The translations under genes and the position numbers were made by a program. From NCBI GenBank assembly GCA_016000265.1, contig JAECRL010000002.1, positions 62,001 through 126,000 of the forward strand: 64,000 bases of DNA, written 5' to 3'. The stretch comes from Burkholderiales bacterium (GTDB lineage Bacteria > Pseudomonadota > Gammaproteobacteria > Burkholderiales > Burkholderiaceae_C). The notes under the pieces are model-generated. The model was not told where the DNA came from. It made no database searches and saw nothing but the letters and a program-made list of their open reading frames with translations. Shown in pieces: positions 1 through 64,000 of this stretch (position 1 is the stretch's first letter; every line of letters begins with the position of its first letter).

Positions 1-1446
1 GACTACGCCTTCACCGACGAGCGGCTGCTGGCGCGCCTGTCGCAGCCCGGTCGGCATGAGCTGGTCTTCACGGTGACGCAAGGTGAGGTCAGTGAGGCGG
101 TGAGCGCCGCCGTGGAGGCGGCCGCCGCCGAGCCGGGGGCCCACGCGGATCACGGGGATCACGGAGGTCACGCCCACCCTCCCGCTCGCCCCGCGGGCGC
201 CATGTGGGTCAACGCGGCCTGGGCCTTGTTGCTGGCGGCGGTCGCGACCGCCCTCGTGGCCTGGCTGTGGCGGCGGGGGCGGCACAAGCGTCAGCTTGCA
301 CGCCTCGGGCCGCACGCGTGGGTGATCGCGTGTGTCGGCCTTTTGGCGGCGGCGGTGGGCGACACCCACGCCGGCCCCGGCGCCCACGGCCCCAATGGCG
401 AGCACCTGGACGCCCCCGCGGCCTCCGGTGGGGCCTCGGGCCCCGGTGCCCTGATGCGCCTGCCCGATGGCAGCGTGCAGGTGCCCAAGCGGGCGCAGCG
501 CAGCATGGGCATCCGCACCGTGCGGGCCGCCGCCGGGCAACACGCCACGACCCTCACGCTCAACGCCCGCGTGGTGCCGGACCCGCGCTCTGCGGGGCGG
601 GTGCAGGCGCCGGTGGCCGGGCGCATCGAGGCGCCGCCGTCCGGCCTGCCGGTGGCGGGCCAGGCCGTGCGCCGCGGGCAGGTGCTGGCCCTCGTGTACC
701 CGGTGCTGGGGGCGGCCGAGCGCACCGCCCAGCAAGCCAGCCTGGCCGAGTTGCGCGCCAATCGGCAGGTGGCGCAGCGCCGCGTCGAGCGCCTGGCGCA
801 GCTCGACGGGGTGGTGCCCGCCAAGGACATCGAAGCCGCTCGCGTGGAGCTGCAAAGCCTGGTCGAGCGCGAGCGCCTGCTGGCGCGCTCGCTCGATGGC
901 GCGCAGCCGCTGGTGGCGCCCGTCGGTGGGGTGCTGGCCAGCGCGCGCGCGCTGGCCGGTCAGGTGGTCGAGCCGCAAGCCGTGTTGTTCGAGGTGGTCG
1001 ACCCGCAGCGCCTGCGCGTCGAGGCCCACGTGAGCGACCCGGCGCAGGCCGCGCAGGTCACGGGTGGCGCCATCCCGGGGCGGCCCGATGTGACGCTGCA
1101 GGTGGTGGGCGCCGCGCGCGTCTTCCAGGACGGGGGGGTGCCGCTGACCTTCCAGGCCCGCTCCGAGGCCGCGGTGCTGGCCATCGGCCAGCCCCTGACG
1201 GTGGTGGCCACGTTGTCCGGTCCGGGGGCGCCGCTGCGGGCCGGGGTGGCCGTGCCGGCCGAGGCCGTGGTGCGCAACCCGGCCAACCAGGCCATCGCCT
1301 GGGTCAAGGCGTCGGCCGAGCGCTTCCAGCCGGTGGTGGTGCAAACGGTGCCGCTGGACGCCCAGCGCGTGCTCGTCACCCAGGGCCTGTCGGCCGACCA
1401 ACGCGTGGTGGTGCAAGGCGCCTCGCTGATCAACCAGGTTCGCTGA
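1..1446 (+). CDS. RND efflux periplasmic adaptor subunit (HlyD/CusB-like), 5' end cut by window
   Basis: Membrane fusion subunit that would link the inner-membrane RND pump encoded just downstream to an outer-membrane channel. The frame is open from base 1. The GTG at 73 would give 457 residues, but at least 24 in-frame codons precede it, so the true start probably lies outside the window. Counting from 73, residues 23-35 are His-rich, residues 45-66 and about 82-97 are hydrophobic, and a Gly/Ala linker follows. The conserved adaptor core runs from about 150: a lipoyl half (VQAPVAGRIEAP), an alpha-hairpin at about 214-275, the second lipoyl half (PLVAPVGGVL), then beta-barrel and membrane-proximal segments. 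The His-rich stretch suggests metal but does not prove the substrate. The stop lies 7 bases before the pump gene, so the two form one operon. Confidence 0.85.
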   Translation, partial: DYAFTDERLLARLSQPGRHELVFTVTQGEVSEAVSAAVEAAAAEPGAHADHGDHGGHAHPPARPAGAMWVNAAWALLLAAVATALVAWLWRRGRHKRQLARLGPHAWVIACVGLLAAAVGDTHAGPGAHGPNGEHLDAPAASGGASGPGALMRLPDGSVQVPKRAQRSMGIRTVRAAAGQHATTLTLNARVVPDPRSAGRVQAPVAGRIEAPPSGLPVAGQAVRRGQVLALVYPVLGAAERTAQQASLAELRANRQVAQRRVERLAQLDGVVPAKDIEAARVELQSLVERERLLARSLDGAQPLVAPVGGVLASARALAGQVVEPQAVLFEVVDPQRLRVEAHVSDPAQAAQVTGGAIPGRPDVTLQVVGAARVFQDGGVPLTFQARSEAAVLAIGQPLTVVATLSGPGAPLRAGVAVPAEAVVRNPANQAIAWVKASAERFQPVVVQTVPLDAQRVLVTQGLSADQRVVVQGASLINQVR

Positions 1447-1453
1447 GGTCACC

Positions 1454-4603
<3,150 letters not shown>

Positions 4604-4663
4604 GCGCCTGCACGTTTTTTCGATTTCCCGCAGAATCCCCCGACTGCCTGGAGACCCCCCACC

Positions 4664-5149
4664 ATGACCCAGCCCCCCGTCAAGCTCAACGTGAACGGCC
4701 GCGAGCACGCGCTCGATGCCGACCCCGCCACCCCCATCCTCTGGGCCCTGCGTGATTCGCTGGGCCTCAGCGGCACCAAGTTCGGCTGCGGCGCGGCCCT
4801 GTGTGGGGCCTGCACCGTGCACCTCGACGGTCAGGCCATCCGCTCTTGCGTGACGCCGATCTCGGCGGCCGAGGGGCGCAAGGTGACCACCATCGAGGCC
4901 GCCACCGACGGCTCCGACCGCATCGGCGCCGCCGTGCACGCGGCCTGGGTCAAGCACGACGTGGCCCAGTGCGGCTACTGCCAGAGCGGCCAGATCATGA
5001 GCGCCACGGCCTTCCTGAAGTCCCTGCCCAAGGGCAAGCCGCCCACCGCCGCCCAGATCGACGCGGCCATGGCCGGCAACATCTGCCGCTGCGGCACCTA
5101 CGCCCGCATCCGCGCCGCGGTGGCCGACGCGGCCCGCGCCATCGCCTGA
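4664..5149 (+). CDS. (2Fe-2S)-binding small subunit of a molybdenum hydroxylase (IorA-like)
   Basis: Small iron-sulfur subunit of a xanthine-oxidase-family hydroxylase, passing electrons from the molybdenum site of the large subunit encoded next. The 161 residues contain both expected clusters: a plant-ferredoxin type site with C42, C47, C50 and C62, and an alpha-helical site with C103, C106, C141 and C143 (CGYCQSGQ and CRCG). No FAD subunit is encoded nearby, which fits the two-subunit isoquinoline 1-oxidoreductase or aldehyde dehydrogenase type that passes electrons to a cytochrome rather than NAD. It is separated from the large subunit gene by 19 bases. The substrate is not predictable. 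Confidence 0.9.
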   Translation: MTQPPVKLNVNGREHALDADPATPILWALRDSLGLSGTKFGCGAALCGACTVHLDGQAIRSCVTPISAAEGRKVTTIEAATDGSDRIGAAVHAAWVKHDVAQCGYCQSGQIMSATAFLKSLPKGKPPTAAQIDAAMAGNICRCGTYARIRAAVADAARAIA

Positions 5150-5168
5150 CGCGTCAGAAGGACCCCCC

Positions 5169-7433
5169 ATGCTGCCCCAAGCCTTCCCCGACGAGTTGCC
5201 CCGCGCCCTCCAGCACCTGCTGGCGCGTGAGCCATCCCCCCCTGCCTCCGAACCCCCCGTGTCGCCCCGGCGCAGCTTCCTCAAGCTCGCCGGCCTCGGT
5301 GGCCTGGCCCTCGGCGCGTTCCCGATGCTGGCCGGGGCCCAAGCGCCCACCCCCGCCGCCCCTGCGGCCGCCGCCCCCGCGCTCAAGCCCACCCAGCAGC
5401 CCTCCGCCTTCGTGCACATCGCCCCGAACGGCGAGGTCACCGTCACCCTCAACCGGCTGGAGTTCGGCCAGGGCGTGCAGACGGCCTTGCCCCTGATCCT
5501 GGCCGAGGAACTCGACGCCGACTGGTCCCTCGTGCGCAGCCGCCACGGCAGCAACGACGGCGCCTACGTCGACCCCGTCTTCGGCATGCACCTCACGGGC
5601 GGCTCCAACTCCATCAAGCACAGCTACACCCAGTACCGCGAACTGGGTGCGCGCGCCCGCGCCATGCTGCTGTCGGCGGCGGCCACCCGCTGGGGCGTGG
5701 ACGTGGCCACGCTGCGCACGCAAGCCGGCCAGGTGCTGGCCGCCGACGGGCGCAAGCTGGCCTACGGCGAGCTGGCCGAGGCCGCCATGGCCTTGCCCGT
5801 GCCGACCGCGGTCCGCCTCAAGGACCCCAAGGACTTCCGCCTCATCGGCCAGCCCACCAACCGGCTGGACGCCGCCGCCAAAAGCAGCGGCCAGCAGGCC
5901 TTCGGCATCGACACCCGCCTGCCCGGCCAGCTGACCGCGCTGGTGGCCCACCCGCCGGTGTTCGGCGCCACCGTGGCCCAGCTCGACGACCGCGCCGCGC
6001 GCGCCATCCGCGGCGTCAAGGCCGTGCTGCGCGTGCCCCTGCACGGCGGCGCCGAGGGCGTGGCCGTGGTGGCCGATGGCTACTGGCCGGCCAAGCAGGG
6101 GCGCGACGCGCTCCAGGTGCAATGGGACACCTCCGCCGTCGAGAAGGTCGACAGCGCACGCCAGCTGGCCCAGTACCGAGAGCTGGCCAAGCAGCCCGGC
6201 GCCCGTCAGTTCGATGCCGACATGGCCCCGCTGGAGACCGCCCCGCACCGCATCGACGCCGAGTTCGTCTTCCCCTACCTGGCCCACGCGCCCATGGAGC
6301 CGCTGAACTGCACCGTGCAGCTGTCGGACGCTGGCGCCGACCTGTGGGTGGGCTCGCAGTTCCCCGGCGTGGACGGCCTGGCCGCCGCGCGCGTGCTGGG
6401 CCTGCCGCCCGAGCGCGTGCGCGTGCACGTTCAAATGGCCGGGGGCGGTTTCGGCCGCCGCGCCATCGCCACCAGCGACTACGTGGTCGAGGCCTGCGCC
6501 ATCGCGCGGGCCGCCCAAGCCGCCGGGCTGAAGGCGCCCGTGCGCATGGTCTGGAGCCGCGAAGACGACATCCGCGGCGGCTACTACCGACCCATGCACC
6601 TGCACCGCGCCCGCATCGGCTTCGATGCGCAGGGCCGGATCCTGGCCTGGGACCACGTGCTGGTGGGGCAGTCCATCGCCGCGGGCACGCCCTTCGAGGG
6701 CGGCATGATCAAGAACGGCGTGGACGCCACGGCGGTGGAGGGCATGCGCGCGCCGTACCCCGTGCCCATGCGCCTGACCGTGCACCACCCCAAGCTCAAC
6801 GTCCCCGTGCTGTGGTGGCGCAGCGTGGGCTCCACGCACACCGCCTTCGTCATGGAGACGCTGATCGACGAGGTCGCGCGGCGCAGCAAACAAGACCCCG
6901 TGGCCTACCGCCTGCGGCTCTTCGGTGACCAGCACCCGCGCCACCGCGACGCGCTGCAGCTGGCCGTGGCCAAGAGCGGCTACGGCAAGAAGCGGCTGCC
7001 CGCCGGGCGGGCCTGGGGCGTGGCCGTGCACGAGTCCTTCGAGTCGGTCGTGGCCTACGTGGTCGAGGCCTCGGTGCGCAACGGCAGCCCCGTGCTGCAT
7101 CGCGTGACCGCGGGCGTGCACTGCAACCTCGTCGTCAACCCGCGCACGGTCGAGGCGCAGGTGCAAGGCGGCGCCCTCATGGGCCTGTCGATGTGCCTGC
7201 CGGGTGCGGCCATCACGCTCAAGGACGGCGTGGTGCAGCAAAGCAACTTCGGCGACTTCGTGGTGCCCCGCATCACCGACATGCCCGAGGTGCAGGTGCA
7301 CACGGTGCCGAGCGCCGAGCCGCCCACCGGCATGGGCGAGCCCGGCCTGCCCCCACTGGCCCCGGCCTTCGCCAACGCCGTGGCGCGCCTGACCGGCAAG
7401 CCCATCCGGCAACTTCCCTTCAAGCTGGCCTGA
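5169..7433 (+). CDS. Molybdopterin-binding large subunit of a molybdenum hydroxylase (IorB-like), Tat-exported
   Basis: Catalytic subunit of a xanthine dehydrogenase family enzyme, 754 residues. Residues about 36-58 form a twin-arginine signal (RRSFLKL followed by a hydrophobic stretch and AGAQA), so the enzyme probably acts in the periplasm. Cofactor motifs include GGGFGRRA in the middle of the protein and the C-terminal GMGEPGLPP, in which E724 fits the catalytic glutamate that activates the Mo-bound water. The arrangement small subunit, large subunit, then XdhC matches isoquinoline 1-oxidoreductase-type and aldehyde dehydrogenase operons. Hydroxylation of an N-heterocycle or an aldehyde is likely; which one is inference. 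Confidence 0.9.
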   Translation: MLPQAFPDELPRALQHLLAREPSPPASEPPVSPRRSFLKLAGLGGLALGAFPMLAGAQAPTPAAPAAAAPALKPTQQPSAFVHIAPNGEVTVTLNRLEFGQGVQTALPLILAEELDADWSLVRSRHGSNDGAYVDPVFGMHLTGGSNSIKHSYTQYRELGARARAMLLSAAATRWGVDVATLRTQAGQVLAADGRKLAYGELAEAAMALPVPTAVRLKDPKDFRLIGQPTNRLDAAAKSSGQQAFGIDTRLPGQLTALVAHPPVFGATVAQLDDRAARAIRGVKAVLRVPLHGGAEGVAVVADGYWPAKQGRDALQVQWDTSAVEKVDSARQLAQYRELAKQPGARQFDADMAPLETAPHRIDAEFVFPYLAHAPMEPLNCTVQLSDAGADLWVGSQFPGVDGLAAARVLGLPPERVRVHVQMAGGGFGRRAIATSDYVVEACAIARAAQAAGLKAPVRMVWSREDDIRGGYYRPMHLHRARIGFDAQGRILAWDHVLVGQSIAAGTPFEGGMIKNGVDATAVEGMRAPYPVPMRLTVHHPKLNVPVLWWRSVGSTHTAFVMETLIDEVARRSKQDPVAYRLRLFGDQHPRHRDALQLAVAKSGYGKKRLPAGRAWGVAVHESFESVVAYVVEASVRNGSPVLHRVTAGVHCNLVVNPRTVEAQVQGGALMGLSMCLPGAAITLKDGVVQQSNFGDFVVPRITDMPEVQVHTVPSAEPPTGMGEPGLPPLAPAFANAVARLTGKPIRQLPFKLA

Positions 7434-8467
7434 TGGAAGACCTCGACACCCAGGTCCTGAGGGCCGCCCAGGCCTGGCACGCCGCCGGCCTGCCGGGGGT
7501 GCTGGTCACGGTGGCGCGCACCTGGGGCTCGTCGCCGCGCCCGCCCGGCTCGCTCATGGCCATCAACGGCCGGGGCGAGACGGTGGGCTCCGTCTCCGGT
7601 GGTTGCATCGAAGACGACCTGATCCAGCGCATCCGCGAGGGCGGGGTGCAGGCCGCCTGCGCCAGCGAGGCGCCCACGGTGCTGCGCTACGGCATCTCGG
7701 CCGACCAGGCGCACCGCTTCGGTCTGCCCTGCGGCGGCACCGTCGAGCTGGTGCTGGAGCGCCTGGCCGAGCACAGCCAGGTGGACGCCTTGTTGCAAGC
7801 CTGCCAGCAGCGACGCAGCACCGAGCGGCGCCTGGACCTGCACAGCGGCCGCGTGAGCCTGCGCGACGTGCAGCGCGGCGAGCCGGGTGACGGCGTGCCC
7901 CGCCTCAGCGAGTCCGAGCTCGTCACGTACCTGGGGCCGCGCTCGCGCCTCATCCTGATCGGCGCGGGCGACCTCTCGCGCTTCCTGAGCCAGATGGCGC
8001 TCAGCCTGGGCTTCGAGGTCACCGTGTGTGACCCGCGCTCGGAGCACCGCGCCAGCTGGGGCCTCGACGGCGTCACCCTCAGCCACGAGATGCCCGACGA
8101 CCTGATCCTGCGCCTGCGCCCCGACGCCCGCACGGCGGTGGTCGCACTCACGCACGACCCCAAGCTCGACGACCTGGCCCTGATGGACGCCCTGCGCTCC
8201 GAGGCCTTCTACGTGGGCGCCATCGGCTCGCGGCGCAACACCGCGCAGCGCCGCGAGCGCCTGCGCGAGCACTTCGACGTGCCGGACGCGGCGCTGGCCG
8301 CGCTGCACGGCCCGGCCGGTCTCTACATCGGCAGCAAGACCCCGGCCGAGATCGCCTTGTCGATCATGGCCGAGATCGTGGCCGTCAAGAACGGCATCCA
8401 CCGACCGCAGCCGGCGACGGTGGAGGAGGGCAAGGCCCTGCGCGAGCCGGTTGACCGCCCCGCTTGA
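7433..8467 (+). CDS. XdhC family molybdenum cofactor maturation protein
   Basis: XdhC/CoxI-type protein of 344 residues. Known members bind molybdenum cofactor, promote its sulfuration and hand it to the apo-hydroxylase. The N-terminal XdhC/CoxI domain has the VSGGCIEDD signature, and the C-terminal Rossmann-like half has LILIGAGDLSRFL and AIGSRRNTAQRRERL. I chose the ATG at 7433 because it overlaps the stop of the large-subunit gene by one base (TGATG), a translational-coupling arrangement; longer in-frame starts would run through the upstream gene. Its role is therefore maturation of the hydroxylase encoded immediately before it. Confidence 0.9.
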   Translation: MEDLDTQVLRAAQAWHAAGLPGVLVTVARTWGSSPRPPGSLMAINGRGETVGSVSGGCIEDDLIQRIREGGVQAACASEAPTVLRYGISADQAHRFGLPCGGTVELVLERLAEHSQVDALLQACQQRRSTERRLDLHSGRVSLRDVQRGEPGDGVPRLSESELVTYLGPRSRLILIGAGDLSRFLSQMALSLGFEVTVCDPRSEHRASWGLDGVTLSHEMPDDLILRLRPDARTAVVALTHDPKLDDLALMDALRSEAFYVGAIGSRRNTAQRRERLREHFDVPDAALAALHGPAGLYIGSKTPAEIALSIMAEIVAVKNGIHRPQPATVEEGKALREPVDRPA

Positions 8468-8476
8468 CCGCCCCGC
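8451..8476 (+). repeat. Two perfect 13-base tandem copies across the xdhC stop codon
   Basis: TTGACCGCCCCGC occurs at 8451-8463 and again, with no spacer, at 8464-8476. The second copy supplies the TGA stop of the XdhC gene (8465-8467). It looks like a small tandem duplication; nothing suggests a function. Confidence 0.8.
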
Positions 8477-8527
8477 TGGATCCCCGTCCTTTTTGACGCG
8501 CGGGCGCCGAGCGGGGCCCCGCGCACG

Positions 8528-8533
8528 TACAAT
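8528..8533 (+). promoter_or_regulatory. Probable -10 element of the riboswitch transcript
   Basis: TACAAT lies about a dozen bases before the first conserved riboswitch bases, a sensible place for a sigma-70 -10 box with transcription starting near 8540. No good -35 hexamer sits 16-18 bases upstream, so the call rests on position and the -10 match. Confidence 0.45.
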
Positions 8534-8545
8534 CCGCCCCGCCTC

Positions 8546-8770
8546 AGGTGCCCTTGGAGCCGCTCGTTCGGTTCTCGCAAGGGTGAAACGGGAAGTTCGG
8601 TGAGCAGGCTCGCAGCCTGCGATCCCGACGCTGCCCCCGCAACGGTGAAGCGAAGCAAGGCGATCCACGAAGCCACTGTGCCGACCAGCATGGGAAGGCG
8701 GATCGCCGGCCACAGGGCCTGGCCCGGTGGCGTTCGCGAGCCCGGAGACCGGCCTGAAGCACAGACCCGG
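8546..8770 (+). promoter_or_regulatory. Cobalamin (adenosylcobalamin) riboswitch
   Basis: The conserved blocks of the cobalamin aptamer are present in the right order: AGGTGCCC near the 5' end, GGGTGAAACGGGAAG at 8581-8595, GCTGCCCCCGCAACGGTGA from about 8630, the AGCCACTG block at 8671, and the B12 box GAGCCCGGAGACCGGCCTG at 8738-8756. About 150 bases of leader follow before the ATG at 8920. In this class B12 binding usually turns off downstream expression. The regulated genes here are the tandem PEP-CTERM protein and the BtuB-like receptor. The expression platform after 8770 was not resolved, and there is no clear intrinsic terminator, so control of translation or Rho-dependent termination is more likely. 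Confidence 0.95.
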
Positions 8771-8919
8771 TTGCTGCGGTGGGCGGCGAGGCGCAGGGGT
8801 GTGTTCGGATGCCGACCCGTGAGGTGGGCGTCCGCTTTCGCCTTTCGTCTTCGCCAAGCTGTCGCATCGACCGGAGCCTTCACATCGGTCCACGGGGACG
8901 TGGACACAGGAAGACCCGC

Positions 8920-10581
8920 ATGCACATCGCTTCGCCCCTCCGCTCGATCCGTCGACGCACTTTCCTTCACCGCCTGCAGCCCGCCCGTTTGAGCGCCACC
9001 CTGGGCCTCATCGGTTCGCTGGCCGTGGCCGGCGCCGCCCACGCCGGGCCATTCGCGCCGGCCGCAGGCAAGCCCGGCTCCACCGCCATCGGCAAAGACA
9101 GCCCCTCCTTCGTGCAGTGGGCCTCGGGCCACCAGGACTACCTGCCGGGCCCCAACGTGGACGCCGCCTGGAAGACGCCCGAGAAGGCGCTGGGCAAGGC
9201 CCAAGGCACCTCCACCGACATCGTCGTGCTCGGGGACGCCGGCCGCATCACGCTGACCTTTGGCGGCTCGATCTTCAACGGCGCCGGCGCCGACTTCGCT
9301 GTCTTCGAAAACAGCTTCAACGACACCTTCCTGGAGCTGGCCTGGGTCGAGGTCTCGTCCAACGGCGTGGACTTCTTCCGCTTCGCCAACTACTCGTTCA
9401 CCCCGGCTGCGGTGGGCGGCTTCGGCTCGATCGACCCGACCAACATCGAGGGCCTGGCCGGCAAGTACCGCCAGGGTTTCGGCACGCCGTTCGACCTCGA
9501 CTCGCTGGCCGGCACGCCCGGGCTGGACGTCAACAACGTGCGCTTCGTGCGCCTGATCGACATCGTCGGGCGCGGGGGGGAGTTCGACAGCTACCCCGCC
9601 GCTTACGGGGGCCCGCACGCCATCTACGACCCGTACCCCACCACGGGCAGCGGCGGCTTCGACCTCGACGCGGTCGGTGTCATCCACTTCAGCGCCAGTG
9701 CCATGCCCGTGCCGGAGCCCGGCACCTGGGCCCTGGCCGGCATCGGCTTGCTGGCGCTGGCGGCCTTGCGCCGGCGTCGCGCGGTGCGCGTGTCCGCGGC
9801 CGTCCTGGCCACCGCGATGGCCTCCTCAGCCGGCGCCGCCACCGTGGTCAGCACCTTCGACGACCTGAGCCTGGCGCCCAACAGCCATTTCTTCCCCGAG
9901 GCCTCGACGAGCTTCACCAGCGGCGCCGCCCGCTTCAACCACGACTTCGCCGACTACGGCATCCCCGGTTGCTGCTGGAGTGGCTGGACCCACTCCAACC
10001 GGGTCGACACCACCACGCCCGGCTTCGAGAACCAGTACAGCGCCTACGCGGGAGGCGGCGCCGGCGGCTCGGCCCACTACGCCCTGGCGTACCTGGGCGC
10101 GCCCGCGGTGCGACTCGAGGCGCCGTCGGTCATCGACAGCGTGGACGTCACCAACACGACCTACACGGCCCTGTCCATGCTGCAAGGTGACTCGTTTGCC
10201 AAGCGCTTTGGCGGTGACAGCGGCAACGACGCCGACTTCCTCAAGCTGACCTTCGTGGGCCTGGACCTCGGGGGCAGCGAAACCGGCCGCGTCGATTTCT
10301 TCCTGGCTGACTACCGCTCCGCCGACAACCGCCTGGACCACGTCGTGCGCGACTGGACCCGGGTGGACCTGCGTGCCCTGGGCACCGTGGCCGCCCTGAG
10401 GTTCGAGATGAGCTCGTCCGACGTGGGCGCCTTCGGCATGAACACCCCGGCGTACTTCGCCATCGACAACCTGAGCGTGACGGCCGTGCCCGAAGTGGGA
10501 TCGGGCTGGATGGCGATGGCGGGCCTGCTGGGCTTGTCTGGCTGCTTGGGCCTGAGGCGCCAGCGCCGCTCGGCGCGATGA
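8920..10581 (+). CDS. Tandem PEP-CTERM surface protein with a C-terminal DUF4465 module, B12-riboswitch controlled
   Basis: A 553-residue secreted protein made of two complete modules. Module 1 has a signal peptide (residues about 15-45), a globular domain at about 48-255 rich in Asp/Asn/Gly ([38 protein letters not shown]), then a PEP-CTERM tail: PVPEPGT at 263-269, a hydrophobic helix, and Arg284-287. Without any stop codon a second signal-like stretch follows (about 288-307, ending GAA), then a DUF4465 domain ([32 protein letters not shown]) and a second sorting tail VPEVGSG at 523-529 with a helix and RRQRR. The ATG at 8920 has ACAGGAAG upstream. The gene sits behind the cobalamin riboswitch and overlaps the receptor gene by 4 bases. 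From memory, both domain types recur beside TonB receptors under B12 riboswitches in Bacteroidetes; corrinoid binding is inference. Confidence 0.85.
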
Positions 10582-12644
10582 GCCGCGCAGGCCTGAGTGG
10601 CCTGGCTGCGGCGCTGGCCGCAGCCTGCCCGGCGGCGTTCGGGCGGGCTGGGCCCGGGCACGACGCGGAACGCAGCCTGCCCGAGGTCACCGTGCGCGCC
10701 AGCGGCCCGCAGGCGGCGATGCACCACGTCACCGTCCTCACCGCCCAGGACATCGCGCGCGCCACCGCCACCTCCGTCAGCGAGCTCTTGAGCACCCAAG
10801 GCAACCTGAACCTGCTGAGCTACACCGGCAACGACAAGAAGGCCACGCTGGACCTGCGCGGCATGGGTGGCACCGCGGCCAACAACGTGCTGATCGTGGT
10901 GGACGGCGTGGCGATCAACGAAAACGACCTCTCCGGTGCCGACCTGTCCTCGCTGGCCCTGTCACAGATCCAGCGCGTGGAGATCGTGCGCGGCGGGGGC
11001 AGCGTCGAGCACGGCAGCGGCGCCGTGGCGGGGGTCATCCGCATCACCACCGTGCCCTCGCTGGACGAAGGCGAGTCCCGGCTGGGCCTGCGATGGCGGG
11101 GCAACGACGAGGGCGACCGCACCGGCAGCCTCCACGCGCAGCGGCGCTTCGGGGCCGTGAGCGCCGCCGCGCAGCTGGAGCGCGGCCAGGCCCGCGGCCA
11201 CCGCGACAACGCCGGCCTGGACCACACCCTGGCCGCGTTGACCGTGCGCTGGCAGGGCTCGCTGGGCCCGACGCAGGCCGACGCCCACGTCAAACTGACC
11301 CGCCAGCGCGACCGCTACGGCCTGCCCGGTCCCGTGAGCCGGGAGGCGTTCGAAGGCGGCGGTGGGGCGAGGCGGGCGAGCGCGTCGCCTCTGGATGGCG
11401 GGCGCACCGAAATGGACCGCCAGGACCTCGGCGCCAGCCTCGACTTCGGTCGCCTGGGGCGCACGCAGTGGCGCAGCAGCCACCGCGATCGATTCAGCCC
11501 GTTCGTGATCGGGGTGGACGCCTCGCGACCCGTGGCGGAGCAGGCCGACCGCATCACCGCCGCACAGTGGGACCACCGCGTGAGCCACCACCTGCAGGCC
11601 GAGGTCATGGGGCGCCAGCAGGAGCTGACGCTGGGCTGGAGCCAGATGCAGGGCGAGCACAGCCGCTCGAGCAACGGCTTCGAGCGGCCCGCGGGCACCT
11701 TGACCCTGGGGCGAGCCTCATCCCGTGCGACCTTCCTGGCGGCCACCCTGCGCCCCAGCGAGGCCCTCACCCTGCAAGCGGGCCTGCGCGGGGACCGCTT
11801 TCGCACCCAGCAAGTCAGCCAGCGCCACCGGCAAAACTGCAGCTACGCCTACATCCCCTTCCCCGTGGTGATCGCTTGCTCGCCCTACGCCTACGAGGCC
11901 GACGACGCGGGGCGGGCCAGCCGCTGGTTCAACCGCGGCAGCGAGTTGGGCGCGAGCTGGCAGGTCACCCCCGCGCTCAGCGGCTTCGTCAGCCACAGCC
12001 ACACCTTCCGCGCGCCCAACCTCGACGAGCTGGTCGAGGCGACGAGCACCCTCCAGCCGCAACGCGGCCAGACCCGCGAGGTCGGTGTGCGGCACCGCCT
12101 GGGCGAGGCGCTGTCGTGGTCGGCCACGCTGTTCGACATCCGCATCCACGACGAGATCCAGTACGGCCGGGACCCCGCCTCCGGCCGGCAGCTCAACCGA
12201 AACCTCGATGCGCCCACGCAGCGGCGGGGCGTGGAGGCCAGCCTGCGCTGGCGGCCGCTGCCCGCGCTGCAGCTCCAAGGCCAGCTCACCCACCTGCGGC
12301 CCCGGCTGGTCGGGCGCTCGGGCGACATCCCGCTGGTGGCGCGCAACACGGCCAGCCTGACGGCCAGTTGGCAGGCGAGCGAGGCCTGGCGGTGGACGGT
12401 GGCCGGGCGATTCGTGGGCCCGCGCGAAGACGGCCACGCCACCGGCGATGGCACACCGCAGCCGCGGCGGCTGCGCGCGCACGACGTGTGGGACGCCTCG
12501 GTGCGGCACCAGGCGGGCGATGTGAGCTGGACGCTGGGCGTGCGCAACCTCTTCGACGAGGTCTACAGCACCCAGGCTTTCAGCCAGACCTACTACCCGA
12601 TGCCGGGGCGGCAGGCGCACCTGGAGGTGGCCTGGGGGTTCTGA
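10578..12644 (+). CDS. btuB: TonB-dependent outer-membrane receptor, BtuB-like (probable corrinoid receptor)
   Basis: Outer-membrane gated transporter of 688 residues: signal peptide at about 1-25, a TonB-box-like LPEVTVRAS, a plug domain ([37 protein letters not shown]), and a 22-strand barrel ending with a terminal Phe, as is usual for outer-membrane proteins. It starts within the stop of the preceding gene (ATGA, 4-base overlap), so it is co-translated with the PEP-CTERM protein and lies under the same cobalamin riboswitch. That regulation is the main evidence for cobalamin or another corrinoid as substrate. No btuF, btuC or btuD is in the window. A siderophore receptor would look similar but would not be expected behind this riboswitch. 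Confidence 0.88.
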
Positions 12645-12660
12645 GCGGGGCCAGGCCAGT

Positions 12661-13203
12661 TCAGTGCTTGTGTTCGCCGTGGCCTTGCCCGTGATCGTGA
12701 TCGTGACCCGATCCGCCCGCGGCGTCGGCCTTCGCAGCGGGGGCCTGCTGTCGCACCGGCACCTGCAGATCCACCGTGCGCTGCTTGCGCTGCGCGTCTT
12801 CCACCACCAGCGTCACCGGCACCGTGCTGCCCGAGGGCAGGGCTTGCTTGAGCCCCATGAGCATGACGTGGTACGAGCCCGGCTTGAGCGCCACCGCCGT
12901 GCCCGCCGGCAGCGGCAGGCGGGGCACGGCGCGCATGCGCATCACGTCGCCGTCCATCTTCATCTCGTGGACCTCGACGGTGCCGGCCACCGGCGAGCGC
13001 GCGCCCACCAGCGTGCCGCCTTGCGGCGCGGTCAGCGTGGCGAACATGCCGGTGGCCTGCTGGCCCTTGACCGTGGCGCGCACCCAGGGGCCTTGCACCT
13101 CCAGCGGCGACGTGGCCTGAGCCTGCGCGGATGAGGAGCCCAGGCCGAGGGCCAGGGCCAGGATGGCGGAGAGGCGGCGAACGTCGGGGCGTGTCAATCG
13201 CAT
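12661..13203 (-). CDS. PCu(A)C family periplasmic copper chaperone with His-rich tail
   Basis: Periplasmic copper carrier that, in known members, delivers Cu(I) to the CuA or CuB site of cytochrome oxidase. Starting at the ATG at 13203 it is 180 residues, with a signal peptide at about 1-30 (LGSSSAQAQA). The family motif H-x10-M-x21-H-x-M is exact: H79, M90, H112, M114. The C-terminus (about 165-180) is His/Asp/Gly-rich (GHDHDHGQGHGEHKH), which could add a second metal site. A longer form from 13239 is possible but less likely because it adds a hydrophilic leader before the signal. It converges on the receptor gene and is divergent from kefF. Confidence 0.9.
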   Translation of the reverse strand: MRLTRPDVRRLSAILALALGLGSSSAQAQATSPLEVQGPWVRATVKGQQATGMFATLTAPQGGTLVGARSPVAGTVEVHEMKMDGDVMRMRAVPRLPLPAGTAVALKPGSYHVMLMGLKQALPSGSTVPVTLVVEDAQRKQRTVDLQVPVRQQAPAAKADAAGGSGHDHDHGQGHGEHKH

Positions 13204-13260
13204 GGCGCGTGATCCTTCGGTTGAATCGGTGTCGGTCATTGTCCACCTTCACAATGCCGC

Positions 13261-13920
13261 ATGCCCGACCCGAACGCCTCCCCCTCGCGCGGCCCCTCCC
13301 GCAACCCCTCTCGCGTCCTCGTGATCGCCGCCCACCCCGACCTGCGCCTGTCCCGCGTCAACCAGGCCCTGATGGACGCGGCGGCCCGCCAGCCCCACGT
13401 GGAGGTGCTCGACCTGTACGCGCGCTACCCCGACTACGTCATCGACGTGGCCGCCGAGCAGGCGCGCCTGGAGCGGGTCGACCTCATCGTGTGGCAGCAC
13501 CCCATCCACTGGTACGCCATGCCACCCTTGATGAAGCTGTGGCTCGACGAGGTCTTCACCATGGGCTGGGCCTGCGGGCCGGGCGGCGACCGCCTGCGCG
13601 GCAAGCACCTGTGGCTGGTGGCCTCGACCGGGGGCACCGAAGCGGCCTACCACCCGCAGGGGCACAACCGGTATTTCTTCGACGCCTTCCTGCCGCCTTA
13701 CGAACAGACCGCCGCCCTGTGCGGCTTGCGCTTTTTGCCGCCGCTGGTGCTGCATGGCGCGCACCAGGTCAGCGAGACCGAGTTGAGCGCGCACGTGCAG
13801 GCCTTTGCCCAGCGCCTGGGCAGCCACCCCGACTGGCCCGAGCTGGCCGAGCCCAGTGACTGCCCGCGCTGCGAGGTGCCCGCCGACCAGCGCCCGCCCA
13901 CCGAGCCCCGCCGGCCCTGA
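13261..13920 (+). CDS. kefF: KefF-like NAD(P)H-dependent flavin oxidoreductase
   Basis: Flavodoxin-fold quinone reductase (219 residues) of the KefF/MdaB group. Known KefF is a cytoplasmic protein that binds the KefC antiporter and is required for its full activity while also reducing quinones. The sequence opens with a flavodoxin-like VLVIAAHPDLRLSRVNQAL and contains WQHPIHWYAMPPLMKLWLDE, characteristic of this family. The last 25 residues (EPSDCPRCEVPADQ) form a Cys-containing tail beyond the usual domain. kefC follows 9 bases downstream, which supports the assignment. Confidence 0.9.
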   Translation: MPDPNASPSRGPSRNPSRVLVIAAHPDLRLSRVNQALMDAAARQPHVEVLDLYARYPDYVIDVAAEQARLERVDLIVWQHPIHWYAMPPLMKLWLDEVFTMGWACGPGGDRLRGKHLWLVASTGGTEAAYHPQGHNRYFFDAFLPPYEQTAALCGLRFLPPLVLHGAHQVSETELSAHVQAFAQRLGSHPDWPELAEPSDCPRCEVPADQRPPTEPRRP

Positions 13921-13929
13921 GGAGCCCCC

Positions 13930-15753
13930 ATGGAACACAGCAACTGGTTGCAGGCCGCGCTCGTCTACCTGGGGGCCGCCGTCATCGCCGTGCCGCTGGC
14001 CAAGCGCTTCGGCCTGGGCTCGATCATCGGCTACCTGGCCGCGGGCATCGCCATCGGGCCGTTCGGCCTGGGCCTGGTCAGCGACACGCAGTCCATCCTG
14101 CACATCGCCGAGTTCGGCGTGGTGCTCATGCTCTTCCTCATCGGGCTGGAGCTGGAGCCGCCGCGCCTGTGGGCCCTGCGCCGCCCCATCTTCGGCTGGG
14201 GCACGGCGCAGCTGCTGGGATGCGCGGTGGCCCTGGCGGGCGTGGGCGTGATGCTGGGGGCGCCGGGCCCCATGGCCTTGATCGCCGCATTGGGCCTGGC
14301 CCTGTCGTCCACCGCGGTGGCCCTGCAGGTCATGCAGGAGCGCCACCTGCTGCCCACGCCGGGCGGGCAGGCGGGCTTCGCCATCTTGCTGTTCCAGGAC
14401 GTGGCCGCCATCCCCATCCTGGCCATCATCCCTTTGCTGGGCACGCGCGTGCAGTCGGGCGGCCAGCCCTGGCTGGAGGCGGCCAAGGCGGTGGCCGTCA
14501 TCGTCGGCATCATCGTGGTGGGCCGGCTGCTGCTGCGCCACGCGCTGCGCTGGATCGCGCGCAGCCGCTCCACCGAGATCTTCACCGCGGCCTCGCTGGC
14601 CCTGGTGGTGGGCATCGCCAGCCTGATGCAGGCCGTGGGCCTGTCGATGGCGCTGGGCGCCTTCTTGGGCGGCGTGCTGCTGGCCGAGAGCGAGTACAAG
14701 CGCGAGCTGGAGACCGACGTCGAGCCCTTCAAGGGCCTGCTGCTGGGCCTGTTCTTCATGGCCGTGGGCATGTCCATGGACTTCGACGCGCTGTGGGCCG
14801 ACTGGGCCCTGGTGCTGGGCCTGCTGGCCGGCTTCCTGGTCCTCAAGGGCGCGGTGTTGTGGGCGCTGGCCACCGCCGTGAAGGTGCCGCTGGCCGAGCG
14901 GCCCGTGCTGGTGCTGCTGCTCGCGCAAGGCGGTGAGTTCGCCTTCGTCGTGTTCCAGCAGGCCGAGGCCGCGCAGATCCTGTCGCCGCGCCACAGCGTG
15001 CTGCTGGTGGGCACGGTGGCGCTGTCCATGCTGGTCACGCCCTTGCTGTTGGTGGCGGTCGACCGCTTCGTGTTGCCGCGCTTCGCCCGCCTCGCCCAGG
15101 CGGCGTCCGCCGGCTCAGCACACGCCCTGGCCGAGCCGCAAGAGGCGCCGGTCATCATCGCGGGCTTCGGTCGATACGGGCAGGTGGTGGGGCGACTGCT
15201 GTACGCCAACGGCCTGAAGGCCACGGTGCTGGACCACGACGCCGAACAGGTCGAGCTGTTGCGCAAATTCGGTTTTCGGGTGCATTACGGCGACGCCACG
15301 CGCCTGGACCTGCTGCGCCTGGCCGGGGCCGCGCACGCGCGGGTGCTGGTGCTGGCCATCGACGACGTCGAGCAAAGCCTGCGCCTGGCCGAGGTGGTGC
15401 GCGAGCACTTCCCGCAGGTCAAGCTGGTGGCGCGCGCCCGCAACGTGCAGCACTACTACGCGCTGCGCGACCGCGGCGTGGACCTCATCGAGCGCGAGAC
15501 GCTGGACGCGGCCCTCATGAGCGGGCGCAGCGTGCTGACCGAGCTGGGCTGGCACCCGCACCACGCGCGGAAGATGGCGCAGCGCTTTCGCCGCCACCTC
15601 GTCGAGCAGGTCGAGCGCATGCACCCCCACCACCGCGACGAAGAGGCCCTGGTGTCCATGGCCAAGCAGGGCCGACAGCAACTCGAGGAGCTGTTCGCGC
15701 AGGAGCGCGAGACCCTGTCGAGCCAGCGTGAACGCGGCTGGGATGGCGCCTAG
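13930..15753 (+). CDS. kefC: KefC-type monovalent cation:proton antiporter (CPA2) with TrkA-N domain
   Basis: Glutathione-regulated potassium efflux antiporter, 607 residues, close to the family length. The N-terminal part (about 1-385) is a multi-helix Na+/H+ exchanger domain (FGLGSIIGYLAAGIAIGPFGL, LFQDVAAIPILAIIPLL). The C-terminal part (about 400-520) is a RCK/TrkA-N nucleotide-binding domain (VIIAGFGRYGQVVGRLL, ATVLDHDAEQVELLRKFG). It is paired with kefF. Such systems protect against electrophiles by acidifying the cytoplasm. Its stop shares the palindrome CTAG (15750-15753) with the stop of the convergent AraC gene. Confidence 0.93.
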   Translation: MEHSNWLQAALVYLGAAVIAVPLAKRFGLGSIIGYLAAGIAIGPFGLGLVSDTQSILHIAEFGVVLMLFLIGLELEPPRLWALRRPIFGWGTAQLLGCAVALAGVGVMLGAPGPMALIAALGLALSSTAVALQVMQERHLLPTPGGQAGFAILLFQDVAAIPILAIIPLLGTRVQSGGQPWLEAAKAVAVIVGIIVVGRLLLRHALRWIARSRSTEIFTAASLALVVGIASLMQAVGLSMALGAFLGGVLLAESEYKRELETDVEPFKGLLLGLFFMAVGMSMDFDALWADWALVLGLLAGFLVLKGAVLWALATAVKVPLAERPVLVLLLAQGGEFAFVVFQQAEAAQILSPRHSVLLVGTVALSMLVTPLLLVAVDRFVLPRFARLAQAASAGSAHALAEPQEAPVIIAGFGRYGQVVGRLLYANGLKATVLDHDAEQVELLRKFGFRVHYGDATRLDLLRLAGAAHARVLVLAIDDVEQSLRLAEVVREHFPQVKLVARARNVQHYYALRDRGVDLIERETLDAALMSGRSVLTELGWHPHHARKMAQRFRRHLVEQVERMHPHHRDEEALVSMAKQGRQQLEELFAQERETLSSQRERGWDGA

Positions 15754-16844
15754 CTGAGCCCGTCCGAGTCGGGGGCGTCGAGGTGGTTGCGCCAGGCCCG
15801 GGGGGAGGCGCCGCTCCAGCGCTTGAACGCGCGGGTGAAGGCGCTGACCTCGGCGAAGCCCAGCAAGAACGCCACCTCGCTGACCGAGTGCTGTCCCCCG
15901 CGCAGGAGCCCCAGCGCCAGGCGGTGCCGGGTCGCGTGGAGCACCTCGCGGAAGGTGGTCTGCTCCTCGGCCAGGCGACGCTGGAAGCTGCGCGGGGTCA
16001 GGCCCAGGCGCGCGCACACGTCTTTTTGTTTGGGCTCGCCGCTGGGCAGCAGGTCCCTCAAGACGGTGGTGAGCTGCGTCGTCAGGTTGACGGCGCTGTG
16101 CCAGTGCGCCTGGTGTCGCTCGACGGCGGCCTCGCTGGCTCGCGCGACCTCCGGGTTGGCGAAGGCCAGGGGGCGCGACAGCGTGGCGTGGTCGAGCAGC
16201 ACGGCGTTGTCCTCGCAGTTGTAGACCGGCTTGCAGCCCAACAGCTTTTCATAGCGATCCGGCGACTGCGGGCGAGGGCGTTGCAGACGCAGCTCCAGCG
16301 CGGCGAAGTCCCGCCCGTAGAGCCCACGCGAGCCCCGCACCACGCTGACCATGGCGTAGTCGAGCAGGCTCCAGGCGGTGCGGGCGTCGACCTCGGCCAG
16401 CAGGCGCTGGTCGCCGCTGATGGCCAGGCGGCCCACCCCGGCGGTGTCGACCGAGAAGGTGACCTCGCAGGCGTCGGTGACCACGTGGGCGTAGCGCGCC
16501 ACGCGCGTGTACATCTGCCCCAGGTTTTCCGAGGCCATGAAGGCATAGCCGAGCGCGTTGAGCGTGCGCGGCGCCGAGTCCAGGGCCACGTCCACACCCA
16601 GCAGCTCGTCGTCGACGGCCTGCATGGCGAGCTGCCAGAAGGCCAGGCCCCGCGCCGCGGGTTGGCGCGACATCGGGTCGGGGCGGGTGTGGAGGTCGAG
16701 GCCGGCGGCGCGAACCAGGGCGTCGGCGTCGATGCCGCGACGCTCGACCGCTCGCTTGCCGGCCAGCACCCAGGACATCAGGGCCGAGGCGTCGGAGTCG
16801 GGGGTGGGGCGGGGCTTGGGCTTGGCCGGGGCAATTCGAGGCAT
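15750..16844 (-). CDS. AraC family transcriptional regulator (arabinose-binding-like N-domain)
   Basis: DNA-binding regulator of 364 residues if translated from the ATG at 16844; another ATG at 16886 would add 14 residues, and neither has a clear ribosome site. Residues about 25-210 are the AraC-binding-like domain found in OruR/ArgR-type regulators. The C-terminal 100 residues carry two helix-turn-helix units (KQKDVCARLGLTPRSFQRRL and SVSEVAFLLGFAEVSAFTRAFKRWSG). It is transcribed divergently from the 2TM/MipA genes and convergently with kefC, so the target is more likely on the divergent side. The effector is unknown. Confidence 0.85.
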   Translation of the reverse strand: MPRIAPAKPKPRPTPDSDASALMSWVLAGKRAVERRGIDADALVRAAGLDLHTRPDPMSRQPAARGLAFWQLAMQAVDDELLGVDVALDSAPRTLNALGYAFMASENLGQMYTRVARYAHVVTDACEVTFSVDTAGVGRLAISGDQRLLAEVDARTAWSLLDYAMVSVVRGSRGLYGRDFAALELRLQRPRPQSPDRYEKLLGCKPVYNCEDNAVLLDHATLSRPLAFANPEVARASEAAVERHQAHWHSAVNLTTQLTTVLRDLLPSGEPKQKDVCARLGLTPRSFQRRLAEEQTTFREVLHATRHRLALGLLRGGQHSVSEVAFLLGFAEVSAFTRAFKRWSGASPRAWRNHLDAPDSDGLS

Positions 16845-16955
16845 GGGGGGCGGGCTCGGCGCATCGGGACAACTCGACTGGCGCATCGGGGCAAGTCTTG
16901 GCGGTTGGCGCCGCGGATCATAACGGCTTGTGTTCAACCGTTTGTGAAGTCCCCC

Positions 16956-17165
16956 ATGGCCGCCCAGCGCAACCTGCTCCAGCTCAGCTTTGTCATCCAC
17001 GCCGTCGTGTACGCGGTGGTCGTCGGTGGCTTGCAGTACATCAACCACGCCACGTCGTCGTCGTTCAACTGGGCGGTCATCGTGGCCTGGGCCTGGGGCA
17101 TCGGCCTGGCGGCCCACGGGGCGGTCTGGCTGATGCTGCGCCGTGGCCCCTCGCGAGCCACCTGA
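16956..17165 (+). CDS. Small 2TM-domain membrane protein
   Basis: A 69-residue protein that is almost entirely two hydrophobic helices (LLQLSFVIHAVVYAVVVGGL and NWAVIVAWAWGIGLAAHGAV) with a basic C-terminus. It matches the 2TM domain family, which occurs alone or fused to kinases and LytTR regulators; no function is established. The ATG at 16956 gives a compact protein. It is divergent from the AraC-type regulator and 125 bases before the mipA-like gene. Confidence 0.7.
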   Translation: MAAQRNLLQLSFVIHAVVYAVVVGGLQYINHATSSSFNWAVIVAWAWGIGLAAHGAVWLMLRRGPSRAT

Positions 17166-17290
17166 GGCCCTGGGGCGACTCGAATCGTGTTCCACTGAGG
17201 CCTGCCCTGGGTTGGACCGGGCGGCCTGCAGGGCGTCGCCCGCATGGCTCCGCGGTCCGTTTGTTCACCTCGCCGACGCCCCGTTTTGCC

Positions 17291-18142
17291 ATGAAACCGT
17301 TGTTTGCCTCCCTCCGTTTCAGCCCGCTCATGGCGGCCCTGATGCTCGCTGCGCCGTTGGCCCGGGCCCAGTCCGGCGACGAAGACGGCGCCCGGCAGCC
17401 GCTGTGGGAGGTGGGCGCGGTGGCGCTGGGCGTGTCTCAGCAGGCCTACCCGGGCTCGGATCAGCGCATCCGCCGCGGCCTGGCGCTGCCCTATTTCATC
17501 TACCGCGGCAAGGTGCTGCGCGCCGACCGCGACACGGCGGGCCTGCGCGCCATCAAGACCGAGACCTTCGAGCTCGACGTGGGCTTTGCCGCCTCGTTCG
17601 GCTCCCGCTCCGACGAGATCGAGGCCCGTCGGGGCATGCCCGACCTGGGCACCCTGGTGGAGTTCGGCCCGCGCCTGCGCTGGAACCTGGGCGAGGGCCC
17701 CGGCGGTGGCAGCTGGCGTGCGGTGCTGCCCCTGCGTGGCGTGTTCGACCTCAGCGACCGCGGCGCCCACCGCGGCATGGCGCTGGAGCCGGAGCTGCAG
17801 TTCCAGCGTCGCAGCGACTCGGGCTGGAACTACTCGGCCAGCATCGGCGCCATCATCGCGGACCAGCGCCTGGCCAGCACCTTCTACGAAGTTCGCCCCG
17901 AGTTCGCCCGCACCGGCCGTCCTGCGTATGAGGCCGACGCCGGCCTGGTGGCCTGGCGCCTGGGCGCCTCCCTGGGGCGCAAGCTCACGCCCGACTGGCG
18001 CGTCTTCGGCTTCGCCCGAATCGACACCGTCTCGGGTGCGGCCAACCAGGACAGCCCGCTGGTGCGCCGCAACACCGGGGCCACGGCGGGCGTGGGCGTG
18101 GCCTACACCTGGTTGCGCTCCGAGGCGATGTCGCAGGACTGA
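17291..18142 (+). CDS. MipA/OmpV family outer-membrane protein
   Basis: A 283-residue outer-membrane beta-barrel protein. The signal peptide (about 1-26) ends in LARAQ. The mature part has the family hallmarks near the N-terminus (GVSQQAYPGSDQRIRRGLALPYFIYRG) and amphipathic strands to the end (AGVGVAYTWL). E. coli MipA scaffolds MltA and PBP1B; OmpV-like members are general outer-membrane proteins. The final Phe typical of barrels is lacking, as it ends in SEAMSQD. There is no ligand information. Confidence 0.85.
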   Translation: MKPLFASLRFSPLMAALMLAAPLARAQSGDEDGARQPLWEVGAVALGVSQQAYPGSDQRIRRGLALPYFIYRGKVLRADRDTAGLRAIKTETFELDVGFAASFGSRSDEIEARRGMPDLGTLVEFGPRLRWNLGEGPGGGSWRAVLPLRGVFDLSDRGAHRGMALEPELQFQRRSDSGWNYSASIGAIIADQRLASTFYEVRPEFARTGRPAYEADAGLVAWRLGASLGRKLTPDWRVFGFARIDTVSGAANQDSPLVRRNTGATAGVGVAYTWLRSEAMSQD

Positions 18143-18159
18143 GCGGGGCCACGTCGCGG

Positions 18160-18906
18160 TCAACGCCCCCCGCGCAGCCTCCGCATGTCATCCCAGGTGG
18201 GCACCAGCGCCAGCGCGGCCAGCATCAGGGCCAGCGGCACCGTGGACACGTAGCCCACGAACTTGAAGCCGTAAGCGCCCACCACGCCGCCCAGCGTGAA
18301 GGCCAGCAGCAGCCCGCCCAGCACGGTGATGCGATCCAGGCTGGCGCGCACGGGCGGCTGCTGCGCATCGCGATTCCAGTACAGCGCCTTGCCCAGCTCG
18401 ATGCCCAGGTCGGTGACGATGCCGGTCATGTGCGTGGTGCGGATCACCGAATTCGACAGCTTGGTCACCACCGCGTTCTGCAACCCCATGATGAAGCACA
18501 GCAGCACCACGGTGAAGGGCACCAGCAGGCCCTCGAACTCTGACAGGCGCGAGCCCATCAAACCGAAGCACAGGATCAGCGCCGCCTCCAGCATCAGCGG
18601 CAGCGCGAACTCGCTGCTGAGCTGACGTCGCCGCGCGAAGTTCACCATCACGGCGCAGCAGATGGCGCCGGCCAGGAAGGACAGCACGCCCACGATGGCG
18701 TCAACCACCAGGTCGCGGTGACCCAGGGCCAGGTTGTCGGCCAGCGACGACACCGTGCCCGTGACGTGCGAGGTGTACTGCCTGACCGCCAGGAAGCCGC
18801 CCGCGTTGATGGCCCCGGCGACGAAGGCCAGGGCCCAGCCGAGGTGCCGGTTGGCCTCCACGCTGCGGTGGCGGCCGATGAGGTAGCGGGCGTAGTTGGC
18901 GGGCAT
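18160..18906 (-). CDS. YoaK family (DUF1275) membrane protein
   Basis: A 248-residue inner-membrane protein with about six helices. The start HLGWALAFVAGAINAGGFLAVRQYTSHVTG is the DUF1275 signature, here with glycine-rich helix packing and FMGLQNAVVTKLSNSVIRTTHMTGI in the middle. The biological role is unknown for the family. It is convergent with the mipA-like gene and divergent from the DUF5666 lipoprotein. Confidence 0.88.
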   Translation of the reverse strand: MPANYARYLIGRHRSVEANRHLGWALAFVAGAINAGGFLAVRQYTSHVTGTVSSLADNLALGHRDLVVDAIVGVLSFLAGAICCAVMVNFARRRQLSSEFALPLMLEAALILCFGLMGSRLSEFEGLLVPFTVVLLCFIMGLQNAVVTKLSNSVIRTTHMTGIVTDLGIELGKALYWNRDAQQPPVRASLDRITVLGGLLLAFTLGGVVGAYGFKFVGYVSTVPLALMLAALALVPTWDDMRRLRGGR

Positions 18907-19000
18907 GCAGGGTGAATGTTACGCCGCCCCGCCGCCCTCCCTCTCCTGAAAGTCTTTGTAACCGGCCGGGCCGGGCGGGGGCGTTTCGTGCCAGAATTGA

Positions 19001-19019
19001 AATGTGCAAAACGCACATT
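19001..19019. promoter_or_regulatory. Perfect 7-base inverted repeat upstream of the DUF5666 lipoprotein
   Basis: AATGTGC-AAAAC-GCACATT is a perfect palindrome with a 5-base spacer, 27 bases before the ATG of the lipoprotein gene and inside the 139-base gap to the divergent YoaK gene. It is unusually AT-rich for the window. This geometry fits a dimeric repressor site; the binding protein is unknown. Confidence 0.5.
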
Positions 19020-19045
19020 AACAAGCGGGACCACAAGAGGCACAC

Positions 19046-20578
19046 ATGGCACAAGCAACACGCATCCCCTTCTCGACCTTGACCCTGGTCGCCGCCTCGG
19101 CGCTGGCCCTCACCCTCGCCGCTTGCGGTGGGGGCGGCAGTGGCAGTGGCCCCGCGGTCTCGTCCACCGACGGCACCAGCGGTCCGGCCAGCTACTCCGG
19201 CGCGGTCTCCGGCCTGGGCTCCATCGTGGTCAACGGCGTTCGCTTTTCCACCTCCGGCGCCAACGTGGCCGACCCGGACGACTCCTCGCAGCGCTACCTG
19301 CGCGCCTTCGCGCTGGGCACCACCGTGTCGGTGCAAGGCGTCGTCGACGACAACAGCACCCAGGCCTCGGCGTCCAGCATCACCGTGCACGGCGGGGTGC
19401 GCGGCCAGGTCACCGCGGTCAACACGGGCGTCACGCCCAACACCCTGACGGTGGCGGGCCAGTCCATCGCCGTCAACGCCAGCACCGTCTACGAAGGCCT
19501 CAACGGCGCGACCCTGACGCTGTCTGGCCTGCAGTCGGCGGTGGCCGGCGGCGCGGTCTACGCCGAGGTCTACGTCACGGGCGACGCGGCCAGTGGTTTC
19601 GTCGCCACCCGCGTCGAACTCAAGACCTCGGGCGAGGTGCTCTCCAGCGGGCACGCCATCGTGGGCAAGGTCGTGGCGGGCTCGCTCGACACGGTCAACG
19701 GCCGCTTCGACCTGCTGCTGCGCAACGGCGTCACGCTGACCATCAATTACCCCAACGGCGCGCTGCGTCCGGTGGGGGCCACGCTGAGCGAAGGCGCGCT
19801 GGTGCGCGTGCTGTCTCCCAACAGCACCTCTTCCCTGGTCAACGGCGACACGCTCAACGCCACCAAGGTCATCGTCAAGGGCGAGCGCCTGGCCTCGGGG
19901 CGCGCCAAGTTGCGTGGCGTGGTCTCCGTGATCAACGGCAGCCTGTGGACGCTGGGCGACGTCAGCGTCGACGTGTCCCAGGTCCAGGAGGTCGAGGGCT
20001 TCGCCAACCTGGCCGCGGTCACCGTGGGCGCCGTCGTCAAGGTCAAGGGCCGCTTCGTCAATGGCGTGCTGGTGGCGCGCGAGGTCGAGAGCGAAGACGC
20101 CGAGCGTGTGCGAGACGGCGGCGGGGTCAAGCTCTACGGCGTCGTCACCGCATCCGACAGCGGCGCGCGCACCTTCAGCGTGCAAGGCGTGACGGTGGCG
20201 GTGCCCGCGGGCATCACCGTGCCGTCGGTGGGCAGCTACATCGAGGTGCTGGCGCAGCTCAGCAACGGCGCCTTGACCCTGGTGCGCAGCAGCACGGGCG
20301 ACGACCGCGTGGGCCGGGACTTCGAGGTCTACGGCACGGTGTCCTGCACCCAGGGCAGCGTCGACCTGATGACCACCTTCAACCTGACCTTGCGCAACGG
20401 CACGGCCACCAGCGTCAACGGCCGCAACGCCGTCATCGAGCTGGAAGACAACGTGGACATGACCGTGGCCAACAGCGGCACCCGCACCTGCCTGGTCGAG
20501 GTCAAGGGCACGCCGACGGCGGGCGGCATCACGGCCACGAAGATCGAGGTCAAGTCGCGCAGCGCGTCGGCGAGCTGA
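19046..20578 (+). CDS. DUF5666 repeat lipoprotein
   Basis: A 510-residue predicted lipoprotein with lipobox LAAC (C27) followed by GGGGSGSG. The rest is a series of small beta-rich units of the DUF5666 type (for example GSIVVNGVRFSTS and GAVVKVKGRFVNGVLVAREVE), related to OB-like barrels and repeated about five to six times. Members are common in Burkholderiales and have no assigned biochemical role. It has a GAGG ribosome site before the ATG at 19046, a palindrome upstream and a strong terminator after it, so it is probably monocistronic. Confidence 0.85.
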   Translation: MAQATRIPFSTLTLVAASALALTLAACGGGGSGSGPAVSSTDGTSGPASYSGAVSGLGSIVVNGVRFSTSGANVADPDDSSQRYLRAFALGTTVSVQGVVDDNSTQASASSITVHGGVRGQVTAVNTGVTPNTLTVAGQSIAVNASTVYEGLNGATLTLSGLQSAVAGGAVYAEVYVTGDAASGFVATRVELKTSGEVLSSGHAIVGKVVAGSLDTVNGRFDLLLRNGVTLTINYPNGALRPVGATLSEGALVRVLSPNSTSSLVNGDTLNATKVIVKGERLASGRAKLRGVVSVINGSLWTLGDVSVDVSQVQEVEGFANLAAVTVGAVVKVKGRFVNGVLVAREVESEDAERVRDGGGVKLYGVVTASDSGARTFSVQGVTVAVPAGITVPSVGSYIEVLAQLSNGALTLVRSSTGDDRVGRDFEVYGTVSCTQGSVDLMTTFNLTLRNGTATSVNGRNAVIELEDNVDMTVANSGTRTCLVEVKGTPTAGGITATKIEVKSRSASAS

Positions 20579-20625
20579 TCCACACCGGTCCCTTCCTGAG
20601 CCGGGGCTGCATGGCCCCTTTCACA

Positions 20626-20658
20626 GCGCCCCGGGTGACGTGCCCGGGGCGCTTTTTT
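20626..20658 (+). terminator. Intrinsic terminator after the DUF5666 lipoprotein
   Basis: A perfect 10-base stem (GCGCCCCGGG / CCCGGGGCGC) with a 7-base loop is followed by six T residues at 20653-20658. It ends the lipoprotein transcript about 50 bases after the stop codon. Confidence 0.92.
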
Positions 20659-20694
20659 GCGTGCCGGCCGGGGGTTCTCCGGCATCATGGGGGC

Positions 20695-21366
20695 ATGCGT
20701 GACCTGACCAGCAACCTCCTTCGCGGCCTGCGGGCCCGCCCCAGGTTGACCCTGTCGGCCGCGGCCGGGGCGCTGGTGGCCCTGGTCTTGCCGCACCTGA
20801 TCGACGGGCGCGACGTCACGCACTGGCTGATCGGCTGGAACGTCGGCGTCTGGGCCTACCTCGCGCTGACCGGCGTGATGATGGCGCGCTCCTCCCGCGA
20901 GGACATGCGACGTCGCGCGCTCGACCAGGACGACGGCGCCATCACCATCCTCATGCTGGTTGTCATGGCGGCCCTGGCCAGCCTGGGTGCCATCGTCGCC
21001 GAGCTGGCCGTGGCCCGCTCGGAAGCGGGCCTGACGCGCCACCTGCACGTTGCCCTGGCCGCCTTGACGATCGTGTCCTCCTGGGCCTTCGCCCAGGTCA
21101 TGTTCGCGCTGCACTACGCGCACGACTACTACCAGTCCCGCCACGACGGTCAGCCCGGCGGCCTGATCTTCCCCGACACCCCCCAGCCCGATTACCTCGA
21201 CTTCCTCTACGTCGCCGTCGTCATCGGCACCTCCGCGCAAACGGCCGACGTCGCCTTCGGCAGCCCCGCCATGCGCCGCGTCGGGCTGGTGCACTGCGTG
21301 CTGGCCTTTCTGTTCAACGCGACCCTGCTGGCCCTCATGGTCAACGTGGGCGCCAACCTGATCTGA
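20695..21366 (+). CDS. DUF1345 membrane protein
   Basis: A 223-residue inner-membrane protein with about six helices, matching DUF1345 (FALHYAHDYY, DYLDFLYVAVVIGTSAQTADV, LVHCVLAFLFNATLLALMVN). The motif SAQTADV and the conserved HYAHDYY are typical of the family, whose role is unknown. Its stop is 6 bases before the ATG of the P-type ATPase, so the two are probably co-transcribed and may act in the same ion process. Confidence 0.85.
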   Translation: MRDLTSNLLRGLRARPRLTLSAAAGALVALVLPHLIDGRDVTHWLIGWNVGVWAYLALTGVMMARSSREDMRRRALDQDDGAITILMLVVMAALASLGAIVAELAVARSEAGLTRHLHVALAALTIVSSWAFAQVMFALHYAHDYYQSRHDGQPGGLIFPDTPQPDYLDFLYVAVVIGTSAQTADVAFGSPAMRRVGLVHCVLAFLFNATLLALMVNVGANLI

Positions 21367-21372
21367 GTGGCG

Positions 21373-23963
<2,591 letters not shown>

Positions 23964-23970
<7 letters not shown>

Positions 23971-24653
23971 CGGTAGCTCATGCCCACGGCCACGTGCGGC
24001 AGCAGGCGCACCTTGCCCACGTTGTCCTTGAGCTCCTTGGTTTCGGCGTCCACGTCGGCCTGGGTGATCAGGCCGGGGTAGTTCTCCGTCAGGTTCTCGC
24101 GGATCGACACCTTGGCGCGCCCGATCGACACGCCCACATCGGCCACGAAGCCGAAGCCGCGCTCGGCGGCGTGGTGGCCCCAGCCGATGCCGATGTACGG
24201 CGTCACGCGCGGGATCTTCACCTTGGCTTCGAAGAAGTCATCGGCCTGCGGTGTGATGGGCGAGTCCCCGATGGTCACGGGGGTGACGCCGTCGAACTTG
24301 GACTTCAGCGTCAGCGCGGTGTCGTTGATCGTCAGGCCGCCCGTCAGGCGGAAGCGCCCGCCGAAGGGGAAGTAGTCCCCGAACAGGCCGATGCGGTTGT
24401 ACTTGAACTTGACCTGGTAGTTGATGCCGGACTCGGTGCGGTCGCGGGTCATCGAGCCGGTGGTGCCGGCGTCCACGCGCAGGCCGAGCTGCTGGTTGAC
24501 CGTGTGCGCGTAGCCCACCACGGCGCCCGGCAGCCCCACCTTCACGTAGGACTCGCCCGCGTGCGCGACGGGCAGGCAGCCAACGGCCGCGGCCAGGCAG
24601 GTGGCGCGCAGCAACGCAGGAGGGGGGAGGGTGGGGCGGGTGGCGACGGACAT
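23964..24653 (-). CDS. Predicted outer-membrane beta-barrel protein, unknown
   Basis: A 229-residue protein with a signal peptide (about 1-33, ending VAHA) and a mature part of alternating amphipathic strands (LGLRVDAGTTGS, YNRIGLFGDYFPFGGRFRLTGG, RVTPYIGIGWGHHA) ending GMSYRY with an aromatic final residue, as in barrels inserted by BAM. It resembles porin-like or OmpW-like hypothetical proteins in betaproteobacteria, but I cannot place it in a named family. It is downstream of infA on the same strand with a 96-base gap. Confidence 0.65.
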
Positions 24654-24749
24654 GCGGGGCTCCTGATGTGGTGCAGGTCACCCCGGATCGGGGCGTGGCC
24701 CCGGTTTATCGGTCGGCTGGCGCGGTCCTTGAGGGCCGCCCCGTCACCC

Positions 24750-25013
24750 TCAACGCTTGCGATTCGGGCCGGAGGGACCACCCGGGCCACGGTTTTCGAT
24801 GTGGCGGTAGGTGATGCGGCCTTTGGTCAGGTCGTACGGCGACAGCTCCAGCGACACCTTGTCGCCGGCCAGGATGCGGATGTGGTTCTTGCGCATCTTG
24901 CCGCCCGAGTAGGCGATGAGGGTGTGGCCGTTGTCGAGGGTGACGCGGAAACGGGAGTCCGGCAGCACCTCGTCAACCTTGCCGTTCATTTCGATCAGGT
25001 CTTCTTTGGACAA
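24750..25013 (-). CDS. infA: Translation initiation factor IF-1, TTG start
   Basis: An 87-residue S1/OB-fold factor that binds the A site of the 30S subunit during initiation. The start is TTG at 25013: the protein then begins with [23 protein letters not shown], as in all IF-1, and AAGGA lies 7 bases upstream. The ATG further upstream would add a non-conserved leader that overlaps the ribosome site. After the conserved core ([31 protein letters not shown]) there is a Gly/Pro/Arg-rich extension of about 15 residues that the 72-residue E. coli protein lacks. Betaproteobacteria often have two infA genes; this looks like the longer one, outside the ribosomal operon. Confidence 0.93.
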
Positions 25014-25142
25014 GGGGAGTTCCTTCGGGGAAGGGTTGGTTGGCGACGCGGGCCGCCAAGCCCGTAATTTTAGCAACGAATGCCTGCTTTTGTGGCAACC
25101 CCGCCTGTGCCATGCGGCCTACACTGGACCGCGGAGGTGTCC

Positions 25143-25748
25143 ATGGAACGCATGCCTGGGTTGACCGCAAGGGGCCTTGCGGGGCTGTCGGTGGCGGCCT
25201 GTCTGGCCGTGGCCGGCCCCGCCGTGGCGGGGACGGTGCGCGGCGACTGGCGGGTGTCGGACGACGGCGCGCTCGTCATCCACACCAAAACCGGCTCGGC
25301 CTGGAAACGCTGCGCCGAGGGCATGAGCTGGACGGGCAAGGCCTGCACCGGCGAGCCGCGCCTGCTCAACCACGCCGACGCGCTCGCCCTGGCGGCGGCC
25401 ACCGCCAAGGCCGACGGCGTGCGCTGGCGCCTGCCCCGCGTCACCGAGCTGCAGCGCCTGGTCAAGCGGGGCGATCCACCCCACCGGCTCGACCCGGTGC
25501 TGTTTCCGGGCGGCCCCCGCGAGTGGCACTGGGCCAGCACGGCCAATGTGCGCACCCAGAGCGTCAACCCCTACAACTACGGCAACGTCATGCGGGGGGT
25601 GAACGCCGACAACGTCAACCAGATGGCCTTCCTGCACGGCTGGTCGGTCAACCTGAGCTCTGGCGACGCCGACAGCGAGACGCCCAAGCGCAACCTCCTG
25701 CCCGTGCGCCTGGTGCGCCCCCAACCGAGGGAAAGCACCGACCGTTGA
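25143..25748 (+). CDS. Secreted DUF1566 domain protein
   Basis: A 201-residue protein with a signal peptide (about 1-30, ending GPAVAG) and a DUF1566 (Lcl C-terminal-like) domain: NHADALALAAATAKADGVRWRLP, RVTELQRLVK, and a WASTANV-type WxS motif, ending LLPVRLVRP. DUF1566 occurs in secreted and surface proteins with a fold related to FGE/C-type-lectin-like domains; its role is unknown. The ATG at 25143 gives a normal signal; an earlier in-frame ATG at 25080 does not. Confidence 0.75.
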   Translation: MERMPGLTARGLAGLSVAACLAVAGPAVAGTVRGDWRVSDDGALVIHTKTGSAWKRCAEGMSWTGKACTGEPRLLNHADALALAAATAKADGVRWRLPRVTELQRLVKRGDPPHRLDPVLFPGGPREWHWASTANVRTQSVNPYNYGNVMRGVNADNVNQMAFLHGWSVNLSSGDADSETPKRNLLPVRLVRPQPRESTDR

Positions 25749-25788
25749 GCGTGCATCGGTGCGCGGAATGACGCCAGACTGGCGGCCC

Positions 25789-26790
25789 ATGCGACTTTCG
25801 CCCATCAACCTCAAGATCCTGGCCTACACCCTCGACGTGGAGGGCTTCGACTCGCGCGCGGTCTTGCAGCGCTGCGGCATCGAGTCCGCCGACGAGTTGC
25901 AGGAAGACGGCGACTGGGTGCCCCTGGAGATCTTCGATCGCATGATGGCCGCCACCGTCGAAGAAACGGGCGACAGCGCGTTCGGCCTGGTCGCCGGCAA
26001 GAGCATCGCGCTGATGAAGTACGGCGCCATCACGCCGCTGGTGATCGCCGCCCCCAGCTTGCGGCAGCTGCTGGACGACATCCGGCGCTTCGCCCGGCTG
26101 GCCGTCGAGCAGTCGGAGGTCGAACTCGACGAGGGGCGCGATGGCGCTCGCCTGGTGGTTCGGCCTGTGGTCAGGGGCGGGCTGAGCGGCCCCTTCCGCA
26201 TGGAGCAGGTGGCGACCAGCGCCGTGCAGATGCTGCGTTTCTCGGGGGCCGAGCCAGACGACATCCACCACGTCGAGCTGCCTCACGAGCCCCCCGCGGG
26301 GCAGGAGCGGCGCTACCTGGCGGCGTTCGGCCCGCGCATCCGCTTCGGCGCCAAGGGCTGCTCGATTGCCTTCAACCCCGATTTGCTGGACCGCCGCCTG
26401 CCCACGCACGACGTGGTGGCCTACACCGCGGCCCTGACGCGCGCCGAATCGGTGCTGGCCGCGCAGACCTCGGGCAGCGACCTCGCCGAGCTGGTGCGGC
26501 GGTGGTTGATGGGGGCGTTTCCGCGACTGCCGAGCGCGGGCGACACCGCGGCCCACCTGGGCATGAACGAGCGCAGCTTCCGCCGCCGCCTGGGCCTGCT
26601 GGGCACCAGCCACGCCGAGCTGGTGCAGGAGTGCCAGCGCCTGATGGCCGAGCGCCTGCTGGCCGAAGGGCGCATGCCGCTCAAGCAGATCGCCGACGCG
26701 CTGGGCTTCTCGTCGGTGCACACCTTCCACCGGGCGTTTCGGCGCTGGTCCGGCTCGACGCCGTCGGCCTGGCGAGACGGTCGAGCCTGA
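25789..26790 (+). CDS. AraC family transcriptional regulator, adjacent to the sterol-oxidase-like operon
   Basis: A 333-residue regulator (ATG choices at 25759, 25768 and 25789; the last begins MRLSPINLKIL, where homologous sequence starts). The N-terminal ligand domain is of the arabinose-binding type, and the C-terminus holds two helix-turn-helix units (DTAAHLGMNERSFRRRL and PLKQIADALGFSSVHTFHRAFRRWSG). It lies 126 bases before the cholesterol-oxidase-like gene on the same strand, which makes that operon its likely target; this is inference. Confidence 0.83.
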   Translation: MRLSPINLKILAYTLDVEGFDSRAVLQRCGIESADELQEDGDWVPLEIFDRMMAATVEETGDSAFGLVAGKSIALMKYGAITPLVIAAPSLRQLLDDIRRFARLAVEQSEVELDEGRDGARLVVRPVVRGGLSGPFRMEQVATSAVQMLRFSGAEPDDIHHVELPHEPPAGQERRYLAAFGPRIRFGAKGCSIAFNPDLLDRRLPTHDVVAYTAALTRAESVLAAQTSGSDLAELVRRWLMGAFPRLPSAGDTAAHLGMNERSFRRRLGLLGTSHAELVQECQRLMAERLLAEGRMPLKQIADALGFSSVHTFHRAFRRWSGSTPSAWRDGRA

Positions 26791-26916
26791 GTGCGGCGTC
26801 GACCATTGGGGTAAGCCTGAGCCGCCAAGGCAAACAGGTTGGTCACTGCGGCCATTGGACGAGGTGCGTTCGATCCCTAGCATGGGGCCTCCTCATCCAA
26901 CCCCTCGGGAGCCCCC

Positions 26917-28578
26917 ATGAACCCCACACGTCGCCAGTTCGGCCAGCAGGTGCTGAGCACCGCCGCCGGGTTGGGCCTCCACACCGTTGGCGCCACCGGG
27001 GCCTCCGCAGCGGTGGGCCGCAGCCTGGTCGCGGGTGGGCTGGCCGCTGCGGTGGCCACGTCCGCCGAAGCCGCGGCCACCACGCAGCGCGTGCGCGCCC
27101 TGGTGGTCGGCACGGGCTACGGCGGCGCCGTCACGGCCTTGCGCCTGGCGCAGCACGGCGTGCCCGTCACCATGCTGGAGATGGGGCAGTTGTGGAACAA
27201 GCCCGGCGCCGACGGCAAGGTCTTTTGCAACAGCCTGAAGGCCGACGAGCGCGCCATGTGGTTCTCCACCCAGGCCGCCGCCGTCATCACCAGCTTCTTC
27301 AACATCCCCATCAACATCAAGGTGCCGTACTCGGCGGGCGTGCTCGACGTGATCCGCGCACCCCATGGCGCGATGGACGTGTACTGCGGCCGAGGCGTGG
27401 GCGGCGGCTCGCTGGTCAACATGGCCATCCTGATCACGCCGCAGCGCGAGGTGCTGCGCGAGCTGATGCCGGTGGGCTTCGACGTCGACGACTTCCTGCG
27501 TCGCATCTGCCCCAAGGCGCTGACGCAGCTGAATGCGAACTTCATCCGCCCGGCGTACTTCGAGTCCAGCGCCTACCACCGCTACGCCCGCGTGAACCGC
27601 GCCGCGCTGGCGCGCGCCGGACACACCACCGACTTCCTGGCCTGCGGCTACGACTTCAACTACATGGAGCAGGAGGAGGCGGGCGCGGTCCCGAAGTCCG
27701 CGCTGGGCATGGAGGGCGGCTATGGCAACAACTTCGGCAAGAAGGACCTGACCAAGAACTACCTGGCCGACGCCATCGGCACGGGCCTGGTGAGCATCCG
27801 GGCGCTGTCGGCGGTCAAGCGCATCGAGGAGTCGCCCGAGGGCGGCTACCTGGTCACGGTCGATGAAATCAACGTCTCCGGGGTGCTCTTGCGGCGCTAC
27901 GTCCTGGCGTGCGACAACCTGTTCCTGGCCGGCGGCAGCATGGGCACCTCCGAGATGCTGGTGCGCGCGCGCGAGACCGGCACGCTGCCGCGGCTGAACG
28001 CCGCCGTGGGCACGCAGTGGAGCGCCAACAGCGACATCTTCGTGGTGCGCGGCAACCCGGTCTGGCATCCGACGGGCGCCAAGCAGTCCCTGGTGCCGGC
28101 CACGGGTTTCCGGGCCCGCGACCAGGACGGCCGCCACGTGTTCTCCATGAACATCCCGCTGCCGATGGGCGTGGAGTCGTGGGCCAACATGAACATCGTC
28201 ATGACGCAGAACCCCGAGACCGGGACCTTCCGCCACGACGCGGCCTCCGGGCGCGTCGTGCTGAACTGGAAGGACCAGAACGCCCCCGCGGTGCGCAGCA
28301 CGAAATTCATCTTCGACCGCGTCAACCAGGCCGCCGGCACCCACTACCGAACCGACCTCTTCAGCGGCAAGACCTTCGCCGACAGCACCACCTACCACCC
28401 CGTGGGCGGCTGCCCGTTGGGCAAGGCCACCGACCTCTTCGGGCGCGTGCACGGCCACGAGAGGCTGTACGTGATGGACGGTGCGCTCATTCCTGGCGCG
28501 CTGGTGGCCAACCCGGCCCTGACCGTGGCGGCGCTGGCCGAACGAAACATCGAACACATCCTGCAGCGCGACTTCTGA
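26917..28578 (+). CDS. Cholesterol-oxidase-like GMC flavoprotein, Tat-exported, altered active site
   Basis: A 553-residue FAD enzyme that aligns along its length with Streptomyces/Brevibacterium class I cholesterol oxidase (from memory): VVGTGYGGAVTALRL, MLEMGQLWN, GRGVGGGSLVN, EVPKSAL, YHPVGGCPLGKATD, ALIPGALVANPALTVAALAERN. A twin-arginine leader (TRRQFGQQVL) lies at the N-terminus. H494 and N532 match catalytic H447 and N485. The isomerisation base E361 is replaced: FAEIAPMP in ChoA aligns with FSMNIPLP here, putting M411 at that position. Oxidation of a sterol-like 3-hydroxyl is plausible; the coupled double-bond shift is doubtful. It is followed after 35 bases by the S15 hydrolase gene. 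Confidence 0.85.
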   Translation: MNPTRRQFGQQVLSTAAGLGLHTVGATGASAAVGRSLVAGGLAAAVATSAEAAATTQRVRALVVGTGYGGAVTALRLAQHGVPVTMLEMGQLWNKPGADGKVFCNSLKADERAMWFSTQAAAVITSFFNIPINIKVPYSAGVLDVIRAPHGAMDVYCGRGVGGGSLVNMAILITPQREVLRELMPVGFDVDDFLRRICPKALTQLNANFIRPAYFESSAYHRYARVNRAALARAGHTTDFLACGYDFNYMEQEEAGAVPKSALGMEGGYGNNFGKKDLTKNYLADAIGTGLVSIRALSAVKRIEESPEGGYLVTVDEINVSGVLLRRYVLACDNLFLAGGSMGTSEMLVRARETGTLPRLNAAVGTQWSANSDIFVVRGNPVWHPTGAKQSLVPATGFRARDQDGRHVFSMNIPLPMGVESWANMNIVMTQNPETGTFRHDAASGRVVLNWKDQNAPAVRSTKFIFDRVNQAAGTHYRTDLFSGKTFADSTTYHPVGGCPLGKATDLFGRVHGHERLYVMDGALIPGALVANPALTVAALAERNIEHILQRDF

Positions 28579-28613
28579 TGCCGCGCCCCCACGACCAGAC
28601 AAACGGAGACACC

Positions 28614-30680
28614 ATGAACCTCGCCCCCACCGCCTCCCCCGCCTCCGTGCGCACCTTCGCGCTGCGCGGCCTCACCGCCGCCTTGCTGGCCGCGGGCGCC
28701 ACGTCCCTGGCCATCGCCCAAACCACCACCCTGGGCACGCGCGGCGCCACCAGCGTGAGCACCACCGCGATCACCACCAACGCGGGCAGCACCTGGGCGG
28801 AGTACAAGCGCGCCGAAGACCACCCCGATTCCGTGACCCTGCCACTGCAGTTCATCACCACCCCGGCGGGTCAGAAGCTGGCGGTGCTGGTGTCGGTGCC
28901 GGCGGACGCCAGCGGCAAGCCGGTGCCCGGGCGGTTCCCCGTCATCCTCACGCAGACGGCCTACCGCATCGACCTGGGCCAGCTGCTGGGTTCGGTGCTG
29001 GGCACGGGCAACACCCTGCTGGTGGGCGGCCAGGACCGCTTCATGAACCGGCGTGGCTACATCTCGGTGGCCGTCGACGTCATGGGCTCGGGCATGTCCA
29101 GTGGCGAGGCCCAGCTGCTGGGTGCGGCCGAGCAGGAAGGCTACGCCGCGGCGGTGGACTGGGTCACCCAGCAGCCCTGGTTCAACGGCAAGCTGGGCCT
29201 GGCGGGCACGTCCTTCCTGGGCATCACCAGCTTGCTGTCCGCGCAGCAACAGCACCCGGCGGTCAAGGCCGTCTTCGCGCAGGTGCCCATGGGCGACGCC
29301 TACCGCGGCACGGTCGGCATCGGGGGCTTGCTCAACGCCCAGTTCATCAGCATCTGGCTGCCGCTGACGCACTCGTTGAGCGTGGGCAACAGCACGGCCA
29401 TCAAGAACAACCCCGAGTTCGCCGACCAGATCGCGGCGGCCAACCAGCAGCACATCGCCTCCGTCGACAGCTGGTACCTGCCCACGGTCAACAACTCGCT
29501 GGCCGGTCAACGGGGCTACGCCAGCGACGACGGCGACTTCTGGTCGACCCGCTCGCCGCTGGAAGGCGCCGGCAAGATCAAGGTGCCGACCTTCATCGTG
29601 GGCAGCGCCAACGACATCTTCCAGCGCGACGAGCCGCTGCTCTACGAGCAGATCAAGCACAACGCCAACACCAAGCTGGTGGTGCTCAAGGGCGCGCACC
29701 TGCAGTCGGTGCTGACGGCCTCGGCGGGCGCCGACAACCTGACGTCCAAGGGGGCGCCCGGCTCGGCCTCGCTGATGCTGCAGTGGTTCGACCAGTACCT
29801 CAAGGGCATGAACACGGGCGCCAGCACCCTGCCCAACGTCACGCAGTTCGTCGAGGGGTACGGCGCGCTGGGCACCACGCGCTACGCCCGCGCCACCGAC
29901 TGGCCGCACCCGCAGATGACGCCGCAGCGCATGTACCTGCGCGGCAACATGAGCCTGAGCGCACAAAAGCCCACGGTGACGGAGCCCTCGCACACCATCG
30001 TCGAGCCCAAAGCGCCCGTCATCACCTACGCCAAAAGCGACGACGGCACCACCGTGACGTCCAAGGTCACGCTCAACGACGGCAGCGACTGCTCCAGCAG
30101 CTACGTGCAGTGGACGCTGGGCATGGGCGGGCTGCTGCCCAAGCTGTGCTACACCAACAGCGCCACCGTCGAGCGTGAGCAGAAGGCCCTCATCTTCGAG
30201 ACCCCCACGCTGACCAGCGACCTCTACCTCAACGGCCCCATCCAGGCCGACATCTGGATGTCGACGACGCGCCCGGATGCCGCCGTGTCGGTGCGGGTGG
30301 ACTCGGTGGACCTCTTCGGCAAGGCCACGCCGATCTCGACCGGCCTGATGTCGGCGGCCTACCGCGCGGTCGACCCCAGCCGCTCTCGCTTCGTCAAGGG
30401 CGTGATGATCCAGCCGTGGCACCCGTTCACCGAGGCCTCCAGGCTGCCCGTGGTGGCCGGCCAGCCCATGCTGGTACCGGTGGAGGTCTTCCCCGCCGCG
30501 GCCCTGATCCGCAAGGGCAACAAGCTGCGCATCGCCATCAGCGCCAGCAACCAGGCCATGGGCGTGTGGCCCGCGCCGCAGCAGGAGCGCGCCAACGGCA
30601 ACGTCAGCACCATCTACAACGACCCGGCTCGCCCGTCGAGCGTGGTCTTGCCGGTGGTGCCGGCCAGCGCGTTGAACTGA
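28614..30680 (+). CDS. Secreted S15/CocE-family alpha/beta hydrolase
   Basis: A 688-residue exported hydrolase with a signal peptide ending in AIAQ at about residue 36. The CocE-like catalytic triad is visible: nucleophile S200 in GTSFLG, D334 in SANDIF and H362 in KGAHL; the D-to-H spacing of 28 equals that of CocE. The C-terminal third (about 440-688) is the jelly-roll X-Pro dipeptidyl-peptidase C domain (PTLTSDLYLNGPIQADIWM). CocE relatives cleave esters or acyl-amino bonds. It lies 35 bases after the sterol-oxidase-like gene with an ACGGAGA ribosome site, so it is probably in the same operon; a joint role in breaking down an esterified hydroxy-terpenoid is inference. Confidence 0.88.
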   Translation: MNLAPTASPASVRTFALRGLTAALLAAGATSLAIAQTTTLGTRGATSVSTTAITTNAGSTWAEYKRAEDHPDSVTLPLQFITTPAGQKLAVLVSVPADASGKPVPGRFPVILTQTAYRIDLGQLLGSVLGTGNTLLVGGQDRFMNRRGYISVAVDVMGSGMSSGEAQLLGAAEQEGYAAAVDWVTQQPWFNGKLGLAGTSFLGITSLLSAQQQHPAVKAVFAQVPMGDAYRGTVGIGGLLNAQFISIWLPLTHSLSVGNSTAIKNNPEFADQIAAANQQHIASVDSWYLPTVNNSLAGQRGYASDDGDFWSTRSPLEGAGKIKVPTFIVGSANDIFQRDEPLLYEQIKHNANTKLVVLKGAHLQSVLTASAGADNLTSKGAPGSASLMLQWFDQYLKGMNTGASTLPNVTQFVEGYGALGTTRYARATDWPHPQMTPQRMYLRGNMSLSAQKPTVTEPSHTIVEPKAPVITYAKSDDGTTVTSKVTLNDGSDCSSSYVQWTLGMGGLLPKLCYTNSATVEREQKALIFETPTLTSDLYLNGPIQADIWMSTTRPDAAVSVRVDSVDLFGKATPISTGLMSAAYRAVDPSRSRFVKGVMIQPWHPFTEASRLPVVAGQPMLVPVEVFPAAALIRKGNKLRIAISASNQAMGVWPAPQQERANGNVSTIYNDPARPSSVVLPVVPASALN

Positions 30681-30719
30681 TCGCGCTGACCTGATCGCCC
30701 TGACTTGATCTCCCTGGGT
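30678..30719 (+). repeat. Three 14-base tandem units between convergent genes
   Basis: TGATCGCGCTGACC, TGATCGCCCTGACT and TGATCTCCCTGGGT lie head to tail, filling the gap between the hydrolase stop (in unit 1) and the aldo/keto reductase stop (after unit 3). CCCTGAC at 30698-30704 can pair with GTCAGGG at 30718-30724, so a hairpin without a T tract is possible. Confidence 0.7.
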
Positions 30720-31768
30720 CAGGGCGCCGGGTTGGGCGTGCGCCGGTGGATGGCCTCGATGCCATCCAGCACCCCCTGCGGCAGCGTCAGCTCGATGCTG
30801 GCGAGGTTGCTGCGCAGCTGCGCCAGCGTGGTCGCCCCGATCACGTTGGCGGTCACGAAGGGCCGGCTGTTGACGTAGGCCAGGGCGCCTTGGGCCGGGT
30901 CGATGCCGTGCTGCCTGAACAGCTCGACGTACTCGGCGGTGGCGCGCTGTGCCGGCTCGTTGCTGTAGCGCGAGAAGCGCTCGAACAGGCTCAGGCGCGC
31001 GCCGTCCGGGCGCTGCCCGCCCACGTACTTGCCGCTGAGCACGCCGAAAGCCAGCGGGGAGTAGGCCAGCAAGCCGGCGCCTTCGCGCAGGGCCACCTCC
31101 GCCAGGCCCACCTCGAAGCTGCGGTTGAGCAGGCTGTACGGGTTCTGGATGCTGGCGATGCGCGGCAGCCCGCGCGACTCGGCCAGCTGCAGGTAGCGGC
31201 CCATGCCCCAGGGCGTTTCGTTGGAGATGCCCACGTGGCGCACCTTGCCGCTGCGCACCAGCTCGCCCAGCGCCTCCAGCGTCTCCTCGATCGGGGTGCT
31301 CACCTCGTCGGGCACGTGCTGATAGCCCAGTTGCCCGAAGAAGTTGGTGGAGCGGTCCGGCCAGTGCACCTGGTAGAGGTCGATGTGGTCGGTCTGCAGG
31401 CGCTGCAGGCTCAGGTCGACGGCCTCGAAGAGGTTCTCGCGGGTCAGGGACTGGCGACCGCCCCGGATGTGGTCCGGTCGGCCCGGCAGGCGGGCGGGGC
31501 CCGTCACCTTGGTGGCCAGCACGATGTCGTGGCGCCGCCCGGTCTTCTTGAGCCAGCTGCCGATGAAGGCCTCGGTGCGCCCTTGGGTGTCCGGGCGCGG
31601 GGGCACCGGGTACATCTCGGCGGTGTCGACGAGGTTGACGCCCGCGTCGAGCGCGACGTCGAGCTGCTCGTGCGCTTGCGCTTCGGTGTTTTGCTGGCCC
31701 CAGGTCATGGTGCCCAGCGCGATGGCGCTCACGCTCAGGCCGGTTCGGCCCAGTGGACGGTGCTGCAT
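30719..31768 (-). CDS. Aldo/keto reductase (Tas-like)
   Basis: A 349-residue NADPH-dependent TIM-barrel reductase of the Tas/YdjG type, starting at the ATG at 31768 (MQHRPLGRTGLSVSAIALGTMTWGQQ). Visible family elements include the active-site Asp/Tyr segment VDTAEMYPVPP, LATKVTGPA, IDLYQVHWPD and the cofactor region VIGATTLAQLRSNL. The physiological substrate is unknown. It converges with the S15 hydrolase and is divergent from the methyltransferase. Confidence 0.9.
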   Translation of the reverse strand: MQHRPLGRTGLSVSAIALGTMTWGQQNTEAQAHEQLDVALDAGVNLVDTAEMYPVPPRPDTQGRTEAFIGSWLKKTGRRHDIVLATKVTGPARLPGRPDHIRGGRQSLTRENLFEAVDLSLQRLQTDHIDLYQVHWPDRSTNFFGQLGYQHVPDEVSTPIEETLEALGELVRSGKVRHVGISNETPWGMGRYLQLAESRGLPRIASIQNPYSLLNRSFEVGLAEVALREGAGLLAYSPLAFGVLSGKYVGGQRPDGARLSLFERFSRYSNEPAQRATAEYVELFRQHGIDPAQGALAYVNSRPFVTANVIGATTLAQLRSNLASIELTLPQGVLDGIEAIHRRTPNPAP

Positions 31769-31908
31769 GGTGTGTCGCGATCGGGTTGAAAAGACAAGGG
31801 CCATGCTAGGCGATCGGTTGCCCCGGCGCTGGGTCCACCGGGAAAACAGGGCATGCTTGAGGGCTTCGCCGCCGCCCTCGGCCCGCCCCTGTTCCCCCAC
31901 CGCCCCCC

Positions 31909-32832
31909 ATGCAAGCCTTGCTCCAAGCCATCGCTCAGATGAGCCTGCCCACCGACGCCGCGCGCGTCTTCCACGGCCGCGGCGGCCTGCACCCGGGCTG
32001 CGAGCACTGGGCGCTCGACGTGTTCCCGCCCGTCTGCCTGCTGACCAGCTTCCAGCCCGCCACCGACGACGAGCTGGCCGCCATCGGCGAGGCCCTCTCG
32101 CGGCGCTGGCAACAGATCGCGCCCGGCCAGGCCCTGAACTGGGTGCACCAGTGCCGCCACGACGGCCGCACCGAGACCCGGCTCATGGCCGGCACCGTGC
32201 CCGAGCCCCACGTGGTCAGCGAAGGCGAAGCGCGCTACCGCGTGCACGTGCTCAAGGGCCAGAACCACGGCCTGTTCCTCGACATGGCCGAGGGCCGACG
32301 CTGGGTGCGCGAGCACGTCGCCGCCCGCCCGGGACTCAAGGTGCTCAACCTGTTTGCCTACACCTGCGCCTTCTCGGTGGTGGCCCTGCAGGCCGGCGCC
32401 CGCCAGGTGCTCAACCTCGACATGAGCCATGGCGCGCTGGCGCTGGGCCAGCAGAACCACGCCCTCAACGGCGTGGCCGCGGGTGCCAGCTTCATGGCGC
32501 ACGACCTCTTCAAGTCCTGGGGCAAGGTCAACCGCATGGGCCCCTACGACCTCGTCATCCTCGACCCGCCCAGCTACCAGAAGGGCAGCTTCGTGGCCAC
32601 CAAGGACTACGCCCGACTCCTGCGCCGCCTGCCCGACCTGCTCGCCCCCGATGGCCATGCGCTGCTGTGCCTGAACGCCCCCGAGCTGGGGCCGGACTTC
32701 CTGAGCGCCCCGATGCGGGACCTGGCCCCGGAGCTGTGCTTCATCGAGCGCGTGGCCAACCCGCCGACTTTCGCCGATGCCTCGCCCGATCGCGCCCTCA
32801 AGGTGCTGGTCTACCGCGCCCCACCGCTTTGA
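31909..32832 (+). CDS. Class I SAM-dependent methyltransferase (RlmI/RlmK-related)
   Basis: A 307-residue methyltransferase. SAM-binding motif I is VLNLFAYTCAFSVVAL and the catalytic motif IV is DPPSYQKGSF, both typical of the RlmI/RlmK C-terminal domain family that modifies 23S rRNA. The PUA domain of RlmI is absent, and the N-terminal 115 residues are specific to this subgroup. An RNA target is likely but not shown. Confidence 0.83.
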   Translation: MQALLQAIAQMSLPTDAARVFHGRGGLHPGCEHWALDVFPPVCLLTSFQPATDDELAAIGEALSRRWQQIAPGQALNWVHQCRHDGRTETRLMAGTVPEPHVVSEGEARYRVHVLKGQNHGLFLDMAEGRRWVREHVAARPGLKVLNLFAYTCAFSVVALQAGARQVLNLDMSHGALALGQQNHALNGVAAGASFMAHDLFKSWGKVNRMGPYDLVILDPPSYQKGSFVATKDYARLLRRLPDLLAPDGHALLCLNAPELGPDFLSAPMRDLAPELCFIERVANPPTFADASPDRALKVLVYRAPPL

Positions 32833-32889
32833 TGTGCAAGGCCGTCGCCCATGCGGCAACATGTCGGCCACCCCCCCAATGGAGTCCCC

Positions 32890-33273
32890 ATGACCTCCCC
32901 CTTCCACGACATCGCCCAGGTCGCCGCCCAGGTCGCCGTTTTGCTGCTCGCCTTGTTGCACGTCTACATCCTCGTGCTGGAGATGTTCCTGTGGGAGCGA
33001 CCCCAAGGGCGCAAGGCCTTCGGTCTGACCCCCGAATTCGCCGCCGCCACCAAGGTGCTGGCGGCCAACCAGGGCCTCTACAACGGCTTCCTGGCCGCGG
33101 GCCTGTTCTGGGGCCTGTGGCTGGGTGAGGCCGGGCGCCCCGTGCAGGTCTTCTTCCTGCTGTGTGTGCTCGTCGCTGGCCTGTATGGCGCGGCCACGGC
33201 CAGCCGGCGCATCCTCTTCGTGCAGGCCGTGCCCGCCACGCTGGCGCTCGCGCTGGTCTGGCTGGCCCGCTGA
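32890..33273 (+). CDS. DUF1304 membrane protein
   Basis: A 127-residue protein with four hydrophobic segments matching DUF1304 (HVYILVLEMFLWERPQGRKAFG, AANQGLYNGFLAAGL). The Glu-Met-x-x-Trp in helix 1 and the NQGLYNGFLA segment are the conserved features. The function of the family is not established. The ATG at 32890 has GGAG 5 bases upstream. Confidence 0.85.
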   Translation: MTSPFHDIAQVAAQVAVLLLALLHVYILVLEMFLWERPQGRKAFGLTPEFAAATKVLAANQGLYNGFLAAGLFWGLWLGEAGRPVQVFFLLCVLVAGLYGAATASRRILFVQAVPATLALALVWLAR

Positions 33274-33333
33274 CGGCCTCCCTCCCTTGAGCCTGCCCTG
33301 GCCCCGCCACCTTCCCCACTCGAAGGCCCCACC

Positions 33334-33783
33334 ATGACCGTCCACGCCACCCTGCACCGCGCCCACGGCGCCTTGACCACCTTGAGCAACGGCCGCCACG
33401 CCTGGCTGTCCGACGTCAACCAGGCCCTGGGCTCGAGCGACCAGGCCCCCGACCCGCACGACCTGCTGGACTCCGCCCTGGCCGCCTGCACGGTGCTGAC
33501 GCTGGAGCTCTACATCCGCCGCCGCCAGCTCGCCGTCACCGACCTCCAGGTGCGCGTCGAGCACGTCGAATCGCGCGACGAGCAAGGGCGCGTGCACTAC
33601 CAGCTGGCGCGTCACCTGAGCATAGAGGGTGACCTCAGCGACGCCGAGCGCGCCAAGCTGCTGGAGATCGCCGGCAAGTGCCCCATCCACCGCATCCTCG
33701 AAGGCGACATCGAGGTGCAGACCGCCTGGGCGACGCCCGACCAGGTCAAGCCCACCGCCCCGGACGGCTCCCTCAGCGGCTGA
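33334..33783 (+). CDS. OsmC family peroxide-stress protein
   Basis: A 149-residue OsmC/Ohr-fold protein. The two redox cysteines expected for peroxide-reducing members are present: C52 in ALAACTV and C116 in GKCPIHR. Such proteins reduce organic hydroperoxides with lipoyl or thiol donors. The ribosome site is weak. The 3' end overlaps the convergent chrA gene by 11 bases. Confidence 0.87.
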   Translation: MTVHATLHRAHGALTTLSNGRHAWLSDVNQALGSSDQAPDPHDLLDSALAACTVLTLELYIRRRQLAVTDLQVRVEHVESRDEQGRVHYQLARHLSIEGDLSDAERAKLLEIAGKCPIHRILEGDIEVQTAWATPDQVKPTAPDGSLSG

Positions 33784-35113
33784 GCTGCCAGGCCAGCCCC
33801 GCGGCGCCGCACGCCAGCACCACGGGGATCACCCCGATCTGCAGGCGAATCAGCGCCACCGCGGCGGCCACCCCGATCACCGCCGCCGCACCGTCCACCG
33901 GGCCGCCCCAGCCCTGCGGCCACAGCACGTGGTACGCGAAGAACACCGCCAGGTTAGCGATCACGCCGACCACCGCGGCCGTGATGCCCGTCAGCGGCGC
34001 CGTGAACCGCAACTGCCCGTGGGTGGACTCGATGAACGGCGCGCCCATGAAGATGAAGCAAAACGACGGCAGGAAGGTGAAGAACGTGACCACGCCAGCG
34101 GCCACGATGCCCGCCTGCGGCAACGCCTGCGGCCCGAAGATCGCCTGGCTCCAGCCCCCCACGAAACCCACGTAGGACACCACCATGATCAGCGGCCCGG
34201 GCGTCGTCTCGCCCAGCGCCAGCCCGTCCATCATCTGGGTCGGCGTGAGCCACTGGAAGTGCTCGACGGCGCCCTGGTACACATACGGCAGCACCGCGTA
34301 CGCGCCCCCGAAGGTCAGCAGCGCCGCCTTGGTGAAGAACCACGCCATCTGCGTGAGCACGGCCTCCCAGCCCAGCAGCCAGCTCAGCCCCCCGATGCCC
34401 AACGCCCACAGCGACACGCACACCCCCAGCACCCGCCACAAGCGAGCCCAGGTGAAGCGCGCGTGCGCCGGCGTCGGGGTCGCGTCGTCGATCACCGCCG
34501 CGGGGTGGGCCGATGCGGACGCGCCGTGGCCCCCACCCAGCGCGAACGCACCCGGCCGCCACCGCCCGCCGATGTGACCCAGCAGCCCCGCTGCGACGAC
34601 GATCAGCGGAAAGGGCAGCCCGAGCGCGAAGATGGCCACGAACGCCGCCGTGGCGATGCCCCACAGCCAGCCGTTCGTCAGCACCCGCGAGCCGATGCGC
34701 ACGGCCGCCGCCACGACCAGCGCCGTCACCGCCGGCTTGATGCCGTAGAGCACCCCGGCCACCGCAGGCAGGTGCCCCCAGGCCATGTAAGCCCACGACA
34801 GCGCGATCAGCAGCAGCAAGGAGGGCAGCACGAACAAGACACCGGCGGCGATGCCGCCCCAGGTGCGGTGCAGGAGCCAGCCGATGTAGGTCGCCAGCTG
34901 CTGGGCCTCGGGGCCGGGCAGCACCATGCAGTAGTTCAGCGCGTGCAGGAAGCGCCGCTCGGAGACCCAGCGCTTGCGCACCACCAGGTCCTCGTGCATG
35001 AGGGCGATCTGGCCCGCGGGCCCGCCGAAGCTCAGCACGCCCAGGCGCAGCCAGTACCCGACGGCCTGCCAGAAGGTGGGCGCCTGGGGCGCCGTGGTGT
35101 CCGTTGTCTGCAT
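33773..35113 (-). CDS. chrA: Chromate efflux transporter ChrA, two-domain form
   Basis: A 446-residue inner-membrane transporter of the CHR family with two homologous halves. The first has [16 protein letters not shown] and [18 protein letters not shown]; the second has [17 protein letters not shown] and [21 protein letters not shown]. The middle linker (about 205-235) is hydrophilic with His/Ala/Pro. Family members expel chromate, though many chromosomal copies have unproven roles. It lies 6 bases downstream of xth on the same strand. Confidence 0.92.
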
Positions 35114-35119
35114 GGTCGT

Positions 35120-35929
35120 TTAGATGTTGAAGTCGTAGTCGATCGTCAGCGGCGCGTGGTCGCTGAACCACTGGTCCTTGTAGACCGCGGCGGCCCGGGC
35201 GGTCTCGGCCAGGGCCGGCGTGGCCAGGTGGTAGTCGATGCGCCAGCCCACGTTCTTGGCGCGCGCCTGGCCGCGGTTGCTCCACCACGTGTAGCAGGCG
35301 TCGGTGGTGTCGGGGTGCAGGCCGCGGTAGACATCGACCAGGCGGGTGGCGCCGTCTGCCGCCAGCAGCTTGGTCATCCAGGCCCGCTCCTCGGGCAGGA
35401 AGCCGGAGTTCTTGAGGTTGCCCTTCCAGTTCTTCAGGTCGGCTTCCTTGTGCGCGATGTTGACGTCGCCAACCAGGATGAACTCGCGCTCGCCGCGCAG
35501 CCGCGCCAGGTGCGGCTCGATCACGTCCAGGAAGCGGAACTTGGCCTGCTGGCGCTCTTCGCTGCTGGAGCCCGAGGGGAAGTAGCAGCTGATGATCGAC
35601 AGCTTGCGCCCCGGCTTGTCAAAGCGCATCTCCACGTAGCGGCCTTCGGCGTCGAACTCGCCGTTGTCTGCTGCACCCAGCCCGACGATGACGTCAGAGG
35701 GCTCGATGCGGCTGTACAGGCCCACGCCCGAGTAGCCCTTTTTTTCCGCGTGGTGGAAGTGCCCCGGCATGCCGGCGATTTCGCGCAGCTCCGGGCCCAT
35801 GTCGCCCGCCTGGGCCTTGAGCTCCTGCACGCCCATACAATCGGCGCCGTGGCCATCCGCCCACTCGCGCATGCCCTTGTTGGCCGCCGAGCGGATGCCA
35901 TTGAGGTTGAAAGAGACCAGTCTAAACAC
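35120..35929 (-). CDS. xth: Exodeoxyribonuclease III (AP endonuclease)
   Basis: A 269-residue base-excision-repair nuclease that cleaves DNA 5' of abasic sites and degrades 3' ends. Conserved motifs are [18 protein letters not shown] (metal-binding Glu), GDVNIAHKE (Asp/Asn) and [10 protein letters not shown] with the catalytic His at the end. The start is GTG at 35929, giving the canonical N-terminus. The gene is divergent from pyrE with only 14 bases between start codons, so its promoter must lie inside pyrE. chrA follows closely. Confidence 0.93.
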
Positions 35930-35943
35930 AGCGCACCACCATC

Positions 35944-36621
35944 ATGAGCAACTCCCCCGCACAAGACACCCTGGCCCAGGATTTCGTGGCCTTCGCCGTT
36001 GAATCCAAGGTGCTGCGATTCGGGGAGTTCAAAACCAAGGCAGGCCGCCTGTCGCCTTATTTCTTCAACGCCGGCCTGTTCGACGACGGCGCCAAGCTGG
36101 GCCGACTGGCTGAATTCTATGCACGCCGCCTGGTCGCCTCCGGTTTGCAGTTCGACATGCTCTTCGGGCCAGCCTACAAGGGCATCACCCTGGCCGCGGC
36201 GGTCTCCATCGAGCTCGCCCGCCTGGGGCAGAACAAGCCCTTCGCCTACAACCGCAAGGAAGCGAAAGACCACGGCGAAGGCGGCACCCTGGTGGGCGCG
36301 CCCGTGCAGGGCCGCGTGCTCATCATCGACGACGTGATCTCCGCGGGCACCTCGGTGCGCGAGTCCATCGAGATGATCCGCGCCGCCGGCGCCACCCCCT
36401 GCGGCGTCACCATCGCCCTCGACCGCCAGGAAAAAGCCACCGCCAACGGCCAGGACGCTTCTGAGAGCGCCGTGCAGCAGGTGCAGGGCCAGTACGGCCT
36501 GCCGGTGGTGGCCATCGCCACCCTGGCCGACCTGATGGGCTTCCTCGATGTGCAATCCGACGCGGCCCTGGTGGCCGCCCGTCCGGCCGTGCAGGCCTAC
36601 CGTCAACGCTACGGCGTCTGA
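35944..36621 (+). CDS. pyrE: Orotate phosphoribosyltransferase
   Basis: Enzyme of UMP synthesis joining orotate to PRPP; 225 residues. Visible elements are FKTKAGRLSPYFFNAGLF near the start, FGPAYKGITLA, and the PRPP-binding loop VLIIDDVISAGTS. It begins 14 bases from the divergent xth start, so its promoter must overlap xth coding sequence. Confidence 0.96.
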   Translation: MSNSPAQDTLAQDFVAFAVESKVLRFGEFKTKAGRLSPYFFNAGLFDDGAKLGRLAEFYARRLVASGLQFDMLFGPAYKGITLAAAVSIELARLGQNKPFAYNRKEAKDHGEGGTLVGAPVQGRVLIIDDVISAGTSVRESIEMIRAAGATPCGVTIALDRQEKATANGQDASESAVQQVQGQYGLPVVAIATLADLMGFLDVQSDAALVAARPAVQAYRQRYGV

Positions 36622-36641
36622 CACGTTCTATGATGGTGTCA

Positions 36642-36663
36642 TCTGAACATCGGTTTGTTCAGA
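36642..36663. promoter_or_regulatory. Perfect 8-base inverted repeat between pyrE and the DUF4124 gene
   Basis: TCTGAACA-TCGGTT-TGTTCAGA has an 8-base perfect stem and a 6-base spacer, 20 bases after the pyrE stop and 15 bases before the ATG at 36679. It has no T tract, so it is more likely an operator or an mRNA hairpin than a terminator. Confidence 0.45.
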
Positions 36664-36678
36664 CCGACTGACGGCACC

Positions 36679-37380
36679 ATGCACCACCCCTCCTCCCCCC
36701 GCGACCCGCACCGCAGCCCCCTGCGGTCGCTTCGCCCGCCGAGCCTGGCTCGGGCGGCGGGATGCTGGGCCTTGGTGGCGTCGGCCTGGGTGGGCGCCGC
36801 CGCGGCACACGCCGCGGGCATCTACACCTGCGTGGACGCCAGCGGCAAGCGCCACACCGCCGATCGGCCCATCTCCGAGTGCCTGGACCGCGAGCAGCGC
36901 CTGCTCAACCGCGACGGCTCGCAGCGCGCCACCGTGCCGCCGCGCATGAACGCCGAAGAGCGCGCCCTGGCCGAGGAGCGCAAGCGCCTGCAGGAGCAGG
37001 CCTTCGCCGCCCAGAAGGACGCCGTGCGACGCGACCGCAACCTGATGATGCGCTTCCCCGACGAGGCCGCACACGACAAGGCCCGCGAGGCCGCGCTCGA
37101 CGACCTGCGTCGCGGCATCGTGGCCTCCGAGGTGCGACTGAAGTCCCTGCAGGACGAGCGCCAGCCCCTGGTGGCCGAGACCGAGTTCTACAAAGGCCGC
37201 CGCCTGCCCTTCAAGCTCAAGTCCAAGCTGGAGGCCAATGACGCGCAGCAGCAGGCGCAGCGCGACATCATCCAGAACCAGCAGGCCGAGATGGTCCGCA
37301 TCAACGGCCTGTACGACGCCGAGCTGGCTCGCCTCAAGCGCCTGTGGAGCGGCTCCGCGCCCGGCTACGCTCAGCCCTGA
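36679..37380 (+). CDS. DUF4124 secreted protein with coiled-coil tail
   Basis: A 233-residue exported protein. A signal segment (about 20-45, ending AAHAAG) precedes a DUF4124 module (IYTCVDASGKRHTADRPI), which is common in betaproteobacteria and of unknown function. The rest is highly charged and alpha-helical (EERALAEERKRLQEQAF, AALDDLRRGIVASEVRLKSL), probably a coiled coil. I chose the ATG at 36679; an in-frame TTG at 36655 lies inside an inverted repeat. Confidence 0.75.
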   Translation: MHHPSSPRDPHRSPLRSLRPPSLARAAGCWALVASAWVGAAAAHAAGIYTCVDASGKRHTADRPISECLDREQRLLNRDGSQRATVPPRMNAEERALAEERKRLQEQAFAAQKDAVRRDRNLMMRFPDEAAHDKAREAALDDLRRGIVASEVRLKSLQDERQPLVAETEFYKGRRLPFKLKSKLEANDAQQQAQRDIIQNQQAEMVRINGLYDAELARLKRLWSGSAPGYAQP

Positions 37381-37392
37381 AGGCGCGCGCGC

Positions 37393-38178
37393 TCAGCGCA
37401 GCACGTTGCGGCGGCCCAGCCCGAGCCGGCTGGCCAGCCAGAAACGCACGTGGTAGCGGTGCTTGCGCAGGTAGACCAGGGTCTTTTGCAGCGGCGGGAA
37501 GTCGCGGTAGCTGGCCCGCCCGTCCCCGATGACCGAGGCGGCGACGTCCGAGCCCACCTGCCAGAACATGTCCGGGCTGGCCGAACACACCACCAGGTCA
37601 CGCTCCCACGTGTGCTTGAGCTCGAAGTCCACCGGGCGCAGCAGGTGCTCGCGCCGCGGCGTGAGCTTGGCGGCCCCCCGGCGCGACACCAGGTAGGCGG
37701 TGCCATCTTCGGGGCCCTTGCCGCCTTGGCGCAGCTCCAGCCCGTCGCCCAGCGAAGCCACGGTGCGCGCGCCCTGGCGCAGTCGCGTCAGCTTGAGCAC
37801 GTCCCAGGGCGCGGGGCCCGTGGCCGACTCCGCCAGCGCCTGCAGGCGAGTCAGCGTGCACTCGCTGCGCAGGTCGAAGTCGTCCTCCAGGACCAGGGCG
37901 CAGTCGAGGTTGCGCTCCTCGATGATCTGCCAGCAGCGCAGGTGGCTGAGGAAGCAGCCGATCTCGCCCGGGGTGAGCGGGCGAAACCACTCGCCGTGCG
38001 GGGCGGGGTGCGGGTTCCGCCGCGCCAGCTCGCCCGCGGCCAGCTTCTTGCCCTCGACGCCCGGCACGCGCTCCCAGCTCACCCCCAGGCGGTCCAGCAG
38101 CGGGGCGCAGCGCGCGAGCCGGTCGCTCGACCGGTCGAGGTTGATCAGGAGGACGTGCAGGCGCGGGCGTTCCGTCAT
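37393..38178 (-). CDS. Glycosyltransferase family 25 (LPS-type)
   Basis: A 261-residue GT25 glycosyltransferase, related to LOS galactosyltransferases. It starts with the family signature VLLINLDRSSDRLA and contains LTPGEIGCFLSHLRCWQ and the metal-binding ALVLEDDFDL. It has no membrane segment, so it acts at the cytoplasmic face on lipid-linked sugar. No other LPS genes are nearby; it lies 5 bases downstream of gatB, possibly as a passenger of that operon. Confidence 0.88.
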   Translation of the reverse strand: MTERPRLHVLLINLDRSSDRLARCAPLLDRLGVSWERVPGVEGKKLAAGELARRNPHPAPHGEWFRPLTPGEIGCFLSHLRCWQIIEERNLDCALVLEDDFDLRSECTLTRLQALAESATGPAPWDVLKLTRLRQGARTVASLGDGLELRQGGKGPEDGTAYLVSRRGAAKLTPRREHLLRPVDFELKHTWERDLVVCSASPDMFWQVGSDVAASVIGDGRASYRDFPPLQKTLVYLRKHRYHVRFWLASRLGLGRRNVLR

Positions 38179-38183
38179 GCGCT

Positions 38184-39674
38184 TCAGCCCGCCAGCTTCT
38201 TCTTGAGCAGCTCGTTGACCGTGGCCGGGTTGGCCTTGCCCTTGGTGGCTTTCATGGCCTGACCGACCAGCGCGTTGAAGGCCTTCTCCTTGCCGGCGCG
38301 GAACTCCTCGACCGACTTGGCGTTGGCCGCCAGGATGTCGTCGAGGATCTGGTCGAGCTCGCCCGTGTCGCTCATCTGCTTGAGGCCCTTGGCCTCGATG
38401 ACGGCGTCCACACGGGCTTGCGCGTCACCGCCGCCCTCGCCGTTCCACAGCGCGTCGAACACCTGCTTGGCGCCGTTGTTCGAGATGGTGCCGTCGGCGA
38501 TGCGCGAGATCATCGCGGCCAGCAGCTCGGCCGAAACGGGCGATTGCTCGATGCCCTGCTCGGCCGCATTCAAGCGGCGCGAGACCTCGCCCATCAACCA
38601 GTTCGACACCAGCTTGGGGCTGCCGCAAGCCTGGGCCGCCGCCTCGAAGAAAGCGCCGAAGGCCTTGGACTGCGTCATCATCGTCGCGTCGTACTCGGGC
38701 AAGCCGAAGTCGCGCACGAAGCGCTCGGCCATCACGCGGGGCAGCTCGGGCATCTGCGCGCGCACGCGCTCGACCCACTCGGGCGCGATCACCAGCGGCG
38801 GCAGGTCGGGGTCGGGGAAGTAGCGGTAGTCGTGCGCGTCTTCCTTGCTGCGCATGGCGCGCGTCTCGCCCGTGTCCGGGTTGAACAGCACGGTGGCTTG
38901 CTGGATGGCGCGGCCGTCCTCGATCTCGTCGATCTGCCAGTTGATCTCGTAGTCAGCGGCCTGCACGATGTGCTTGAAGCTGTTGAGGTTCTTGATCTCG
39001 CGGCGGGTGCCCAGCGGCGCGCCGGGCTTGCGCACCGACACGTTGACGTCGCAGCGGAAGGAGCCTTCCTGCATGTTGCCGTCGCAGATGCCCAGCCACA
39101 CCACCAGGGTGTGCAGGGCGCGCGCGTACTCGGCGGCCTCGGCGCTGGTGCGGATGTCCGGCTCGGTCACGATCTCGATGAGCGGCGTGCCCGCGCGGTT
39201 GAGGTCGATGCCCGAGGACTTCTCGCCGTTGAAGCCGCTGAAGTCATCGTGCAGGGACTTGCCCGCGTCTTCTTCCAGGTGGGCGCGAACCAGGCGCACG
39301 GTGTGCGGCGTGTCGCCCACGAAGAAGCTGACCGAGCCGCCTTGCACGACGGGGATCTCGTACTGGCTGATCTGGTAGCCCTTGGGCAGGTCGGGGTAGA
39401 AGTAGTTCTTGCGCGCGAAGATGGAGCGCGGCGCGATGTGCGAGCCGACCGACAGGCCGAACGCGATGGCGCGCTCGACGGCGCCTTTGTTCATCACGGG
39501 CAGGGTGCCGGGCAGGGCCATGTCCACGGGGCAGGCCTGCGTGTTGGGCGCGGCGCCGAACTGGGTCGAGGCGCCGGAGAAGATCTTCGATTGCGTCGAG
39601 AGCTGGACGTGGGTTTCGATGCCGATGACGACCTCGTAGCCACGGACCATCTTGGGGGTCGCTGGGGAGCTCAT
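38184..39674 (-). CDS. gatB: Asp/Glu-tRNA amidotransferase subunit B
   Basis: A 496-residue kinase-like subunit that binds misacylated tRNA and activates the acyl group. It has the canonical start [14 protein letters not shown], the conserved [16 protein letters not shown] and [11 protein letters not shown]-type region ([17 protein letters not shown]), RCDVNVS, and the C-terminal YqeY-like helical domain ending VNELLKKKL. It is the third gene of gatCAB, 28 bases after gatA. Confidence 0.97.
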
Positions 39675-39702
39675 GGTGTGTCTGGTGGGGTTCGTCGTCG
39701 GG

Positions 39703-41220
39703 TCAGGCCAGGGCGGTGGGCTGGCGCTGGTGCCAGTCGGTGGCTTGCTGGAAGGCGTGGGCCGCGTGCAGCAGCTGGGCCTCTTGCCAGTAGTTGCCGA
39801 TCAGCTGCAGGCCCACGGGCAACTGGTGCTCGCCGAAGCCGCAAGGCACGCTCATGCCGGGCAGGCCGGCCAGCGAGGCGGGCAGGGTGAAGATGTCGGC
39901 GAGGTACTCCTGCACCGGGTCGGTCGATGACCCGATGGCCCGCGCCACCGTCGGCGACACCGGGCCGGCGATCACGTCGCACACCTGGAAGGCGGCCTGG
40001 AAGTCGTCGGCGATCATGCGGCGCAGCTTCTGGGCCTGCAGGTAGTAGGCGTCGTAGTAGCCGTGGCTGAGCACGTAGGCGCCGATCATGATGCGGCGCT
40101 TGACTTCGGGGCCGAAGCCTTCGGCGCGGGTCTTGCGGTACATGTCGTTCAATTTGTCGACATTGCCGTCGCCGTACCTCTGCGCGCGGTGGCCGAACTT
40201 GACGCCGTCGAAGCGGCTCAGGTTGGACGAGGCCTCGGCCGGCGCGATGATGTAGTACACCGGGATGGACAGCTCGGTGCGCGGCAGGCTGACGTCGACC
40301 AGCGTGGCGCCCAGGGCTTCCAGCTGGGTCAGTGCGGCGCGCGTGGCGGCCAGCACGTCGGCGCTGACGCCTTGACCGAAGAACTCCTGGGGCACGCCCA
40401 CGCGAAGGCCCTGCAACGGCTTGTCGGCCGTCGCGCCGGTGCGCGGCGTGGTCAGTGCGGCCACGAAGTCGGGCACGCTCTGCTGGGCGCTGGTGGCGTC
40501 GCGCTCGTCGAAGCCGCTCATGGCCTGCAGCATCAGGGCGCAGTCTTCGGCGGTGCGGGCCATGGGGCCAGCCTGGTCCAGCGAAGAGGCGAAGGCGATC
40601 ATGCCGTAGCGCGAGCATCGGCCATAGGTCGGCTTGATGCCGGTGATGCCGGTGAGGGCCGCCGGCTGGCGGATCGAGCCGCCGGTGTCGGTGCCGGTGG
40701 TGGCGGCGACCAAGCGGGCCGAGACGGCCACGGCCGAGCCACCCGACGAGCCACCGGGGATGCGGCCGGTGTCCCAGGGGTTGCGCGCCTTGGCGTAGGC
40801 CGAGTTCTCGTTGGCGCCGCCCATGGCGAACTCGTCGCAGTTGAGCTTGCCCACGTTGACCACGCCGGCGGCCTTGAGCCGGGCCACGACGGTGGCGTCG
40901 AAGGGGCTCTGGTAGCCCTTGAGCATCTTGGAGGCGGCCGTGGTGGGCAGGCCTTGCGTGACGAAGATGTCCTTGTGCGCAATCGGCACGCCATCCAGCG
41001 GCCCGAGGGCCTGGCCCGCGGCGCGGCGAGCGTCGGCCGCAGCCGCGGCAGCCAGGGCGCCCTCGGCGTCGACGTGCAGGAAGGCGCCGAGTGCGGCGTG
41101 CGCGGCGATGCGCGCCAGCGCGTGCTGGGTCAGGGCCACGGACGTGGTCTGACCGTTGTTCAGGGCCTGGCTTTGCTGCGCCAGGGTCAGGTCGTGCAGG
41201 GTGGTTTGGGTGGACGTCAT
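39703..41220 (-). CDS. gatA: Asp/Glu-tRNA amidotransferase subunit A
   Basis: A 505-residue amidase that releases ammonia from glutamine for transamidation. The Ser-cisSer-Lys triad is seen at K83 (GVPIAHKD), S158 (PGGSSGGS) and S182 (DTGGSIRQP); the spacings equal those of characterised GatA. The ATG at 41220 overlaps the gatC stop by 4 bases, so the two are translationally coupled. Confidence 0.97.
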
Positions 41221-41516
41221 TCGATCACCTTGGGCACCAGGAACAGGCCGTCGTCGCGGGCCGGGGCGTTGGCCATGTTGGCTTCGCGCTGGTTGGTCTC
41301 GGTCACGGCGTCCTCGCGCAGGCGAAGGGTCACGTCCTCGATGGCCGACAGCGGGGTGTACAGGGGCTCGACACCGGAGGTGTCGACGGCGCGCATCTTC
41401 TCGACGATGGCGAAGAATTCGTTGAGCTGGGTCAGCATCGCGGCCTGCTCGTCGTCGCGCAATTCGAGGCGCGCCAACTGGGCGATGCGGCTGACGTCGG
41501 TGGGGGTCAGGGCCAT
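41217..41516 (-). CDS. gatC: Asp/Glu-tRNA amidotransferase subunit C
   Basis: A 99-residue subunit that wraps around and stabilises GatA. It has the typical start [21 protein letters not shown] and the C-terminal [17 protein letters not shown]. It is the first gene of the minus-strand gatCAB operon and lies opposite mreB. Confidence 0.95.
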
Positions 41517-42885
<1,369 letters not shown>

Positions 42886-42939
42886 GGCACCACCCGGGCG
42901 CGAGCCCCTCCAGCATCACCGCGGAGCCGAGCCGAACCC

Positions 42940-43959
42940 ATGCCCCTGGCCACGCTGGACCGTACGCCGCCGCCCTTCTTCAAGCAGGGGCCGTCGGCGT
43001 TCACTCGCCTGATGTTTTTCTCGGCGCTGGCCATCTTCCTCATGGTGGCCGACGCCCGCTGGAAGGTGACGCTGCCGCTGCGTGCGGTGGTGGCCACCGC
43101 GCTCAACCCGATCCAGCATGCCTTGCTCGCGCCGTCGCGCGCCTGGGACGCCGCCACCCATTACCTGGCCGGCATGGATGAGGCGCGCGAGATGCAGGCG
43201 CGCTCTCAGCGCCAGGTCGCCGCGCAGTCCGAGCGCGTGATGCGCGTGGACGAGCTGGCCCGTGAGAACGCCCGCTTGCGCGCCTTGCTTGACCTGCGCC
43301 CGCGCATCGAGGTCGCCACCACCTCGGCCGAGATCCTCTACGACAGCCAGGATCCGTTCACGCGCAAGGTCGTCATCGACCGGGGCAGCCGCCAGGGGGT
43401 GGTGCTGGGTTCGCCCGTCATCGACCAGGCGGGCGTGTTCGGCCAGGTCACGCGCGTCTACCCGCTGACCGCCGAGGTGACGCTCGTCATCGACAAGGAC
43501 GCGGCCGTGCCCGTGGTCAACGTGCGCACGCAGCAGCGCGGGGTCGCCTACGGCCTGCCCCAGTCGCGCGGCATGGAGTTGCGCTTCATGGCGGGCAACG
43601 CCGACGTTCAGGTGGGTGACGAGTTGCAGACCTCCGGCCTGGACGGCGTCTACCCCGCCGGCCTGCCGGTGGCCAAGGTCCTGCAGGTGGACCGCCGTGC
43701 GGATTCGGCCTTCGCGCGCATCACGCTCAGCCCCGTGTGCAACCCCGAGAGCAGCCGGCATGTGCTGCTGCTGCAGCCCGCTTCCAGCCAGTTGCCCGAG
43801 CGCCCCGCCGGGGCCGAGTCGGCCGGGCACGCGGCCTCGGCCACGCTGGCGGCACATCCGCCGTCCACGCCGTCCACGCCGGCCTCGGCGCGCAGCCATG
43901 GCAAGGCCGCGTCGCCGGCGCACGCCGTGGCACCTCAGGCATCGGGGGTGCGACCATGA
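42940..43959 (+). CDS. mreC: Rod shape-determining protein MreC
   Basis: A 339-residue bitopic inner-membrane protein with one helix (about 25-45), a coiled coil (about 75-110, RQVAAQSERVMRVDELAREN) and a periplasmic beta domain (DRGSRQGVVLGSPVIDQAGV). The last 55 residues are Ala/Pro/Ser-rich and probably unstructured, as in several Burkholderiales. It overlaps mreD by 4 bases (ATGA). Confidence 0.95.
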   Translation: MPLATLDRTPPPFFKQGPSAFTRLMFFSALAIFLMVADARWKVTLPLRAVVATALNPIQHALLAPSRAWDAATHYLAGMDEAREMQARSQRQVAAQSERVMRVDELARENARLRALLDLRPRIEVATTSAEILYDSQDPFTRKVVIDRGSRQGVVLGSPVIDQAGVFGQVTRVYPLTAEVTLVIDKDAAVPVVNVRTQQRGVAYGLPQSRGMELRFMAGNADVQVGDELQTSGLDGVYPAGLPVAKVLQVDRRADSAFARITLSPVCNPESSRHVLLLQPASSQLPERPAGAESAGHAASATLAAHPPSTPSTPASARSHGKAASPAHAVAPQASGVRP

Positions 43960-44471
43960 TGCCGCGTGGCAACGAGCTGCTGCTGCCGGTCAACCCGGTG
44001 TTCATCTGGGTGTCGCTGTTGCTGGCGCTGGCGCTCAACCTGCTGCCCTGGGGGCGCTGGCCGGGCGTGCCGGACTTCCTGGCCGTGGCCGTGGTGTTCT
44101 GGAACGTGCACCAGCCGCGTCGCGTGGGCGTGGGCACGGCCTTTGTCTTCGGCCTGATCATGGATGTGCACCAGGGCGCTTTGCTGGGCCAGCACGCCTT
44201 GGCCTACACGCTGCTGAGCTTTTTTGCCATCACGGTGCACCGCCGCTTGCTGTGGTTCACGGTGGGCTCGCAGGCCATGCAGATCGTGCCGCTGTTCGTG
44301 GCCGCGCACGCCGTGGCCTTGCTGGTGCGCATGATGGCCGGCGCGGGCTTCCCCGGCTGGAGCCTGCTGGTGGCGCCCGTGCTGGAGTCGCTGATGTGGC
44401 CGTTGGTGTCGTGGGTGCTGCTGGCGCCGCAGCGCCGTCCGCCCGACCGCGACAAGAACCGCCCGCTCTGA
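43956..44471 (+). CDS. mreD: Rod shape-determining protein MreD
   Basis: A 171-residue inner-membrane protein with five or six helices, completing the MreBCD elongasome. The ATG at 43956 overlaps the mreC stop; a second ATG follows at once, so either could be used. Typical features are PDFLAVAVVFWNVHQPRRVG and GLIMDVHQGALLGQHAL. Confidence 0.94.
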   Translation: MMPRGNELLLPVNPVFIWVSLLLALALNLLPWGRWPGVPDFLAVAVVFWNVHQPRRVGVGTAFVFGLIMDVHQGALLGQHALAYTLLSFFAITVHRRLLWFTVGSQAMQIVPLFVAAHAVALLVRMMAGAGFPGWSLLVAPVLESLMWPLVSWVLLAPQRRPPDRDKNRPL

Positions 44472-44495
44472 CGCGCAACCGGTCCGAATGCCGTC

Positions 44496-46559
44496 ATGAC
44501 CGAGCTCAAGAACCTCGAACAGGAACTCGGGCGTTTTCGCGCCCGCCTGTGGGCCGCCGCGGGCTTCGTGCTGTTTTGCTTTTGCCTGCTGGTGTTTCGC
44601 CTCGTGGTGCTGCAGATCATGCGCCACGACGACCTGGAGGCCCGGGCCGAGAACAACCGCACGGCGGTCGTGCCCATCGTGCCCAACCGCGGGCTCATCG
44701 TCGATCGCAACGGCGTGGTGCTGGCCAACAACTACTCGGCCTACACGCTGGAGATCACGCCCTCCAAGGTCGATGACGTCGAGGCCACCATCAACGACCT
44801 GGCCGAGATCGTCGACATCCAGGCGCGCGACCGGCGCCGCTTCAAGCGCCTGCGCGAAGAGTCCAAGAGCTTCGAGTCCATCCCCATCCGCACCCGGCTG
44901 AGCGACGAGGAGGTCGCGCGCTTCACGGCCCAGCGCTTTCGCTTCCCCGGGGTGGACATCCAGGCGCGCCTGTTTCGCCACTACCCTTACGGCGAGCTGG
45001 CCAGTCACGTGCTGGGCTACATCGGGCGCATCAACCAGCGCGAAGCCTCGGCCATGGAGGACTGGCCCGAAGAGGAGCAGGCCAACTACCGCGGCACCGA
45101 GTACATCGGCAAGCTGGGCATCGAGCAGAGCTACGAGCGCGAGCTGCACGGCATCACCGGCTTCGAAGAGGTCGAGACGAGCGCCGGGGGCCGCGCGGTG
45201 CGGCGCCTGCGCTCCAACCCGGCCACGCCGGGCAACACCGTCCACCTGTCCATCGACATCAAGTTGCAAGGCCTCATCGAGCGCCTGTTCGGAGACCGCC
45301 GGGGCGCCCTGGTGGCCATCGACCCGCGCAACGGCGAGGTGCTGGCCTTCGTCTCCAAGCCGACGTTCGACCCCAACCTGTTCGTCGATGGCATCGACAG
45401 CGAGAACTGGAAGGAGCTCAACGAGTCGCCCGACAAGCCCTTGCTGAACCGGGCCCTGCGCGGCACCTACCCGCCCGGCTCGACCTACAAGCCGTTCATG
45501 GCGCTGGCCGCGCTCAACACCGGCAAGCGCCACCCCAACACCATCATCATGGACAGCGGGGTGTTCCTGTTCGGTGGCCACCGCTTCCGCAGCCCCGAAA
45601 ACGAGCGCGGCGGCGCCATGAACATGCGCCGCGCCATCGTCGAGTCCAGCAACGTGTACTTTTATTCGCTGGCCAACGAGCTGGGCGTGGACACCATCCA
45701 CGACCAGATGGCGCCGCTGGGGTTCGGGCGCCTGACGGGCATCGACCTCAAGGGCGAGGTCACCGGCATCCTGCCCTCGACGGACTGGAAGCGCCGCGCC
45801 TACAAGCGCCCCGAGCAGAAGAAGTGGTACGCCGGCGAGACCATCTCCCTGGGCATCGGCCAGGGCTACAACACCTTCACGATGCTGCAGGTGGCGTCGG
45901 CCATGGCCACGGTGGCCAGCGACGGCCAGCGCTTTCAGCCGCGCGTGGTGCGCGAGATCGAGAACGTGCTGACGCGCGAGCGCGTGCTGACGGCCGGTGA
46001 CGCCCTGCCGCGCCTGCCGCTGAAGTCCGAGCACACCGCGCTGATCCGCGAGGCCATGTTCGGCGTGACCCAGGAGGGCACGGGCACGCGCGTGTTCGCG
46101 GGCGCCGGCTACCTCAGCGGCGGCAAGACGGGCACCGCCCAGGCGGTGGGCCTGCGCCAGAACGAGAAGTACGTGGCCTCCAAGGTCGACGAGTTCAAGC
46201 GCGACCACTCGCTGTACGAGGCGTTTGCCCCGGTGGAGCAGCCGCGCGTGGCGCTGGCCATCATCGTGGAGAACGCGGGCTTCGGCTCCATGGCGGCGGC
46301 GCCGATCGCGCGCCGCGTGCTGGACTACCTGCTGCTGGGGCAGTTCCCCAGCGAAGAAGACATCGCCCTGGTGCAGCAAGGCAAGGCCGCCGCGCCGGTG
46401 GGCGTGCCCCGCAAGGCCGCCGACGTGCCCTTGCCGCGCGGCCTGGATGCCTTCGGCAGCGACGTGCCGCCGTCTCCGGTGACGGCCTCGGCGCCCGCTG
46501 TGGTTGCATCGCCTGCCGCGTCCGCCTCGCCCGCCCCCAGTCGACCGGATTCGCCATGA
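44496..46559 (+). CDS. mrdA: Penicillin-binding protein 2 (elongasome transpeptidase)
   Basis: A 687-residue PBP2 that crosslinks side-wall peptidoglycan with RodA. It has an N-terminal membrane helix (about 18-42), a dimerisation/pedestal domain, and the transpeptidase domain with S329-T-Y-K332, SSN and GGKTGTAQ. The final 70 residues are Ala/Pro/Ser-rich, beyond the usual end. It overlaps rodA by 4 bases. Confidence 0.97.
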   Translation: MTELKNLEQELGRFRARLWAAAGFVLFCFCLLVFRLVVLQIMRHDDLEARAENNRTAVVPIVPNRGLIVDRNGVVLANNYSAYTLEITPSKVDDVEATINDLAEIVDIQARDRRRFKRLREESKSFESIPIRTRLSDEEVARFTAQRFRFPGVDIQARLFRHYPYGELASHVLGYIGRINQREASAMEDWPEEEQANYRGTEYIGKLGIEQSYERELHGITGFEEVETSAGGRAVRRLRSNPATPGNTVHLSIDIKLQGLIERLFGDRRGALVAIDPRNGEVLAFVSKPTFDPNLFVDGIDSENWKELNESPDKPLLNRALRGTYPPGSTYKPFMALAALNTGKRHPNTIIMDSGVFLFGGHRFRSPENERGGAMNMRRAIVESSNVYFYSLANELGVDTIHDQMAPLGFGRLTGIDLKGEVTGILPSTDWKRRAYKRPEQKKWYAGETISLGIGQGYNTFTMLQVASAMATVASDGQRFQPRVVREIENVLTRERVLTAGDALPRLPLKSEHTALIREAMFGVTQEGTGTRVFAGAGYLSGGKTGTAQAVGLRQNEKYVASKVDEFKRDHSLYEAFAPVEQPRVALAIIVENAGFGSMAAAPIARRVLDYLLLGQFPSEEDIALVQQGKAAAPVGVPRKAADVPLPRGLDAFGSDVPPSPVTASAPAVVASPAASASPAPSRPDSP

Positions 46560-47710
46560 ACATCGCCTTCGAGAAGCCGTCCCTGCTGCAGCGCATCAAG
46601 CCCGTCTTTCAGGGCTTTGACATGCCGCTGGTGTGCATCGTGCTGGGCATGTGCCTGCTGGGCCTGGTCAACATGTACTCGGTGGGCTTCGACCACGGCA
46701 CGCGCTTCATGGACCACGCGCGCAACATGCTGCTGGGCGCGACCGTGTTGTTCGTGGTGGCGCAGGTGCCGCCGCAGCGCCTCATGGCCATCGCGGTGCC
46801 GCTGTACACGGTGGGCGTGGTGCTGCTGATCGCGACGGCGCTGTTCGGCATCACCAAAAAGGGCGCGACGCGGTGGCTGAACCTGGGCATCGTCATTCAG
46901 CCGTCCGAGATCGCCAAGATCGCCGCGCCGCTCATGCTGGCCTGGTGGTTTCAGCGCCGCGAGGGGCAGTTGCGCACGCCCGACTTCGTGGTCGCCGCCG
47001 GTTTGCTGCTCCTGCCCGTGGCGCTGGTGCTCAAGCAGCCCGACCTGGGCACGTCCTTGCTGGTGCTGTCTTCGGGCCTGTACGTCATCTTCTTCGCCGG
47101 CTTGAGCTGGAAGCTGATCGTGCCCGTGCTCGTGGCCGGCGCCGTCGGCATCAGCCTGATTGTGTCCTTCCAGACCGACCTGTGTCAGCCCGAGGTGAAG
47201 TGGCCGGGCCTGCACAGCTACCAGAAGAACCGGGTGTGCACCCTGCTGGACCCGACCTCCGACCCGCTGGGCAAGGGCTTTCACATCATCCAGGGCATGA
47301 TCGCCATCGGCTCGGGGGGCGTGGCCGGCAAGGGCTTCATGCAGGGCACGCAGACGCACCTGGAGTTCATCCCGGAGCGCACCACCGACTTCGCCTTCGC
47401 GGCCTACTCCGAGGAGCACGGCCTGCTGGGCAACCTGCTGCTGATGGCGGGCTTCCTGGCGCTGATTTTCCGCGGCCTCGTCATTTCGGCGCAGGCGCCC
47501 ACGCTGTTCTCGCGCCTGCTGGCCGGCAGCCTGTCGCTGAGTTTTTTCACCTACGCTTTCGTCAACATGGGCATGGTCAGCGGCATCCTGCCGGTGGTGG
47601 GCGTGCCGCTGCCTTTCATCAGCTACGGCGGCACGGCCATGGTGACGCTGGGCCTGGCCCTCGGCCTGCTGATGTCGATCGCCAAGAGCCGCGGGCTCAT
47701 GCAGCGGTGA
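46556..47710 (+). CDS. rodA: RodA peptidoglycan glycosyltransferase
   Basis: A 384-residue SEDS-family polymerase with ten helices that builds glycan strands with PBP2. Family motifs are present: KKGATRWLNLGIVIQPSEIAK, QPDLGTSLLVL, FIPERTTDFAFAAYSEEHG, and GVPLPFISYGGTAMVTLG near the end. It is the last gene of the shape operon, with an ATGA overlap with mrdA. Confidence 0.97.
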   Translation: MNIAFEKPSLLQRIKPVFQGFDMPLVCIVLGMCLLGLVNMYSVGFDHGTRFMDHARNMLLGATVLFVVAQVPPQRLMAIAVPLYTVGVVLLIATALFGITKKGATRWLNLGIVIQPSEIAKIAAPLMLAWWFQRREGQLRTPDFVVAAGLLLLPVALVLKQPDLGTSLLVLSSGLYVIFFAGLSWKLIVPVLVAGAVGISLIVSFQTDLCQPEVKWPGLHSYQKNRVCTLLDPTSDPLGKGFHIIQGMIAIGSGGVAGKGFMQGTQTHLEFIPERTTDFAFAAYSEEHGLLGNLLLMAGFLALIFRGLVISAQAPTLFSRLLAGSLSLSFFTYAFVNMGMVSGILPVVGVPLPFISYGGTAMVTLGLALGLLMSIAKSRGLMQR

Positions 47711-47776
47711 CGCCGCGGTGATTCACTCCTGATGCGCCGCAAGCCGAGGGCCTGCGGTGCGCGCTACGATCTGCCC

Positions 47777-48439
47777 ATGAACGCCAAGACCGCCTCGCCC
47801 ATCCGCCACGACGCCCTCGACCGCCTGATCATCGGGCTGGACTCGGCCATGCGCACCGCCTGGGGGGAGCACGTCGCCACGCGCCCCTGCCCGCGCCCGC
47901 CGGACGGGGGCGACACCGAGGCGCTGAGCGCGCAGGACAAGCGCCTGTCGGCCGCGCTGATGCGGGTCAACCACGTGGGCGAGGTGTGCGCGCAGGCGCT
48001 TTACGCTTCGCAGTCCTGGGGCACGACGGACCCGGTGCTCAAGGCCCAGTTCGATGCGGCCGCTCGCGAAGAAACCGACCACCTGGCCTGGACGGAGCAG
48101 CGCCTGAGGGAGCTGGGCGGGCGCACCAGCTTGCTCAACCCGCTGTGGTACGCGGGCTCGTTTGCCATTGGCTTGCTGGCCGCGCGCGCGGGCGACCGCC
48201 ACAGCCTGGGCTTCGTGGTCGAGACGGAGCGCCAGGTCGAACACCACCTCAACAGCCACATGGACCGCCTGCCCGCGGGGGACCTCGCCTCGCGGGCGAT
48301 CGTGGCCCAGATGCGCGACGACGAGGTGGCCCACGCCGAGGCCGCCGAGAAGGCGGGGGGCGTGCCCCTGCCGGCCCCGGTGAGGGGCTTGATGAAGCTG
48401 GCGGCGCGGGTCATGACGACCGCCGCCCACCGCATCTGA
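47777..48439 (+). CDS. coq7: Demethoxyubiquinone hydroxylase Coq7
   Basis: A 220-residue di-iron carboxylate hydroxylase of ubiquinone synthesis, acting at the inner membrane. Metal-binding acids and histidines occur in [34 protein letters not shown] and [10 protein letters not shown]. The ATG at 47777 was chosen over longer in-frame starts because it gives the family N-terminus. Its stop and the stop of the convergent OsmC-like gene are adjacent in TGATCA. Confidence 0.95.
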
Positions 48440-48862
48440 TCAGGCCGCGACGATCTCGAAGCTGGTCGTGATCTCGGCGGTCTTGCCGATCATGATGCTG
48501 GCCGAGCAGTACTTTTCGTGCGACATCTGGATGGCGCGCGCCACGGCGGTCTCGGTCAGGTTCACGCCGGTCACCGTGAAGTGCATGTTGATGCGGGTGA
48601 AGACCTTGGGGTCGACGTCGGCGCGGTCGGCCGTCAGCTTGACCTGGCAGCCGCGCACGTCGTGGCGGCCCCGCTTGAGGATGAGCACCACGTCGTAGGC
48701 CGTGCAGCCGCCGGTGCCTGCGAGCACCGTTTCCATGGGCCGGGGGGCGAGGTTGCGGCCGCCGCCGTCCGGCGCGCCGTCCATGTTGATGAGGTGGCCG
48801 CTGCCGGTTTCAGCCAGGAAGGCCATGCCGGAGGCCGGCTGCCAGTGGATGGTGCATTCCAT
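48440..48862 (-). CDS. OsmC family protein (YhfA-like)
   Basis: A 140-residue OsmC-fold protein of the YhfA subgroup, with cysteines C53 (GTGGCTAYD) and C119 (HEKYCSAS), as expected for thiol-dependent peroxide or electrophile handling. The ATG at 48862 gives the family start MECTIHWQ. Second OsmC-type gene in the window; the two are only distantly similar. A 328-base gene-free region follows upstream. Confidence 0.85.
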   Translation of the reverse strand: MECTIHWQPASGMAFLAETGSGHLINMDGAPDGGGRNLAPRPMETVLAGTGGCTAYDVVLILKRGRHDVRGCQVKLTADRADVDPKVFTRINMHFTVTGVNLTETAVARAIQMSHEKYCSASIMIGKTAEITTSFEIVAA

Positions 48863-48937
48863 GATGTGGGATCGTGTTCGAGGGGGAAGGAGGCGCTCGA
48901 TTGTGCCCCTGGTGTGAAAAAATCTTTCTCCTCGGGC

Positions 48938-48965
48938 GGAACTTTCCCTGAAACGCCTGGTCACA
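48938..48965 (+). promoter_or_regulatory. Possible sigma-E/ECF type promoter
   Basis: GGAACTT at 48938-48944 is separated by 16 bases from TCACA at 48961-48965. GGAACTT is the classic sigma-E -35 element, and the spacer and position fit transcription from about 48972 into the terminator at 49036. The -10 match is only partial. Confidence 0.4.
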
Positions 48966-48971
48966 CAACCG

Positions 48972-49068
48972 CTTGTTTCGTTTTGTTCCTCTCCACTCCT
49001 GATCGGCGGCAGACTTGGCCGCCCGACGGTTCCCCAGCCCAAGACCTCACCGTCTTGGGCTTTTTTTT
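48972..49068 (+). ncRNA. Candidate small RNA of about 100 nt
   Basis: There is no coding gene in this divergent gap, yet it contains a promoter-like element, a pyrimidine-rich 5' stretch (TTTTGTTCCTCTCC), a small stem-loop GGCGGC-AGACTTG-GCCGCC at 49005-49023, and a perfect intrinsic terminator with eight T residues. This is the layout of an Hfq-type sRNA, and the CU-rich stretch could pair with Shine-Dalgarno regions. It could instead be a 5' attenuator of the beta-helix gene downstream. Confidence 0.4.
49036..49068 (+). terminator. Orphan intrinsic terminator
   Basis: AGCCCAAGAC and GTCTTGGGCT form a perfect 10-base stem with a 6-base loop, followed by T8 at 49061-49068. The nearest plus-strand gene upstream, coq7, ends 600 bases away, and the gene between is on the other strand. 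It therefore either ends an unannotated RNA or acts in the leader of the downstream gene. Confidence 0.9.
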
Positions 49069-49190
49069 GCCCCTCGGTGTCACCAGCCAGGGGGCGATCA
49101 CCCGTCGCGCGCGCACCTGACATTCCCTGTGTCCAAACGGAGGGCGGCCTCACTAAGATCGCCGCACAACACACAACGCAGGGAACTCAA

Positions 49191-52109
49191 ATGACATTCG
49201 CGCCCTTCACCGCGGTGGCGCTGGCTTGCGCCGCGCTCCTCTTGTCTGCTTGTGGTGGGGGGGACGCCCCCACGAGCGACGCCGGCAACCCCGTGCCGGC
49301 TGATCGCGCCCAGGTTCAGGCGGTGGCGCCGGTCACGGCCAACGACACCGTGATCGTCGTCTACCTGCCCTGGCTGAGCGCGGGCAACACGGTCGCCTTC
49401 AAGTCCGCCACGGGCAGGGCCATCACCTTGTACAAGGCGGATGGCAAGACCAAGGTGACGTCGCTGGACGACCTCCCCATCGGCCTGGCCACCCACGCCT
49501 GGGTCCGCGGCACCAGCACCAGTGGGCACCTGCGCGTGCGCTTCGAGCCGGGCGTCTACCGATTCAAGTCGGGTTGGGCCTGGCCGCAGGCCGCTTCGGG
49601 GCGCAGCGCCACCAGCCAGATCGTGCTGGAGCAGAACCCGGGCACGTCGGGCGAGGTGGCCTTGTTGGGCTCGGAGGCCGCGTCGGCCACCTACCGCGCG
49701 TCCGCGGGCAAGGTCACGCTGGCCACCTCGGTCAACACGCCTTTCGAGCAACTCTGGGCCGAAGGGGGGCGTGCGATCCGTGCCCGGACCCCCAACATCG
49801 GCGCTTACTTCTACGTTCGCGCGGGCGCCCAGGGCTGGCCCGCGAGCGCGACGGACCCGACCGTGGTCGGCTCGTTGAATGGCAGCCCCGTCTCCCGCCA
49901 AGCCTTCCAGGCCGACCCCGCGGGCTACCAGGCCCTGGCCGCGATCCAGAACGCGAACGACGCCCAAGCGGTGGTCATGATGATGGACAGCTGGCAGGTG
50001 ACCAAGCACCGCGTCGCCGAGCTGGACAGCGCGGGGCAACGCGTTCGGCTGTCGCCTGCCTCTCAATGGTCCCTGGGGGCGCAGGGCCCCGGGGGGCGCT
50101 ATTTCATCGAGAACACCGCGTCCGCGCTGGACGCCCCCGGTGAGTGGCACTGGTCCGGCGCTTCGGGCACCGGCACGCTGTTCTACATCCCCTCGGCAAC
50201 GCGAGACGGCGCCAAGGTCGCTTTCGAGATCCCCCGGGTCAAGAAGCTCCTGACCATCCAGGGCGCGGTCGACGCAGGCAAGTGGGCGCAATACATCCAG
50301 TTCAGCGGCTTGAAGTTCCGCTACGCCAAGGCCGACATGCCCGCGGCGGGCTACGTGGACGGGCAGGCCGACACCGGTGTGTCCGCCGCCATCGAGCTCA
50401 ACGACGCCCGTCACATCGTGTTCGACAACTGCGAGGTCTCGCACACCGGTGGCCATGGCATCTGGTTCAACCGCCGCGTGCGGTCTGCCGCGGTGGTCTC
50501 GTCCGAGCTCTACGACCTGGGCGCAGGCGGCATCAAGGTCGGCAAGAGCCGCCCATCCCAGGTGTTCGAGGTGGATTGGGCGGACGTGCGTGACCCCAAC
50601 GCCACCGGGCAGAACGTCGTTCAGGGCAACCGCATCCACAGCCTGGGGCACGTCTACCCCGGTGCCACGGGCGTCTGGATCGGGCGCAGCTCGGACAACC
50701 AGGTCGTGGGCAACCTGATCAAGGACACCACCTACAGCGGCATTTCCGTGGGGTGGACCTGGGACGCCGGCCCGACCATGGCGTCGGGCAACCAGGTGCG
50801 CAACAACTTCCTCCACAACATCGGGCAGCGTGCGCTGGCCGACATGGGCGGCATCTACCTGCTGGGGCGGGCGCCCAACACCGTGGTGTCGGGCAACGTC
50901 ATCAAGGAGGTGCGCTCATTCGACGGCTACGCCCACGGGGGCAACGGCATTTACGCCGACGAGGGCTCATCCGAACTCACGGTGTCGGGCAACATCGTGC
51001 TGGGTGTCGACGGCAGCGGCTTCACGCTGCACTACGGTGAAGACAACCGGGTGAGTGGCAACGTGTTCGCCAACCTGTCGCCGGTGTTCGGCATCGGCCG
51101 GCGCTTGGAGGACAGCGCCGCCGTCCCGCTCAAGATGGACAACAACCGCTTCTTGCCCAGCAGCAACGCGATGGTGGGCCTGTCGATCGACGAGACCTTG
51201 CTGATCGGCCGCGACACGGGCAACCCGACCTGGGTGGCGACGGCCCCGGTCATCGCCAACAACCAGGTGGGCGGACAGTTCCTGCCTGCCGGGACGAGCC
51301 TGGCCATCCCGACGTCGGTGTGCACGGGCTGCACCGCCAGCGGCGTGACGCTCACCGACCCCGCGCCCTTGAAGGTGCCGCAGGTCAGCGGGATGGTGTT
51401 CACGCCGGGGCAGGACATCGCGCCTTCGTGGGACGCCGCGCCCTTGTCCCGTTCGACGTCGGCTGCACGCTTGTGGGCGGGCCGCATCGAGGACGTGCCG
51501 GCCAAGGTGATCGACTTCCGTGCCAGCCAGTGGCCGCTGGATGCGCGCACCTTGACGGGCTGGCAGGTGATCGCCCAGCCGGGCAAGGCCGCAGACGCCG
51601 AGGACACCACGGTGCCGGTGAGCATCCGCCAGGACGCCGACGGCACGCAGTTCCTCGCGCTGGCCGACACGGTCCGCAGCAGCTTCACCTGGGAGCCCTA
51701 CATCCAGAGCTGGTTGAGCTACGCCAGCGGCAACGCGAAGGTGAGCTTCACGGCGCGCTTCGACGCCCGAACCGACCTGTCGCATGTGTGGCGCTCCGAT
51801 GATGCGGGCACCACGACGGGGCCGGAGTTGTCCCTGGTGGCTCGGGGGGCGGGCGTGGATGTGATCGTCAACGGCGCCGTGCTGATGTCGGTGCCCACCG
51901 GGGTCTGGGTGGACTTCGCCGTGAGTTCGCCCATCGCGGCCAACGCCACGTGGGCCTTGAGCGTCACGGTGGCCGGCCAGTTGCGCACCTTCACCGGCCT
52001 GGCCCCGGGTCACGCGCAGTGGTCCTACCTGGGCCCGATCCTGTTCATCTCGGGGGCCAACACACAAACGACGACGGCCATCAAGTCGATCCGCGCGACC
52101 CGGTTGTGA
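49191..52109 (+). CDS. Beta-helix lipoprotein, putative glycoside hydrolase (GH141/GH110-like)
   Basis: A 972-residue predicted lipoprotein: lipobox LSAC (C21) then GGGDAP. Residues about 250-560 look like the right-handed beta-helix architecture of GH141/GH110-type enzymes (RYFIENTASALDAPGEWHW, DNCEVSHTGGHGIWF, IGRSSDNQVVGNLIKDTTYSGI, GIYADEG). A C-terminal part (about 760-972) resembles a jelly-roll or LamG-like accessory domain. The ATG at 49191 has GGGAA 5 bases upstream. Cleavage of a plant or microbial polysaccharide is likely, but the catalytic acids could not be assigned and the substrate is unknown. Confidence 0.75.
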   Translation: MTFAPFTAVALACAALLLSACGGGDAPTSDAGNPVPADRAQVQAVAPVTANDTVIVVYLPWLSAGNTVAFKSATGRAITLYKADGKTKVTSLDDLPIGLATHAWVRGTSTSGHLRVRFEPGVYRFKSGWAWPQAASGRSATSQIVLEQNPGTSGEVALLGSEAASATYRASAGKVTLATSVNTPFEQLWAEGGRAIRARTPNIGAYFYVRAGAQGWPASATDPTVVGSLNGSPVSRQAFQADPAGYQALAAIQNANDAQAVVMMMDSWQVTKHRVAELDSAGQRVRLSPASQWSLGAQGPGGRYFIENTASALDAPGEWHWSGASGTGTLFYIPSATRDGAKVAFEIPRVKKLLTIQGAVDAGKWAQYIQFSGLKFRYAKADMPAAGYVDGQADTGVSAAIELNDARHIVFDNCEVSHTGGHGIWFNRRVRSAAVVSSELYDLGAGGIKVGKSRPSQVFEVDWADVRDPNATGQNVVQGNRIHSLGHVYPGATGVWIGRSSDNQVVGNLIKDTTYSGISVGWTWDAGPTMASGNQVRNNFLHNIGQRALADMGGIYLLGRAPNTVVSGNVIKEVRSFDGYAHGGNGIYADEGSSELTVSGNIVLGVDGSGFTLHYGEDNRVSGNVFANLSPVFGIGRRLEDSAAVPLKMDNNRFLPSSNAMVGLSIDETLLIGRDTGNPTWVATAPVIANNQVGGQFLPAGTSLAIPTSVCTGCTASGVTLTDPAPLKVPQVSGMVFTPGQDIAPSWDAAPLSRSTSAARLWAGRIEDVPAKVIDFRASQWPLDARTLTGWQVIAQPGKAADAEDTTVPVSIRQDADGTQFLALADTVRSSFTWEPYIQSWLSYASGNAKVSFTARFDARTDLSHVWRSDDAGTTTGPELSLVARGAGVDVIVNGAVLMSVPTGVWVDFAVSSPIAANATWALSVTVAGQLRTFTGLAPGHAQWSYLGPILFISGANTQTTTAIKSIRATRL

Positions 52110-52135
52110 GGGGGGGCGAGGTGTCGTGAGGCCGC

Positions 52136-54208
52136 TCAGTCGCCGCTCACCGCCGGGGCGTTGCGCGCCTTGGCGGCCATCTCCTCGCGCAGCCGGCGCA
52201 GCTTTTCGCGCGGGTCTTCCTTCGGGCCGCCCTCGCCGAGCTTCATCTCGGCGACGAAGCGGCTGGGCATGGCCTGCACGTACTCGCGCCCCTTCTTGCG
52301 GCGCTTGAGCACGCTCACGCTCAGGCTCAGGCGGGCGCGGGTGATGCCCACGTACATCAGGCGGCGCTCCTCCTCGATCTGCCCGGGCGGGATCTCGCCT
52401 TCTTCGCGTGAGAACGGCAGCACGCCTTCGTTGACCCCGGCCAGCACGACGTGCGGCCACTCCAGCCCCTTGGAGGCGTGCAGGGTCGACAGCACCACGG
52501 CGTTCTGGTCGGCATCTCGCTCGGCCAGGGTGGTGATCAGCGCGATGGTCTGCGCCACCTCGATGACGCTGCGGCGCTCGCTCTCGGTGGTCATGCCGCC
52601 GTCGGTCTCGGTGTCGCCGCCGCAGCGCTTGGCCACCCAGTCGATGAAGTCCAGCACGTTGGTCCAGCGCGCCGCGGCCACCTTCTCGTTGTCCTCGTTG
52701 TCGTGCAGGTGCTGTTCGTAGCCGATGTCCTGGAGCCACTCCATCAGCATCGCCTTGGCGCCTTCGCTGCCGAAGGTCTGGCGGGCCTTGTACTCGAAGT
52801 CGTTGATGTAGCGGCCGAACTCGTGCAGGCCGTCGAGCGCGCGCTGGCCGAGCACCGAGCTCAGGGAGTCGGAGAACAGCGCCTCGAACAGGCTGACCTT
52901 CCATTTGCCGGCGAACTCGCCGAGCGTGGCCAGCGTCTGGTGGCCGATGCCGCGCTTGGGTGTGGTCACGGCGCGCAGGAAGGCCGGGTCGTCGTCGTTG
53001 TTGAGCAGCAGGCGCAGCCAGGCGCACAGGTCCTTGATTTCGGCGCGGTCGAAGAAGCTCTGGCCGCCCGAGACCTTGTAGGGGATGTTGGCCTTGCGCA
53101 GCGCCTGCTCGAAGGGCCGGGCCTGGTGGTTGGCGCGGTAGAGGATGGCGAACTGGTTCCAGTCGCAGGGCACGGCGTTGCTGACCATGCCGGCGTGGAT
53201 GGCGGCGATGCGGGCCACCGCGCGTTCGGCCTCGTGCTCTTCGTTGTCGCACTCGGCGACCTTGACGGGCTCGCCTTCGCCCAGGTCCGACCACAGCGTC
53301 TTGGGGAACAGCTTGGGGTTGAGCTGGATGACGTTGTTGGCCGCGCGCAGGATGGCGCTGGTGGAGCGGTAGTTCTGCTCCAGCGGGATGACCTTGAGGT
53401 TGGGGTAGTCCTGCGGCAGGCGCTTGAGGTTGTCGAGCGTGGCGCCGCGCCAGCCGTAGATGGACTGATCGTCGTCGCCCACCGCGGTGAAGATGCCTTG
53501 CGGCCCCACCAGCAGCTTGAGCAGCTCGTACTGGGTGGCGTTGGTGTCCTGGTACTCGTCGACCAGCACGTGCTTGAGCTGGCGCTGCCACTTCTGCGCG
53601 ACATGCGGGTGCTCCGACAGCAGCTTGAGCGGCAGGCCGATGAGGTCGTCGAAGTCCACCGCCTGGTAGGCCAGCAGGCGCTCTTCGTAGAGCTTCATGA
53701 TGCGCGCGGTCAGGGCCTCGTCGTCTGTCTCGGCCTGGCTCATGGCGTGGCCGCTGGTCAGGCCCTGGTTCTTCCACAGGCTGATCTGCCACTGCCAGCT
53801 GCGCGCCAGTTTGGCGTCGGTGGTGCTGCCGGCGTCGCGCAGGATGCTGGTGACGTCGTCGCTGTCGAGGATGGAGAACTTGGGCTTGAGGCCCAGCACC
53901 TCGCCGTCCTCGCGCAGCAGGCGCACGCCCAGCGAGTGGAAGGTGCACACCAGCAGCTTGGCCGCCGCACGCGGCCCGATCAGGGCCTTGACGCGGTCGC
54001 GCATTTCCGCGGCGGCCTTGTTCGTGAAGGTGATGGCCCCGATCTGCGAGGGGGCCAGGTCGGCGCCGTCACCGGGCTGCAGCAGGCGCGCGATCTTGTG
54101 CGTGATCACGCGCGTTTTGCCCGAACCCGCGCCCGCCAGCACCAGGCAAGGGCTGTCGAGGTGCTGCACGGCCGCCATCTGGGCGGGGTTCATGGTGGGG
54201 GCGGACAT
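52136..54208 (-). CDS. rep: ATP-dependent DNA helicase Rep
   Basis: A 690-residue superfamily 1A 3'-5' helicase. Walker A GAGSGKTRVITHKIA and motif II DEYQDTN, motif III GDDDQSIYGWRGA, motif IV EQNYRST and motif VI GITRAR are all visible, and the N-terminus NPAQMAAVQHL aligns better with Rep than with UvrD. Rep clears proteins ahead of replication forks. It lies 39 bases downstream of the decarboxylase-lactonase gene on the same strand. Confidence 0.92.
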   Translation of the reverse strand: MSAPTMNPAQMAAVQHLDSPCLVLAGAGSGKTRVITHKIARLLQPGDGADLAPSQIGAITFTNKAAAEMRDRVKALIGPRAAAKLLVCTFHSLGVRLLREDGEVLGLKPKFSILDSDDVTSILRDAGSTTDAKLARSWQWQISLWKNQGLTSGHAMSQAETDDEALTARIMKLYEERLLAYQAVDFDDLIGLPLKLLSEHPHVAQKWQRQLKHVLVDEYQDTNATQYELLKLLVGPQGIFTAVGDDDQSIYGWRGATLDNLKRLPQDYPNLKVIPLEQNYRSTSAILRAANNVIQLNPKLFPKTLWSDLGEGEPVKVAECDNEEHEAERAVARIAAIHAGMVSNAVPCDWNQFAILYRANHQARPFEQALRKANIPYKVSGGQSFFDRAEIKDLCAWLRLLLNNDDDPAFLRAVTTPKRGIGHQTLATLGEFAGKWKVSLFEALFSDSLSSVLGQRALDGLHEFGRYINDFEYKARQTFGSEGAKAMLMEWLQDIGYEQHLHDNEDNEKVAAARWTNVLDFIDWVAKRCGGDTETDGGMTTESERRSVIEVAQTIALITTLAERDADQNAVVLSTLHASKGLEWPHVVLAGVNEGVLPFSREEGEIPPGQIEEERRLMYVGITRARLSLSVSVLKRRKKGREYVQAMPSRFVAEMKLGEGGPKEDPREKLRRLREEMAAKARNAPAVSGD

Positions 54209-54247
54209 CGGAGGGGGCGTGGGGCGGGGTGCGTGGGGTGGCCGAGG

Positions 54248-55525
54248 TCAGAGGCCCGCGACGAATTCGCCGAGCACCTCGGCGAAGGCCTGGGGTTGTT
54301 CGACGGCGCTGAGGTGGGCGCAGCCTTGCAGCGTCACGAGCTGGGCGCCCTGGATGGCGCGCGCCAGGCCGAGCGCGGCATCGGCGGGCAGGCTCTCGTC
54401 CTGGCTGCCGGCCACCACGAGGGTGGGCACGCGCACCTGGTGCAGTTTGCCGCTGAAGTCGGCCTCGCAGATGGCGCTGGCGCAGGCGGTGTAGCCCTCC
54501 GGGTCGGTGGACTCCAGCAGGCGCTGGTGACGCGCCACGGTGGCGGCGTGCGCCAGGCGGAAGGACTCGCTGAAAAAGCGCGTCATGGTGCCCGTGGCGA
54601 TGGCCGAGATGCCGTGCGACTCGACCGTGGCGATGCGCTGCGCCAGGGCTTCGCGCCCGGTCGGGCTGTAGCCGCTGGTGGTGTTGGCCAGCACCAGGGC
54701 CTTGACCTTGTCCGGGTGGCGGATGGCCAGCTCCTGGCCGATCAAGCCACCCATGGACAGGCCCACCCAGATCACCGGCTCGCCCTCGGCGAGTTCGTCG
54801 ATGAGGCGCGCGGCGTCGGCGGCCAGCTCGGTCAGCGTCAGCGGCTCGGCCGGGATCTGCGAGCGACCGTGGCCGCGCGTGTCGGGGCAGATCACGCGGC
54901 AGGTGGTGGCGAGCTCGTTGGCCACCAGGTCCCACATGGAGCCGTCCTGGCCCAGGGCGTGGCTGAGCACGATGGTGTGCAGGGCTTCGCCGTGGCGGGG
55001 CTCGCGCACGGTGGCGTGCAGCTTGGGGCGCGTCTGCGTGAACACCGATCGGCCCACGCCGGGGTGCCAGGACAGGTCGGCCGGACGCGGCGGGGGCTCG
55101 ATGCCCAGCTCCTTCATGACGCCCAGCGCCTTGGCGAAGCCGGTGTTGGCTGCGGGCACGCCGGCGTAGATGGCGATCTGGATGAGCGCCTCGCGGACCT
55201 CGTCGACGCTGAGGGTGTGGGCGTTGCCGGGGGTGAGTGAGCCGCGCAGGTGGATCTCGAATTCATCCCAGCGGCCCAGGGCGCTGGTGACGGCCAGCAC
55301 GAGCACGCGGCGGGTCTTCCAGTCCAGGCCGGGGCGGCCCCAGGCACCGTGCCAGGCGTACTCGGTGATGTAGTGCTGGAACTCGGCGTTGAAGGCGTTG
55401 GCCTTGGCCACGGATTGGTCGACCCAGGCGTCGCCCAGGGCGGCGCGGCGGTTGCGCATGCCGCGCTCGAATGCGTGATCGAAGTCGTGTGACGATTTGG
55501 AAGACATGTGTGTGTCAGCAGCCAT
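54248..55525 (-). CDS. PcaC-PcaD fusion: carboxymuconolactone decarboxylase / 3-oxoadipate enol-lactonase
   Basis: A 425-residue bifunctional enzyme of the protocatechuate branch of the beta-ketoadipate pathway. Residues about 10-140 are a decarboxylase domain (GRWDEFEIHLRGSL, REALIQIAIYAGVPAANTGFAKA). Residues about 160-425 are an alpha/beta hydrolase with S257 (VGLSMGG), D376 (GSQDES) and H404 (GCAHLSA) as triad. From memory, the actinobacterial PcaL fusion has the lactonase first, so the order here is reversed. No other pca genes are in the window. An ATG at 55507 is an alternative start. Confidence 0.88.
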   Translation of the reverse strand: MAADTHMSSKSSHDFDHAFERGMRNRRAALGDAWVDQSVAKANAFNAEFQHYITEYAWHGAWGRPGLDWKTRRVLVLAVTSALGRWDEFEIHLRGSLTPGNAHTLSVDEVREALIQIAIYAGVPAANTGFAKALGVMKELGIEPPPRPADLSWHPGVGRSVFTQTRPKLHATVREPRHGEALHTIVLSHALGQDGSMWDLVANELATTCRVICPDTRGHGRSQIPAEPLTLTELAADAARLIDELAEGEPVIWVGLSMGGLIGQELAIRHPDKVKALVLANTTSGYSPTGREALAQRIATVESHGISAIATGTMTRFFSESFRLAHAATVARHQRLLESTDPEGYTACASAICEADFSGKLHQVRVPTLVVAGSQDESLPADAALGLARAIQGAQLVTLQGCAHLSAVEQPQAFAEVLGEFVAGL

Positions 55526-55726
55526 CCGCGCGGGCCGGGCGCGGCTTGAGGGATGTGGGGTCAGGCATGGCCTCGCCTGGGTGCAGCGGGGGGCGGGTCA
55601 ACGCAACAGCCAGTCGTCGACGGGTCGGCAGATATTGTGCCGTGAGCCGGGCGGTGGCGTTCATGATGTGACATCGGCCGCACGGCGCCCGCCCGCGCGG
55701 CGCCCCGATCGGTTAAGGTGCGCGCC

Positions 55727-56794
55727 ATGGTCATGGCCGCTCATCCCGCCCCCTCCCTCACTGCGCACCGGGCATCGCCCTGGGCCCTTCTCCGGGCCTG
55801 GCGCTCGGGTGCGCCGTGGGGGTCATCGCTGATCCTGATGCTGGTTCTGACGCTGGCCGGTTGCGCCTCCGGGCCCCGCACGGGCGAGGTCGGGCGCGTC
55901 AAGCCGCTCCCCGAGCGCGATGGCGCCCCGATGACCGCACCAGCCGACCTGGCGTCGTTGCCGGACCCGGTGCCCCAGGTCGAGCCCATTCGCCCCGGTG
56001 GGCCCAACAAGCCGTATGTGGTGCTGGGCCAGTCCTATTCGCCCCTGCAGGGCGACGTGAGCTGGAGCGAGCGCGGTGGCGCGTCCTGGTACGGCCACAA
56101 ATTCCACGGCCGGCGCACCGCCAGCGGCGAGCTCTACTCCATGTACGGCCTGACCGCGGCGCACAAGACCCTGCCCATCCCGAGCTACGTGCGCGTGCGC
56201 AACGTGCGCAATGGCAAGGAGATCATCGTGCGCGTCAACGACCGCGGGCCCTTTCACCCGGGGCGCGTGGTGGACCTGAGTTACGCCGCCGCCGTCAAGC
56301 TCGACATCGCGGCCGCGGGCGTGGGGCAGGTGGAGTTGTCGCGCCTGACCTTCGACGAGATCCGCAGCGGCGCGTGGCAGCGCGGCACCGTGCTCGACCC
56401 GGATCCGGTGCACATGGCCACGGCGCCGATCCCCCTCGGCGACTCGCTCACCCCGATCATCCCCCCTCCAACCGCGACCCCAACCGCGACCCCGCCCGCC
56501 GATGCGGGCCCCACCGTGCCCGAGGCGCCGGCCTCCGCCCGCGCCCACACCCCCGCGGCCCGCGGGTTCTGGGTGCAGCTCGCCGCGCTCGGCAAACGCG
56601 ACGGCGTCGACCGCCTCCAGCAGCGCATCGCCCGGGAGCTGACGGGGTTGCTGCCCTTGCTGGCGGTCTTCCAGGAGGCCCCGCACTTCAAGCTCCAGGC
56701 CGGGCCTTATGCTTCGCGTCAGGAGGCCCAGGCCGCCGCGCGGCAGGTTCGCGACACCCTGCAACTCCAGCCCCTGGTCATCGAGCGACGCTGA
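55727..56794 (+). CDS. rlpA: RlpA family septal lytic transglycosylase lipoprotein
   Basis: A 355-residue outer-membrane lipoprotein. The lipobox LAGC (C46) follows an unusually long N-region. It has a double-psi beta-barrel domain (ASWYGHKFHGRRTASGE, VNDRGPFHPGRVVDLS) that in RlpA cleaves denuded glycan, a Pro/Thr-rich linker with TPTATP repeats, and a C-terminal SPOR domain (GFWVQLAALGKRDG, FKLQAGPYASRQEA) for septal targeting. AAGG 8 bases before the ATG at 55727 supports that start. The DMT gene starts right after its stop. Confidence 0.92.
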   Translation: MVMAAHPAPSLTAHRASPWALLRAWRSGAPWGSSLILMLVLTLAGCASGPRTGEVGRVKPLPERDGAPMTAPADLASLPDPVPQVEPIRPGGPNKPYVVLGQSYSPLQGDVSWSERGGASWYGHKFHGRRTASGELYSMYGLTAAHKTLPIPSYVRVRNVRNGKEIIVRVNDRGPFHPGRVVDLSYAAAVKLDIAAAGVGQVELSRLTFDEIRSGAWQRGTVLDPDPVHMATAPIPLGDSLTPIIPPPTATPTATPPADAGPTVPEAPASARAHTPAARGFWVQLAALGKRDGVDRLQQRIARELTGLLPLLAVFQEAPHFKLQAGPYASRQEAQAAARQVRDTLQLQPLVIERR

Positions 56795-57649
56795 ATGCCT
56801 TACCTGGGTCTGTTGTTCAACGCCTTCGTCTGGGGGCTGTCCTGGTGGCCGCTGCGCCGCCTGCAGGAGATGGGGCTCCACCCGATCTGGGCGACCCTGC
56901 TGTTCTTCGTGCTGGGGGCTGCCCTGGTGGGGGCTTCGCGTCGCCGGGCCTGGTCGGCCGTCTTGCGCACGCCCACGCTGTGGCTGCTGGCGCTGGCCAC
57001 GGGCCTGACCAACGCCGCCTTCAACTGGGGCGTGGCCACCGGCGAGGTGGTGCGCGTGGTGCTGCTGTTCTACCTGATGCCCCTGTGGGCGGTGGGCCTG
57101 GCCTGGTGGCTGCTGGGTGAGCGCATCACGCCGCTGGCCGCCGTGCGCGTGCTGCTGGCGCTGGGCGGTGCCTTGCTGGTCTTGCGGCCCGAAGACGGCG
57201 GCTGGCCCGTCTTCAGCGGCCTGGCCGACTGGCTGGGGCTGGCGGGCGGCGTGGGCTTCGCGCTCACCAACGTGATGCTGCGTCGCGCCGCCGCGCACAG
57301 CTCCGCCGAGCGGGCGCTGGCCATGTTCGCAGGTGGGGTGTGCCTGCCGGCGCTGGCCGGCCTGGCGCTGTGGGCGCAGGGCATCATCCCCGGCTGGCCG
57401 GCGTTTCAGTGGGACTGGCTGATGCTGGCTGGCGCCATGGGCGTGGCCTTCCTCGCGGCCAACCTGGCCATGCAATACGGGGCCTCTCAGATCCCGGTGC
57501 ACATCACCTCGGTGGTCATGCTCACCGAGATCGTCTTCGCCGCGGGTTCCGCCGTGTGGTTCGGCGGCGAGACGCTGCGCACGCCCGTGCTCATGGGCGG
57601 CGCGCTCATCCTGGTGGCGGCCTTGATGGCCACGCGCGACGAGGCCTGA
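56795..57649 (+). CDS. DMT family transporter (EamA, drug/metabolite)
   Basis: A 284-residue inner-membrane protein with ten helices in two EamA halves (LFNAFVWGLSWWPLRRLQEMG at the start; AMGVAFLAANLAMQYGAS in the second). Substrates vary widely in this family. It starts immediately after the rlpA stop, so the two are co-transcribed, although a functional link is not obvious. Confidence 0.9.
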   Translation: MPYLGLLFNAFVWGLSWWPLRRLQEMGLHPIWATLLFFVLGAALVGASRRRAWSAVLRTPTLWLLALATGLTNAAFNWGVATGEVVRVVLLFYLMPLWAVGLAWWLLGERITPLAAVRVLLALGGALLVLRPEDGGWPVFSGLADWLGLAGGVGFALTNVMLRRAAAHSSAERALAMFAGGVCLPALAGLALWAQGIIPGWPAFQWDWLMLAGAMGVAFLAANLAMQYGASQIPVHITSVVMLTEIVFAAGSAVWFGGETLRTPVLMGGALILVAALMATRDEA

Positions 57650-57686
57650 ACCGCGTTCCGGCAGGGCGGGCTCGGGTGTGCGTGGT

Positions 57687-58841
<1,155 letters not shown>

Positions 58842-58953
58842 GGCGGGCATTGTAGGCAGTCACCACCGTGGGGGCTTGAGCCTGCTCATTCAGGGGGGAG
58901 ATCCGCACAAGCCATGAGTCGGTTTTTCCGCTCCATCTGGCAGCATCAAACGC

Positions 58954-60339
58954 ATGGCATTCCCGAGCAAGACCGTGACCGGCGACATCGTTCCTCTCAA
59001 CCGCTCCGAACACGGCTACGCGGCCATCGAGGGCCTGGCCGGCACCATGGTGCAGCCCTACCTGATGCGCCTGAGCCGCCCCGTGTCCGTCGAGCGGGTG
59101 CGCCGCACCCTGCGTGAGCTGGTCAACGCCTACCCCAAGCTGCGCGCGGCCCTGGAGCCGGGCCTGCACCGCTACCACCTGCGCATCCTGCCCGACGGAC
59201 CCTTGATCGACCAGCTCTTCGAGCAGGCCTTCCGCGTCGACGAGCACGTGGACATCGACGACCCGCTCGCCCTGGAGGCCTGGCACCGCGACCGCGTGCA
59301 CGACGTGCTGCCGCTGGAGCGGGGGCTGGGCTTTCGCGCCCGCTTCGTGCCGCACCCCGAGCGCCCCGCCTTGTGCTTCGGCGTGCCCCACCTCCTGGCC
59401 GACGGCATGACCATGCTGCAGCTGGTGCGCCAGATCCTGCGCGGCCTCAACGGCCAGCCGCTGGAGCCGATGCCGCTGGAGGCGCCCTCGATGATCGGCT
59501 CGATCGCGCCGCTGCGTGGGTGGCAGTGGCCGCGCCAGGTCCTGCGCTCGCGTCGGCACAAGCTCGACGAGGCCCGGCGGCTGGCCGGCCTGCACATCCA
59601 GCAGCTGCCCACGCAACTCGCCGCGCACTTCTCGACCACGGGCCTGCGCCACCACGATGTGCCCACGCCCACGGCCGACCTGCGGCGCGCCGCGCGTCAG
59701 CTGGGCGTGTCGCTCAACACCTTCCTGGTCGCGGGCCTGGCGCAGACCTTCCTCGATCAGGCCCCCGACGACCCCTTGGCCGCCGCCGTCATCCGCATCT
59801 CGGTGAACCTGCGCAAATACCACCCCGAGGCGGCCGGACACGGGCCGCTCTGGGGCAACCACGTGGGCGCCTTCCTCGTCATCGAGCAGGGCGCACGCAA
59901 GCCCCTGAGCGAGCGCGTGAAGTCCATCGACGAGAGCATCCGGGAAGGCCAGGCGCGTTACGCCCGCCGCGAGATGTGCTGGACCTACCTGATCGAGGAG
60001 GCTTTGCCCTGGCTGGGGCGCACCCTGATCGGGCACGTCGGCATCCAGCTCAAGCGCAAGGGGCGCTTCCCGGTCATCAGCTGCCACGCCACCAGCCTGG
60101 GGGACGCCGGACACGTCAACGCGGCCGATGCCGAGGTGCGCGCCGTGCAGTTGGTGCCTTCGGTCAACAGCATCTCGCCGCTGCCGGTGCTCGTCGAGAT
60201 GGACGGCCGCCTCAGCCTGCCCATGAGCTGGCAGCTCGGTGAGACGCCCGTGGCCGCGGTGGACGACTTCCACCGGCGCTTCGACGCGACCCTGGCGCGC
60301 ATGGTCGCCGAGGTGCTGCCGTCGGTCGCTGTGGCCTGA
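58954..60339 (+). CDS. Condensation-like acyltransferase (CAT/WS-DGAT superfamily), unknown substrate
   Basis: A 461-residue protein of the chloramphenicol acetyltransferase fold. The catalytic HxxxDG motif is HLLADG (H146 to G151), and VRRTLRELVNAYPKLRAAL near the start is typical of condensation-like and wax-ester-synthase/PapA proteins. The second structural motif of the family is ISVNLRKYHP. Transfer of an acyl group to an alcohol or amine is expected; no partner synthetase or acyl carrier is nearby. Confidence 0.72.
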   Translation: MAFPSKTVTGDIVPLNRSEHGYAAIEGLAGTMVQPYLMRLSRPVSVERVRRTLRELVNAYPKLRAALEPGLHRYHLRILPDGPLIDQLFEQAFRVDEHVDIDDPLALEAWHRDRVHDVLPLERGLGFRARFVPHPERPALCFGVPHLLADGMTMLQLVRQILRGLNGQPLEPMPLEAPSMIGSIAPLRGWQWPRQVLRSRRHKLDEARRLAGLHIQQLPTQLAAHFSTTGLRHHDVPTPTADLRRAARQLGVSLNTFLVAGLAQTFLDQAPDDPLAAAVIRISVNLRKYHPEAAGHGPLWGNHVGAFLVIEQGARKPLSERVKSIDESIREGQARYARREMCWTYLIEEALPWLGRTLIGHVGIQLKRKGRFPVISCHATSLGDAGHVNAADAEVRAVQLVPSVNSISPLPVLVEMDGRLSLPMSWQLGETPVAAVDDFHRRFDATLARMVAEVLPSVAVA

Positions 60340-60349
60340 ACGATCAGGC

Positions 60350-60868
60350 TCAGGCGCCGCGACCAGAGGCCAGGGCGGCCAGGCGCTCGCTTTGCGCCAG
60401 CCCGGTCACGCTGAGTTCGCGCAGCCGGTCGTGCAGGCCTGTCCAGTCGGTGGAGCGACCGGCCTGAAGGGCTTCCCAACGGTGTTGCACGTCGGCCAGG
60501 ATGCTGGCGGTCGGGGTGTCTCCACCCAGGCCGGAAGAGGCCTCGGACAGGCGCCGGATGCGCGTCAGCCGGGCGTCGACCCGCTCTGCCAGCAGGGGCA
60601 CGGGCTCGTCCTGCCAGGCGTCCAGGTCGGACTTCAGGTCGCCTGTGGCCTCCACCAGGGGCAGCCAGGTCGAGTGGAGCTCCGCCTCCGCCTGGCCTTG
60701 GCGTTGCTCATACCACGAGGCCGTGCCCGCGGCGAACACCAGCAGCCCGCAGGCGGCCCCCATCGCGATGGTTCGCCAGGAGCGGGCATGCGGGTGCGCT
60801 GTCGCCGGAGGTGGAGAAGCGAGGGGCGAAAAGGATGAACGAGGCGTGAGGGGCGCGGTCGGCTGCAT
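60350..60868 (-). CDS. Hypothetical single-pass membrane protein
   Basis: A 172-residue protein I do not recognise. Residues 1-30 are Pro/Ser/Ala-rich, about 34-52 form one hydrophobic helix (AMGAACGLLVFAAGTASWY), and the rest is a charged alpha-helical domain (VEATGDLKSDLDAWQDE, LLAERVDARLTRIRRLSEA) that would be periplasmic. It resembles sensory or four-helix-bundle domains in outline only. Convergent with the acyltransferase gene. Confidence 0.5.
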   Translation of the reverse strand: MQPTAPLTPRSSFSPLASPPPATAHPHARSWRTIAMGAACGLLVFAAGTASWYEQRQGQAEAELHSTWLPLVEATGDLKSDLDAWQDEPVPLLAERVDARLTRIRRLSEASSGLGGDTPTASILADVQHRWEALQAGRSTDWTGLHDRLRELSVTGLAQSERLAALASGRGA

Positions 60869-60985
60869 GGCATCGAGGCCCCGCTTGCGCGACGCCGTCT
60901 GGAGATGCCTGTGAATTCGGCGCGCCGGTCGCCGACTTGACCGTCCGCCCTGCGCTGCAGCGCCCGGGCGTGACGGGTTTCACGT

Positions 60986-62113
60986 TCAATTCAGCGTGCG
61001 CCGGTAGCTCTTGATGGCCAGCAGGCTGAAGATGAGTCCGGCCAGCATGATCGGCCACAGGTGCGGCCACATGTCGATCAGCGTGAATTCCTTGAGGAAG
61101 ACGCCGCGAGAGCCCCGCACGAAGTAGGTCAGGGGCAGGCCCTGCGAGATCACCTGCGCCCAGCCCGGCATGCCGCTGTACGGGAACATGAAACCCGACA
61201 GCAGGATGGAGGGCAGGAAGTAGAAGAACGACAGCTGCATGGCCTGCATCTGCGACATGGCCAACGTGGAGATCAGGATGCCCACCGCCAGCGTCGTGAT
61301 GCCGTAGGCCAGCAGCAGCGCGATCAGCGCCAGCGGGTCGCCCGTCAGCGGCAGCTTGAACAGGAAGAACGCAATCATCAGGATGATGGAGACCTGGATC
61401 ACGCCCACCAGGAAGGTCGGGATGATCTTGCCGATGATCATCTCCCACGGCTCGGTCGGCGTCACCAGCAGGAACTCCATCGAGCCCTGCTCCTTTTCCT
61501 TGGTGATGGACATGGCCGTCATCACCAGCAGCGACACGTTGAGGATCATGCCCACCAGGCCGGGGATGATGAAGAACGTCTGCTCACCCTGCGGGTTGAA
61601 GCGGCGCTGCACGCGCACCTCCAGCTGCGGCTGGCCCGTGATCTCGGTCTCGATGCCGTCGCGGCGGAACAGGTGGGCGGCGGTCTGGCGCGCGACCTCG
61701 CCGGTCGAGGTGATGGCGCCGTTGAGCGAGACCGGGTCGGTGGCGTCGGCCTCCACCAGGATCTGCGCCGGCAGGCCGCGCATGAGCTTGCGCGAGAAGT
61801 CCGGCGGGATCTCGATGACCACCGAGGTCTGCGCCTTGCGCAGCATCTCGCTGGCCTGATCCGACGTCAGCTGACGCGGGTCGATCTCCAGGTAGACGGA
61901 CTGCTGCAAGGCGGCCTTGTACAGCCGCGAAAACTCGCTCTTGTCGTGGTCCACCACGATGGTCGGGATGTGACGCGGATCGGGGTTGATCGCGTAGCCG
62001 AAGACGATGACGTAGCCGATGGTGACCGACAGCAGCGACACGAAGGTCAACCGGTCGCGCACCATGTGCAGCAGCTCCTTGATGGCGATGGCGGAGATGC
62101 GATTGAATGCCAT
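60986..62113 (-). CDS. ABC-2 type export permease (YhhJ/YbhR-like)
   Basis: A 375-residue inner-membrane permease: one N-terminal helix (RLTFVSLLSVTIGYVIVFGYA), a large periplasmic domain (about 45-170), and five C-terminal helices (FFIIPGLVGMILNVSLLVMTAMS, FFYFLPSILLSGFMFPYSGMP). TKEKEQGSMEFLLVTP is the ABC-2 signature. It is the last gene of the adaptor-ATPase-permease operon. A second permease, usual for the YbhFSR type, is not in the window. Confidence 0.9.
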   Translation of the reverse strand: MAFNRISAIAIKELLHMVRDRLTFVSLLSVTIGYVIVFGYAINPDPRHIPTIVVDHDKSEFSRLYKAALQQSVYLEIDPRQLTSDQASEMLRKAQTSVVIEIPPDFSRKLMRGLPAQILVEADATDPVSLNGAITSTGEVARQTAAHLFRRDGIETEITGQPQLEVRVQRRFNPQGEQTFFIIPGLVGMILNVSLLVMTAMSITKEKEQGSMEFLLVTPTEPWEMIIGKIIPTFLVGVIQVSIILMIAFFLFKLPLTGDPLALIALLLAYGITTLAVGILISTLAMSQMQAMQLSFFYFLPSILLSGFMFPYSGMPGWAQVISQGLPLTYFVRGSRGVFLKEFTLIDMWPHLWPIMLAGLIFSLLAIKSYRRTLN

Positions 62114-62128
62114 GCGGACCTCAGGAAA

Positions 62129-63067
62129 TCAGAATTGCGTGACCGAACCCTGCTGCTGCAAGGTCAGGTAGAAGAAAACGTCTTCGAGGCCGACGTCGAT
62201 GGAGACGGGCTCACCCGAGGCGATGCCCTGCGCGGCCAGGTCGCGCGTCCACGAGCCGATGTCCTCGTGCGAGCGCGCCACCACGCGGATGCTGTTGCCC
62301 TGCATGGACAGGCGCACCACGCGCGGGTCGTGCGCCATCTGCGGGTTGCGGAACGCCTGCTGCAGCGGCACCTGCGCGGCCACCAGGTTGGCGTCGGCCA
62401 GCACCTTCTCGGGCGCGTCGTCCACCAGCAAGCGGCCGTACAGCACGTAAGCGATGCGCTGCGAGCGCATGGCCTCGTCCATGTAGTGCGTGCTCACCAG
62501 CACCGACACGCCGGTGGCGGCGATGTCCTGCAGGATGTCCCAGAAGGCCTCGCGGGCCTTCGGGTCCACGCCCGCGGTCGGCTCGTCGAGCAGCAGGATG
62601 CGCGGGCGGTGTGCCATCGCACAGGCCAGCGCCAGGCGCTGCTTCCAGCCGCCGGACATCGTGCCCACGGCCTGCCTGTCGCGCCCCTCGTTGTCGAAGG
62701 CGAACTGCTTGACCAGCTCGTTGACGCGGCCCTTCTCGTCCTTGATGCCGTAGAGCCGGCAGACGAACTGCAGGTTCTCGCGCACCGTCAGGTCGCGGTA
62801 GAGGCTGAAGTGCTGCGTCATGTAGCCCAGCAGCGGCTTGATCTTGTGGGCCTGCTTGCCGATGTCGAAGCCCAGGCAGGTGCCCGTGCCCGAGGTCAGC
62901 GGCACCAGGCCACACATCATGCGGATGGCGGTCGTCTTGCCCGAGCCGTTGGGGCCGAGGAAGCCGTACAGCTGGCCTTCCTCGATGGTCATGTTGAGCT
63001 GGTCGACGACGGTCTTGTCACCAAAAGTCTTGGTGAGGTCTCGGACCTCGATGATGGGCGTGGCCAC
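62129..63067 (-). CDS. ABC transporter ATP-binding protein (export type)
   Basis: A 312-residue ATPase with one nucleotide-binding domain: Walker A GPNGSGKTTAIRMM, signature MSGGWKQRLALA, Walker B LLLDEPTAGVDP and H-loop VSTHYMDEA. The GTG at 63067 gives the family start ATPIIEVRDLTKTFG and has GAGAGG upstream; no ATG is available nearby. Energy subunit for the adjacent permease; the related YbhF has two such domains in one chain. Confidence 0.93.
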   Translation of the reverse strand: MATPIIEVRDLTKTFGDKTVVDQLNMTIEEGQLYGFLGPNGSGKTTAIRMMCGLVPLTSGTGTCLGFDIGKQAHKIKPLLGYMTQHFSLYRDLTVRENLQFVCRLYGIKDEKGRVNELVKQFAFDNEGRDRQAVGTMSGGWKQRLALACAMAHRPRILLLDEPTAGVDPKAREAFWDILQDIAATGVSVLVSTHYMDEAMRSQRIAYVLYGRLLVDDAPEKVLADANLVAAQVPLQQAFRNPQMAHDPRVVRLSMQGNSIRVVARSHEDIGSWTRDLAAQGIASGEPVSIDVGLEDVFFYLTLQQQGSVTQF

Positions 63068-63081
63068 GCGCGTGCCCTCTC

Positions 63082-64000
63082 TCAGGACGCTTTTGGGGCG
63101 GGGGTGTCCACTTTCGCGGCCACCTTCACACCCACCGGCGTGCCCGGGGGCGCGGTGCAGCCGTTGGGCGTCTCCAGTCGCGCTTCGGTCAGGAAGCTCA
63201 AGCGGTCGCGCAACTCCTGGCTGAACATCATCGGCTGCGTGTACTCGGGTCGGGCGCTCACGCGCGTGATGCGGGCGCTGGCGGGCTTGTCGCAGCCCGA
63301 AATCACCACGTTGACCGCCGCCCCCGGCATGAACTGCGGACGCAGGTCGTTGGGCACGAAGAACCGCACGCGCAGCGAGCCCGTGTGCAGGATGGTCAGC
63401 GTCGTGCTGCCGGCCGTGGCGAACTCGCCTTGGCGGATGTAGAGCTCCTGCACCACGCCCGACACCGGCGCCGTCACCTGCTTTTGTTGCAGCAGCCACT
63501 CCACCTGGGCCACGCCCGCCTGGGCGGCGGCGGCCTGTGCGGCGGCGGCGGCCTGCTCGTCGGTGCGGGCGCCTGCTTTGGCGGCGCGAAGCGCAGCGCG
63601 GGCGTCCTCGACCTGGGCCTGGGCCAGCGACACGTTGGTGCGATCGGTCTCGACCTGCGCCTCGCTAATGAAGTTCTTCTTGAGCAGCGACTCGCTCTTC
63701 TTGAGGTTGCTCTCGGCCTGGGCCAGTTGCACCTTCGTGTAGCGCAGCTTGGCGCGCAGGCTCTCCAGCTCGGCTTGCCGCGCGCCCTTGCTCAGGTTCT
63801 TGCTCTGGGCATCGGCCTGGTCCTTGCGGGCCTGGGCCTCGGCCAGCCGAGCCTGCTCCTGCTGCGACTCCAGCACGTAGAGCTTGTCGCCCGGCTGCAC
63901 CGTCTGGCCTTCCTTGACGGTCATCTGCGCCATCGTGCCCGACACGGGTGAGGCCACCGCGGTCACGTCGGCCTCGATGTAGCCGGGCAACTGCAGGTCG
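63082..64000 (-). CDS. HlyD family secretion adaptor, 5' end cut by window
   Basis: Periplasmic adaptor of the ABC export system, incomplete at the right edge where the frame is open to base 64000. It contains the lipoyl-like halves (SPVSGTMAQMTVKEGQTV and KQVTAPVSGVVQELYIRQGE), a long alpha-hairpin coiled coil (about residues 45-150 of the visible part, ESNLKKSESLLKKNFISEAQ) and a beta-barrel (LRVRFFVPNDLRPQFMPG). The ATPase gene starts 14 bases after its stop. Substrate unknown. Confidence 0.9.
   Translation of the reverse strand, partial: DLQLPGYIEADVTAVASPVSGTMAQMTVKEGQTVQPGDKLYVLESQQEQARLAEAQARKDQADAQSKNLSKGARQAELESLRAKLRYTKVQLAQAESNLKKSESLLKKNFISEAQVETDRTNVSLAQAQVEDARAALRAAKAGARTDEQAAAAAQAAAAQAGVAQVEWLLQQKQVTAPVSGVVQELYIRQGEFATAGSTTLTILHTGSLRVRFFVPNDLRPQFMPGAAVNVVISGCDKPASARITRVSARPEYTQPMMFSQELRDRLSFLTEARLETPNGCTAPPGTPVGVKVAAKVDTPAPKAS

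Follow-up and report, generated by a model that had tools for sequence, protein, structure and literature searches.

What is a cobalamin riboswitch doing in front of a gene for a PEP-CTERM protein, and how might such a protein serve in the acquisition of vitamin B12? The locus lies in a window of 64,000 nucleotides from a Burkholderiales bacterium, for which an earlier note had proposed a cobalamin riboswitch ahead of two genes, with a TonB-dependent receptor gene overlapping the first. Both proposals held. The aptamer matches RF00174 (Cobalamin) over the full model length at 91.6 bits against a gathering threshold of 31.5 (cmscan, E 2.1e-21), the sole RNA found in the window by Rfam at gathering thresholds, and it is followed by the precursor P0001 and the receptor P0002, whose genes overlap by 4 bases (Table 1). 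Because the frame taken as the next downstream gene, at 12661-13239, is on the opposite strand, the operon appears to hold two genes. That it serves vitamin B12 scavenging we regard as very probable, and we favor, with good confidence, a fuller reading in which a B12-switched operon encodes a chain that is cut into two cobamide binders feeding P0002.

Table 1. Positions of the features of the operon within the window
Feature	Position	Strand	Details	Basis
Cobalamin riboswitch aptamer, RF00174	8529-8771	+	model 1-189 of 189	Rfam
P0001, fused two-module precursor	8920-10581	+	553 aa, 57.9 kDa uncut	open frame
Predicted first signal peptide	8920-9045	+	residues 1-42, ...AHA/GPF	sequence, hydrophobic segment 24-40
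Domain 1, BtuH-like	9046-9705	+	without Pfam match	AF2 model, PDB structure matches
Internal PEP-CTERM sorting signal	9706-9780	+	VPEPGTW...LRRRR	PF07589
Fusion point	9779-9780	+		DNA alignment with split relatives
Predicted internal second signal peptide	9781-9837	+		sequence, hydrophobic segment 294-310
DUF4465 (BtuJ-type) module	9856-10485	+	NTTY and NTPAYF motifs	PF14717
Degenerate C-terminal PEP-CTERM-like tail	10486-10578	+	VPEV...RRQRR	
P0002, BtuB-like TonB-dependent receptor	10578-12644	+	688 aa	PF07715, PF00593

The leader offers few clues to the level of control. A search for terminators turned up, at 8826-8843, one weak match of 5 pairs, which we rejected (the region has 3 sites where 1.9 are expected), and the stretch 3' of the aptamer folds unremarkably (z -1.65); control at the level of translation is therefore a guess.

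The anatomy of P0001 is composite. From the ATG at 8920, a choice among the start codons of the frame that shows Shine-Dalgarno-like pairing of -4.3 kcal, the order is signal peptide, domain 1, PEP-CTERM signal, second signal peptide, DUF4465 module, and degenerate PEP-CTERM-like tail. The description of a tandem PEP-CTERM/DUF4465 protein was right as to two modules, but the modules differ, only one is DUF4465, and PF07589 misses the last tail. The signal that PF07589 does recognize (residues 263-286 of 553, E 2.7e-6, 27.7 bits against 20.7), and that a whole-genome scan also found at C18:71706-71777, has the PEP motif, hydrophobic stretch, and basic cluster, and is internal, whereas exosortase substrates have theirs at the C terminus. 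The C-terminal tail has no PF07589 match and a hydrophobicity under the threshold used, and other PEP-CTERM family models match it below cut-off (NF038120, 27.6 bits against 80). The proposed exosortase route finds its machinery in the host genome, which has three EpsH matches, two above the XrtB cut-off, and 29 PEP-CTERM sites, although the sorting tail at the very end of P0001 is degenerate. DUF4465 proteins with PEP-CTERM tails (IPR013424, taken here as PEP-CTERM) are apparently already in print.

The case for cobamide capture begins with the DUF4465 module. It matches PF14717 at residues 352-518 (E 5.5e-53, 180.4 bits against a cut-off of 25), and PDB chain 9hmu (E 2.1e-23). B12 binding by the DUF4465 family, BtuJ, is published (PMC13398666; PMC12751083), and for this family members in Pseudomonadota are already listed, with genes that are often near other DUF families resembling the accessory B12-scavenging proteins of Bacteroides thetaiotaomicron (PMC13398666). 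The expected contact motifs, NTPxY and a helix Tyr, are intact in P0001 as NTTY and NTPAYF, with N, T, and Y of the first and N and Y of the second kept in 63 to 73 of 73 aligned rows.

Domain 1 is the less familiar partner. No Pfam match was found at E<=1 for any of 12 members, and NF033170 (LIC_13355 lipoprotein) was rejected as an NCBIfam candidate, its matches being weak in all 12 (best E 6e-6) and far under the 120-bit cut-off. The AF2 model (pLDDT 95.5) has BtuH2 (7biz) and BtuGH (8blw) as its top PDB structure matches; BtuH2, through its B12-binding domain, ranks first among PDB folds in two models, with a modest margin over unrelated folds of 1.7 Z in the first. Among three profiles searched against PDB sequences, one (A4) has BtuGH as its best match (E 0.022), a second (A1) gave chance-level rows only, and the third (A5; by labels, 11 Bacteroidota and one Planctomycetota sequence) gave one unrelated row and no BtuGH. 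An Asn is conserved in 69 of 69 aligned sequences, followed two residues later by Phe in 61, and by sequence this pair would fall close to the positions of Asn399 and Phe401 in BtuH2, contacts for B12 according to PMC8941943; BtuGH differs in having Ser at the second position. We regard cobamide binding by domain 1 as probable. The best 80 loci of this BtuH-like family come under ten phylum labels, of which one is doubtful.

A rather doubtful alternative is that domain 1, instead of binding B12, is a structural or carbohydrate-binding partner of the F5/8C or CBM32-like kind that tethers the capture module to exopolysaccharide. The fold rankings, the single profile match to BtuGH, and the inferred placement of the Asn and Phe argue against this, as does conservation: compared with the window, domain 1 shows stronger conservation than either DUF4465 or the receptor in all 11 other loci of the order.

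The genome search suggested in the earlier note, for riboswitch, domain pair, and receptor together, covered 399 genomes of the order and recovered the full set in 12. The two modules are present in the same 12 genomes, with one further weak match for domain 1, and in all 12 loci riboswitch, domain 1, DUF4465, and receptor stand in that order. Across 25 betaproteobacterial loci, the modules are separate genes in 16 and a single frame in 9, and the single-frame loci arose by several separate fusions that retained the first sorting signal and the second signal peptide. Relative to the split relative L032, a 57-nt stretch comprising stop codon, spacer, and ATG is absent from the fusion point of the window, with end points that depend on the alignment (made with L032, and with L120, L032, and L123). 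The internal signal peptide of P0001 sits where separate DUF4465 genes bear an N-terminal one.

Could the modules still be made separately, by translation that starts within the fused frame, with the fusion incidental? In the region of the internal signal peptide the fused loci L020 and L022 retain an ATG, and GTG codons occur there in the window; within the PEP-CTERM helix or close to it, certain GTG or CTG codons show good pairing with the 16S tail (to -6.4 kcal). At the signal peptide itself, however, pairing is weak (-1.7 and -3.0 in the window; the best, -3.9, in L020), whereas 11 of 15 split rows pair at -5 or better, and the window and L120 have lost the former stop, spacer, and ATG. 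We consider an internal start very unlikely.

Nor do we favor an uncut chain, in which B12 scavenging is correct but the two central hydrophobic segments (267-283 and 294-310) form an inner-membrane hairpin that anchors both modules. Only some 10 residues, among them an arginine cluster, separate these segments, one fused genome has no detected exosortase, and exosortase action on an internal signal is a prediction for this protein class, all of which suits a hairpin. Yet all nine fused proteins keep the internal PEP motif, the basic cluster, and the AxA site, and the junction is under constraint in the four pairs of relatives tested (dN/dS 0.00-0.16), a result that a hairpin would fit too. 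None of nine directly fused homologues tested from other phyla has a hydrophobic segment between the modules; a hairpin is therefore unnecessary for joint action. We judge the hairpin unlikely, and cutting of the P0001 chain into two proteins somewhat more likely than not. The single capture protein of the earlier note becomes, with DUF4465 confirmed as a published B12-binding family, two modules of different fold that are probably released separately.

P0002 carries a TonB plug and barrel, and its nearest solved chain is E. coli BtuB (3rgn, E 3.1e-19, over plug region 47-178), supporting the relationship proposed earlier; the full name goes too far, as the score against the curated BtuB equivalog TIGR01779 (131.8 bits, cut-off 599.7) is far below that level, and we call it BtuB-like only. 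No Pfam propeller match, as for a BtuG lid, was found in P0001 or P0002. All 19 betaproteobacterial loci in the order and genus samples have the receptor gene directly next, a hint of a local partner, although adjacency is compatible with release of the PEP-CTERM proteins as matrix B12 carriers rather than receptor-bound surface proteins. Release, which we think less likely than not, has parallels: the PEP-CTERM zinc-capture protein ZepA occurs in the exoproteome (PMC10957091), and BtuJ acts on extracellular vesicles of B. thetaiotaomicron (PMC12751083).

Under the reading of a cut chain, scarce cobamide would lead the riboswitch to permit expression of both genes, and P0001 would be translated as a single chain. 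The first signal peptide would begin export of domain 1 through Sec, the PEP-CTERM helix would halt transfer with the arginine cluster inside, and the second signal peptide would resume export with the DUF4465 module. Cleavage by exosortase, at the internal PEP motif, and by signal peptidase I, at the AxA site between the modules, would yield two exported proteins of different fold, BtuH-like and BtuJ-like, each predicted to bind cobamide. Scarce cobamide could be held at the cell surface or in the matrix and handed to P0002, with the BtuF-BtuC-BtuD importer taking over the periplasmic step.

P0001 shares with BtuJ proteins the domain family, contact motifs, and neighborhood of riboswitch and TonB receptor (PMC13398666; PMC12751083), but those are lipoproteins, whereas here an internal PEP-CTERM signal and a signal peptide link DUF4465 to a BtuH-like module. 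The fold of domain 1 and its place in a riboswitched btuB locus recall BtuH and BtuGH of B. thetaiotaomicron (PMC8941943, PMC10404256, and PMC12751083), and BtuGH likewise fuses two B12-binding domains, binding being predicted for P0001; unlike these, P0001 is without PKD or propeller domain and not a lipoprotein by sequence, and the similarity is near the detection limit. ZepA, too, is a PEP-CTERM capture protein under the control of scarcity, and TonB-dependent transporters are encoded near it, but it is Zur controlled and takes zinc, with neither DUF4465 nor a second signal peptide reported in the part of PMC10957091 available. NF033207 (midcut-by-XrtH) denotes by name a mid-protein sorting signal, and its match to P0001 is not significant (E 0.77). 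By title, literature searches returned nothing relevant on midcut-by-XrtH or internal sorting signals, nor on polyproteins with signal peptidase and sortase, and, among the papers listed, none on PEP-CTERM together with B12, riboswitch, and TonB receptor; PMC12530212 places PEP-CTERM genes behind c-di-GMP riboswitches and cobalamin riboswitches at synthesis genes. Recurrent fusion and the BtuH-like partner were not found in the literature searched, whose coverage left out many subscription papers. The parts are known and resemble those of gut bacteria; the way they are paired, sorted, and repeatedly fused looks like a new variation.

A more tentative and rather speculative extension is a surface polyprotein, born of repeated small deletions, whose products form a two-part cobamide clamp or relay that grips from opposite sides and feeds the receptor. 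Through such deletions the sorting tail of one exported protein would run straight into the signal peptide encoded next, with exosortase and signal peptidase restoring two products. According to the BtuH and BtuJ papers cited above, the lower ligand of B12 faces the protein in BtuH2 and outward in BtuJ. The joint model of a direct fusion is confident (pTM 0.87) and fits a fixed mutual position of the modules, the facing of the clefts being outside what it shows.

If correct, our reading would extend to Proteobacteria and other phyla a B12-capture layer like that of gut Bacteroides. It would also suggest what a large domain family that Pfam does not match is for, and an unrecognized scavenging family would alter how B12 competition is read from genomes. 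Whether exosortase can cut an internal signal is a question for which the fused proteins would provide a natural test. Elsewhere in the host genome there is a second riboswitch, behind which the BtuF-BtuC-BtuD importer genes are read.

An earlier note on this DNA had placed a cobalamin riboswitch ahead of two overlapping genes, and this arrangement holds: the only RNA that Rfam finds in the window is a full cobalamin aptamer, followed by the genes for the two-module precursor P0001 and the BtuB-like receptor P0002, which overlap by 4 bases. The likely next gene downstream lies on the opposite strand, where we assume a copper chaperone-like frame. P0001 runs from a signal peptide through domain 1, a PEP-CTERM segment with four arginines directly behind it, a second signal-peptide-like stretch ending in SAGA, and DUF4465 to a last tail. 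The earlier description of a tandem PEP-CTERM/DUF4465 protein stands for these two elements but not for the tail, which reads VPEV where VPEP is expected, nor for the tandem, as the modules differ in fold. The last Pro is likewise missing in the split loci L032 and L123 and the fused L120, all with VPEA, suggesting drift common to them or a group-specific signal variant. The nearest solved relative of P0002 is E. coli BtuB, and P0002 falls far under the curated BtuB score.

Coordinates of features in the window and at compared loci
Feature	Position	Strand	Remark
Neighbouring upstream frame	stops at 8467
Cobalamin aptamer	8529-8771		full
P0001	8920-10581		553 aa
Domain 1	9046-9705
PEP-CTERM of P0001	residues 263-286
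Four arginines of P0001	residues 284-287
DUF4465 of P0001	residues 352-518
Last tail of P0001 with second PEP motif	10486-10578		VPEV
P0002	10578-12644		TonB receptor, plug and barrel
Downstream frame	12661-13239	minus	presumably PCuAC-type copper chaperone-like
Second B12 riboswitch of own genome	L029:7318-7561		contig C6
Exosortase fusion	L031:8075-9778		XrtB-type with EpsI-type domain
tRNA block	L031:16629-17409		six genes
Further riboswitch, Betaproteobacteria bacterium SCN1	L039:2951-3153
DUF4465 adjoining domain 1	L087:8173-9666		contig labelled Akkermansia muciniphila

DUF4465 is a known B12 binder, and the PDB entry that P0001 matches best by sequence is 9hmu, which contains the DUF4465 protein D5EK51 (E 2.1e-23). 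According to one report, eight distantly related members bind B12, Pseudomonadota are among the family, and its genes often lie near TonB receptors and near other DUF families resembling the accessory B12-scavenging proteins of B. theta (PMC13398666). In BtuJ1 and BtuJ2, according to a second report, B12 is contacted by three HI-loop residues, Asn, Thr and Tyr, and by a further Tyr at the DE helix (PMC12751083). The window counterparts are NTPAYF and NTTY, of which N, T, P, Y and F of the former and N, the third-place T and Y of the latter are invariant at 12 of 12 loci of the order, the variants being NSTY (L021), NTPGYF (L023) and NTPSYF (L027). The majority of contact-motif positions is retained in 73 aligned rows (70 distinct). 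Domain 1 would bind in a BtuH-like manner, and a B12 function of the operon is likely. All 12 betaproteobacterial domain 1 sequences weakly match NF033170 (LIC_13355), an NCBIfam lipoprotein family that may thus also be B12 related.

Of 399 genomes of the order, 12 have DUF4465, and full-length domain 1 is found in the same 12; riboswitch, domain 1, DUF4465 and receptor follow in this order on one strand at every one of these loci. Weak partial domain 1 matches add one genome (G218) and a second site in G342. Of 61 relatives, own genome included, 8 have domain 1; they all belong to the window's genus, which contributes 37 genomes, and all 7 besides the own genome carry the same operon. DUF4465 is found at 52 of the 80 best loci and a receptor at 54, on the same strand and no more than 4.5 kb away. 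A riboswitch lies at most 5.5 kb upstream in 44, L067 and L085 being partial matches only; six matches of E > 1e-3 were excluded, as was one on the opposite strand. All three elements are found at 33 loci, at least one at 68 and none at 12, where some contigs are short and riboswitch misses outside Betaproteobacteria are likely, as the model was built mainly on their leaders. The receptor comes first in the Gammaproteobacteria of the set, and the order DUF4465-receptor-domain 1 is seen in Verrucomicrobiota, Kiritimatiellota, Thermodesulfobacteriota and others. Both modules share a single frame at 5 Bacteroidota and 4 Planctomycetota loci, none of which has a hydrophobic segment between the modules, and also at L062 and L085. 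L062 reads DUF4465-domain 1-DUF4465, and at the Planctomycetota loci L053, L073, L076 and L077 one frame holds domain 1 together with two or three copies of DUF4465. DUF4465 also adjoins domain 1 at L087. The contig L099, labelled as the actinobacterium Agromyces, carries a TonB receptor along with domain 1, so that this bin is probably contaminated. In SCN1 the further riboswitch, paired with a receptor of its own, lies on the opposite strand, ~5.5 kb away from the one at domain 1.

We take IPR013424 to be the PEP-CTERM entry. It is assigned to 88 of 824 DUF4465 family members in the BtuJ report (PMC12751083). For a DUF4465 protein, PEP-CTERM sorting, which the earlier note had seen as a different way to the surface, is therefore apparently not new in itself. 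The own genome has 29 PEP-CTERM sites and three EpsH matches, two above the XrtB cut-off and the third, an XrtB/EpsI-type fusion, slightly under it. L031 encodes an exosortase of this fused type and six tRNA genes that, judged by score, look like a block of three repeated twice. Of 18 other genomes carrying the locus, 16 have an exosortase, and none was found in G193 (fused, 95% complete) or G393 (split, 64% complete). Behind its second B12 riboswitch, the own genome has what we take to be a btuB, cobU, btuF, btuC, btuD operon. A presumed MetH-like frame and the lack of a CbiC match in this genome (93% complete) fit a cobamide importer, CbiC being one marker only.

Among 25 betaproteobacterial loci, repeated contigs (recognised by equal length) counted once, the modules are fused in 9 (window, L020-L025, L120, L121) and split in 16. 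L032, the window's nearest row on the tree, is split, and compared with it the window lacks a 57-nt stretch containing stop codon, spacer and ATG. L120 belongs to the same well-supported group, which has four members; it is fused, with other end points, and its sister is the split L123. In the 28-row tree (these 25 and three gammaproteobacterial loci, five others left out), the fused state requires 5 changes, gains and losses alike, at least 3 of them forced by well-supported branches, 15 of the 25 inner branches being weakly supported. A single fused clade was rejected (p-AU 1.4e-5, or 0.0026 on a 23-row tree, where 4 changes are needed and no fewer than 2 of them are forced). To become split again, a fused gene would have to gain a stop, a start and a ribosome site. 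The internal PEP motif, basic cluster and AxA site are kept in 9 of 9 fused proteins, and in four pairs drawn from five fused genes in relatives, dN/dS over the 49 junction codons is 0.00, 0.16, 0.06 and 0.11. In 11 of 15 split rows, which come from 13 loci, the start region pairs with the 16S tail at -5 kcal or better; none of 7 fused loci does so 18-28 codons ahead of the DUF4465 domain, but at other places within the joint, GTG or CTG codons pair at -5.0 to -6.4 in 6 of these 7. As the gene boundary was lost repeatedly with both sorting elements conserved, the best explanation would be that the P0001 chain is a precursor cut back into two proteins.

The operon looks like the proteobacterial equivalent of the capture systems known from Bacteroides. 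Exosortase sorting would stand in for the lipoprotein anchor, BtuG is absent from the operon, and the two putative capture modules differ in fold. The parts are known; the combination is new as far as the literature searched reaches. In published structures, the lower ligand of B12 faces the protein in BtuH2 (PMC8941943) and outward in BtuJ (PMC12751083), and this opposite orientation makes a clamp or relay possible. A joint model of both modules as a direct fusion is itself confident (pTM 0.87) and would agree with a fixed mutual position, though not necessarily with clefts that face one another.
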